Of a stretch of 34,256 nucleotides of DNA, positions 1 to 34,256 are shown in pieces; position 1 is the stretch's first letter; the number at the start of each line of letters is the position of its first letter. The notes beneath the pieces are model-generated. The model made no database searches and had not been told where the DNA came from. It was given only the letters and a program-made list of their open reading frames with translations. Both the position numbers and the translations under genes were made by a program. The DNA comes from Quinella sp. 1Q5 (GTDB lineage: Bacteria; Bacillota; Negativicutes; Selenomonadales; Selenomonadaceae), in the NCBI GenBank assembly GCA_014764605.1, contig JACXWG010000014.1:1-34256 (forward strand), read 5' to 3'.

Positions 1-128
1 ACGAGCAAAGCGTTCGCGGAGGCAGAAAGCATTATCAAGAACCTGCTTAAGGATTACTTCCGTCCGGAGTTCCTCAACCGCATTGATGATATTATCGTCT
101 TTAAGTCGTTGGCTAAGGAGCAAGTCAT
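1..128 (+). CDS. clpB: ClpB-type AAA+ disaggregase, internal fragment, truncated at both ends
   Basis: The first reading frame is open from base 1 and encodes about 42 residues including [20 protein letters not shown]. This is the sensor-2 region near the end of the second AAA+ domain of ClpB/ClpC-type Hsp100 unfoldases, in which the arginine of RPEFLNRID is conserved. ClpB is a cytosolic ring ATPase that rescues aggregated proteins together with DnaK. The 5' part lies outside the window. After about base 128 the frame stops resembling ClpB and simply reads the opposite strand of ilvE until a TGA at 214-216, so roughly the last 80-100 residues expected of a ClpB C-terminal domain are missing. 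ClpB fits better than ClpC or ClpA, but such a short piece cannot settle that. Confidence 0.75.
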
Positions 129-716
129 CGCAGGAGTTTTAGCCGCACCAAGACCGCCACGCACCGCACGAACGTATTTATCCTCAACGAGAATTTTGAC
201 GGGTGCAAAGCCATGAGCATAATAAGCGGCAACCGGAGATAAGATTATCATAAACTTATACTTCTTGCTGACGCTCACGCCTAAGACTTCATCAGTCGCG
301 AAGACGAACGGACGAATATAAAGACTCTGCCCCTTCTCCTTAGGTATCCAATCCTTTTCAATGTCGATAAGCTTCAGTAAGCCCGCGTGAATCACGTCGA
401 AGGGCAATTCGGGAATGTCGAGGATTTTAGCCGAGCGGTTAAGGCGGTTAAGATGATCCTTCGCACGGAAGGTGACAGCTTTATTGCCCTGACGATAAGC
501 CTTGAGACCCTCAAAGATTGCTTGCCCATAATGGAGCGTGGCGTTGGCGGGGTCAAGCAAAATTTTTTCGTGCGGAACAATGCGGGCGTCGTGCCAACCC
601 TGCGCGGCGTCGTAGTCCATGACGAACATATAATCGCTAAAGTGCGTGCCGAATCCGATTTTGCTAACGTCAGGTTTAGCCTTGAGCTTTTTGGTTTCGA
701 CGAATTTGATTTCCAT
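54..716 (-). CDS. ilvE: Branched-chain amino acid aminotransferase, 3'-truncated
   Basis: A PLP fold-type IV aminotransferase that interconverts leucine, isoleucine and valine with their 2-oxo acids. Visible family marks are [15 protein letters not shown] (residues 61-75), the RL-RSA segment near 91-96, [15 protein letters not shown] (133-147) and [14 protein letters not shown] (181-194), whose K193 is the PLP-binding lysine. The start at 716 follows TAGGAGG at good spacing. Family members are about 350 residues, but homology ends at about residue 196 (base 129). The remaining 24 codons are the complement of the clpB fragment and read to a chance stop at 54. The lysine is kept but the whole C-terminal half of the PLP domain is absent, so this product should be inactive if the sequence is real. 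It is the third gene of a crcB-hydrolase-ilvE run. Confidence 0.85.
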
Positions 717-734
717 AGAGAGACCTCCTAAAGT

Positions 735-1259
735 TTATTCGTTGATGATTTTGCATTGACAGTTGCGCATGACGTCGAGGGCTTTTTGATGAGCTTCGGG
801 CGTTGAACCTGCACAACAGGCGGCGTCGACTTGAACGCGCTGTTCGGGATAGAACGCCTTAACCAAAAGCGCGTTCGACACGACGCAAATATCAGTGCAC
901 ACGCCCGCGAACTCGACGACTTCATAGGGCTTAATAAGTGATGGCAGACGCGTCGACCCAAAAGCTTTCTTCTCGATGACTGCCTTGGCTCGCGCCGTGA
1001 ACTTTTGCAGTTCGGGGACAATCTGCCAGCCCTCCGTCTTCTTTATGCAGTGCTTAACGGGCAAGTTCCTGCCCTCCTGCGTGTCAAGGTAGTTATCGGC
1101 GTGCGTGTCCTGCGTGAAGATTAAATCGACCGCGCCTTCCTCGACTATTGCTTCCAACTTCTTCACGAGCCGCGGGAGCATTGCCCTTGCCTCGTCCGTG
1201 CCGAGTTCCCCCGTCACGAAATCGTTTTGCATGTCGATGATTATCAAAGCTTTTGCCAT
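735..1259 (-). CDS. Isochorismatase-family cysteine hydrolase, nicotinamidase-like
   Basis: A 174-residue cytosolic hydrolase of the isochorismatase/nicotinamidase superfamily. The catalytic triad is recognisable: D9 in IIIDMQND, a lysine at 97 or 98 in IEKKAFGS, and C125 in GVCTDICV. D51 and H53 (QDTH) and H70 (LPVKH) fit the metal site of nicotinamidases. Nicotinamide to nicotinate (PncA, NAD salvage) is the likeliest reaction, but relatives of this length act on other amides, so no symbol is assigned. The length is normal for the family. The gene lies 4 bp after crcB and 18 bp before ilvE, and all three carry good ribosome binding sites, so co-transcription is likely. No functional link among the three is apparent. 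Confidence 0.8.
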   Translation of the reverse strand: MAKALIIIDMQNDFVTGELGTDEARAMLPRLVKKLEAIVEEGAVDLIFTQDTHADNYLDTQEGRNLPVKHCIKKTEGWQIVPELQKFTARAKAVIEKKAFGSTRLPSLIKPYEVVEFAGVCTDICVVSNALLVKAFYPEQRVQVDAACCAGSTPEAHQKALDVMRNCQCKIINE

Positions 1260-1263
1260 TAAT

Positions 1264-1620
1264 CTAACCTCCTAATTTTAATCCAACGGCACAAGCAATC
1301 AAGCCTGTTCCGACGCTGACGATTATATTTGCCGCCGCTGAAAAAATTTGCCCACTCTGAATCAAAGCTAACGTCTCGGCGGAGAAACTAGAAAAGGTCG
1401 TGAAACCTCCTAAGAACCCTACCGCGACGAACAAGCGCACGGATTCATAACGCCCCGCCAAAAGTCCGACGACTAATCCCATAAGTAAGCTACCGAAGAA
1501 ATTAGCCGCGAGCGTTCCTAGTGGGAAGTTGCCGAGCTTACCTGCTAGTGCCGTAGTCACGAGGAACCGCGATATTGCTCCGAATCCGCCGCCGATGAAT
1601 ACGAGTATAAGTTTCGTCAT
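1264..1620 (-). CDS. crcB: Fluoride ion channel CrcB/Fluc
   Basis: A 118-residue, four-helix membrane protein of the Fluc family, which exports fluoride as an antiparallel dimer. Hallmarks are GGGFGAISRF near the N-terminus (10-19), the conserved pore asparagine N40 in LAANFFGS, and the phenylalanine-box segment GGFTTFSSFS at 71-80. Length matches the family. Start ATG at 1620 follows TAGGAGG. Many Firmicutes carry two crcB genes side by side for a heterodimer. Only one is seen here, so it probably forms a homodimer unless a partner lies elsewhere. I could not make out a fluoride riboswitch in the short upstream gap. Confidence 0.95.
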   Translation of the reverse strand: MTKLILVFIGGGFGAISRFLVTTALAGKLGNFPLGTLAANFFGSLLMGLVVGLLAGRYESVRLFVAVGFLGGFTTFSSFSAETLALIQSGQIFSAAANIIVSVGTGLIACAVGLKLGG

Positions 1621-1645
1621 GATTCCTCCTAACCCTGCGCGGGGC

Positions 1646-1674
1646 TTGTTGTCAGTTCCGTCAAGCGGTATAAT
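1646..1674 (+). promoter_or_regulatory. Candidate sigma-70 promoter for the small Cys-rich gene
   Basis: A perfect TATAAT at 1669-1674 is preceded at 17 bp by TTGTTG (1646-1651), which matches the -35 consensus only in its first half. A TTGTCA also lies nearby, but its spacing of 14 is poor. The start codon of the following gene is at 1709. Confidence 0.5.
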
Positions 1675-1708
1675 GCGGCAGTAAAATTTTTCTGTGAGGT
1701 GTTTGATT

Positions 1709-1951
1709 ATGTGTCAGGAATGCGGTTGCGGTTCGGGCGGCGGCAATACCCGTTTGCAGTTTGTTGCTAAAGGTTACACTGCTGAGAGTGCGGCGGCTGT
1801 CGAAAAGACTTTGCTTGGCTTGGCGGGCGTGCTTTACGTTCATATTCACGCGCACGACGGCGAAACGACCATTGACTACAATCCGGCTAAAACTAAGCTC
1901 CGTGAAATTCTCGGTGTCTTCGATAGTCACGGCGTCGAGGCGGATATTTAG
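1709..1951 (+). CDS. Small Cys-rich N-terminus plus HMA-like domain protein
   Basis: An 80-residue protein starting MCQECGCGSGGG, followed by about 55 residues with the beta-alpha-beta spacing of a heavy-metal-associated (ferredoxin-like) domain: a strand LQFVAKGY, a helix ESAAAVEKTLL, a strand VLYVHIHAHDGETTIDY and a second helix KLREILGVFDSHG. The metal-binding CxxC usual in the first loop of HMA domains is replaced by TAES. The cysteines sit instead in the N-terminal CxxCGCG, which resembles the nickel-binding CxxCGC start of some HypB proteins. Start ATG at 1709 is chosen because GAGGTG sits 7 bp upstream; an in-frame GTG at 1694 overlaps that site. The gene converges on the hydrolase at 1948-2568 with overlapping stop codons. 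A metal-handling role is inference only. Confidence 0.65.
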   Translation: MCQECGCGSGGGNTRLQFVAKGYTAESAAAVEKTLLGLAGVLYVHIHAHDGETTIDYNPAKTKLREILGVFDSHGVEADI

Positions 1952-2568
1952 TACAAAGCCTTCTCGGCGGCGACTGTCGTCGGCTCTCCGTGCCCCGTGT
2001 ATAAAACAGTTTCATCGGGCAGGGCGAATACCACATCCCTAATCGTCGTCATCAAGTCACGATAACTGCCGCCGGGCAAATCCGTCCGTCCATAGCTCCC
2101 GCAAAAAATCGTATCGCCGACGAACGCGACGCCCGCCCTTGCGCTGTAGTAAATCGCGCCGTCGAGGGTGTGACCTTTCGCGGGAAGGAGCTTGACGCTA
2201 AAGTCTGGGTTGGCAGTCAAAGAAATTTCGCTACCGTCGTCAAGGCAAGTCACATCGTCAAGGACAATCGACTCACCGACGAACGCTGAACAATTTATCG
2301 CGGGGTCTTTGGCGTAATAGTCGCCGCCCTTGCTCATGCACACGGGAATTTTCAAAGCGCGTTGAATGTCGTTGACGGCTCCGATATGGTCGAAGTGCCC
2401 ATGCGTCAGCAAAATCTTTTCTATCGTCCAATCGCGTTCGCTGATGACCTTCAAGAGTTCGTCAGCCTGTGCGCCGGGGTCGATTAGGAATCCGTGCCGC
2501 GTCTCGTCGTCGATAAAAAAATGGGCGTTCTCCTCAATGACGCCGAATACTTCCACGGTATGAATCAT
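1948..2568 (-). CDS. MBL-fold metallohydrolase, glyoxalase II-like
   Basis: A 206-residue metallo-beta-lactamase-fold hydrolase of the short glyoxalase II/YcbL group. The dinuclear metal site is complete: THGHFDH at 55-61 (H56, H58, D60, H61), the histidine of GHTLDG, the aspartate of VGDTIF, and the histidine of LYTGHGEPT near the C-terminus. GSYGRTDLPGG is the group's usual loop after the metal aspartate. The likely reaction is hydrolysis of a thioester such as S-lactoyl-glutathione or a bacillithiol analogue, but substrates in this group vary and no symbol is justified. The protein is cytosolic with no signal peptide. Its stop overlaps that of the convergent small Cys-rich gene. Confidence 0.85.
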   Translation of the reverse strand: MIHTVEVFGVIEENAHFFIDDETRHGFLIDPGAQADELLKVISERDWTIEKILLTHGHFDHIGAVNDIQRALKIPVCMSKGGDYYAKDPAINCSAFVGESIVLDDVTCLDDGSEISLTANPDFSVKLLPAKGHTLDGAIYYSARAGVAFVGDTIFCGSYGRTDLPGGSYRDLMTTIRDVVFALPDETVLYTGHGEPTTVAAEKALY

Positions 2569-2607
2569 CTTACTTGCTCCTTTGCTACGCGTCCTCGTCG
2601 GCGCGTT

Positions 2608-3270
2608 TTATTTTATCTTCGCGGCAATCTTCTTCAACGTGCTCAAGTCTTGTCGGCTCAATGCGGCGTTATCTTGTTGAGTTTCAAGCCGCTCCAACAG
2701 TCTCGCGAACATCGAATTAATCTTCTCCAAGTCATTGACGTAAGCGGGGTTCTCCAATATCTGCCTAATCAGTTGCAAAAGCTTCAAGATGTTTTGGAGG
2801 CTATCCTTGTTCGTCTCGGCTAATGTGTTAATCGTCTCGAATTCTTTTTCAAGCGTCACGTTCAGAGCGGAAGAATTTTCTTCGAGGCTAGCGGCAGACG
2901 ATTGAATATCTTTGGCGCACTCGGTCAGCTGTGTTAAGTTGTCAAGCTCGGCGAGCCGCACGCGGATTACTTCCATGTTCTCTTGAATGAGTTTGGCGGC
3001 GTCGTTTACGGAAGTCATTGCTGTGATATTCGCCTTGGAAGTCTCGATAACTTTGCTACGGAGCTGTTGAAACTGAATCTCCAGACGCTGATGATCTTCT
3101 TCGCCCGCTTGCGCCGCCTTGACAAAAGCCCGCCGCAGACTTATCGCCGCTAGGAGCGCACTGCCCGCACCGATTAGCCAACCGAAGACGTCATCGACCT
3201 TCAAGATAGCACCCAAGCTTATCAAGGCGAAAAACAACGCGCCCGCGTAGCAATTCTCACTTCCGTTCAT
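2608..3270 (-). CDS. Membrane-anchored coiled-coil protein of unknown function
   Basis: I do not recognise a named family. The 220-residue product begins with two hydrophobic segments, about 9-24 and 28-45, separated by KVDDVFGW. This suggests a helical hairpin anchored in the inner membrane. The remaining 170 residues are charged, helix-rich and lack Gly/Pro, with heptad-like Leu/Ile spacing as in EVIRVRLAELDNLTQL and LQNILKLLQLIRQIL, so a long cytoplasmic coiled coil is likely. It looks superficially like a chemoreceptor signalling rod but has no HAMP domain or receptor tip motif. The start at 3270 has GGAGG 7 bp upstream and a good promoter at 3301-3329. It is a single-gene unit diverging from infC. 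Confidence 0.7.
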   Translation of the reverse strand: MNGSENCYAGALFFALISLGAILKVDDVFGWLIGAGSALLAAISLRRAFVKAAQAGEEDHQRLEIQFQQLRSKVIETSKANITAMTSVNDAAKLIQENMEVIRVRLAELDNLTQLTECAKDIQSSAASLEENSSALNVTLEKEFETINTLAETNKDSLQNILKLLQLIRQILENPAYVNDLEKINSMFARLLERLETQQDNAALSRQDLSTLKKIAAKIK

Positions 3271-3300
3271 CGCACAGCCTCCGATAAAAAACTTTCCGCG

Positions 3301-3329
3301 ATTGTAACACTAAATCATTTTCGTTGCAA
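3301..3329 (-). promoter_or_regulatory. Sigma-70 promoter of the coiled-coil gene
   Basis: On the minus strand TTGCAA (3324-3329) is followed after exactly 17 bp by TACAAT (3301-3306). The start codon lies about 30 bp downstream. It stands back to back with the infC promoter, the two -35 boxes being 10 bp apart. Confidence 0.7.
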
Positions 3330-3339
3330 GGTTGCCGCC

Positions 3340-3368
3340 TTGACAGAGGCTAGCCGCTATGATAAACT
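3340..3368 (+). promoter_or_regulatory. Sigma-70 promoter of the infC-rpmI-rplT operon
   Basis: A perfect TTGACA (3340-3345), a 17-bp spacer and TAAACT (3363-3368, four of six consensus bases). Transcription would begin near 3375, giving a leader of about 140 nt before the infC ATT start. Confidence 0.65.
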
Positions 3369-3394
3369 TTGCCGCGTTAAGCAGGAGCCTGTGC

Positions 3395-3487
3395 TTCTCA
3401 CCCGTCGACCTTGAATGAGTTGACGCGGTTGCAAGAAAGTTTTTTGGTGAGAAACGCGGGTGGCTTACAGGCCGCCTTTAATTTTTT
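3395..3487 (+). promoter_or_regulatory. Transcription attenuator in the infC leader, L20-leader type
   Basis: The leader contains an intrinsic terminator: GGTGGC (3459-3464), loop TTACAG, GCCGCC (3471-3476, one G-U pair), then TTTAATTTTTT to 3487. Upstream, TTCTCACC (3395-3402) pairs perfectly with GGTGAGAA (3446-3453). The overlapping CACCCG (3399-3404) pairs perfectly with CGGGTG (3457-3462), which would remove the 5' arm of the terminator. Two mutually exclusive folds are therefore possible. In Bacillus subtilis the same operon is controlled by L20 binding the infC leader and causing premature termination. L20 as effector here is an inference from that precedent. Confidence 0.65.
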
Positions 3488-3515
3488 CCGACGCGCCGCA
3501 GGAGGTGTATTTCAA

Positions 3516-4109
3516 ATTAGCAGAGACAGTTTGAGAATCAATGATGAGATTCGTATTCGTGAGGTGAGAGTGACTGACGCGAACGGCGAATCACTCGGCA
3601 TCATGCCCACGCGGGAGGCATTGCGTCTCGCCGAAGAAAAACATTTAGACTTGGTTGAGGTCGCGCCCAAGGCAAGACCGCCTGTCTGCCGGATTGTGGA
3701 TTTCGGCAAGTATCGTTATGAACAGCAGAAGCGCGAGAAGGAAGTTCGCAAGAAGCAAAAGATCATCACGATTAAGGAAGTCAAGCTCCGCCCGAACATT
3801 GAGCAACATGACTTTGAAGTTAAGCTAAAGAGTGCGCAACGCTTTATCGAAGAGGGCAACAAAGTCAAGCTAACGATAATGTTCCGCGGGCGTGAGTTAT
3901 CGCATCCGGAACTGGGCGGAGAGATCTTAGACAAACTCGCCAAAGCTCTCGAAGAGGTTGTGACCGTTGAGCGAGCCGCCAAGCTTGAAGGTAAGAACAT
4001 GACGATGATTCTCTCTCCTAAGGCACAAAAGGCGCAAAAGACTAAGAAACAATCGACAAAAGGAGGGGACAATGTTGCCCAAAATCAAAACCCACAGAGC
4101 GACAGCTAA
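3516..4109 (+). CDS. infC: Translation initiation factor IF-3, ATT start codon
   Basis: IF-3 binds the 30S subunit, prevents premature 50S joining and checks the start codon and initiator tRNA. The N-domain shows [23 protein letters not shown] and [22 protein letters not shown]. The basic linker [11 protein letters not shown] leads to the C-domain with [16 protein letters not shown] and [13 protein letters not shown]. The start is taken at ATT 3516, eight bases after AGGAGGTG (3500-3507). This makes the protein begin [11 protein letters not shown], as IF-3s do, whereas the frame extension up to 3411 encodes no family sequence. Rare ATT-type starts in infC allow IF-3 to repress its own synthesis. 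The 197-residue product has a Lys/Gln-rich tail of about 30 residues that overlaps rpmI by 38 nt. Confidence 0.93.
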
Positions 4110-4272
4110 ACGCTTTCATGTGACTGGTAGCGGCGAATTCAAACGCAATAAAGCATACAAGAGCCACATCTTGGAAAAGAAGAATCGCAAGCGCAAGAGA
4201 AATCTCCGCAAAGCGACGCTCGCTTCAGCGGCAGATCGTGCACGCGTCAAGGAAATGCTTCCTTACGCATAA
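4072..4272 (+). CDS. rpmI: 50S ribosomal protein L35
   Basis: A 66-residue basic protein beginning [15 protein letters not shown], with [15 protein letters not shown] and the C-terminal pattern ending KEMLPYA, all typical of bacterial L35 in full length. AGGAGGGG ends a few bases before the ATG at 4072. Both this site and the first 12 codons lie inside the 3' end of infC, so translation is probably coupled to IF-3 synthesis. It is the second gene of infC-rpmI-rplT and contributes to the large subunit near the L20 binding region. Confidence 0.96.
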
Positions 4273-4296
4273 TTCAATCGAACGGAGGAGATTATC

Positions 4297-4650
4297 TTGC
4301 CAAGAGTAAAGACGGGCGTCACAGCCCACAGACGCCATAAAAAAATCCTCAAGCTCGCCAAAGGTTATCGCGGCGCGAGGAGCAAGCAGTTTAAAAAAGC
4401 AAACGAATCAATCATGAAGGCGGGACAATATGCACACCGCGACCGCCGAGTCAAAAAGCGCGAGTTCCGTCGCCTGTGGATTGCCCGTATCAATGCGGCG
4501 GCTCGTATCAACGGCATTTCCTACAGCAAGCTCATCTGCGGCTTGACTAAGGCGGGCGTCGCCGTCGATAGAAAGATGATGGCTGACCTTGCAGTAAATG
4601 ACGCGGCGGCATTTGAAAAGCTCGTCGCCATTGCCAAAGAAAATATCTGA
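4297..4650 (+). CDS. rplT: 50S ribosomal protein L20, TTG start
   Basis: A 117-residue protein starting with TTG at 4297 after CGGAGGAG. It contains the L20 signature: [49 protein letters not shown] and [16 protein letters not shown]20 binds 23S rRNA early in 50S assembly and in Firmicutes also represses its own operon through the infC leader, which fits the attenuator at 3395-3487. Length is normal. The operon ends at the terminator at 4671-4705. Confidence 0.97.
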
Positions 4651-4670
4651 CACGTTAAGCAAAAAAATTA

Positions 4671-4705
4671 AGCGGCTGACTTATCGTCGGTCGCTTTTAG
4701 TTTTT
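4671..4705. terminator. Bidirectional intrinsic terminator between rplT and rarA
   Basis: AGCGGCTGAC (4671-4680) pairs with GTCGGTCGCT (4686-4695) over ten positions with two G-U pairs around a TTATC loop. On the plus strand it is followed by TTTAGTTTTT, and on the minus strand by TTAATTTTTTT. It therefore can end both the rplT operon and the convergent rarA run. The rarA stop codon lies inside it. Confidence 0.85.
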
Positions 4706-5947
4706 CCAAAGACTTTCAAGCCGCTGTTTAATCTTAACCTCTGCGCCCTGCGTCGTCGGTTCGTAGTAGCGTGCGGAGATTTTTTTATCGGGCAAGTATT
4801 GTTGGTGGACAAAGTGATTTGGGAAGTCGTGCGGATATTTATAGCCGATGCCGTGCCCGAACGCCTTCGCGCCTTTGTAGTGAGTGTCGCGCAGATGTTT
4901 TGGAACGTCGCCTTGAGTGTCAGCCAATGCCTTATCAATGGCAAGATACGCCGCATTTGACTTGGGAGCCGCCGCAATATAGGTTACGGCTTGCGCAAGG
5001 ATAATTCGCGCCTCTGGTAAGCCGACGAATTGAGCCGCCTGCGCCGCCGCGTTCGCAAGAATCAAAGCTTGAGGGTCGGCGTTGCCAACGTCCTCCGCCG
5101 CGCATATGACAATCCGTCGCGCAATGAACGTTAAGTCCTCGCCGCCGTCAATCATCTTAGCCAGATAGAAAATCGCCGCGTCGGGGTCGGAGCCGCGCAT
5201 ACTCTTTATAAACGCGCTCGCCGTGTCGTAGTGGTTATCGCCCTTCTTGTCGTAGCGTCTGATTCGTTCGCCGAGCAAGTCTCGTAAGCTCTCGACAGTC
5301 ACCTTGCCCGCGAAAGTCGCTTGCTCCAAGAGGTTCAAAGCCATACGAGCATCACCGTCCGCGAAGTCCGCGATAATCTCCAAGGCGCGTTCCTCGACGT
5401 TAAAGCCTTCAGCGTCGACTGCGCGGCGGAGAATTTTTTTTATGTCGTCGGTCGTGAGCTTCGACAGGCGAACAATCTTAACGCGGCTTAGAAGTGCGGC
5501 GTTGACTTCAAAGAAAGGGTTTTCAGTCGTCGCCCCGATTAGGGTTATGCGCCCGTCCTCGACGTATGGCAGAAGGAAATCCTGTTGACCTTTGTTAAAG
5601 CGGTGAATCTCATCAATAAAAAGAATCGTCCCCTTGCGATAGAATTTGCGTTGGTCGTCCGCCTCTTTGACAATGCCGCGTAGCTCGCTGATACCCGACA
5701 GAGCCGCATTGACTTTGACGAAATTGCTAGCCGTGGTGTTAGCGATGATTTTGGCTAGCGTCGTCTTGCCGGTGCCGGGTTCGCCGAAGAAGATTAAAGA
5801 CGGCGTTTGACCTTGGGCAATCATCTTGCCGAGTGCGCCGCGTAAAATCTTTTCTTGCCCCGCGAAGTCCGATAAAGTCTGCGGTCGCATTCTCTCGGCT
5901 AGCGGCTGATAAATCTTGTCGTCGTTAATGTTGTCGAATAAGTCCAT
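4697..5947 (-). CDS. rarA: Replication-associated recombination protein RarA (MgsA), AAA+ ATPase
   Basis: A 416-residue AAA+ ATPase related to clamp-loader subunits that acts at stalled replication forks and interacts with SSB. Seen in sequence: the N-terminal PLAERMRPQTLSDFAGQEK, Walker A GEPGTGKT at 55-62, Walker B with DEIH at 112-115 followed by RFNKGQQD, sensor 1 GATTENPFFEVN, and the C-terminal tetramerisation part with RGSDPDAAIFYLAKMI and EDVGNADPQAL. Length is near normal. The start at 5947 has AGGAGG close upstream, only 8 bp after the AIPR gene, so it is probably the last gene of the minus-strand run beginning at the UPF0173 gene. Confidence 0.96.
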   Translation of the reverse strand: MDLFDNINDDKIYQPLAERMRPQTLSDFAGQEKILRGALGKMIAQGQTPSLIFFGEPGTGKTTLAKIIANTTASNFVKVNAALSGISELRGIVKEADDQRKFYRKGTILFIDEIHRFNKGQQDFLLPYVEDGRITLIGATTENPFFEVNAALLSRVKIVRLSKLTTDDIKKILRRAVDAEGFNVEERALEIIADFADGDARMALNLLEQATFAGKVTVESLRDLLGERIRRYDKKGDNHYDTASAFIKSMRGSDPDAAIFYLAKMIDGGEDLTFIARRIVICAAEDVGNADPQALILANAAAQAAQFVGLPEARIILAQAVTYIAAAPKSNAAYLAIDKALADTQGDVPKHLRDTHYKGAKAFGHGIGYKYPHDFPNHFVHQQYLPDKKISARYYEPTTQGAEVKIKQRLESLWKN

Positions 5948-5955
5948 TTGTCCTC

Positions 5956-7797
5956 CTACACGTTAGCAAAAGCTTCATTGATTTTTACTTTGAACGTCCG
6001 CCATTTCTTTTTTATGATTTTATAATAATTTTTGTCGTCCTTAAAAAAATTGGTCTCTGATACAGGTTTTGGAGAAGCTTCGCGTGATTCTGAATAAATA
6101 TCCGTTCCATTATATATAAACGCCGCAAAGAGTTTATCCAATGCTACGTCGTAAGCGTCCGTGTAAAGTTTTATCGGCAAAAGAGATTTCATATCACCAA
6201 GTTTACGAAATACCTTATACAAATCATTTGAATCGGACTGCTCGGAGGTTAATGCTACCAAATCTTCATGAGTAATATTGCCTTGATAATATCTTGCGGC
6301 AAGAGCGACGAACGCAACACATGTTCTCCTTGAAATACTTGCAAAAGAAATTAAGTCATTGCTGTCGAGTTCATTTTCGTTATCTCGTTTAAACTTAGGA
6401 AGAAATTTTTTTATAAAATAATAGTCAATGTAAAGCAATTCTCTGCAAATTTTGGCAACCTGCGCTTGGTGCCCTCGGTCTCCGTTGAAAATCGTATTAT
6501 AATACGGCTTATCTTTTTTATATGACACAGAGGGATTATTTCTGCTTTTACAAGGCTCTTGAAAAATCGCCGCTAAACACAACTTGCCGACTACGTCCAA
6601 TTTGGTGTGCAGATAAGAGAAGTTATATTTTTTGGGAACATTATCGCCACGTTTGGTTTGATAAAAAATTCCGGCTTCCTCAAGCAAAACTTGTTTGAAA
6701 CGTCGTTGTTCCGGAGCATTAGATATTAAATCCGAATTTTTGATTGCTTTTTGAGAATTTGTAGCTTCAGCTATTTCCAAGATAAAATCATCTTTATCCT
6801 TTTCGGATTCTCTTACAATTTTTATGATTTTGCACGTAAGATAAAAGTCATTAGTGTCATTGATATTTTTGCTTATTGAAATTTGATATGTGGTCTGCCC
6901 GCCGTTAACGATTGAAAAGTTGCTTAAGTGAACTTCACGCCCATCAAGGCGAAAATCATCGCAAACTATCGTAATGCCGTTATTTTTGAGCCAAAAAGAT
7001 TCGGAATTGTATTCAATTGTTTCAGAGATGGCATCGTCAACTTTTTTTTCGTTACTGCCTTTAATGTAATAACGAAGGTTGCGAGCAAGCAAAGTTTTAC
7101 CATGTTCGTTGTAAAGGTCTTTAATGGAACGAGCAGAAACATTGACAATCGCCGCGTAATCTTTGTAGAGCAAATAATTATCTTTGTCGTCTATACGAAT
7201 TTTTCCTTTGGGCACGATTTGCACTACAGATTCGGCAGCACTAATTTCATCGACTATATCGTCAACAAAAAGTATGGAAATGTCAATCGCGCTTGAATCG
7301 ATAAATTGTTCTAGAAATTTCTTTTCAATGTCAGTCGAGCTGATACTTTTTCTCTTTGGCGCACTCGTGTAGAAAACAAAATGAATTTTTGATTCTTCGC
7401 CAACTTCGGAATACAAGGTAAGAAAACGACTTTTTACTTGCGAATTAAAGTTTTCATAGTGTCCTGTCGTCATATCTTTGTAGAACCGCGCCATTTTAAG
7501 CATTGCGTTAAGCACTGTTTCAGAAGAAATGGTCTTATAAAATTTCGACTGCCCGATAACTAAATCGGCGGCTTCGGAGTTCGGGTCACTTAAAAGAATA
7601 TCTACGCCGCCGTCATTGGGGCTGTCAACAATAATTTCTGCTATGTCGTTTTCATTCAGCGGTTGATTTGAATTTTTAAAGAAGTGAACTTTGATGCATA
7701 GAACTGAAAAAATGTAATCGTCTGTCCGTGAACGAAGCGACGGATATTTTCTTTTTAGTGCGTTAATTTTTCTGCATATATCGTCATAATTACTCAT
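5956..7797 (-). CDS. AIPR-family protein with putative N-terminal PD-(D/E)XK nuclease region
   Basis: A 613-residue protein of the AIPR (abortive infection phage resistance) family. The core is visible as NLRYYIKGS (240-248), SFWLKNNGITIVCDD (267-281) and NFSIVNGGQTT (293-303), which are the conserved AIPR blocks. N-terminal to it, NDGGVDILL (61-69) followed by IGQSKFY (81-87) reads like the D...QxK active-site strand pair of Mrr-like nucleases, with D66, Q83 and K85. The start ATG at 7797 is preferred over an upstream TTG because GGAG lies 8 bp before it. The DNA is markedly more AT-rich than its neighbours, suggesting acquisition, yet the gene sits 14 bp after dut and 8 bp before rarA. A role in phage defence is inferred from the family name and context only. 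Confidence 0.82.
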   Translation of the reverse strand: MSNYDDICRKINALKRKYPSLRSRTDDYIFSVLCIKVHFFKNSNQPLNENDIAEIIVDSPNDGGVDILLSDPNSEAADLVIGQSKFYKTISSETVLNAMLKMARFYKDMTTGHYENFNSQVKSRFLTLYSEVGEESKIHFVFYTSAPKRKSISSTDIEKKFLEQFIDSSAIDISILFVDDIVDEISAAESVVQIVPKGKIRIDDKDNYLLYKDYAAIVNVSARSIKDLYNEHGKTLLARNLRYYIKGSNEKKVDDAISETIEYNSESFWLKNNGITIVCDDFRLDGREVHLSNFSIVNGGQTTYQISISKNINDTNDFYLTCKIIKIVRESEKDKDDFILEIAEATNSQKAIKNSDLISNAPEQRRFKQVLLEEAGIFYQTKRGDNVPKKYNFSYLHTKLDVVGKLCLAAIFQEPCKSRNNPSVSYKKDKPYYNTIFNGDRGHQAQVAKICRELLYIDYYFIKKFLPKFKRDNENELDSNDLISFASISRRTCVAFVALAARYYQGNITHEDLVALTSEQSDSNDLYKVFRKLGDMKSLLPIKLYTDAYDVALDKLFAAFIYNGTDIYSESREASPKPVSETNFFKDDKNYYKIIKKKWRTFKVKINEAFANV

Positions 7798-7811
7798 TTT
7801 AATATCTCCAA

Positions 7812-8237
7812 TCAAAAATCGCCTGTGGAACCAAATCTTCCGCGCCTAGTCTCGCCAACCCCGATTATATCTCCGTCGACTGTCAGATACTTTTGGAAGA
7901 GTCCCTGAGCAATCCTCATTCCGCGTTTAATCTCGAACTCGCCGCTAAGACTGATAACCGGCAAGATGATATGCCCGCGATAATCCGCGTCAATCACGCC
8001 CACGCCATTGGCAAGAATCAGATTGTGTTTGACGGCAAGACTTGAACGCAGATAAATTAGTAAGACCTCGTCGGCAGGAAAAAAGGCCTTGAGACCCGTG
8101 GGCACAAGCGAAATCTTTTTATCCGTCACGCGAACATCTTTCGCCGCCTCCAGGTCGTAACCCGCACTGAAAGCCGTTTTGCGTGTCGGTAGGTGAATTC
8201 CACTGTACCCTTCGAGAATCTCAAAGCCTCGAATCAT
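7812..8237 (-). CDS. dut: dUTP diphosphatase
   Basis: A 141-residue homotrimeric dUTPase that hydrolyses dUTP to dUMP and pyrophosphate, keeping uracil out of DNA and feeding dTMP synthesis. All five motifs are present in order: AGYDLEAA (1), LRSSLAVK (2), NGVGVIDADYRG (3, with the catalytic aspartate in DADY), RIAQ (4) and the flexible C-terminal RGRFGSTGDF (5). Length is typical of the bacterial enzyme. It lies 24 bp after hfq and 14 bp before the AIPR gene. Confidence 0.95.
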   Translation of the reverse strand: MIRGFEILEGYSGIHLPTRKTAFSAGYDLEAAKDVRVTDKKISLVPTGLKAFFPADEVLLIYLRSSLAVKHNLILANGVGVIDADYRGHIILPVISLSGEFEIKRGMRIAQGLFQKYLTVDGDIIGVGETRRGRFGSTGDF

Positions 8238-8261
8238 TTTATTTGCCTCGCCGAAAAGAAT

Positions 8262-8555
8262 TTACTCCGCCTTAACCTCTGCTGTTGCTTCCTGTGCTGC
8301 GTCCTCAGCGGGCTTTTCCTCTGCGACTGCTGGTTTTGCTCCAAGTGGTCTTGCCGGGGTGATTGTCGAGATTGCGTGCTTGAAGACCATCTGCTGACGC
8401 CCCATTGCGTCGATAACAACCGTGAACTGGTCGAAGCCACGAATCATGCCCTTGATTTGGAAGCCGTTGACAAGGTGAATCGTCACGGGGACGCTTTCCT
8501 TGCGCGCCTGATTCAAGAAGTTTTCCTGCAGATTGATAGGTTTTACTGATGCCAT
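8262..8555 (-). CDS. hfq: RNA chaperone Hfq
   Basis: A 97-residue Sm-like protein forming hexameric rings that bind A-rich and U-rich RNA. The core starts [13 protein letters not shown], has [21 protein letters not shown] (Sm1) and ends with FKHAISTI (Sm2; the usual YKHA is FKHA here). A 30-residue acidic Ala/Glu/Pro-rich tail follows from about residue 68. This is longer than in most Firmicute Hfq and could modulate RNA release. The start follows AAAGGAGAG. The miaA-hfq gene order seen here is common in many bacteria and supports the call. Confidence 0.96.
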
Positions 8556-8580
8556 TTAAATTTCTCTCCTTTGCAAAGCT

Positions 8581-9369
8581 TTATATTTCTAACCACGTTA
8601 TGTAATTCATTCGCCGGTACCACGTGAGCTGGCGTTTGGCGAAATTCCGCGTGGCCTGTGCTACTTTTGAAATCGTTTCGTCGAGTGTCGCGCCGCCCTG
8701 AAGGTATTCGACTGCCTCCTTATATCCGATACCGCGCATTGCTTGAGCTTTGGGACTTATGCCGCTGGCTAGCAGTTCTTTGACCTCGTCAATCAAGCCG
8801 TCCGCGAACATTTTCTCCGTCCGCTGATTAATCCTGTCGTAAAGTTCGGCGCGTCCACTTGTTAAGCCGTAAATCCGTGCGGTGTAGAGAAGTTCGCCCG
8901 TCCGCTTGTAGTGACTGATTAAGCTTTTGCCCCCGCTCAGTTCGTAACCTTCGACTAGTGCTTGGATATAAAGCCCTGTGCCGCCCGCTACGATTGGAAT
9001 CTTTCCTAACTGGTTGAGCTGTGTGATTATCGGTCGCGCAAGCCTGACGAACTTTCCGACGCTGAACTTTTCCTCCGCGTCCAAAATGTTTATCAGATGA
9101 TGCGGCACTCGTTCCAACTCTGCTTGCTTGGGCTTAGCCGTCCCGACGTTGAAATTTTTGTAAACCGCCATCGAGTCAGCCGAGATTATCTCCGTTCCGA
9201 ACTTTTCTGCAAGCTTTAATGCCAATGAACTCTTGCCCGTGGAAGTTGCCCCTAAGATGATTACGAGCTTTTCTTTCTGCGAATTAACTAAGCGCAATGA
9301 TTTTACCGAATCAAAAACTTTTGTCAAGTCAAGGGGCGTGGCGTTGAAATTTTTAACTAAGTTTCTCAT
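8581..9369 (-). CDS. miaA: tRNA dimethylallyltransferase MiaA with apparent internal deletion
   Basis: MiaA transfers a dimethylallyl group to A37 of tRNAs that read codons beginning with U. P-loop GATSTGKS (40-47), ISADSMAVYK (62-71), GTAKP, PHHLINI and VAGGTGLYIQALVEGY (127-142) are intact, as is the C-terminal RGIGYKEAVEYL and QLTWYRRM. Between EGY (142) and ELSGGKSLISHYKR the family normally has some 45-60 more residues, including the conserved D-RR-RALEVY segment. These are absent and the frame is kept. The product is 262 residues against about 300-315, despite about 35 extra N-terminal residues before the P-loop. The start at 9369 is backed by GGAGA at 8 bp. The enzyme may be impaired. 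Confidence 0.9.
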   Translation of the reverse strand: MRNLVKNFNATPLDLTKVFDSVKSLRLVNSQKEKLVIILGATSTGKSSLALKLAEKFGTEIISADSMAVYKNFNVGTAKPKQAELERVPHHLINILDAEEKFSVGKFVRLARPIITQLNQLGKIPIVAGGTGLYIQALVEGYELSGGKSLISHYKRTGELLYTARIYGLTSGRAELYDRINQRTEKMFADGLIDEVKELLASGISPKAQAMRGIGYKEAVEYLQGGATLDETISKVAQATRNFAKRQLTWYRRMNYITWLEI

Positions 9370-9447
9370 GGCAATTTATCTCCATGTGCGCGGCAAGTGA
9401 CGCTGATTATTGGAGACGTGAACGCATTACGCTGTTTGGTTACTTTG

Positions 9448-10107
9448 TTAAAGTAACTCAAGGGATTGCCCCGGCTTGACGATGTGAACCTTAGCGAACT
9501 CAACGAGCTTAACCAAGTCTTCGGCGTTCTGCTTGATGATGTCCCACGTGTCGTAGTGCAAGGGGATGACGTTCGCCGCGTCGAGGAAACTCACCGCCTT
9601 AGCCGCGTCAACGGGGTCCATAGTGTAATGCCCGCCAATCGGAAGGATAGCGTAATCAATCTTGTCGCGTTCGCCGATTAACTTCATGTCAGAGAAAAGA
9701 GCCGTGTCGCCCGCGAAGTAAACGATTTTGCCGCCCATGCCGATAACGTAGCCGCAAGCAACGCCGCCGCCTATGCCGGAGCTGTGAAACGCGGGAACCA
9801 TTCGCACAAAGCCAAAGTCCGTCTTAACGGTGCCGCCTAAATTCATGCCGATTGTTTTAACGCGTTGCCCGCCGAAGTCCATAATCTCTGGAATGCCTAT
9901 GACCGTTGCGCCCGTCCGAACTGCAATGTTAGGAGCGTCGCCGATATGGTCGCCGTGCGCGTGCGTCACCAAGATATAATCCGCCTTAACGTTCTTTTCG
10001 TCAATCGACGCCTGCGGATTGCCAGTCAAGAACGGGTCGACTAAAACCTTAGTCGTGCCGTCGTCGAGCTGAAAGCAAGCGTGTCCGTAATAATTGTAAG
10101 TCAACAA
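9448..10107 (-). CDS. UPF0173 family metal-dependent hydrolase (MBL fold)
   Basis: A 219-residue metallo-beta-lactamase-fold protein of the UPF0173/YtkL group. Present are YYGHACFQLDDG at the start, DPFLTGNP, THAHGDHIGD (metal ligands H, H, D, H), the group-specific PAFHSSG, YFAGDTALFSDM and PLHYDTWD. The substrate of this family is not established. The start is TTG at 10107, nine bases after GGAGG; the adjacent second TTG is too far. It heads the minus-strand run leading into miaA, with a 78-bp gap that contains an 8-bp palindrome (9439-9457) but no clear terminator. Confidence 0.9.
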   Translation of the reverse strand: MLTYNYYGHACFQLDDGTTKVLVDPFLTGNPQASIDEKNVKADYILVTHAHGDHIGDAPNIAVRTGATVIGIPEIMDFGGQRVKTIGMNLGGTVKTDFGFVRMVPAFHSSGIGGGVACGYVIGMGGKIVYFAGDTALFSDMKLIGERDKIDYAILPIGGHYTMDPVDAAKAVSFLDAANVIPLHYDTWDIIKQNAEDLVKLVEFAKVHIVKPGQSLELL

Positions 10108-10170
10108 AGTAATTCGCCTCCATCCAAAAATTTTCCCTGCTTATTCGCCGCGACGTTCCTTAATCCCTGC

Positions 10171-10200
10171 AAAGAAAAAGCCCCGACCGCAGTCGAGGCT
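10171..10200 (-). terminator. Intrinsic terminator of the chemoreceptor gene
   Basis: On the minus strand AGCCTCGAC, loop TGCG, GTCGGGGCT (10200 to 10179; nine pairs, one G-U) is followed by TTTTTCTTT. It lies about 30 bp after the mcp stop codon. Confidence 0.85.
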
Positions 10201-10228
10201 TGAAACTTTTATAAGGTAATGACTATGC

Positions 10229-11974
10229 TTAGTATTGGAACATCTGCAAGGAGTTCTGGAGGTCTTGCGCGAGGCGAGCGAGTTCGTCTGCTGCGGAGGA
10301 GATTTCCTCGGCGGAGGCGGATTGTTGCTCGGCGGCGGCGGAGACACTCTCCATTTCCTTAGAAACTTGAACGCCCTTATCCAAAATCTTCTCGGAGCGG
10401 TCGCGGATAGTAAAGGTCGCAGTCTCGACTTCCTTGAGTTCGCGAACCATATTCTTTGCTTCCTTCTCGACGTTCTGCGAAGCGTTCTGGATGCTGTCGA
10501 AGGTGGAGCGCAGTCTCTCGACCGATTGAGTACCGGTACGGACAGCCGCGTTACCTTTCTGCATGGAGTCAACAGCAGCGGTGGTATCGGATTGAATATC
10601 GCCAATGAGCGTTCCAATCTTCTGCGCCGCCTCTTGAGACTCTTCGGCGAGCTTGCGGACTTCTTCGGAAACGACCGCGAATCCGCGACCGTGTTCGCCA
10701 GCGCGAGCCGCCTCAATAGCTGCGTTCAATGCAAGCAAGTTAGTTTGTTCAGCAATGCCGCTGATAGCTTCGACGATTTGTCCGATTTCTTGCGAACGTT
10801 TGCCGAGCTTGTCGACCGTCAAAGCGGAGTCATTAACGATTTTCTCAACGCTGATAATCTGATTAACTGCAGTTTCGACGGCTTCGATACCTGCGTCAGC
10901 CTCGTCATTAGCTTTTGCAACGTGGCTAGCGACAAGGTCAGCAGTCTTAGTAAGAGTTTCGATTGAACCCAACGCACGATTAATGGAGTCCATAGCGTCA
11001 TTGACAAAGGTTTGCTGCTCGACGACTGCGCCCGCCGAATTGGTGACGGATTGCGCGACCTGTTCGGACGCTTGCGCGGCTTGGTGAGCACTAGCGGTCA
11101 ACTCTTGAGAAGACGCCGCGAATTGACTGGAAGAATCGCTGGTTTGATGAATCAGCTTGCTAATCGCCTGGCGCATTTCGCGAACGGCAAGAGCCATAGC
11201 TCCGAACTCGTCGCCGCGGTCAGCGTCAAGCAAATCGGTGCGGCGGAAGTCGCCACTCTTGAGAAGGTGCAGAGCCTGAACCATGTTGCTAAGCGGATTG
11301 GTGACGGCTTTGGTAATCGAAATGCTGATGAAAATCAAGATAACGAACGTGCCGCCGAGCGCGATAAACAGGTTGCGGACGGAAGAGGCAATGCCTTCGT
11401 TGCTACGTTCGATAGTCTTGTCGGAGTCTTCGTAAGCCTTCTGCTGGATAACGAGGATAGCGTCGCCGCAGGAGACTGCATAAGGCATAACTTCATTCTG
11501 ATAGAATTCCAAAGATGCGTTGCGGTGCGCGGCAATAGCTGATGTGTCGCCTATTGGGGACTTCATCTGGAACATCTTATCCGCGCCAGATTTGAACTTA
11601 CTCCATTCGCGTTCGGCAGCGTCGACTTGCGCACGTGCTTGGGCATCGTCCTTAACAATCTCTTCGTAAAGCTTCAAGGACTCTTCCAACTCTTTGACGC
11701 CTTCATTGTACTTATCGAGGCGCGACTGATATAAGCCAGCGTCAACAGTCAAAGGAGCCAAAACCGCTTGAACCTGAGTATAGCGGACGGCATGACGGCA
11801 ACGACCGATTTCAAAGATACCTTTCAAGTAGGTTTGGCTGATTGTGTTCAAATCTTCTTGCGCCGTCATGACAGCGAAGTAGCCAACCATCCCGATGACA
11901 ATCATACCGACGAGCGCGATAACATTAAGCAATAATAGCTTATACGCGACTCGCATGTTGTTTAACCAAGACAT
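10229..11974 (-). CDS. Methyl-accepting chemotaxis protein, four-helix-bundle sensor type
   Basis: A 581-residue inner-membrane chemoreceptor. TM1 is about residues 12-36, followed by an external domain of about 165 residues with helical content like 4HB_MCP sensors ([21 protein letters not shown]), TM2 at about 201-222, HAMP to about 275 ([20 protein letters not shown]), and a signalling rod with the conserved tip [20 protein letters not shown] (409-428) and [18 protein letters not shown]. The start ATG at 11974 follows GGGAGG; the longer frame to 12019 lacks a ribosome binding site. It is monocistronic, with a strong promoter at 12156-12184 and its own terminator. No other chemotaxis gene is nearby, and the ligand is unknown. 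Confidence 0.93.
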
Positions 11975-12155
11975 AAAAACTTTTCCTCCCTTTCCTGCGG
12001 TTTGGAACCGCCATTTCAATTTGCGAACGTTTCCCGCGTTATCGGGCTTGACCTTCCGTCGTTCGTGCGGTAGTTAAAAACTTACAGGATAATTGCTCTA
12101 TATTGTGCCCCCTCCCGCAAGCGTCCCTTTCCGCTTAGTTCTTTTAAACTTGTCG

Positions 12156-12184
12156 ATTGTAGTGCAACGAAAAAGGAATGTCAA
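12156..12184 (-). promoter_or_regulatory. Strong sigma-70 promoter of the chemoreceptor gene
   Basis: On the minus strand TTGACA (12179-12184), a 17-bp spacer and TACAAT (12156-12161). It predicts a leader of about 175 nt before the ATG at 11974. A GCGGTT/AACCGC hairpin stands just upstream of the ribosome binding site. I see no riboswitch class in the leader. Confidence 0.75.
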
Positions 12185-12308
12185 ATTATTTGCGCCGTCT
12201 TGCAAGCGCATGAATCAATCCGCGTTATGATAGCATAATGCGCGGCTTGAAGTCTAGGATTTTCAAAAAAAGTTGACGGCTAGGATTTTTCCCACCGCCA
12301 TGTTAACA

Positions 12309-12430
12309 AACTTTTCTTTTGCTCGTCCAAAAGAAAAGTTACAAAAGAAAAGGACGCCTCGCAGGGGCGTCGACCCGCTATGAAACATCCATGTTTCAAA
12401 CGCAGGGGAGCCGCCGTCCTTGGCGGCTCC
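12309..12430. repeat. Cluster of four perfect hairpins, probable dispersed intergenic repeat
   Basis: Four inverted repeats follow one another. AACTTTTCTTTTG pairs with its exact complement (12309-12321/12328-12340, loop 6), and a third copy of the CAAAAGAAAAG arm is at 12342-12352. GACGCC/GGCGTC are at 12353-12358/12366-12371. TGAAACAT/ATGTTTCA are at 12381-12388/12391-12398 (loop 2). GGAGCCGCC/GGCGGCTCC are at 12407-12415/12422-12430 (loop 6). There is no ORF and no clear T-tract. The rest of the gene-free stretch from 12185 to 12458 shows nothing else I can name. Confidence 0.7.
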
Positions 12431-12458
12431 TTCTGCTACTACGTCTAAGCTAACAATC

Positions 12459-13439
12459 TTATTTAATCAAGGCGTCCCAAGCCTCGTTTGCGTGTTCAAC
12501 GAAGATGGAACGAATCTTTTTGCTTTCGCCGAGACCTTGCAGGCGCGTTTCGACCTTGAAGCCCATCTTCTGAAGAATCATCTTGTGCGAGTCTTCCTCA
12601 TCGCCCGCCATGTCGTTATTAGCGTGGTCGCCCGCAACCATCATCAGCGGCATTAAGATAATCTTCTCGACCTTGTGCATTTTCATCTTGCCAGCCCAAT
12701 CCTCAAGACGCGGCCAACCTTCTACGGTGTAAATGTGTACGTCGTTGCGCTTCATTGCCCTAAGTTTTTCTTGCATAACCGAGTAATAAGCGTTCGACGG
12801 GTCGGGCGTGCCGTGCGCCATTAAAAGTATCGCTGTGCCCTTCTTGTACGCGGGCAAGTGGAGCGACTGCATAACCTGCATAACGTCATCGGGCTGATTT
12901 TCCTGTCCTTGCCAATACATTAGCGGCGTTCCGAGCGACATTGCTTTAAACTGCGTCTTGTACTCGTGGAAAAGTGCCACGTCGTATTTGTACTCCATGC
13001 CGGGGACTACGCTAAGCGAGACGAGCGCAACCCGCGTATAGCCTTCGCGCATGAGGTGCTTTAGCGTGTCTTCGGGCGTCATGTAATCGCAGGAGCCTTC
13101 CGCCTCGGCAATGTGCTTGATGACGATATGGCTTGTAAACGCCGTGAAGACTTTAACGTTTGGGTGTGCGGCTTGAATTGCTTTGGCTGTCGCGTCGATT
13201 GATTTCGTGCGCTGGTCTTTAAACGTCGTGCCGAAACTCAAAACAACGATAGCATCCTTATTAGCGCGGCTTTGCATGTCAGGGTTCTTGTAGCTTAGGA
13301 CGCCGATTTGAGTTGCCATTTGCAGGGCGGCGGGCGGGTTAGCTACCTCTTCATTGAGCGTGTAAGCGGCTTCGGCGTGCGCGAAGAACAAACTAGAACA
13401 CGCCACACCAACCGCCAAAAGTTTTTTCCAGGATTTCAT
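12459..13439 (-). CDS. cbiK: Periplasmic sirohydrochlorin cobaltochelatase, CbiK(P) type
   Basis: A class II chelatase inserting cobalt (or iron) into sirohydrochlorin, as in anaerobic cobalamin synthesis. The 326-residue product starts MKSWKKLLAV and has a signal peptide likely cut after HAEA (residue 24), so it should be exported, as in the CbiK(P) of Desulfovibrio vulgaris. The chelatase core shows VVLSFGTTFKDQR (65-77), H209 in LLMAHGTPDPSNAYY, E240 in TVEGWPRLEDW and H272 in AGDHANNDMAGDE, matching the metal-site residues of the family. ATG 13439 follows AAGGAGGAG; the longer frame lacks a site. No other cobalamin gene is adjacent. An exported chelatase suggests haem or metal handling in the envelope rather than cytosolic cofactor synthesis. 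Confidence 0.92.
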   Translation of the reverse strand: MKSWKKLLAVGVACSSLFFAHAEAAYTLNEEVANPPAALQMATQIGVLSYKNPDMQSRANKDAIVVLSFGTTFKDQRTKSIDATAKAIQAAHPNVKVFTAFTSHIVIKHIAEAEGSCDYMTPEDTLKHLMREGYTRVALVSLSVVPGMEYKYDVALFHEYKTQFKAMSLGTPLMYWQGQENQPDDVMQVMQSLHLPAYKKGTAILLMAHGTPDPSNAYYSVMQEKLRAMKRNDVHIYTVEGWPRLEDWAGKMKMHKVEKIILMPLMMVAGDHANNDMAGDEEDSHKMILQKMGFKVETRLQGLGESKKIRSIFVEHANEAWDALIK

Positions 13440-13505
13440 TTGATACTCCTCCTTAAATATTTTTCTTTGCTTGCTCATACATCTCTTGCTGAGGAGTCCG
13501 CGGTT

Positions 13506-13533
13506 ATCCTAGCACAAGGAAAAAATTTGTCAA
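13506..13533 (-). promoter_or_regulatory. Sigma-70 promoter of cbiK
   Basis: On the minus strand TTGACA (13528-13533), a 16-bp spacer and TAGGAT (13506-13511). Its -35 box overlaps that of the dnaN promoter almost completely, within the palindrome TTTGTCAAA. Confidence 0.6.
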
Positions 13534-13555
13534 ACGGTTCCAAATGATATAAAAT
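13527..13555 (+). promoter_or_regulatory. Sigma-70 promoter of dnaN-recF-dciA
   Basis: TTGTCA (13527-13532), a 17-bp spacer and TAAAAT (13550-13555), 30 bp before the dnaN start. It shares its -35 region with the divergent cbiK promoter. I found no DnaA box (TTATNCACA) between 13440 and 13585. Confidence 0.65.
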
Positions 13556-13585
13556 GCGGCGGTAATTTAAAGGAGGTAAGCTTAA

Positions 13586-14695
13586 ATGAAATTCAGCTGT
13601 TATAAATCAGATTTAACCGAGGCTTTACAGTTTGTGATTAGGGCGGTCGCCGTCAAACCCATGACGCCGATACTAGCGGGCATTTATCTCAAGGCGGAAG
13701 GTTCAATGCTTGAGGTGCAGTCGAATAACTTTTCTACTGGGATAATCACGCGAATACCTGTTAATACCGAGGTTGCGGGCGAAACCGTCGTCAGCGGCAA
13801 GCGTTTCCAAGATTTCGTTAAGAACATGCCCGACGATACTATCACTTTCTCCGACGAAGATAGGAGCAACCTCTTAACGATTGAATCGGGCGGCGCGGCT
13901 GTCGAACTGCTCACCATGACTGCCAGCGATTTCCCGAAGGTCAAGACGCCAGAAACCGACAAATCATTTAAGATTCGCACGACCGCGCTTAGGGATTTGA
14001 TTCGCAAGACCGCCTTTGCTGCCGCTAAGGACAACGACCGACCGATTTTCACGGGCGGGAGCTTTGAGATTAAAGGCGATAAGATTACGCTCGTCGCCAC
14101 GAACACGCACCGCCTTGCACTTGCTAGCGAACAACTTTCCGAGAGTTACCCCGATTCAAGTTTCGTCGTGCCGGCTGATTCTCTTCGTGGGCTTATGTTG
14201 CGTATCGACCCTAAGGACATTGATAACTATGTCACGATTAACTATTCCACGCGCTACCTTACGTTTAGTTTCGATAATGTCTTCATGACGGCGCGACTTA
14301 TCGAAGGACAATTCCCGCCCTATGATAGAGTTATCCCCTCCTCTAGCACCACGCATGTTAAAGTTGACGCCGTGGAGTTCAAAAACGCTGTTGAGTTCGT
14401 CGGATTGATGAGCAAGGAGACCCAATACAATACGGTCAAGTTCTCCTTAGGCAACGGCGGCATTGAAATTTCTTCCACTTCCCCTGAAGTCGGCGGCGCA
14501 GTTAAAAACGTCGAGGCGGACATTGACGGCGAAGACTTGGACATCTCCTTCAACGCAGACTATATCATAGATGTGCTTAAGGTCATCAATAGCAAGCAGA
14601 TTAATATCGCACTAAACGACAAGTATAGCCCCGCCGCCTTCACCGAGCCTGATAACGACAACTATATCTACGTTGCCACCCCAGTTAGAGCTTGA
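13586..14695 (+). CDS. dnaN: DNA polymerase III beta subunit (sliding clamp)
   Basis: A 369-residue clamp of three repeated domains that encircles DNA and tethers polymerase III and other replication proteins. Family marks include the opening MKFSCYKSDLTEALQFVIRAV, PILAGIYLKAEG, GGSFEIKGDKITLVATNTHRLA in the second domain, and the C-terminal YVATPVRA, matching the Met/Leu-Pro-Val/Met-Arg end of clamps. Length is normal. The start follows AAAGGAGG. It is the first gene of an operon with recF and a DciA-like gene, but the dnaA gene that usually precedes dnaN is replaced by the divergent cbiK. Confidence 0.98.
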   Translation: MKFSCYKSDLTEALQFVIRAVAVKPMTPILAGIYLKAEGSMLEVQSNNFSTGIITRIPVNTEVAGETVVSGKRFQDFVKNMPDDTITFSDEDRSNLLTIESGGAAVELLTMTASDFPKVKTPETDKSFKIRTTALRDLIRKTAFAAAKDNDRPIFTGGSFEIKGDKITLVATNTHRLALASEQLSESYPDSSFVVPADSLRGLMLRIDPKDIDNYVTINYSTRYLTFSFDNVFMTARLIEGQFPPYDRVIPSSSTTHVKVDAVEFKNAVEFVGLMSKETQYNTVKFSLGNGGIEISSTSPEVGGAVKNVEADIDGEDLDISFNADYIIDVLKVINSKQINIALNDKYSPAAFTEPDNDNYIYVATPVRA

Positions 14696-14696
14696 G

Positions 14697-15788
14697 ATGC
14701 ACGCGGCAGAAATTTCTTTAAAGGACTGGCGCAACCTTGCTGAGATGAGCTTTTGTCCCAACGATACGATAAATATTTTCCTAGGGCAAAACGCGCAGGG
14801 CAAAACCAATATCCTTGAGGCGATTAACTATGCGTCGCTGTTGCGTAGCAGAGCCGGCAGGGAAGCAGAGCTGATTCGTTGGGGACAATCGATTGCGTTC
14901 GTCCGAATAAAATTTTATAAAGCGGGCGTTTCACACGAGCTAGCGATTGAAATTTCCCAAGACCGGCGGCGAAGAATCATCCTAGACGCCAACCCAATCC
15001 GCCCACGAGAACTTATCGGCAAGTTAAATTCGGTGTTCTTCTCGCCCGAAGATTTATTCATGTTTAAGGGGTCGCCAATGGGTCGCCGCAAGTTTCTGGA
15101 CGCGCAAATCTCGCAAGCCTCGCCCGTCTATTTCCTAGACCTGCTCAAGTACAATCGCATCGTCGAGCAAAGAAATATCCTGCTGAAGAAAATCCGCGAC
15201 GACGACGCTAAGGCATCCGAACTCGACCTTTGGGACGCGCAACTTGCTTTTGCCGCCGAGAAAATTTTAAGCAAGCGTCTAAGTTCCGTTGACAAGCTCA
15301 ATCGCCTGACAGGCTCCATACATAAGACAATTTCAGCGGGCAAGGAAAATCTATCCGTCGCTTACGATATGCGCGGGATTGATTCTGATAAGGACATTGC
15401 GGAAAATTTCTTTGAACTGCTAAGGGCAAAACGGACTGACGACGTGCGCAACGGTTCGACGAGCAAGGGACCTCATCGCGACGACTTGAAGTTTTATATT
15501 AATCGTCGGGAGCTTAAAGTCTTCGGTTCGCAAGGACAACTTCGCACGGCGGCACTTTCCTTGAAACTGTCCGAGTTACAGTTCTTGAGGGCGGAGACTG
15601 GCGAATATCCGTTGCTTCTGCTTGATGACGTGATGAGCGAACTTGACGCCGAACGCCGCGAGTTGTTGCTTGAGTTTCTTAGCCGTGAACGAATTCAGAC
15701 GCTGATAACGGCAACCGACCGCGCTTACTTCCCGTCGAGGAGCTTTGGCAAAACTTTCCTAGTCAAGGCGGGGAGGCTGTTTGAGTGA
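14697..15788 (+). CDS. recF: DNA replication and repair protein RecF
   Basis: RecF is an SMC/ABC-type ATPase that, with RecO and RecR, loads RecA at single-strand gaps. The 363-residue product has Walker A LGQNAQGKTNILEAI, FFSPEDLFMFKGSPMGRRKF, the signature region with GPHRDD, SQGQLRTAALSLKL, and Walker B LLLLDDVMSELD. The start is placed at ATG 14697, one base after the dnaN stop, giving MHAAEISLKDWRNL, which aligns with the MxxxxLxLxxFRN start of RecF. The in-frame TTG at 14673 lies within dnaN and adds unrelated residues. The ribosome binding site is weak (GAG), so coupling to dnaN translation is likely. Confidence 0.97.
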   Translation: MHAAEISLKDWRNLAEMSFCPNDTINIFLGQNAQGKTNILEAINYASLLRSRAGREAELIRWGQSIAFVRIKFYKAGVSHELAIEISQDRRRRIILDANPIRPRELIGKLNSVFFSPEDLFMFKGSPMGRRKFLDAQISQASPVYFLDLLKYNRIVEQRNILLKKIRDDDAKASELDLWDAQLAFAAEKILSKRLSSVDKLNRLTGSIHKTISAGKENLSVAYDMRGIDSDKDIAENFFELLRAKRTDDVRNGSTSKGPHRDDLKFYINRRELKVFGSQGQLRTAALSLKLSELQFLRAETGEYPLLLLDDVMSELDAERRELLLEFLSRERIQTLITATDRAYFPSRSFGKTFLVKAGRLFE

Positions 15789-16687
15789 TTGACTTTGACT
15801 TGACACTGCATGAACAGATTCGCGCACTCGGCACGGCGGCTTACAAAAAATTTCTCTGCAGTGAAGTAATTCGCAACTGGAGCAAGCTTGTCGATGAGAG
15901 TATCGCCGCGCAGATTGTGCCCGTCACGATTGAACACGGCGTTTTGTTTGTCGACGCGCAAAGCTCCGCCGTTAAAGACCAGCTGAAGTTCTTCGCCGAG
16001 GAAATCATCGACACGATTAACGAGAACTTCGGACGAGGCGAACCGCTTGTTAAGGAAATAAGAATTGCTAAGGGCTTTCAAATTGTCGACAAGCTCAAGC
16101 CGAAGAAAATTTCCGAACCCGTGCAAGTCGAAGAAATTGACTTGGAGCAGATAACTTTGACGGACGCGGAGACTAAACATTGCGAGGAGCAAGCGCAAAG
16201 AGTTTCCGACGAAAAGTTGCGGCAGACAGTCTTGATGACGTTGCTGACGCAGGCGCGGCTTAAAAAGTTTCGGCTCGCTAACGGTTGGCATAAATGCGCT
16301 AAGTGCTCCACGCTTTGTCAGCCGCAGGAAACGTTTTGCGAAGTCTGCAGGATAAAGGAACGGGACTCGATGATTGAGGAGCTTTTTAGAATCTTTTACG
16401 ACGAGCCGTGGCTGAAAACATGGGACGCGCAAAAGATTTTGTTAGAGCGAATGCCGCATATGCGCAGGGAATGTTTGCCCGAAGCAGTCGAATCGGCGCG
16501 AACGTCACTAATCCAACGCATTGCTAGTCATGTCCGTTATGGCGATGACAACTCCCCCGACGCGTTAAAGTTGGTTATGCTAGAGAAGAGACTTCCGCCC
16601 GACAAGCTCACGCCCACGATAATCAAACGTGCCCTTTCCGATTTGCAATTCAACCTAGCGGAACTGCCGAAGTTCCCACGAAAATAA
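15785..16687 (+). CDS. DUF721/DciA-like protein with zinc-ribbon motif
   Basis: A 300-residue protein whose first 100 residues match the DUF721/DciA fold (VIRNWSKLVDESIAAQIVPV, then GVLFVDAQSSAVKDQLKFF). DciA proteins help load the replicative helicase in bacteria lacking DnaC or DnaI-type loaders, and in Firmicutes such genes often follow recF. Here a second half carries C171-x2-C174 and C185-x2-C188 (with C178 between), a probable zinc ribbon, followed by a basic helical region, so it is about twice the usual length. The GTG start at 15785 overlaps the recF stop by 4 nt (GTGA). The operon ends at the terminator 16691-16716. The helicase-loading role is an inference from the family. Confidence 0.8.
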   Translation: MIDFDLTLHEQIRALGTAAYKKFLCSEVIRNWSKLVDESIAAQIVPVTIEHGVLFVDAQSSAVKDQLKFFAEEIIDTINENFGRGEPLVKEIRIAKGFQIVDKLKPKKISEPVQVEEIDLEQITLTDAETKHCEEQAQRVSDEKLRQTVLMTLLTQARLKKFRLANGWHKCAKCSTLCQPQETFCEVCRIKERDSMIEELFRIFYDEPWLKTWDAQKILLERMPHMRRECLPEAVESARTSLIQRIASHVRYGDDNSPDALKLVMLEKRLPPDKLTPTIIKRALSDLQFNLAELPKFPRK

Positions 16688-16690
16688 ATT

Positions 16691-16716
16691 ATCCCGTCAA
16701 CAAGGCGGGATTTTTT
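16691..16716 (+). terminator. Intrinsic terminator of dnaN-recF-dciA
   Basis: ATCCCGTC (16691-16698), loop AACAA, GGCGGGAT (16704-16711; one G-U pair), then six T. It starts four bases after the stop codon of the DciA-like gene. Confidence 0.85.
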
Positions 16717-16727
16717 ATTGCACGGAA

Positions 16728-16754
16728 AAAACCCCCGAACTTGTCGAGGGTTTT
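16728..16754 (-). terminator. Intrinsic terminator downstream of tRNA-Pro
   Basis: On the minus strand AAAACCCTCGA (16754-16744), loop CAAGT, TCGGGGGTTTT (16738-16728) with eleven pairs including one G-U, then further T. It lies 15 bp after the CCA end. Confidence 0.85.
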
Positions 16755-16768
16755 GGGATTTTCTTTAT

Positions 16769-16845
16769 TGGTCGGAACGACGAGACTTGAACTCACGACC
16801 TCTTCCACCCCAAGGAAGCGCTCTACCAAACTGAGCTACGTCCCG
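16769..16845 (-). tRNA. tRNA-Pro(GGG)
   Basis: A 77-nt cloverleaf on the minus strand. The acceptor is CGGGACG pairing with CGTTCCG (one G-U) and discriminator A, with CCA encoded. The D-arm is GTAGCTCAGTTTGGTAGAGC, the anticodon stem is CTTCC/GGAAG with loop TTGGGGT giving anticodon GGG, and the T-arm contains GAGTTCAAGTCTC. It reads CCC and CCU proline codons. It has its own promoter (16858-16886) and terminator (16728-16754), so it is a one-gene unit. Confidence 0.96.
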
Positions 16846-16857
16846 AAAACGTTTCGG

Positions 16858-16886
16858 ATTATAGCACCTTGCCTTTTAAATTGCAA
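16858..16886 (-). promoter_or_regulatory. Promoter of tRNA-Pro
   Basis: On the minus strand TTGCAA (16881-16886), exactly 17 bp, then a perfect TATAAT (16858-16863). The tRNA begins 12 bp downstream of the -10 box, so the precursor leader is only a few bases. Confidence 0.85.
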
Positions 16887-16897
16887 GGCTTTTTTTA
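16867..16897 (+). terminator. Plus-strand hairpin with T8, facing into the znuA-like gene
   Basis: CCTTGC (16867-16872), ten-base loop, GCAAGG (16883-16888), C and eight T on the plus strand. No plus-strand gene ends just before it, since the DciA-like gene has its own terminator. It overlaps the tRNA-Pro promoter and reaches the stop codon of the minus-strand lipoprotein gene. It may stop antisense read-through, but the stem is short. Confidence 0.4.
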
Positions 16898-17782
16898 CTG
16901 CAGAGCCTTCGCGAGAGTCACGACATTGTTAAGCATTCTTTCCACGTAGTCGAGCAAGTTTTCTGGCTTAGCCTCGCCCGTTACTATTGGGTCAAGTTCA
17001 AAGAGTTGTGCGCCGGTTTCGTGGGCAATCGTCTCTGCCGCCTTTGGTGAGTATTGCGGCTCCGTGAAAATGACTTTAACGGGCAGAGCGTTTATCTTGT
17101 CAATCGTGTCTGCAAGCTCCTGCGGCGTCGGCTCGGTGCCGGGTTCGCGTTCGATGACTGCCACGACGTTAAGCCCAAGTTCCTTTGCTAAGTAAGGGAA
17201 CGCCTCGTGGAACGTGACAATATCTTTGTTTGGTAGCATGGCAAGCGATAGTTGCAACTCGTCGCGCAAGGTCGTTAGCTCGTCGACGTAATCAAGCGTA
17301 TGTCGTTTATAAGCTTCGACGTGCCTGGGGTCGAGTTCGCACAGCTTAGACGAAATATTTTTTACCTGCTCAATCGTGTAGGTTATACTCAGCCACACAT
17401 GCGGATTGGGCTTGCTGTTTTCCATTATCGGGACAATTTTGGGCGTGTCGCTCGCGTCGATGATTTTAAGATTCGGGTGCGCCTCAATGACCTTATCCAT
17501 AAAGCTTTCCATTCCCAGCCCGTTGACTACGAAGATGTCAGCTTTCTCCAAAATCTTCATGTCTTCGGGCGTCAACTGGTAATCGTGCAAGCAACCAGTC
17601 TGCGGCGGCGTCAGGTTCACGACCTCCACGCCGTCAACGCCGCGAGTTATGTTCATCACTTCCAAATACATTGGATAAAACGACGTGACGATTTTTAAGT
17701 TGCCGTTGTCTTTCTTATCGGAGCCGCAACCCATAAGCGCGAATGTCAGCATAATCAGCGCGAGGCAAAAAATTTTCTTCAT
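16895..17782 (-). CDS. Zinc/manganese ABC transporter substrate-binding lipoprotein, ZnuA-like
   Basis: A 295-residue cluster A-I metal-binding protein. The N-terminus is a lipoprotein signal with lipobox LMGC (C19). Likely metal ligands are H66 in GCLHDYQLTPEDM, H128 in NPHVWLS, H192 in TFHEAFPYLAKELG and an acidic residue near D264 in ELDPI. EREPGTEPTPQEL and FTEPQYSPKAAE are usual for zinc-type members. There is no long His/Asp-rich loop. It is the last gene of the csaB run, 22 bp after a 31-residue ORF, with AAGGAG before the ATG. The permease and ATPase genes are not adjacent, so it either works with components encoded elsewhere or only scavenges metal. Confidence 0.88.
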   Translation of the reverse strand: MKKIFCLALIMLTFALMGCGSDKKDNGNLKIVTSFYPMYLEVMNITRGVDGVEVVNLTPPQTGCLHDYQLTPEDMKILEKADIFVVNGLGMESFMDKVIEAHPNLKIIDASDTPKIVPIMENSKPNPHVWLSITYTIEQVKNISSKLCELDPRHVEAYKRHTLDYVDELTTLRDELQLSLAMLPNKDIVTFHEAFPYLAKELGLNVVAVIEREPGTEPTPQELADTIDKINALPVKVIFTEPQYSPKAAETIAHETGAQLFELDPIVTGEAKPENLLDYVERMLNNVVTLAKALQ

Positions 17783-17804
17783 ATTAAACTCCTTAAATCA
17801 ATCG

Positions 17805-17900
17805 TCAGCTGGTGAGTAAGGCAATAACCATGATAATCAAAAGGACTATACCGCTTACTCCAAAGACAGCAAACAACCATTGAACCCATTCTTTGTCCAT
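17805..17900 (-). CDS. Possible 31-residue single-helix membrane peptide
   Basis: Between the aminotransferase stop and the ZnuA-like gene the minus strand has ATG at 17900 and an open frame of 31 codons: MDKEWVQWLFAVFGVSG, then a hydrophobic run IVLLIIMVIALL ending in TS. It would form one transmembrane helix with a short acidic/amphipathic start. It begins 4 bp after the aminotransferase stop (TGATGTCATG). The nearest GGAG is about 16 bp upstream, so initiation would rely on coupling. No family is recognised. The consistently hydrophobic composition and its fit to the gap argue that it is real. Confidence 0.5.
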   Translation of the reverse strand: MDKEWVQWLFAVFGVSGIVLLIIMVIALLTS

Positions 17901-17904
17901 GACA

Positions 17905-19077
17905 TCAACTTCGATACTCCGCGGCGAGCTTCTTGAACAGTGGCAAGGAACGTTCAATAGTCTCAGTCTTTATGCAGTAAGCCGCACGGAAATAACCAGG
18001 GGCTCCAAAGTCCGCGCCAGGCACCAACAGCAAGTCATATTTCTTAGCACGTTCGCAGAAAGCATAATCGTCCTCCTCCAGAGCCTTAGGGAACAGATAG
18101 AATGCACCTTGAGGTTTAACGCACTCGAAGCCCGCCGCAATCAGTCCGTCATAAAGGAGCTTGCCATTTAGTTCATAGGGCGTGATGTCGACCGACTTGC
18201 CCGCACACTTAGCAACGACTAACTGCCACAAGCTCGGCGCATTAACATGAGTTAGGACACGCGCCGCCCCTGCCACTGCTCCGAAAATCTTATCGAAGTC
18301 CGTAACCTCATCGGGCACGACGATATAGCCAATGCGCTCGCCGGGTAGGGAAAAGCTTTTGCTGTAGGAGTAGCAAACGAGAGTATTTTTGTAGAAATTC
18401 GGCACCCAAGGCACCGCGACGCCGTAAGCAAGTTCACGATAGGGTTCATCACATATCAAGAAGATGTTCCGCCCTTGAGCCTTAAGAATGTCTGTGAGCT
18501 TAGCAATCGTTTCTTTTGAGTAGACCGCGCCGCTAGGATTGTTCGGGGAATTGATGATAACTGCTTTGGTCTTTGGCGATAAAAGCCTTTGGAAGTCGTC
18601 GAAGTCAATCTGCCAATCAGCGGGGCGCGGCTTGACGACTTTAAGCGTTGCTCCGACCGACTCGACGAAAACTTTATATTCAGGGAAATACGGTGCAAAG
18701 GTTATGAACTCATCGCCAGGCTCCGCCAACGCCTTAAAGCAGATTGTAATCGCTGCCGCCGCTCCGCTCGTGACGAAAAGATTTTTCCCAGCGAAGTTCG
18801 TTCCGAAACGTGCGTTAATGCTCTGCGCTAATGTCTCGCGGACTTGTGGATTGCCGGGCGCGACGGTGTAGCCATGAACCTTTGCCGGCTCGTAAGTCTG
18901 CAGAATCTCAATCGCGGCGTCGCGTACAAAGTCGGGAGTCGGCACGTTGGGATTGCCTAGGCTGAAGTCGAAAATATTTTCCTCGCCGACTTGAGTCGCC
19001 CTCTTGCGTCCAAATTCAAATATTGTGCGGATTGTCGATTTCTTCGTCCCAAGCTCATACATCTTGCTTGATACCAT
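17905..19077 (-). CDS. PLP-dependent class I/II aminotransferase
   Basis: A 390-residue fold-type I aminotransferase. Motifs seen are FSLGNPNVPTPDFV, TSGAAAAITICFKAL, INSPNNPSGAVYSK (substrate carboxylate site), LICDEPYRELAYG (PLP aspartate and tyrosine) and CYSYSKSFSLPGERIGY with the Schiff-base lysine. The C-terminal half has KPQGAFYLFPKAL. It belongs to the aspartate-aminotransferase-like group common in anaerobic Firmicutes. The amino donor and substrate cannot be told from sequence. The ATG at 19077 is preceded by AAGGAG, which is the last two codons of the upstream glycosyltransferase gene. Its place after glycosyltransferases raises, but does not prove, a role in making an amino sugar or amino acid for the cell surface. 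Confidence 0.88.
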   Translation of the reverse strand: MVSSKMYELGTKKSTIRTIFEFGRKRATQVGEENIFDFSLGNPNVPTPDFVRDAAIEILQTYEPAKVHGYTVAPGNPQVRETLAQSINARFGTNFAGKNLFVTSGAAAAITICFKALAEPGDEFITFAPYFPEYKVFVESVGATLKVVKPRPADWQIDFDDFQRLLSPKTKAVIINSPNNPSGAVYSKETIAKLTDILKAQGRNIFLICDEPYRELAYGVAVPWVPNFYKNTLVCYSYSKSFSLPGERIGYIVVPDEVTDFDKIFGAVAGAARVLTHVNAPSLWQLVVAKCAGKSVDITPYELNGKLLYDGLIAAGFECVKPQGAFYLFPKALEEDDYAFCERAKKYDLLLVPGADFGAPGYFRAAYCIKTETIERSLPLFKKLAAEYRS

Positions 19078-19084
19078 TCAATAA

Positions 19085-20137
19085 TCACTCCTTAGCTTTT
19101 AACTTGTCCTCTAACTCGGCAATGCGCCGTTGCGCCCGTGACAATTCTTTTTGTTGCGCGTCAATCATGCTGAAGAAGAACGGCACCGCCGAAGAGCCAT
19201 CGAACTTACGATACAAAGCCTCATAAATGTCTTGCGTGTCAAGGCGCATCCTCTCTTCTGAACAACAGCCGAGGCAATAATTAAAATGAAGGCTCAACGC
19301 TTGACAATAATAAAGCGGATTCTGCTTAAGGATTGCCGTCTTCTTTAAGAGTTCGTCAAAAGCCTCAAGCCAAAGGACAAACGCCGAGACCCAGTGGGAA
19401 ACTTGTTCGGGCGGCGTGCGTTTCTTGTGCGAAACCGACTCGGCATTATGGCTCCGGTAGAAGTAAAGCGGGATGGGGAGCGTCAGCAATCTCTTTGCAT
19501 AGCAGTAAACGTTAATAACCCAGATGAAGTCGCCGCCAGAAATTATCGCCGGGAAGGTGATTGCGTTTTCGATAAGGAAGTCGCGCCTTATAAACTTCGT
19601 CCACGGATTAGGGAAATTTCCCCTAAACAAGAGCCGCTGAAGATTTTTATTCGGGTCATTGATTGTCAAAGTCGGCTCGTCACTTGCGTCTTTTTCTTTG
19701 GCAAGCGCATTCTCCAAATCCAACATTTGCATGAGTTCGCCGCTACCGTCGCGAGTGTAATAAGCGGAGGTATAAACCACCTCGGCTTGAGTTTGCGTCG
19801 CCGCCGTGTACAGAAGCTCCAACGCACGCTCAACAATGAAATCGTCGGCGTCCACAAAAAAAATATATTCACCGCACGAAAGATTAAATCCGATATTGCG
19901 TGGAACATAACCGCCGCCGCCAGAATTTGTTTGCGTCTTAGAAAGCTTGAGCCGCCCATTAAACTTCGGCATATAACCTTCGACGATAGCAACGCTGTCA
20001 TCTGTTGAGCAATCATCAACGACAATAAGTTCAAAATCTTGGAACGTCTGCCCTAAGAGACTATTGAGACAGTCGCCGATATATTTTCCCGCGTTGTACA
20101 TGGGGATAATCACTGAGACCGCCGGATTGTTTTTCAA
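19085..20137 (-). CDS. GT2-family glycosyltransferase, single module, TTG start
   Basis: A 350-residue inverting glycosyltransferase of GT-A fold. It starts VSVIIPMYNAGKYIGDCLNSLL, has LIVVDDCSTDDS, the acceptor/donor segment YVPRNIGFNLSCGEYIFFVDADD with an intact metal-binding DxD (D96-A-D98), and a helical C-terminal half ending in a coiled coil (QQKELSRAQRRIAELEDKLK). No transmembrane segment is seen, so it acts on the cytoplasmic face, presumably on a lipid-linked surface glycan. TTG 20137 follows AAGGAG, which is formed by the last codons of the upstream gene. It is clearly a paralogue of the modules in that 1534-residue neighbour and shares a 49-bp identical stretch with module 1. Confidence 0.88.
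   Translation of the reverse strand: MKNNPAVSVIIPMYNAGKYIGDCLNSLLGQTFQDFELIVVDDCSTDDSVAIVEGYMPKFNGRLKLSKTQTNSGGGGYVPRNIGFNLSCGEYIFFVDADDFIVERALELLYTAATQTQAEVVYTSAYYTRDGSGELMQMLDLENALAKEKDASDEPTLTINDPNKNLQRLLFRGNFPNPWTKFIRRDFLIENAITFPAIISGGDFIWVINVYCYAKRLLTLPIPLYFYRSHNAESVSHKKRTPPEQVSHWVSAFVLWLEAFDELLKKTAILKQNPLYYCQALSLHFNYCLGCCSEERMRLDTQDIYEALYRKFDGSSAVPFFFSMIDAQQKELSRAQRRIAELEDKLKAKE
19923..19971. repeat. 49-bp exact repeat, copy in single GT2 gene
   Basis: Identical base for base to 24520-24568. It encodes the KLSKTQTNSGG region of the GT2 module. Exact DNA identity stands out because the flanking sequence has diverged, which suggests recent duplication or gene conversion. Confidence 0.85.
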
Positions 20138-20141
20138 AGAA

Positions 20142-23100
20142 TCACTCCTTAGTTTTAAGCTGATTAATTTCCTTCTGCTGTGAAATTATCATGCTAAAAA
20201 GACAAGAGACTAAGTCAACATGTTCGCCCAAATACTCGCCGAAGTGTTCGCGCAAGAGATCATACAGCTTGAACGTCGACAAGTTATCGCTTTGCTTCAA
20301 GACGCGTCTAAGCTCCGTCTTTATAAAAAGATTTAGTAGGTCATAGCGGTAGTAAGGATTGTCTTTAAAGAAGCCGATGCTATCCATAAAGTCATTCATT
20401 TCTTTTAATCCGACAATCATTTGGCTCATCCATTTATGAACGTCGCTGGACTGTGTGTCGTGAGTTCGCTTAATGTAACAAGCATTCGGGATTCGCAAAA
20501 ACTTTTTAGAATATAAAAGAACTGCAAACGCCCAGCCAACATTGTTTGACCCGCTAGAAAAGTTTATGTTGTTCTCGATTAGCAAATGCCTCGACACCAA
20601 CCTTAGCCACGGCATCAACGCATAATTTTGCTTAAGGGCTTTATCGAAACGTGCTGTTAAGTCGTTCGTCTCAAGCGTAGGCTCATGGGTGTCGTCAACT
20701 TCGGGAGCAGTAGTCTCCAGCGTCAAGAAATTCTCGCAATAAACCGTATCCGCACCGAACTTTTTAGCAGCGTTGTACATCGTTTCCAATCCTGTCTGTG
20801 TAAGAGTATCATAGACGTCCATGAAGAAAACATATTCACCCTTGCAGAAGAATAAGCCCTTGTTGCGCGGCACGCCAGAGCCACTTGAATTGCTACTCGT
20901 CTTTGTGAGCTTGAGTCGCCCGCCGAACTTTGAGCTGTAACTATTGACGACGGCGACTGAATTATCGGTGGAGCAATCATCAACAACGATTACTTCAAAG
21001 GATTTAAGCGTTTGAGCAAGGAGACTATCCAAACACTCGCCGATATACTGTTCGCCATTATACAACGGGATAACGACAGACACATCAAAAGCTGACGGCT
21101 CCAGCATAAGCTCAACGGTCGAATTATCTGCTTTAGCATTCGGTGTTGACGGCTCAATCAAATGGCAGAAGGACTTAGTAAAGTCATCTGTCGCTTCGTT
21201 GAGTAATGTATCGTAAACTTCTTGTCTAACCGAGCTACTCAAAGTAAGAGAATCAAAGTAAGTCTTTGCCGCTTGATAACAAAGAGCGGAATTTTCTTTA
21301 AGGAACTCAACTTTGTTCACAATGTCCTTGAACGACTTAAACCACGCCACAAAGTCAGATGGGCTTGCTTTAGATTCTGAACGTTGACGCATAAAATAAA
21401 TCGACGTGGGCAGACGCAGGAATTTTTTTGCATTAGCACAAACAAGCAACGACCAAAGCTCCTCGCCGCCAATCACTTCAGGGAAGACAATTTTATTCTC
21501 AGTCAAAAATTCGTACCGAACAAATTTTGTCCACGGCTCACAATGCTGATTCTTCAAAAGCACGTCTTGCAAAAGTTTATCGGACGCATCAACGAGCAGA
21601 GCCCTTTTATCCTTGGCACCGCCCTTGTGTAACTCCTTGCTAATGCCATCTCTTTTTAGAGAACTCTCATTGGAACGGTTCATCAAACGATAACGTGAAG
21701 TGTAGACAACATCCGCTTTACTTTCTCTCGCTACCTTATAAAGCACTCCCAGCGCAGTTTTATCAATGAAATCATTAGCGTCCATAAAAAGAACATACTC
21801 ACCACACGCCAAGTTCAATCCGACATTTAGTAGCGCACAAACGTTGCCTAAATGAGTTTCCGTTTTAGTGAAGGTAAGTTGCTCATTAAACTTAGACACA
21901 TAGCCTTCAATAATTTTAACGCTTTTATCGGTGGAGCAGTCATCGACGACGATTACTTCAAAATTTTGGAAGGTCTGCGCAAGGAGACTGTCCAGACATT
22001 CGCCGATATATTTCTCCGCGTTGTACATAAAAACAATAACCGAGACTTTGCCTTTACGTTGCTTAATTTCCTTACCAAGGTCATTAAATGGTTTGAATTT
22101 GCGCGGCACCTGTTCTTCGGGAGATTGAACGGTCACTGTCTCTAACTGGGTTATGTCACTTCTGTGCGGGAACCACTTAACTTGTATCTTGAGTTCTTCT
22201 CCTTCTTTTACATCTCTTTTGTAACGATAAGGCTTGTCGTGACAAACAGAAATAGGTTTATCAAACAGCGTCTTTTCATTTATGGTCAAATTGGTGTAAT
22301 CAATCCAATAAGGAATGCGTTTGGAATTATCCTCTGGGCTACGTATATCCATTCCCCTAAGCCACATCCGAAATTGCCCGTCAACAGTAGCTTTCGCGAC
22401 GATTTCTAACTGCCCTTTATAAGATAAAACTTGGTAAATAATGCCGTTGTTAGTTGTGCGAGTAGGATTAAAAACTTCTGCCTCAGCGGCATCTATGGTA
22501 AAGATTTGAAAATCAGCATTTTTCGATTGAGGTCTCAATTCAAGGTCTATTCTTGCGGTGATAAAAGGTTTAAATTCCGGAGAGGGTGTTTTAGTTTCAA
22601 TTAACTTTTCGAAGTCTGAAAAAACATTAAAGAGGAATGCCATTAAATCCGTATTGTCGATATTGGCAAATTCTTTTCTTAAAGCTTCTTCGCGTTCGCC
22701 TGCTGGGATTTTGTCATAAATTATCCGGATATAATTATCCCAAACTTCGTGAAAGTAGGTGCTAAAGGCGAGTTGTTTGACTTTAGGATTTTTCTGGAAG
22801 AACTCGCGTTTATTCAAAAAATCATCTAGGTAATTAAAACCTACTTTTAACGCGCTCATGTATGTTTGTAGTTGCTGTAAAGAGTCGCGTTTTTTACGAT
22901 ACAAAGAGGTTTTATGAACGCGATAGTGATTAATTACATATGGCACGCGGACAAATCTTTTTGCGGTGTAAACTAAGCAACACGTCGCCAACATATCTTG
23001 AATTAATGTGTTCTGGAAACGAATATTATTTTCTATCAGATAATCGCGCCGAATCAGCTTATGCCACAAAGACCACAAAAACTTATGATCGAAACAATCC

Positions 23101-24746
23101 TGCACTCGTCTAGCCACGTCGAAAGGAACTAAAGTCGGTTTACTCACAAAGCCACCTTTTTGATAGCTCACGGGTTTAAGTTCCTTTCTGAATTCGACAT
23201 TGTTCCAGTTTTCTTCGGGTATCCAGTAAAATCTTTCACAAACGACGACATCGGCGTTAAAATCTTTGGCAACACTGTAAAGCTTTTCTAGAGCATCGGG
23301 CGTAATGGTGTCATCGTTGTCCAGTATGATTAGATATTTGCCACGAGACAAAGAAACACCTAAATTGCCTGGGTCGCCTGGACTACCCGTATTTTCTTCT
23401 GTCTTGGCAATTCTGAGTCGCCCATCGAATTTAGGTATGTAACTTTCAACGATGGCAACTGAATTATCGGTGGAACAATCATCAACAACGATAACCTCAA
23501 AATTTTTAAAGCTCTGAGCAAGGACACTGTCAAGACATTCGCCGATATATTTTTCTGCGTTATAAAGCGGAATAATCACCGAAATTGTCGGGGCGATTGT
23601 ATGAAATTCGAGAATATATGACATGAAATCTTTTAATCGGCTAATCTCCGTATCTTTCGTGATAACGTTCTTTTCAGATTGTTGAACAACGTCTTTGGCA
23701 TGTTTAAGGTATTGCTGAGTCTTATTTAAGGTTTGATTCTGATTGAATATTTGCGTGCAGAGAGAAGAAATTAAAACATCGTAATCGCCAAAATATTTTC
23801 CGTACGCTTTTTTTATTGCTTCGTAAACATCAACTGGGGTAAGTTGCCGTGCATTTCTAAAACTTGAGTTTAACTTACCTTGAAAATGCTTTTCTAAGAC
23901 GGCATAGCGTTGTTGCGGGTTCTCTTTAAAGAATTCGATTTGATTCATGAAGTTATCTAGCTCTTTTAGCCCTAACAAAACGGGATTAAGCCAAAAATTG
24001 AGCGCCTCTTGAGATGTTCTTACTGTACCTGTTATAGAATCTTCTCTCATGCGGCGGATATATATCATGTTTGGTACGCGCAACCATCTCTTAGCAAAGA
24101 AAACTAAGCCGTAAGTCCAAATATCGTCTTCGCTGGGTTTTATATGAGGGAAAACTATTTTATGCTCTTTAAGTAAGTCATGTCGAACGAATTTAAACAC
24201 TGCACCAGCCCAATATCTTTCATTCAATATTCCCTGCACGCGTTCGAATAAATCTTCGGATTCAAGAGTGGGCTTTTCGACATAAGGCGGCTTTTGAACT
24301 CTTCTTGTTGCAACATGAATATTTTCAATGAAGTCTTCGCCAACGCCCGTCGACATGTAGTATCTTTCGCAATAGACAACATCAGCGTCATATTCTTTGG
24401 CAAGAGTGTACATCTCTTCAAGGCCTGTTTTGGTAAGAGCATCATCCGAATCCATAAAGTAAATATACTTGCCACTAGCTAAAGGCAATCCTACATTTCG
24501 AGGAACAGCACACCCACCTGAATTTGTTTGCGTCTTAGAAAGCTTGAGCCGCCCATTAAACTTCGGCAGGTAGCCTTTGACGGTTTCAACTGAATTATCC
24601 GTCGAACAGTCATCAACGACGATTACTTCAAAGTCTTGGAACGTCTGCGCTAAGAGGCTGTCTAAGCACTCGCCGACATATTGTTCGGCATTGTACATCG
24701 GAATAATCACCGAAATTGTAGGATTAATCGACTGTTTGTCGTGCAT
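20142..24746 (-). CDS. Giant glycosyltransferase with four GT2 modules and a beta-rich insert
   Basis: A 1534-residue protein with four GT-A modules starting near residues 10, 387, 900 and 1221. Each has a version of VSVIIPxYNAEKYIGECLDSLLAQ and EVIVVDDCSTDNS. Between modules 2 and 3, about 722-875, lies a beta-rich domain (DFQIFTIDAAEAEVFNP ... QFRMWLRGMDIRS) of a kind I cannot name. The DxD metal motif is intact in module 1 (D99-S-D101) and module 2 (D476-N-D478) but altered in module 3 (DAND, 989-992) and module 4 (DVYD, 1310-1313), so the last two may be inactive or serve in binding. Each module has a helical tail of about 170-230 residues. No membrane helix is seen. The substrate is unknown; the context points to surface glycan assembly. 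ATG 24746 follows AAGGAG. Confidence 0.9.
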   Translation of the reverse strand: MHDKQSINPTISVIIPMYNAEQYVGECLDSLLAQTFQDFEVIVVDDCSTDNSVETVKGYLPKFNGRLKLSKTQTNSGGCAVPRNVGLPLASGKYIYFMDSDDALTKTGLEEMYTLAKEYDADVVYCERYYMSTGVGEDFIENIHVATRRVQKPPYVEKPTLESEDLFERVQGILNERYWAGAVFKFVRHDLLKEHKIVFPHIKPSEDDIWTYGLVFFAKRWLRVPNMIYIRRMREDSITGTVRTSQEALNFWLNPVLLGLKELDNFMNQIEFFKENPQQRYAVLEKHFQGKLNSSFRNARQLTPVDVYEAIKKAYGKYFGDYDVLISSLCTQIFNQNQTLNKTQQYLKHAKDVVQQSEKNVITKDTEISRLKDFMSYILEFHTIAPTISVIIPLYNAEKYIGECLDSVLAQSFKNFEVIVVDDCSTDNSVAIVESYIPKFDGRLRIAKTEENTGSPGDPGNLGVSLSRGKYLIILDNDDTITPDALEKLYSVAKDFNADVVVCERFYWIPEENWNNVEFRKELKPVSYQKGGFVSKPTLVPFDVARRVQDCFDHKFLWSLWHKLIRRDYLIENNIRFQNTLIQDMLATCCLVYTAKRFVRVPYVINHYRVHKTSLYRKKRDSLQQLQTYMSALKVGFNYLDDFLNKREFFQKNPKVKQLAFSTYFHEVWDNYIRIIYDKIPAGEREEALRKEFANIDNTDLMAFLFNVFSDFEKLIETKTPSPEFKPFITARIDLELRPQSKNADFQIFTIDAAEAEVFNPTRTTNNGIIYQVLSYKGQLEIVAKATVDGQFRMWLRGMDIRSPEDNSKRIPYWIDYTNLTINEKTLFDKPISVCHDKPYRYKRDVKEGEELKIQVKWFPHRSDITQLETVTVQSPEEQVPRKFKPFNDLGKEIKQRKGKVSVIVFMYNAEKYIGECLDSLLAQTFQNFEVIVVDDCSTDKSVKIIEGYVSKFNEQLTFTKTETHLGNVCALLNVGLNLACGEYVLFMDANDFIDKTALGVLYKVARESKADVVYTSRYRLMNRSNESSLKRDGISKELHKGGAKDKRALLVDASDKLLQDVLLKNQHCEPWTKFVRYEFLTENKIVFPEVIGGEELWSLLVCANAKKFLRLPTSIYFMRQRSESKASPSDFVAWFKSFKDIVNKVEFLKENSALCYQAAKTYFDSLTLSSSVRQEVYDTLLNEATDDFTKSFCHLIEPSTPNAKADNSTVELMLEPSAFDVSVVIPLYNGEQYIGECLDSLLAQTLKSFEVIVVDDCSTDNSVAVVNSYSSKFGGRLKLTKTSSNSSGSGVPRNKGLFFCKGEYVFFMDVYDTLTQTGLETMYNAAKKFGADTVYCENFLTLETTAPEVDDTHEPTLETNDLTARFDKALKQNYALMPWLRLVSRHLLIENNINFSSGSNNVGWAFAVLLYSKKFLRIPNACYIKRTHDTQSSDVHKWMSQMIVGLKEMNDFMDSIGFFKDNPYYRYDLLNLFIKTELRRVLKQSDNLSTFKLYDLLREHFGEYLGEHVDLVSCLFSMIISQQKEINQLKTKE
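24520..24568. repeat. 49-bp exact repeat, copy in module 1 of the giant GT2 gene
   Basis: The second copy of the sequence at 19923-19971, about 4.6 kb apart and in the same orientation. Recombination between the two would fuse the two genes and delete modules, so this pair is a plausible instability point. Confidence 0.85.
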
Positions 24747-24750
24747 AAAA

Positions 24751-26622
24751 TCACTCCTTATCTTCTGTAAGTTTGTGCTGACCCAACATCGTCGTCAAGG
24801 TATCGCGATTGAAACGATACGTGGCGGAGGAAAAATCTTGCCCCGCGTCATAGCGATTTGACGGCGCATTTATTAGCCCGCAAAAAGTATCATAGAACAT
24901 ATCGTTTGTAAAATATTTCGCGTGATTGTTTTCAAGGGTCGTCGTTAGGTCGGGGAAGGTTGCTTCATACTCTGGCGACAGGTAGATAAACATTGGCACG
25001 CGCAACATTTCAAAGCGGAACACATCGGGATTGTGGGAAATCTCCAAGTCCTCGCCGTGGTCAGAGAAATAAATCATCGCCTGCAAGTTCAAATTCTGCG
25101 CGGCATAGTCGAAAATCTTCGACAGAACATAATCCGTGTAGAGAATCGAATTTGCGTAACTCGGCGCGGCAAGCATCATTCCCGTACCGTTGGCAGTCAC
25201 CCACTTTTTAAATCGGCGCGGATAGCGGCTGTTGTAGTAGATGTGACTACCCATTAAGTGAAAGACGATGAAATTATTCTCGTTCGGGTCGATATTTTCA
25301 AAGAACCGTAAAAGCACCTCGTCTTCAAGCTCGCTGAAGTCAAAGGTATCGTCAGTCCACTCGGAAACGTCAGCAGTTTTAGCGACGAGAGTAATCGCGC
25401 TGTCAAACTCGCCATAGCGTCCTTGATTGCTGAACCAGTAAGTTTTATATCCCGCCTTCCTTGCCACGTCGACGATTGAAACTGACTCGAAAAATTCTTT
25501 GTCGTTGTACTGGCTCTGCTCGGTCAAAGCTCGTTGCAGGACCGGTACTGTCTGCGTCCACGAAGCGTAAACATTTTTGAAAATAATAAACTTTCCGGCG
25601 GCGGGCGTCAAGCGCGGAGTGTTATCGGGCGTGGCTTCATAGTCGGGATTAATCTTCGCGTCGTCGGGGAGGGCGGGCGTCGGCAAAAGTTTGTTGAGTT
25701 TGCTTTCAAGCCACGGCGTGTCGTCGAACGGGAAGGCGGGATTATAAGCGTGCATGTAGTCGCGGCTCGCGCTTTCGCCGATAACAAAAATCACAGTGCC
25801 CTTGGCTTTGGCGGCTAAGGTTTGTTCGGCGTCAATGGTCAAGTCGGCTAAGCGGGCGGCGCGTCCTTGAGAGTAAAGCTGAGTTTGGGCGGCGTAGTCG
25901 GTAACCGTCTTCCACAGCCCAGCCATCGAGGTTTGCGGCGCATAGTGAATCAATGCGGCGAAACTACAAATCAGCGCGATGGCGGCGGCGGCAGTCCGTT
26001 CCGTGTCCAATGTCGGCAAGCGTCGTCCAAAATTAACGTGGGCTTTGAACGCCAGCCGCAGGAGCAAGCCTATGACCGCGAAGATTATCAGCAGGTTAGG
26101 CAAGCCAATCATAGCGCGGAGGAATTCGCCAGCCTCGTGCCAATTAGTCAGGTAGATTGCCATGAGCGACGCCGGTGACAGGCAATGCCACGTCAAGCAG
26201 TAGTAAACTAATTCGACAAGCGGAATCAGACAGAAGAATAAGTTCAGCAGGCTCATCGACGCGGCGGCTAATCTCGACTTTGCAAGCAAGACTTCCGCGC
26301 TCGTGAGCAAAATAAAAATCGCCGTGCCGACAGCGAAATCGTAATAGATTAAAGACATGAACCATTGCCGCTGATAAGTCCACGTGTACAAGAGCGGGAA
26401 CGTTATCAGCCACGCCAGCCCCGTTAAGAGGTTCGGCAACATTGGGCGGGAAAAAATTTCTGCGCGGGCGGCGAACTGAATCAACCACAGCAGAGCAATC
26501 GTCGCGGGTATCGGCGGTAAAAAATATTGCGGCGCGGCGGGCTGTCCTATGTCAATGTAAAAGACTTCGCCGAGGTAGTAATACAATGCCGCGTAGGCTA
26601 GAAATTTCTTTGCGTCAGACAT
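24751..26622 (-). CDS. Membrane sulfatase/phosphoethanolamine-transferase-like enzyme
   Basis: A 623-residue alkaline-phosphatase-superfamily membrane enzyme. The N-terminal third has about five or six hydrophobic segments (near 10-25, 40-53, 63-82, 92-112, 124-143, 172-192, and another near 212-228). The periplasmic catalytic part starts with FVIGESASRDYM (279-290), where E282 and S284 are the expected metal ligand and nucleophile, and includes FHLMGSH and YFSDHGEDL with further metal ligands. This arrangement fits EptA-like transferases that add phosphoethanolamine to lipid A or surface glycans; lipoteichoic-acid-synthase-like enzymes are the alternative. ATG 26622 overlaps csaB by 8 bp, and an in-frame TTG at 26634 is less likely. 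It ends 4 bp before the giant GT gene. Confidence 0.85.
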   Translation of the reverse strand: MSDAKKFLAYAALYYYLGEVFYIDIGQPAAPQYFLPPIPATIALLWLIQFAARAEIFSRPMLPNLLTGLAWLITFPLLYTWTYQRQWFMSLIYYDFAVGTAIFILLTSAEVLLAKSRLAAASMSLLNLFFCLIPLVELVYYCLTWHCLSPASLMAIYLTNWHEAGEFLRAMIGLPNLLIIFAVIGLLLRLAFKAHVNFGRRLPTLDTERTAAAAIALICSFAALIHYAPQTSMAGLWKTVTDYAAQTQLYSQGRAARLADLTIDAEQTLAAKAKGTVIFVIGESASRDYMHAYNPAFPFDDTPWLESKLNKLLPTPALPDDAKINPDYEATPDNTPRLTPAAGKFIIFKNVYASWTQTVPVLQRALTEQSQYNDKEFFESVSIVDVARKAGYKTYWFSNQGRYGEFDSAITLVAKTADVSEWTDDTFDFSELEDEVLLRFFENIDPNENNFIVFHLMGSHIYYNSRYPRRFKKWVTANGTGMMLAAPSYANSILYTDYVLSKIFDYAAQNLNLQAMIYFSDHGEDLEISHNPDVFRFEMLRVPMFIYLSPEYEATFPDLTTTLENNHAKYFTNDMFYDTFCGLINAPSNRYDAGQDFSSATYRFNRDTLTTMLGQHKLTEDKE

Positions 26623-27697
26623 GGGCGAGTTCAATGGCGAGCTTAGCGTTCTTGCGAGCCAGGTCGCCGAGTTCCTTTAGTAAAGTATCGTCGCAAGCGT
26701 TCTTGTGTTCGGAAAGCTTCTGCAAGGTCGCGTCGAAGATTTTATCCGCCGTCACGTCCGAGAGATTGCCGAGCGGTTTTTCGCCGACGGAATCAAGGAA
26801 ACGTTCAATCTTCGGGTCGTAGGAGATGCCGAGCATGGGAACGTTCATCACGCCCGCGAATATCAGCGCGTGGAGCCGAACGCCAATTAGAACGTCCATA
26901 CAGCCGACGAGGCTTAAAATTTCCTGCGTGGTGAATTCTTCGTCTAGGACGGCGGGCGGGCTTTTCATAAGGGTGGCGATTGATTGGGCGGCGCGTATGT
27001 CTTCGGGGAACTTCATCGGGATAAAGACAATCTTAGCGTCAAGCGTTTCTGTTATGCGGTCGAGGGCGGCGGCTAGTTCGCGCTGAAATTTTTCCCAATC
27101 AAGCCAATGACGAATCGCCACGCCGATAAATCGTCCGCTGGGATTGTCCACGTGCCGCGATAAGATTTCCCTGCCAACGTCAAGCGGCACGGGTTTAATC
27201 GCTAAGACAGGGTCGGCGGTGCAATAAATCTTCGGACGCGTTATCTTGAGTCGGGAAAGTTCTTCCAGCGAGCCGCGGTCACGAACGGTGATTAGGTCGA
27301 CGCGGTTTAGGATAAAGTTCGTGAGCTTGTGAGCAAGCACGCCGCGAATCGGTCCGATGCCTTGGGCGTAAAGCATGACACGCCGCCCGAACGCTAGCGC
27401 AAAAAAAATTATTGTCAGGTAGTAGTAGAGGCTCCGCCCGCTCGTCACGTTCTGCAACAGTGAGCCGCCGCCCGATATGAGCAAGTCCGCCGCCCGAATT
27501 CTCTTTATGATTGTCCAAAGGTCCAGCCACGGCACCGCGTCGACGTTATGGCGTCGCTTAGTGTATTCGGGGTTGAGGGAGATGACAGTTACGCTTAAGT
27601 CTTCGACACCTTCGCGCAAGACTTCAAGCATCGCCGAGAGCATCGCCTCATCGCCGCCGTTTTTCGAGCCGTAATAGCCGGATACTACGATTTTCAT
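26615..27697 (-). CDS. csaB: Polysaccharide pyruvyl transferase CsaB
   Basis: A 360-residue GT-B-like pyruvyl transferase. Features are VVSGYYGSKNGGDEAMLSAM at the start, LLISGGGSLLQNVTSGRSLYYY, LYAQGIGPI, VRDRGSLEEL and the C-terminal VGVRLHALIFAGVMNVP-type segment (here IGVRLHALIFA) with GISYDPKI. CsaB adds ketal-linked pyruvate to cell-wall polysaccharide. In Bacillus-type bacteria this is the anchor for SLH-domain proteins, and csaB is also found in Negativicutes. It is the first gene of the seven-gene envelope run, with CTAAGGAG before the ATG. The 60 bp upstream contain short imperfect CTAAGGA/TAGGAAT repeats and no clear promoter. Confidence 0.93.
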   Translation of the reverse strand: MKIVVSGYYGSKNGGDEAMLSAMLEVLREGVEDLSVTVISLNPEYTKRRHNVDAVPWLDLWTIIKRIRAADLLISGGGSLLQNVTSGRSLYYYLTIIFFALAFGRRVMLYAQGIGPIRGVLAHKLTNFILNRVDLITVRDRGSLEELSRLKITRPKIYCTADPVLAIKPVPLDVGREILSRHVDNPSGRFIGVAIRHWLDWEKFQRELAAALDRITETLDAKIVFIPMKFPEDIRAAQSIATLMKSPPAVLDEEFTTQEILSLVGCMDVLIGVRLHALIFAGVMNVPMLGISYDPKIERFLDSVGEKPLGNLSDVTADKIFDATLQKLSEHKNACDDTLLKELGDLARKNAKLAIELAHV

Positions 27698-27761
27698 ATC
27701 TGCTCCTTAGTTCCTAATTCCTAGTCCTTAGTCTATTCTTCCCGCGCCGCAATTCCCCTGC

Positions 27762-27790
27762 TTGCATACGTTCAACGCGAATGATAGAAT
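27762..27790 (+). promoter_or_regulatory. Sigma-70 promoter of the thioredoxin-ferredoxin cassette
   Basis: TTGCAT (27762-27767), 17-bp spacer, TAGAAT (27785-27790). The ribosome binding site AAAGGAG (27799-27805) follows closely, so the leader is very short. Confidence 0.7.
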
Positions 27791-27814
27791 TGCGCCCGAA
27801 AGGAGTTGATTACT

Positions 27815-28357
27815 TTGACTAAGAAACTTTTTGCCGTAGCTCTTCTATGTGCGGCTATGATGATTAGCGGTTGCTCTGATTCGGCGCAGGTCGAAAGCAC
27901 GACTAACACCGCGCAGGCGTCGCCCGTTGCTAAAAGTGTCCCCGCGTTCACGACTAAGACTATCACTGGCGAGACGGTTACGAATGAAATTTTCGTAGCA
28001 AAGAAAATTACCGTAGTAAACATCTGGGGGACGTTCTGCCCGCCGTGTATCGCTGAAATGCCCGAACTCGGAGATATGGCACGCAACCTGCCCGAAGGAG
28101 CACAACTTATCGGACTAGTCTGCGACGCCACGGACGGTTCTCCACAAATACAAAAGGCTTTGCAGATAACTAAGGAGGCGGGCGCGGACTTCGTGAACGT
28201 CATCCCCGACGAGAACTTGCTTAGGTTTATGGAAGGCGTTGAGGCAGTTCCGACGACGATATTTATAAATAGCAAAGGCGAAGTCGTCGGCAAGGCGATT
28301 ATCGGTGCGGACGTTGACGGGTACAAAGATGAGCTCCAAAGACTTCTGGCGCAGTAG
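27815..28357 (+). CDS. Thioredoxin-like lipoprotein, TlpA/ResA type
   Basis: A 180-residue extracytoplasmic thiol-disulfide protein. The N-terminus MTKKLFAVALLCAAMMISGC is a lipoprotein signal with lipobox ISGC. The thioredoxin fold shows VVNIWGTFCPPCIAEMPEL with the CPPC-type active site (CxxC), GLVCDATDG, VPTTIFINSKGEVVGK with the cis-proline, and a C-terminal helix. TTG 27815 is chosen because AAAGGAG is 9 bp upstream; the TTG at 27806 touches that site. The stop at 28355-28357 lies inside the next small gene (29-nt overlap). It probably delivers electrons to envelope proteins or peroxides; the partner genes suggest a membrane electron path. Confidence 0.9.
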   Translation: MTKKLFAVALLCAAMMISGCSDSAQVESTTNTAQASPVAKSVPAFTTKTITGETVTNEIFVAKKITVVNIWGTFCPPCIAEMPELGDMARNLPEGAQLIGLVCDATDGSPQIQKALQITKEAGADFVNVIPDENLLRFMEGVEAVPTTIFINSKGEVVGKAIIGADVDGYKDELQRLLAQ

Positions 28358-28475
28358 GCTGATAATCTTCTTGGCGGGCGTGGGCATGATTGGATTTGGC
28401 GTATGGCGCGGCGAACTGTCTACGGTCTTCGCGAAGGCTACGCGCATTTGCCTTGAATGCATTGGGCTTGGCTGA
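28329..28475 (+). CDS. Small CXXC membrane protein, CD1871A-like
   Basis: A 48-residue ORF starting at ATG 28329: MSSKDFWRSRLIIFLAGVGM, one transmembrane helix, then GVWRGELSTVFAKATRICLE and CIGLG. The C-terminal ATRICLECIG with its CxxC matches the small CD1871A-type CXXC proteins that occur next to membrane ferredoxins in anaerobes. It overlaps the thioredoxin-like gene by 29 nt in another frame and ends in TGATG, overlapping the start of the ferredoxin gene by one base. The tight coupling of three genes argues strongly that it is real and acts with both neighbours, probably in electron or metal transfer at the membrane. Confidence 0.8.
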   Translation: MSSKDFWRSRLIIFLAGVGMIGFGVWRGELSTVFAKATRICLECIGLG

Positions 28476-29260
28476 TGAAACGGCGATTGATTCAGCTGGC
28501 GGCGACGCTCCTAACGAATCCATACGCGACGAACTTTCTAAGCGGCAAACTCTATCGCGGGGAGCTGAAGAACCTTTGCGCACCAGGTCTGAACTGTTGG
28601 TCGTGTCCGGCGGCGGCGTTCAGTTGTCCGATTGGCGCGTTGCAGACGGTCGCGGGCACGGGCGGCAAGTTCGGCTTTTACGCGGCGGGCGTCGTGCTGT
28701 TAATCGGCTTGCTACTCGGTCGGGCGGTGTGCTCTTTCTTATGTCCGTTCGGACTGATTCAGGAGCTTGCAAATAAAATCCCGTCGCCAAAGTTCAAGTT
28801 GCCGCGTCGACTGCTAAGCGTGAAATATTTACTGCTGATAGTCTTCGTGCTGATTCTGCCCGTCGCGACGGATTTGGGCGAGCCGACTTTCTGCGAATAC
28901 ATTTGCCCCGCCGGAACCCTTGAAGCCGGCTTACCGCTTATCGCCACGCATGAAGAGTTCCGCCCCGTGCTCGGCAAACTGTTCGCGCTAAAGGTTTCAA
29001 TCTTGCTCGCCGTGATAGTGGCTTGCGTCGTCGTCAATAGATTTTTTTGCCGCGTGATGTGTCCGCTCGGCGCGATTTACGGCTTACTCAACAAGTACAG
29101 TTTCTATCAGCTGACCTGCGCGGCGGATAAGTGCGTTGGTTGCGGGAAATGCAAAGCGGTTTGTCCTCTTGACCTCGACCCGACGAAAGAATTTGCCTCC
29201 GCCGAATGCGTGCGCTGTGGAAAGTGCAAGACGGTTTGTCCGACACGAGCTTTGACATAA
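28475..29260 (+). CDS. Membrane 4Fe-4S ferredoxin, NapH/YccM-like
   Basis: A 261-residue polytopic membrane protein with iron-sulfur motifs. An N-terminal Cys cluster (CAPGLNCWSCPAAAFSCPIG) precedes the first helices. The conserved CSFLCPFGLIQEL and CRVMCPLGAIYGL (the CxxxCP motif of NapH-type proteins) lie at membrane edges. The C-terminus has two 4Fe-4S sites, CVGCGKCKAVCPLD and CVRCGKCKTVCP. Such proteins pass electrons between quinols or cytosolic ferredoxin and periplasmic partners. ATG 28475 is preferred to the upstream ATG 28457 because it overlaps the previous stop (TGATG). With the thioredoxin-like lipoprotein it could form a route for reducing power out of the cell, which is inference. 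Confidence 0.9.
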   Translation: MKRRLIQLAATLLTNPYATNFLSGKLYRGELKNLCAPGLNCWSCPAAAFSCPIGALQTVAGTGGKFGFYAAGVVLLIGLLLGRAVCSFLCPFGLIQELANKIPSPKFKLPRRLLSVKYLLLIVFVLILPVATDLGEPTFCEYICPAGTLEAGLPLIATHEEFRPVLGKLFALKVSILLAVIVACVVVNRFFCRVMCPLGAIYGLLNKYSFYQLTCAADKCVGCGKCKAVCPLDLDPTKEFASAECVRCGKCKTVCPTRALT

Positions 29261-29283
29261 AAAAAGCGACGATTACTCGCCGC
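29259..29283 (-). terminator. Intrinsic terminator of hisC-hisB
   Basis: On the minus strand GCGGCGA (29283-29277), loop GTAA, TCGTCGC (29272-29266; one G-U) followed by seven T. It lies 10 bp after the hisB stop and overlaps the end of the convergent ferredoxin gene. Confidence 0.8.
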
Positions 29284-29292
29284 CAAGACAAT

Positions 29293-29877
29293 TCAGAGGG
29301 TGCCCTTTGACGAGAGCACACCTTTTATTTTTTCGTCGAAGGAGACCGCCGCCCTTAGCGCGTGTCCCAAAGCCTTGAATATCGCCTCAACCTTGTGATG
29401 AGAATTTTTGCCGTAGAGAACTTTGACATGCAGAGTTATTCCCGCGTTGAAGGCGAACGCCCGCAGGAACTCTTCCAAAAGCTCCGTGTCGAAGGCTCCG
29501 ATAGTCGGTGCAAGTTCCCCTACGTCGCAGACTAGGAACGGTCGCCCGCTGATGTCGAGACTGACTAAGGCAAGGGATTCGTCCATCGGCAAGAAAAAAG
29601 TTCCGTAGCGTGCGATGCCGCGTTTATCGCCTAGAGCCTCCTTTAACGCCGCGCCCAACGCAATCCCGATGTCCTCTATGCTGTGGTGCCCGTCAACGTC
29701 CAAATCGCCCGCGCAGTGGACTTTCAAATCAAATTGCCCGTGCACAGCGAAAAGGTTCAGCATGTGATTGAAGAAGCCGACGCCCGAATCAATCTCCGCC
29801 ACGCCCGCGCCGTCTAAATTTATTTCCACGTCTACTTTAGTTTCATTCGTCGCCCGATTGACTTTGCCGACTCTCAT
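29293..29877 (-). CDS. hisB: Imidazoleglycerol-phosphate dehydratase
   Basis: A 194-residue monofunctional HisB, the Mn-dependent sixth step of histidine synthesis. The duplicated half-domain motifs are clear: GVGFFNHMLNLFAVHG, VDGHHSIEDIGIALG in the first half and KNSHHKVEAIFKALGHALR in the second, supplying the histidine metal ligands. RATNETKVDVEINLDG is the usual N-terminus. Length is standard. The ATG at 29877 overlaps the hisC stop in ATGA, so translation is coupled. The other his genes are not in the window. Confidence 0.97.
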   Translation of the reverse strand: MRVGKVNRATNETKVDVEINLDGAGVAEIDSGVGFFNHMLNLFAVHGQFDLKVHCAGDLDVDGHHSIEDIGIALGAALKEALGDKRGIARYGTFFLPMDESLALVSLDISGRPFLVCDVGELAPTIGAFDTELLEEFLRAFAFNAGITLHVKVLYGKNSHHKVEAIFKALGHALRAAVSFDEKIKGVLSSKGTL

Positions 29878-30938
29878 TGTCCCGCCTCCAGAAAAGATTT
29901 AATCGCGCTGAAAACTTCGTCGTTCTCGGTGCGCGTCCCGATTGATATTCGCAGACAATTCTTAAGCCCGAACGCGTTCGGCGAAAAATATCTTATCCCA
30001 ATGCCGAGCGTCTCTAAATAGTCTTTAAGCTCCTGCGCCGCGTCCAAGCGTATCAAAATGAAGTTTGCCTCTGACGGGAAGACCTCGACGCCGCGAAGTG
30101 TCTTAAGACGTTCGTCCATGCGCTTGCGTTCGGCGATTATCATTTGCAGACGCGGCACGAATTCATCGCGCATTTGATAGACGACGTCCGCCGCTGCCAG
30201 TGTCAAAACGTTCATGTGATAGGGCATGAAGCATTTGTTAATCATGCGCGTGACGCCGGGTTGAGCAATCATGTAGCCGACGCGTGCGCCCGCCATGCCG
30301 TAAGCCTTAGAGAACGTCCGAGCCACGATTAGATTTGGATAACGTTTGACCAGATTGACAGCCGAACGCCCGTAAAACTCAACGTAAGCCTCGTCAAGCA
30401 GGAAAGCGCAATCAATCGACGCGGCAATCTTTTCGACCTGCGCGGGTGTCAAGGCGTTGCCAGTGGGGTTATTCGGGTTGCACACGACCGCTAAGCTTGT
30501 GTTGACATCGCGGATTTTCTTTATGAACTCGTCGACGTTAAGATTAAATTGCGCGTCCAAGTCGAAGGGGAAGCCGTCAGCCTCCGCCGCCTTAGCGTAA
30601 ATCTTGTACATAGAAAAGCTAGGCTGAGGATAAACGACCGCATGACCCGCGCCGCCGAACGCGTGGAAGACCTTTTCTATAATTTCGCTGGAGCCGCTAC
30701 CTAATAGAACCTGCGACGCGTCAACGGAAAAGTTTCGGGCAATCTGTTCGACGAGCGAATAATATTCCTCGTTCGGGTAGCGATTGAACGCGAGCAACCC
30801 AAGCCGATTAATCACGCGCTCTTCAACAAGCGGCGGCAAAGATAGCGTCGATTCATTGGCATTGACCTTGATGCGGTAAGTTTTCTCCACGCCATCATAA
30901 GACGGCATGTCATTCAGTTCGTTGCGGTAATTGAGCAT
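29874..30938 (-). CDS. hisC: Histidinol-phosphate aminotransferase
   Basis: A 354-residue fold-type I PLP enzyme that converts imidazole-acetol phosphate and glutamate to histidinol phosphate. Seen: KVNANESTLSLPPLV, FNRYPNEEYYSLVEQIA, GSGSSEIIEKVFHAF, VCNPNNPTGNALT, FLLDEAYVEFYG and ARTFSKAYGMAGARVGYMI with the catalytic lysine. RISIGTRTENDEV near the end holds the phosphate/carboxylate arginine. ATG 30938 is chosen since GAGGT is 7 bp upstream; an in-frame TTG two codons earlier is less likely. A strong promoter lies at 30968-30996. Confidence 0.96.
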   Translation of the reverse strand: MLNYRNELNDMPSYDGVEKTYRIKVNANESTLSLPPLVEERVINRLGLLAFNRYPNEEYYSLVEQIARNFSVDASQVLLGSGSSEIIEKVFHAFGGAGHAVVYPQPSFSMYKIYAKAAEADGFPFDLDAQFNLNVDEFIKKIRDVNTSLAVVCNPNNPTGNALTPAQVEKIAASIDCAFLLDEAYVEFYGRSAVNLVKRYPNLIVARTFSKAYGMAGARVGYMIAQPGVTRMINKCFMPYHMNVLTLAAADVVYQMRDEFVPRLQMIIAERKRMDERLKTLRGVEVFPSEANFILIRLDAAQELKDYLETLGIGIRYFSPNAFGLKNCLRISIGTRTENDEVFSAIKSFLEAGQ

Positions 30939-30967
30939 TTGCAAAACCTCACAGAATTTTTTCGGCG

Positions 30968-30996
30968 ATTATAGCAGACGCGGCGGGAGCTTGCAA
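30968..30996 (-). promoter_or_regulatory. hisC promoter sharing its -35 box with rsmG
   Basis: On the minus strand TTGCAA (30991-30996), 17 bp, perfect TATAAT (30968-30973). TTGCAA is its own complement. Read on the plus strand, the same six bases are followed after 17 bp by TAAAAT (31014-31019), a candidate promoter for rsmG. Confidence 0.8.
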
Positions 30997-31038
30997 AGTT
31001 CATGCGCTAAGGCTAAAATGTTCGCGGAGATGATGAAA

Positions 31039-31746
31039 ATGATTCGCGCCGACTTAGCGAGCCTGAACCTAGACGATAGACAACTTAGCAGGCTGGAAAA
31101 ATTTTATCGGCTGGTGATTGAGCAAAACCGCGTAATGAACCTGACGACGATAACCGAGCCGCACGAATTCGCAATAAAACATATCGTCGACTCGGTGAGC
31201 GCGTGGGACGATGAACTACTGCGCGGCGTCGAAAGAGTTGCCGACATTGGGACGGGCGCGGGATTCCCTGCCGTGCCGCTGAAGATTTTCCGCCCTAAGC
31301 TACGCTTTACGCTGATTGATTCGTTAAACAAGCGCGTCGAGTTCTTAAGGCGAGTCGTGGCGGAATTGGAACTTGACGGCGTGGAAGTGATTCACGGACG
31401 AGCCGAGGAGCTTACTAGGCAGAAGACTTTCCGCGAACGTTTCGACGCGGTGACAGCACGAGCCGTCGCACGATTGAACATCTTAGCGGAATATTGCTTG
31501 CCGTTCGTGAAAGTTGGCGGAGTGTTTGTGGCGTGGAAGGGCAAAAATTTCCGTGAGGAGCTTGACGAGGCAAAAGCGGCGATTAAAATCTTAGGCGGCG
31601 GAAGAATTTCTATCCGCGAAGGGAGCTTGCCGACGCTGGAGAATAAACGAGCCGTGATATACGTCGACAAACAAAGAGCGACGCCCGATAAGTTCCCGCG
31701 CCGCGAAAGTGTGATTAGAAGTTTTAAGTTGGGAGATGTGAATTGA
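31039..31746 (+). CDS. rsmG: 16S rRNA (guanine527-N7)-methyltransferase RsmG (GidB)
   Basis: A 235-residue SAM-dependent methyltransferase acting on G527 of 16S rRNA. Family marks are EQNRVMNLTTITEPHEFAIK, HIVDSVSAWD, the SAM-binding VADIGTGAGFPAVPLKI, LIDSLNKRVEFLR, VTARAVARLNILAEYCLP and FVAWKGKN. The start is set at ATG 31039: CGGAG is 9 bp upstream, the product then begins like other RsmG proteins, and an upstream ATG (31018) overlaps the likely -10 box. Loss of RsmG gives low-level streptomycin resistance in several bacteria. It probably leads a plus-strand run with the next three genes. Confidence 0.95.
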   Translation: MIRADLASLNLDDRQLSRLEKFYRLVIEQNRVMNLTTITEPHEFAIKHIVDSVSAWDDELLRGVERVADIGTGAGFPAVPLKIFRPKLRFTLIDSLNKRVEFLRRVVAELELDGVEVIHGRAEELTRQKTFRERFDAVTARAVARLNILAEYCLPFVKVGGVFVAWKGKNFREELDEAKAAIKILGGGRISIREGSLPTLENKRAVIYVDKQRATPDKFPRRESVIRSFKLGDVN

Positions 31747-31747
31747 C

Positions 31748-32833
31748 GTGAGAAAAAAATTTGTGACAGGCGCGGCGGTTCTCGCGTTGCTGATGAATGC
31801 GCCGCTTGCTTCAGCAGACGATGAAATTGTAATTTTCGGCGGCGAATTCGAGGACGAGGCATCAACTAAGAAAGCCGAAAAGCCCGCGCCTAAGAAAGAA
31901 CTGCCACCGCCGCCAATCGAAGAACCTAAGCCTGAAGTCATCAAGGAGCCGCGACCTATTGAACAACCCAACGACTTGAAACCAGAGCCGCAACCCATTG
32001 AACAGCCCAACGACTTGAAACCAGAGCCGCAACCCATTGAACAGCCCAACGACTTGAAACCAGAGCCGCAACCCATTGAACGACCCAACGATTTGACTTC
32101 AGAACCGCAACCCATTGAACAGCCCAAATTGATACCGCCCCCGCCGCAACCAGTCGTTCCGCCGAGCATAACGCAGGAGCCAGTGATTGAAATCGAGCGA
32201 CCGTTTCAACAGCCAAGCAACATATCGGGCGAGCGCGTCGATAAGCCGACAATCCGCCGTGAGCTAGTGCGTCCTACTGCGCCGCAACAAAGCTTAAGGA
32301 CGCTCAAGCAGCGGTTCATCAAGATAGCCGCCGACGACACTTACACTTATTATCTTGATAAACAGTCGGTGCAATGGAAGAAGATGCCTTACATGGCAAG
32401 CGAGTATATGGCGGACGTTTGGATACGCATGGTGGAGCACAACCCCGCTCCGCTAAATGATGACATGGCTTATTACGGCAGGGAAAATTTCAATGCGGAA
32501 GTTGCTTTGGCGCGTGAGCAGGGCTATCAGTATTCGCCGGAAGATTTGCAGGTTCTTAGCCATCAAGCTTACGTCTTAGAACATTACTACCTGCGTCCGA
32601 AGACCAATCAGATTCAGTTCCTTTGCGAGCTTGAGGTTTTTGGTCGTCCGCAGAACACGATAAACGAGCGAGCTTACGATTACAAGAACTGGGAAAACTT
32701 GGTGCCAGGTAGCGTGGAATCAGTCATCTATGCCGCGACGCTAAAGACAATCGGTAAGGGCAAGTCGAGTGAGCGCGGGCATATGACCTTCATTGACATG
32801 CTAGACGAGTATGCGCGAATTGCTTTGAATTGA
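31748..32833 (+). CDS. Secreted protein with Pro-rich repeats, Negativicutes-type C-terminal domain
   Basis: A 361-residue exported protein starting with GTG right after rsmG. The signal peptide KKFVTGAAVLALLMNAPLAS ends at about residue 24. An acidic and Lys/Pro-rich stretch precedes four 13-residue repeats of the type EQPNDLKPEPQPI (about residues 72-123) and a further Pro-rich part to about 165. The last 170 residues form a distinct domain (FIKIAADDTYTYYLDKQSVQ, YMADVWIRMVE, HYYLRPKTNQIQFLCELEVF, NWENLVPGSVES). I recall similar uncharacterised domains in Selenomonas-like bacteria, but no function is known. The Pro-rich part may act as an extended spacer across the periplasm or wall. Confidence 0.8.
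   Translation: MRKKFVTGAAVLALLMNAPLASADDEIVIFGGEFEDEASTKKAEKPAPKKELPPPPIEEPKPEVIKEPRPIEQPNDLKPEPQPIEQPNDLKPEPQPIEQPNDLKPEPQPIERPNDLTSEPQPIEQPKLIPPPPQPVVPPSITQEPVIEIERPFQQPSNISGERVDKPTIRRELVRPTAPQQSLRTLKQRFIKIAADDTYTYYLDKQSVQWKKMPYMASEYMADVWIRMVEHNPAPLNDDMAYYGRENFNAEVALAREQGYQYSPEDLQVLSHQAYVLEHYYLRPKTNQIQFLCELEVFGRPQNTINERAYDYKNWENLVPGSVESVIYAATLKTIGKGKSSERGHMTFIDMLDEYARIALN
31961..32116 (+). repeat. Four tandem 39-bp repeats inside the secreted-protein gene
   Basis: Units start at 31961, 32000, 32039 and 32078. Units 1-3 are nearly identical at DNA level, and unit 4 has several changes. A partial fifth unit starts at 32117 and a partial unit precedes the array. Each unit encodes 13 residues, so copy-number change keeps the frame. 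The near identity suggests recent slippage. Confidence 0.92.
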
Positions 32834-32846
32834 TGAGGTGTGAAGT

Positions 32847-34103
32847 TTGGAAACAGGATTAATCCTGCCTGCGCTGATAATCTTATTGGCGGCTGTTAGC
32901 GGCTACTTTTCGCTAATGGAGACGGCGTTAATAGAAAGTCATCGCGGGCGGCTAGAAAAATTATCCGACGACGGCAACGAGGACGCACGGGCGGTTCTGT
33001 CAATGATAGAATCACCCGCGCCCTTGAGCGTCGCGCAAATCGGAATCACATTCACGGGAATACTAGCGGGCGTGTGCGCCGTGTTGGTTAGTCCGTCGAT
33101 TGCTGGGCTGATAAGCTTATCTATAATCCCGGCGGCGGTAATCGCGCTGTGCCTCACGACGTTTATTTTTTTACTTCTAGGAGAATTCTTGCCTAAGCTC
33201 GCCGCAAAGCGCGACCCTGAACATTTTTTACTTAGCCGGTACAAGACGTTCCGAATTATCGTTGCGCTTATGAATCCGTTCGTTGCTATGCTTACGGCTA
33301 TTGCTAATGGCGTGGCGTTTGTCTTCGGCGTAAACACTTCCAAAAGCGATGCCGTCACCGAAGACGAGGTTTTAGACCTAATAGAGCAAGGAACAGAAGA
33401 CGGCACGATTGAGAAATCCGAACAAGAGATGGTCGACAGAATCTTTGACATAGGCGACGAAACGGCTTATTCGCTGATGACGCCGCGGGTTATGATTGTT
33501 TGGCTTGACCTTGACGACGACTTAGAGAAAAATTTAAAAATAGTGCAGGAAAGCCCGCATACAATCTTCCCTGTGGGTTATGGCAGTCTTGATGATTGTC
33601 GCGGGCTGATTTACGCGAAGGACTTACTTGACGCCGTGTTAAAGAACGGACGCGATATTGACCTAAGCAAGCTGATTCGCAAGGCAAGCTACGTTCCGCG
33701 AACTATGGAGGCGTTGCGTATCGTCGAGAAGTTCCGGTCGAGCGGCATAACCGAGGCTATGGTTAATGACGAGTACGGCGGCGTTATCGGGTTCATTACG
33801 CTTGATGACATCTTGCGCGAGATTGTCGACACCGAAGGCGACGAGGAGACCTTTAAACGCAACAAGGACAATTCGTGGACGGTGGACGGACTTTGTGACA
33901 TTGACGAATTCAAGGAACGTTTCGGCATTGAGACTTTGCCCGATGAGGAGCATGACCACTTCCAGACTATGGGTGGCTTCGTGACTGCGTGCTTTGGATA
34001 TATCCCGAAGGTCGGCGAGGTGCACGAGTGGAACGGCTTCCGCTTCAAAGTCAAGGAGATGGACGGCGTGCGCATTGGAAAGATTTTAATTACTAAGCTA
34101 TGA
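32847..34103 (+). CDS. CNNM/CBS-domain membrane protein, CorC/TlyC-like
   Basis: A 418-residue hemolysin-family (misnamed) membrane protein. The N-terminal DUF21/CNNM domain with about three or four helices (residues 1-165) contains SGYFSLMETALIES, SVAQIGITFTGI and LLGEFLPKLAAKR. Two CBS domains follow (about 205-330; TPRVMIVWLD, SPHTIFPVGY, DECGVIGF-like DEYGGVIGFITLDD), and a CorC/HlyC domain closes it (345-418). Relatives take part in magnesium or cobalt transport; the direction is unsettled. TTG 32847 follows GAGGTG at 6 bp. The stop overlaps the start of the next gene in ATGA. Confidence 0.92.
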   Translation: METGLILPALIILLAAVSGYFSLMETALIESHRGRLEKLSDDGNEDARAVLSMIESPAPLSVAQIGITFTGILAGVCAVLVSPSIAGLISLSIIPAAVIALCLTTFIFLLLGEFLPKLAAKRDPEHFLLSRYKTFRIIVALMNPFVAMLTAIANGVAFVFGVNTSKSDAVTEDEVLDLIEQGTEDGTIEKSEQEMVDRIFDIGDETAYSLMTPRVMIVWLDLDDDLEKNLKIVQESPHTIFPVGYGSLDDCRGLIYAKDLLDAVLKNGRDIDLSKLIRKASYVPRTMEALRIVEKFRSSGITEAMVNDEYGGVIGFITLDDILREIVDTEGDEETFKRNKDNSWTVDGLCDIDEFKERFGIETLPDEEHDHFQTMGGFVTACFGYIPKVGEVHEWNGFRFKVKEMDGVRIGKILITKL

Positions 34104-34256
34104 CTTACGACGAAAATATTTGTGTACGGTGCTTGGCTTGCGTGAGCGAGTCTGAATTCGGCGGCGTGACTTATCAGCGCGGTCGAATTTTTTTTGACGA
34201 GACTAAGCCGGAGGACTGGGAGAATATCATTTCAATCTGTCCCGTTGCCGCAATAA
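34100..34256 (+). CDS. Iron-sulfur protein, N-terminal part, cut by the window end
   Basis: An open frame starts at ATG 34100, overlapping the stop of the CNNM gene by 4 nt, and runs off the window after 52 codons. It has NICVRCLACVSESE, that is C-x2-C-x2-C, and later IISICPVAAI with a CP, a ferredoxin-like arrangement for a 4Fe-4S cluster. It could be a small ferredoxin or the beginning of a larger oxidoreductase or radical-SAM activase. The fragment does not allow a choice. Confidence 0.7.
   Translation, partial: MTYDENICVRCLACVSESEFGGVTYQRGRIFFDETKPEDWENIISICPVAAI

Follow-up and report, generated by a model that had tools for sequence, protein, structure and literature searches.

A four-module GT2 protein of Quinella with an apparent pseudo-glycosyltransferase pair in a variable glycan locus

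We identified in Quinella sp. 1Q5 a glycosyltransferase (GT) whose single chain carries four GT2 modules. The last two, M3 and M4, appear to form a conserved pseudo-glycosyltransferase pair that has lost the Asp at the metal position and the one acting as catalytic base, together with a piece of an active-site loop. We put the probability at about 0.6 that this is a GT of a variable surface glycan in which two catalytic modules, M1 and M2, are combined with the pair as an acceptor-binding or scaffold unit. As a rule, GT2 genes of bacteria are annotated as coding for active enzymes, and here two adjacent GT2 domains have been retained in three species, with two different partners, although they lack key catalytic residues. 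The window, meaning the whole stretch of 34,256 nucleotides analyzed, comes from contig C125 of a draft genome in 132 contigs (2.1 Mb, 83% complete), and the features discussed below are as follows.

17905-19077, minus strand, aminotransferase class I/II, a recurrent 3' flank of the GT2 cassette
19085-20137, minus strand, M5, downstream single GT2, motifs intact
20142-24746, minus strand, four-module GT2 ORF, 1534 aa
20145-21116, minus strand, M4 (aa 1211-1534), FMDVYD at 20808-20825, SNNVGW at 20532-20549
21117-22067, minus strand, M3 (aa 894-1210), FMDAND at 21771-21788, GGEELW at 21453-21470
22077-22103, minus strand, putative fusion junction, from ...EEQVPRKFKPF to NDLGKEIKQ...
22152-22586, minus strand, beta domain (aa ~721-865), between the module pairs
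22608-23618, minus strand, M2 (aa 377-713), GT2, ILDNDD at 23310-23327, base IQD, DxD and base intact
23619-24746, minus strand, M1 (aa 1-376), GT2, FMDSDD at 24441-24458, base motif SEDD, motifs intact
24751-26634, minus strand, sulfatase-fold phosphoethanolamine-transferase-like protein, CptA-like, below NCBIfam cut-offs, a recurrent 5' flank
26615-27697, minus strand, CsaB-type polysaccharide pyruvyl transferase

Architecture of the four-module protein

The gene lies on the minus strand at the coordinates given in a first-pass annotation of this DNA, and a Shine-Dalgarno-like AAGGAG stands 5' of its ATG, as it does 5' of M5, the aminotransferase, and csaB. The four modules proposed there correspond to four stretches matching the Pfam family PF00535, scoring 123 (M1), 129 (M2), 103 (M3), and 104 (M4) bits, each above the curated cut-off of 23.3 bits, and the DxD motifs likewise read as described: FMDSDD in M1, ILDNDD in M2, FMDAND in M3, and FMDVYD in M4. 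The same annotation held that few GT2 proteins have four modules, which needs some correction. Multi-module GT2s are not so rare in the genus, with at least two modules in 26 of 124 surveyed GT2 ORFs, from 11 genomes (12 with two, 11 with three, and three with four). The four-module GT2 is unusual, though not unique, and the form described here is known from one draft genome only.

Our survey took in 167 GT2 modules of the loci fetched for the genus, keeping modules with an HMM start below 40 and more than 150 positions and dropping duplicate ORFs; 163 of these have an aligned base position, and the 163-module set excludes the other four. Because the loci were chosen by similarity to the four-module protein or for long open frames, the frequencies given here are not unbiased. 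Residues are numbered after Staphylococcus aureus TarS, as D91-x-D93-D94, base D178, R75, E177, and R206/H210/S212 (PMC5156392). As described for TarS, D93 holds Mn bidentately through both carboxylate oxygens, activity is abolished in the mutants D91A, D93A, D94A, R75A, and E177A and severely reduced in D178N (PMC5156392).

From their intact DxD and base residues, M1 and M2 are likely to be active GT2 domains. M1 has DSDD, the base Asp, the Arg of the PRN motif, and the Glu preceding the base. M2 has DNDD, including the metal-position Asp, and its base Asp in a QD context, with Gly in place of the PRN Arg (R75) and Gln in place of E177. It is thus without two residues whose Ala mutants inactivated TarS, so its activity, too, is only predicted. 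Gly or Ser occupies the PRN Arg site in 14 of the 161 modules other than M3 and M4 (M2 itself, six others with Gly, and seven with Ser), and the Gly together with the QD context is common to a subfamily of the genus. With DxD and base Asp also kept, we discarded the idea that M2 is altered as well.

Loss of active-site residues in M3 and M4

In M3, the metal-position Asp is replaced by Asn (DAND) and the base Asp by Glu, the glycine loop is rebuilt, and the substrate loop carries a deletion; M4 reads DVYD, has Asn in place of the base Asp, and also has a substrate-loop deletion. A counterpart of the pair is found in two congeneric species (genomes G004 and G021) at 72% identity to that of the window, with DAQD and a Glu base in M3 and with DAYD or DATD and an Asn base in M4. 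Across the three species, position D93 drifts (N/Q/Q in M3, Y/Y/T in M4) while D91 and D94 are fixed, and the base position is Glu in all three M3 orthologues and Asn in all three M4 orthologues. The case for altered modules is stronger than the first-pass annotation had made it, as the base Asp and part of the active-site loop are missing too.

In the 163-module set, a non-acidic D93 together with a non-Asp base occurs in six of six M3/M4 modules and in none of the 157 others; in the first module of the L085 protein, the metal and base positions are each occupied by a conservative Glu. Among the 161 modules that are not M3 or M4, D93 is Asp in 155, Glu in five, and Asn in one; at the base, 155 have Asp and four have a gap. 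Loss of Asp at D93 is concentrated in multi-module proteins (11/68 modules, against 1/95 in single-module proteins), with a Fisher p of 0.0003 that is too small, since orthologues are included and are not independent. We also rejected the notion that the altered pair is common. Only G004 and G021 are close (at least 64%) among the matches listed for 66 genus genomes, and they alone reach that level among the best listed for 189 family genomes, the 66 included (E up to 1e-60, up to six candidates scored in each genome). Two further two-module proteins, from G005 and G023 and outside the survey counts, have motifs that look intact by eye.

Several other GT2s of the genus depart from the usual motifs. 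In three three-module proteins from three species, L081:4100-7402 (the same genome as the window, contig C130), L091:4897-8202 (G021), and L115:4980-8285 (G057), the first module has NAED or KAED and a shortened substrate loop with the base Asp kept, and we regard it as a candidate second type of altered module. Two closely related single GT2s from two species (L125:6645-7700 and L139:4309-5364) have DSDG instead of DxDD. A single GT2 with a beta domain in the genome of the window itself (L079:6288-7805, contig C71) has DNDN and a changed DDCSTD motif, adjoins a two-module paralogue of M1-M2-beta, and is possibly decaying.

Structure prediction had been suggested for each module. The model of M3-M4 (pLDDT 84.7, pTM 0.56) keeps a GT-A-like fold, the pTM leaving the orientation of the domains unsure, and the beta domain was modeled as well. 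Both modules match PF00535 with this fold and lack the metal-position and catalytic-base Asp. Motif loss with the fold kept, combined with the purifying selection described below, is what marks them as putative pseudo-GTs.

Not every motif has been lost. D91, D94, and the nucleobase-side DDCSTD motif are retained in all six modules of the three species, and PRN in M4, which leaves room for nucleotide binding or metal-independent activity. M3 and M4 might then still be active through an altered mechanism, either without metal or with migrated catalytic residues and a Glu base in M3. GT-A families of this kind are on record: GT14 and prokaryotic GT6 are described as metal-independent after loss of the DxD, and a Glu serves as the base in GT14 and stands in for the Asp in GT43 (PMC7185993). 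An NxD GT2 module is also reported from the two-module Klebsiella pneumoniae O7 polymerase, with the metal-position Asp kept there (PMC11231755). In M3 and M4, however, metal position, base, and loop are all lost in both modules, and it is D93 that drifts while D91 and D94 stay fixed, so we consider such activity unlikely.

Origin and maintenance of the pair

A phylogeny of the modules had also been proposed, and in a quick tree covering 163 of the 167, the M3 trio and the M4 trio stand apart, at two separate positions among intact modules (SH-aLRT 100 each). M4 falls inside a 13-row clade (support 99) whose remaining rows are intact. M3, like M5, falls inside a 54-row clade (support 100), where the first modules of proteins from G051 and G063 lie closest to it (support 94). 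Those proteins contain a tandem pair homologous to M3-M4 that has DADD or DIDD and the base Asp in both modules, and these intact pairs make it likely that the ancestor was an active tandem in which both sites were lost later. The site loss in M3-M4 looks derived.

Pairwise dN/dS (Nei-Gojobori, with several dS values near or above 1) is 0.18-0.21 for M3 and 0.11-0.18 for M4, compared with 0.19 for intact M5, 0.09 for C1 (the intact first module of the three-module G004/G021 protein), and 0.11-0.31 for M1 types. Values of 0.11-0.21 indicate purifying selection on M3-M4. Between G004 and G021, the pseudo-modules are 85-86% identical with a dN/dS of 0.18, and C1 is 95% identical with 0.09; the pair therefore changes faster than the neighboring intact module in these genomes, yet it is clearly constrained.

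This faster change within one polypeptide, along with the missing catalytic residues, is what would be expected if M3-M4 were a decaying remnant of old transferase genes, retained as harmless. That reading has to contend with a frame that stays open across ~640-650 codons in three species at the dN/dS values above, at a C-terminal position where stops would be tolerable, and with retention of the pair alongside two different fusion partners, and we hold it to be quite improbable. Among the columns invariant in the two intact pairs, we saw no signal of faster loss at active-site positions (18/46 kept, against 175/424 of the others, p=0.88). Conservation by sub-region of M3-M4 showed no focus on one acceptor-side part, which leaves acceptor binding and scaffolding unseparated.

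Fusion to M1-M2-beta

In G004 and G021, the M3-M4 pair follows one intact GT2 in a three-module protein, and in the window it is joined in frame after M1-M2-beta. Flanking alignments place the junction at ~22077-22103. Its upstream side resembles the beta linker of a two-module (GT-GT-beta) protein of G021, and its downstream side resembles the M3 linker of the three-module protein of the same genome; the two halves of the ORF look like an in-frame fusion. The genome of the window (83% complete) gave no close match to the intact first module of the G021 three-module protein, the best reaching 52%. In G004, the counterpart of the G021 two-module beta protein (L078:2431-5699) is split into two overlapping frames, one with two GT2 modules and the other with two beta copies.

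An assembly chimera of two adjacent genes would also place these halves side by side. The genome is a draft in 132 contigs, no junction-spanning match appeared among the matches listed for the other 65 genus genomes (up to eight candidates scored in each), and G+C at third codon positions shifts across the junction (0.37-0.40 vs 0.44-0.53). Against a misjoin, the junction sequence is in frame and unique in the genome, the next best match being 25 bases at 88%, and the parental types, judged from the sequences of other species, overlap there by a few bases only. The pair and its alterations also occur independently in G004 and G021. We regard an assembly error as very unlikely.

A variable GT2 cassette

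The order from 5' to 3' is the CsaB-type gene, the CptA-like gene, the four-module GT2, M5, and the aminotransferase. Among the fetched loci, those of 13 other genomes have a homologue of the phosphoethanolamine-transferase-like gene (75-96%) next to GT2 genes and those of nine have a homologue of the aminotransferase gene there (86-96%); both ends of the array lie on a single contig in three of them, G013, G017, and G020. Between these recurrent flanks (17905-26634 in the window), the GT2 array varies across the genus in gene number and fusion state, and one cassette (L127) also contains a GT8. An M5 orthologue sits after the M3-M4 gene in G004, and among the fetched loci only G004 and G021 have a CsaB gene adjoining the cassette. 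The modules of the GT2 ORF have a G+C of 0.39-0.44, against 0.49 for the window. The product of the cassette is likely a surface oligosaccharide, perhaps of the lipopolysaccharide-core type.

The beta-rich domain that the first-pass annotation saw between the module pairs is indeed present, and its AF2 model (pLDDT 83) consists mainly of strands. It is a recurrent GT2-associated domain: the fetched loci include 33 distinct ORFs that carry one to seven copies of it, 25 of these ORFs in the genus and eight in loci titled Methanobrevibacter or Clostridiales. No Pfam family scored over its cut-off, a search of PDB sequences gave no match, and Foldseek against the PDB returned no match at E<=0.001, with weak CBM35 rows only. 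Two GT2 proteins of ~2100-2200 aa, L077:5878-12171 and L085:4251-10835, have three and four GT2 modules with seven and five tandem or split copies of the domain.

Proposed role of the pair

The first-pass annotation pictured a possible assembly-line enzyme for a defined short glycan, with the last modules as acceptor-binding or scaffold units. A pair that looks non-catalytic and is conserved fits the second part of this picture, and the role itself is one we infer; the assembly line with its defined glycan is conjecture. M1 and M2 would be catalytic GT2s, each adding one sugar. M3 and M4 would descend from a catalytic tandem GT2 pair that lost the metal Asp, the base Asp, and part of a donor-closing loop, and an in-frame deletion or a recombination event within the GT array may have brought them behind M1-M2-beta. 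The loss of both active sites, coupled with retention by selection in three species, means that they probably hold or guide substrate, persisting as a non-catalytic unit that may bind or position partner enzymes or the acceptor as it grows. We rate the three alternatives discussed above, namely activity without metal, neutral decay, and an assembly error, as less likely than such binding.

The occurrence of the pair behind one intact GT2 in two related species means that it behaves as a portable C-terminal accessory. We tentatively extend the acceptor-binding reading, at somewhat less than even odds, to a tandem GT2 pair turned into a portable pseudo-GT adaptor that moves from one active GT2 partner to another within a hypervariable glycan locus, where it would dock or order acceptors in a one-chain assembly line. 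An intact pair, a dead pair, and two fusion contexts form a natural set in which the role of pseudo-GTs in glycan assembly is directly testable, and they caution that one sugar per GT domain is not a safe inference.

Comparison with known systems

The closest structural parallels to M3-M4 are the K4 chondroitin polymerase KfoC of Escherichia coli (2z86/2z87) and the heparosan synthase 2 of Pasteurella multocida (8vh8), which likewise have two GT2 domains per chain. In a Foldseek search with the M3-M4 model, both span the two modules, the K4 entries taking the top six rows and TarS and TarP coming next. The relative domain orientation of these enzymes is not reproduced in the model (rmsd ~22, pTM 0.56). 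Both modules of KfoC and of heparosan synthase 2 are catalytic, whereas M3-M4 lacks the catalytic residues.

The bifunctional GT of Streptococcus parasanguinis belongs to another protein family (DUF1792 domain), with both activities present. In the synthesis of serine-rich repeat glycoprotein, this one protein is described as adding two different sugars in turn (PMC7661464). O-antigen polymerases such as K. pneumoniae O7 ORF6, which has two GT2 modules, and the WbdA type also carry several GT modules per protein; their modules are active as described, with no dead tandem pair in that description (PMC11231755). S. aureus TarS and TarP and Listeria monocytogenes RmlT share the GT2 fold and motif layout seen here and differ from the four-module protein in having only one GT2 module, whose active site is intact. 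TarS is described as ending in tandem carbohydrate-binding-like trimerization domains (PMC5156392), and our comparison of the beta domain with solved structures detected no homology.

A literature search of titles and abstract beginnings turned up no description of two dead GT2 modules in tandem. Among GT-A pseudoenzymes, a precedent of the scaffold type is COSMC (C1GALT1C1), a GT-A homologue described as having lost both the DxD and the xED motifs and as acting as a scaffold or chaperone (PMC7185993). COSMC is a separate human protein of family GT31, while M3-M4 is a tandem GT2 pair fused to bacterial GT2s that are likely active.
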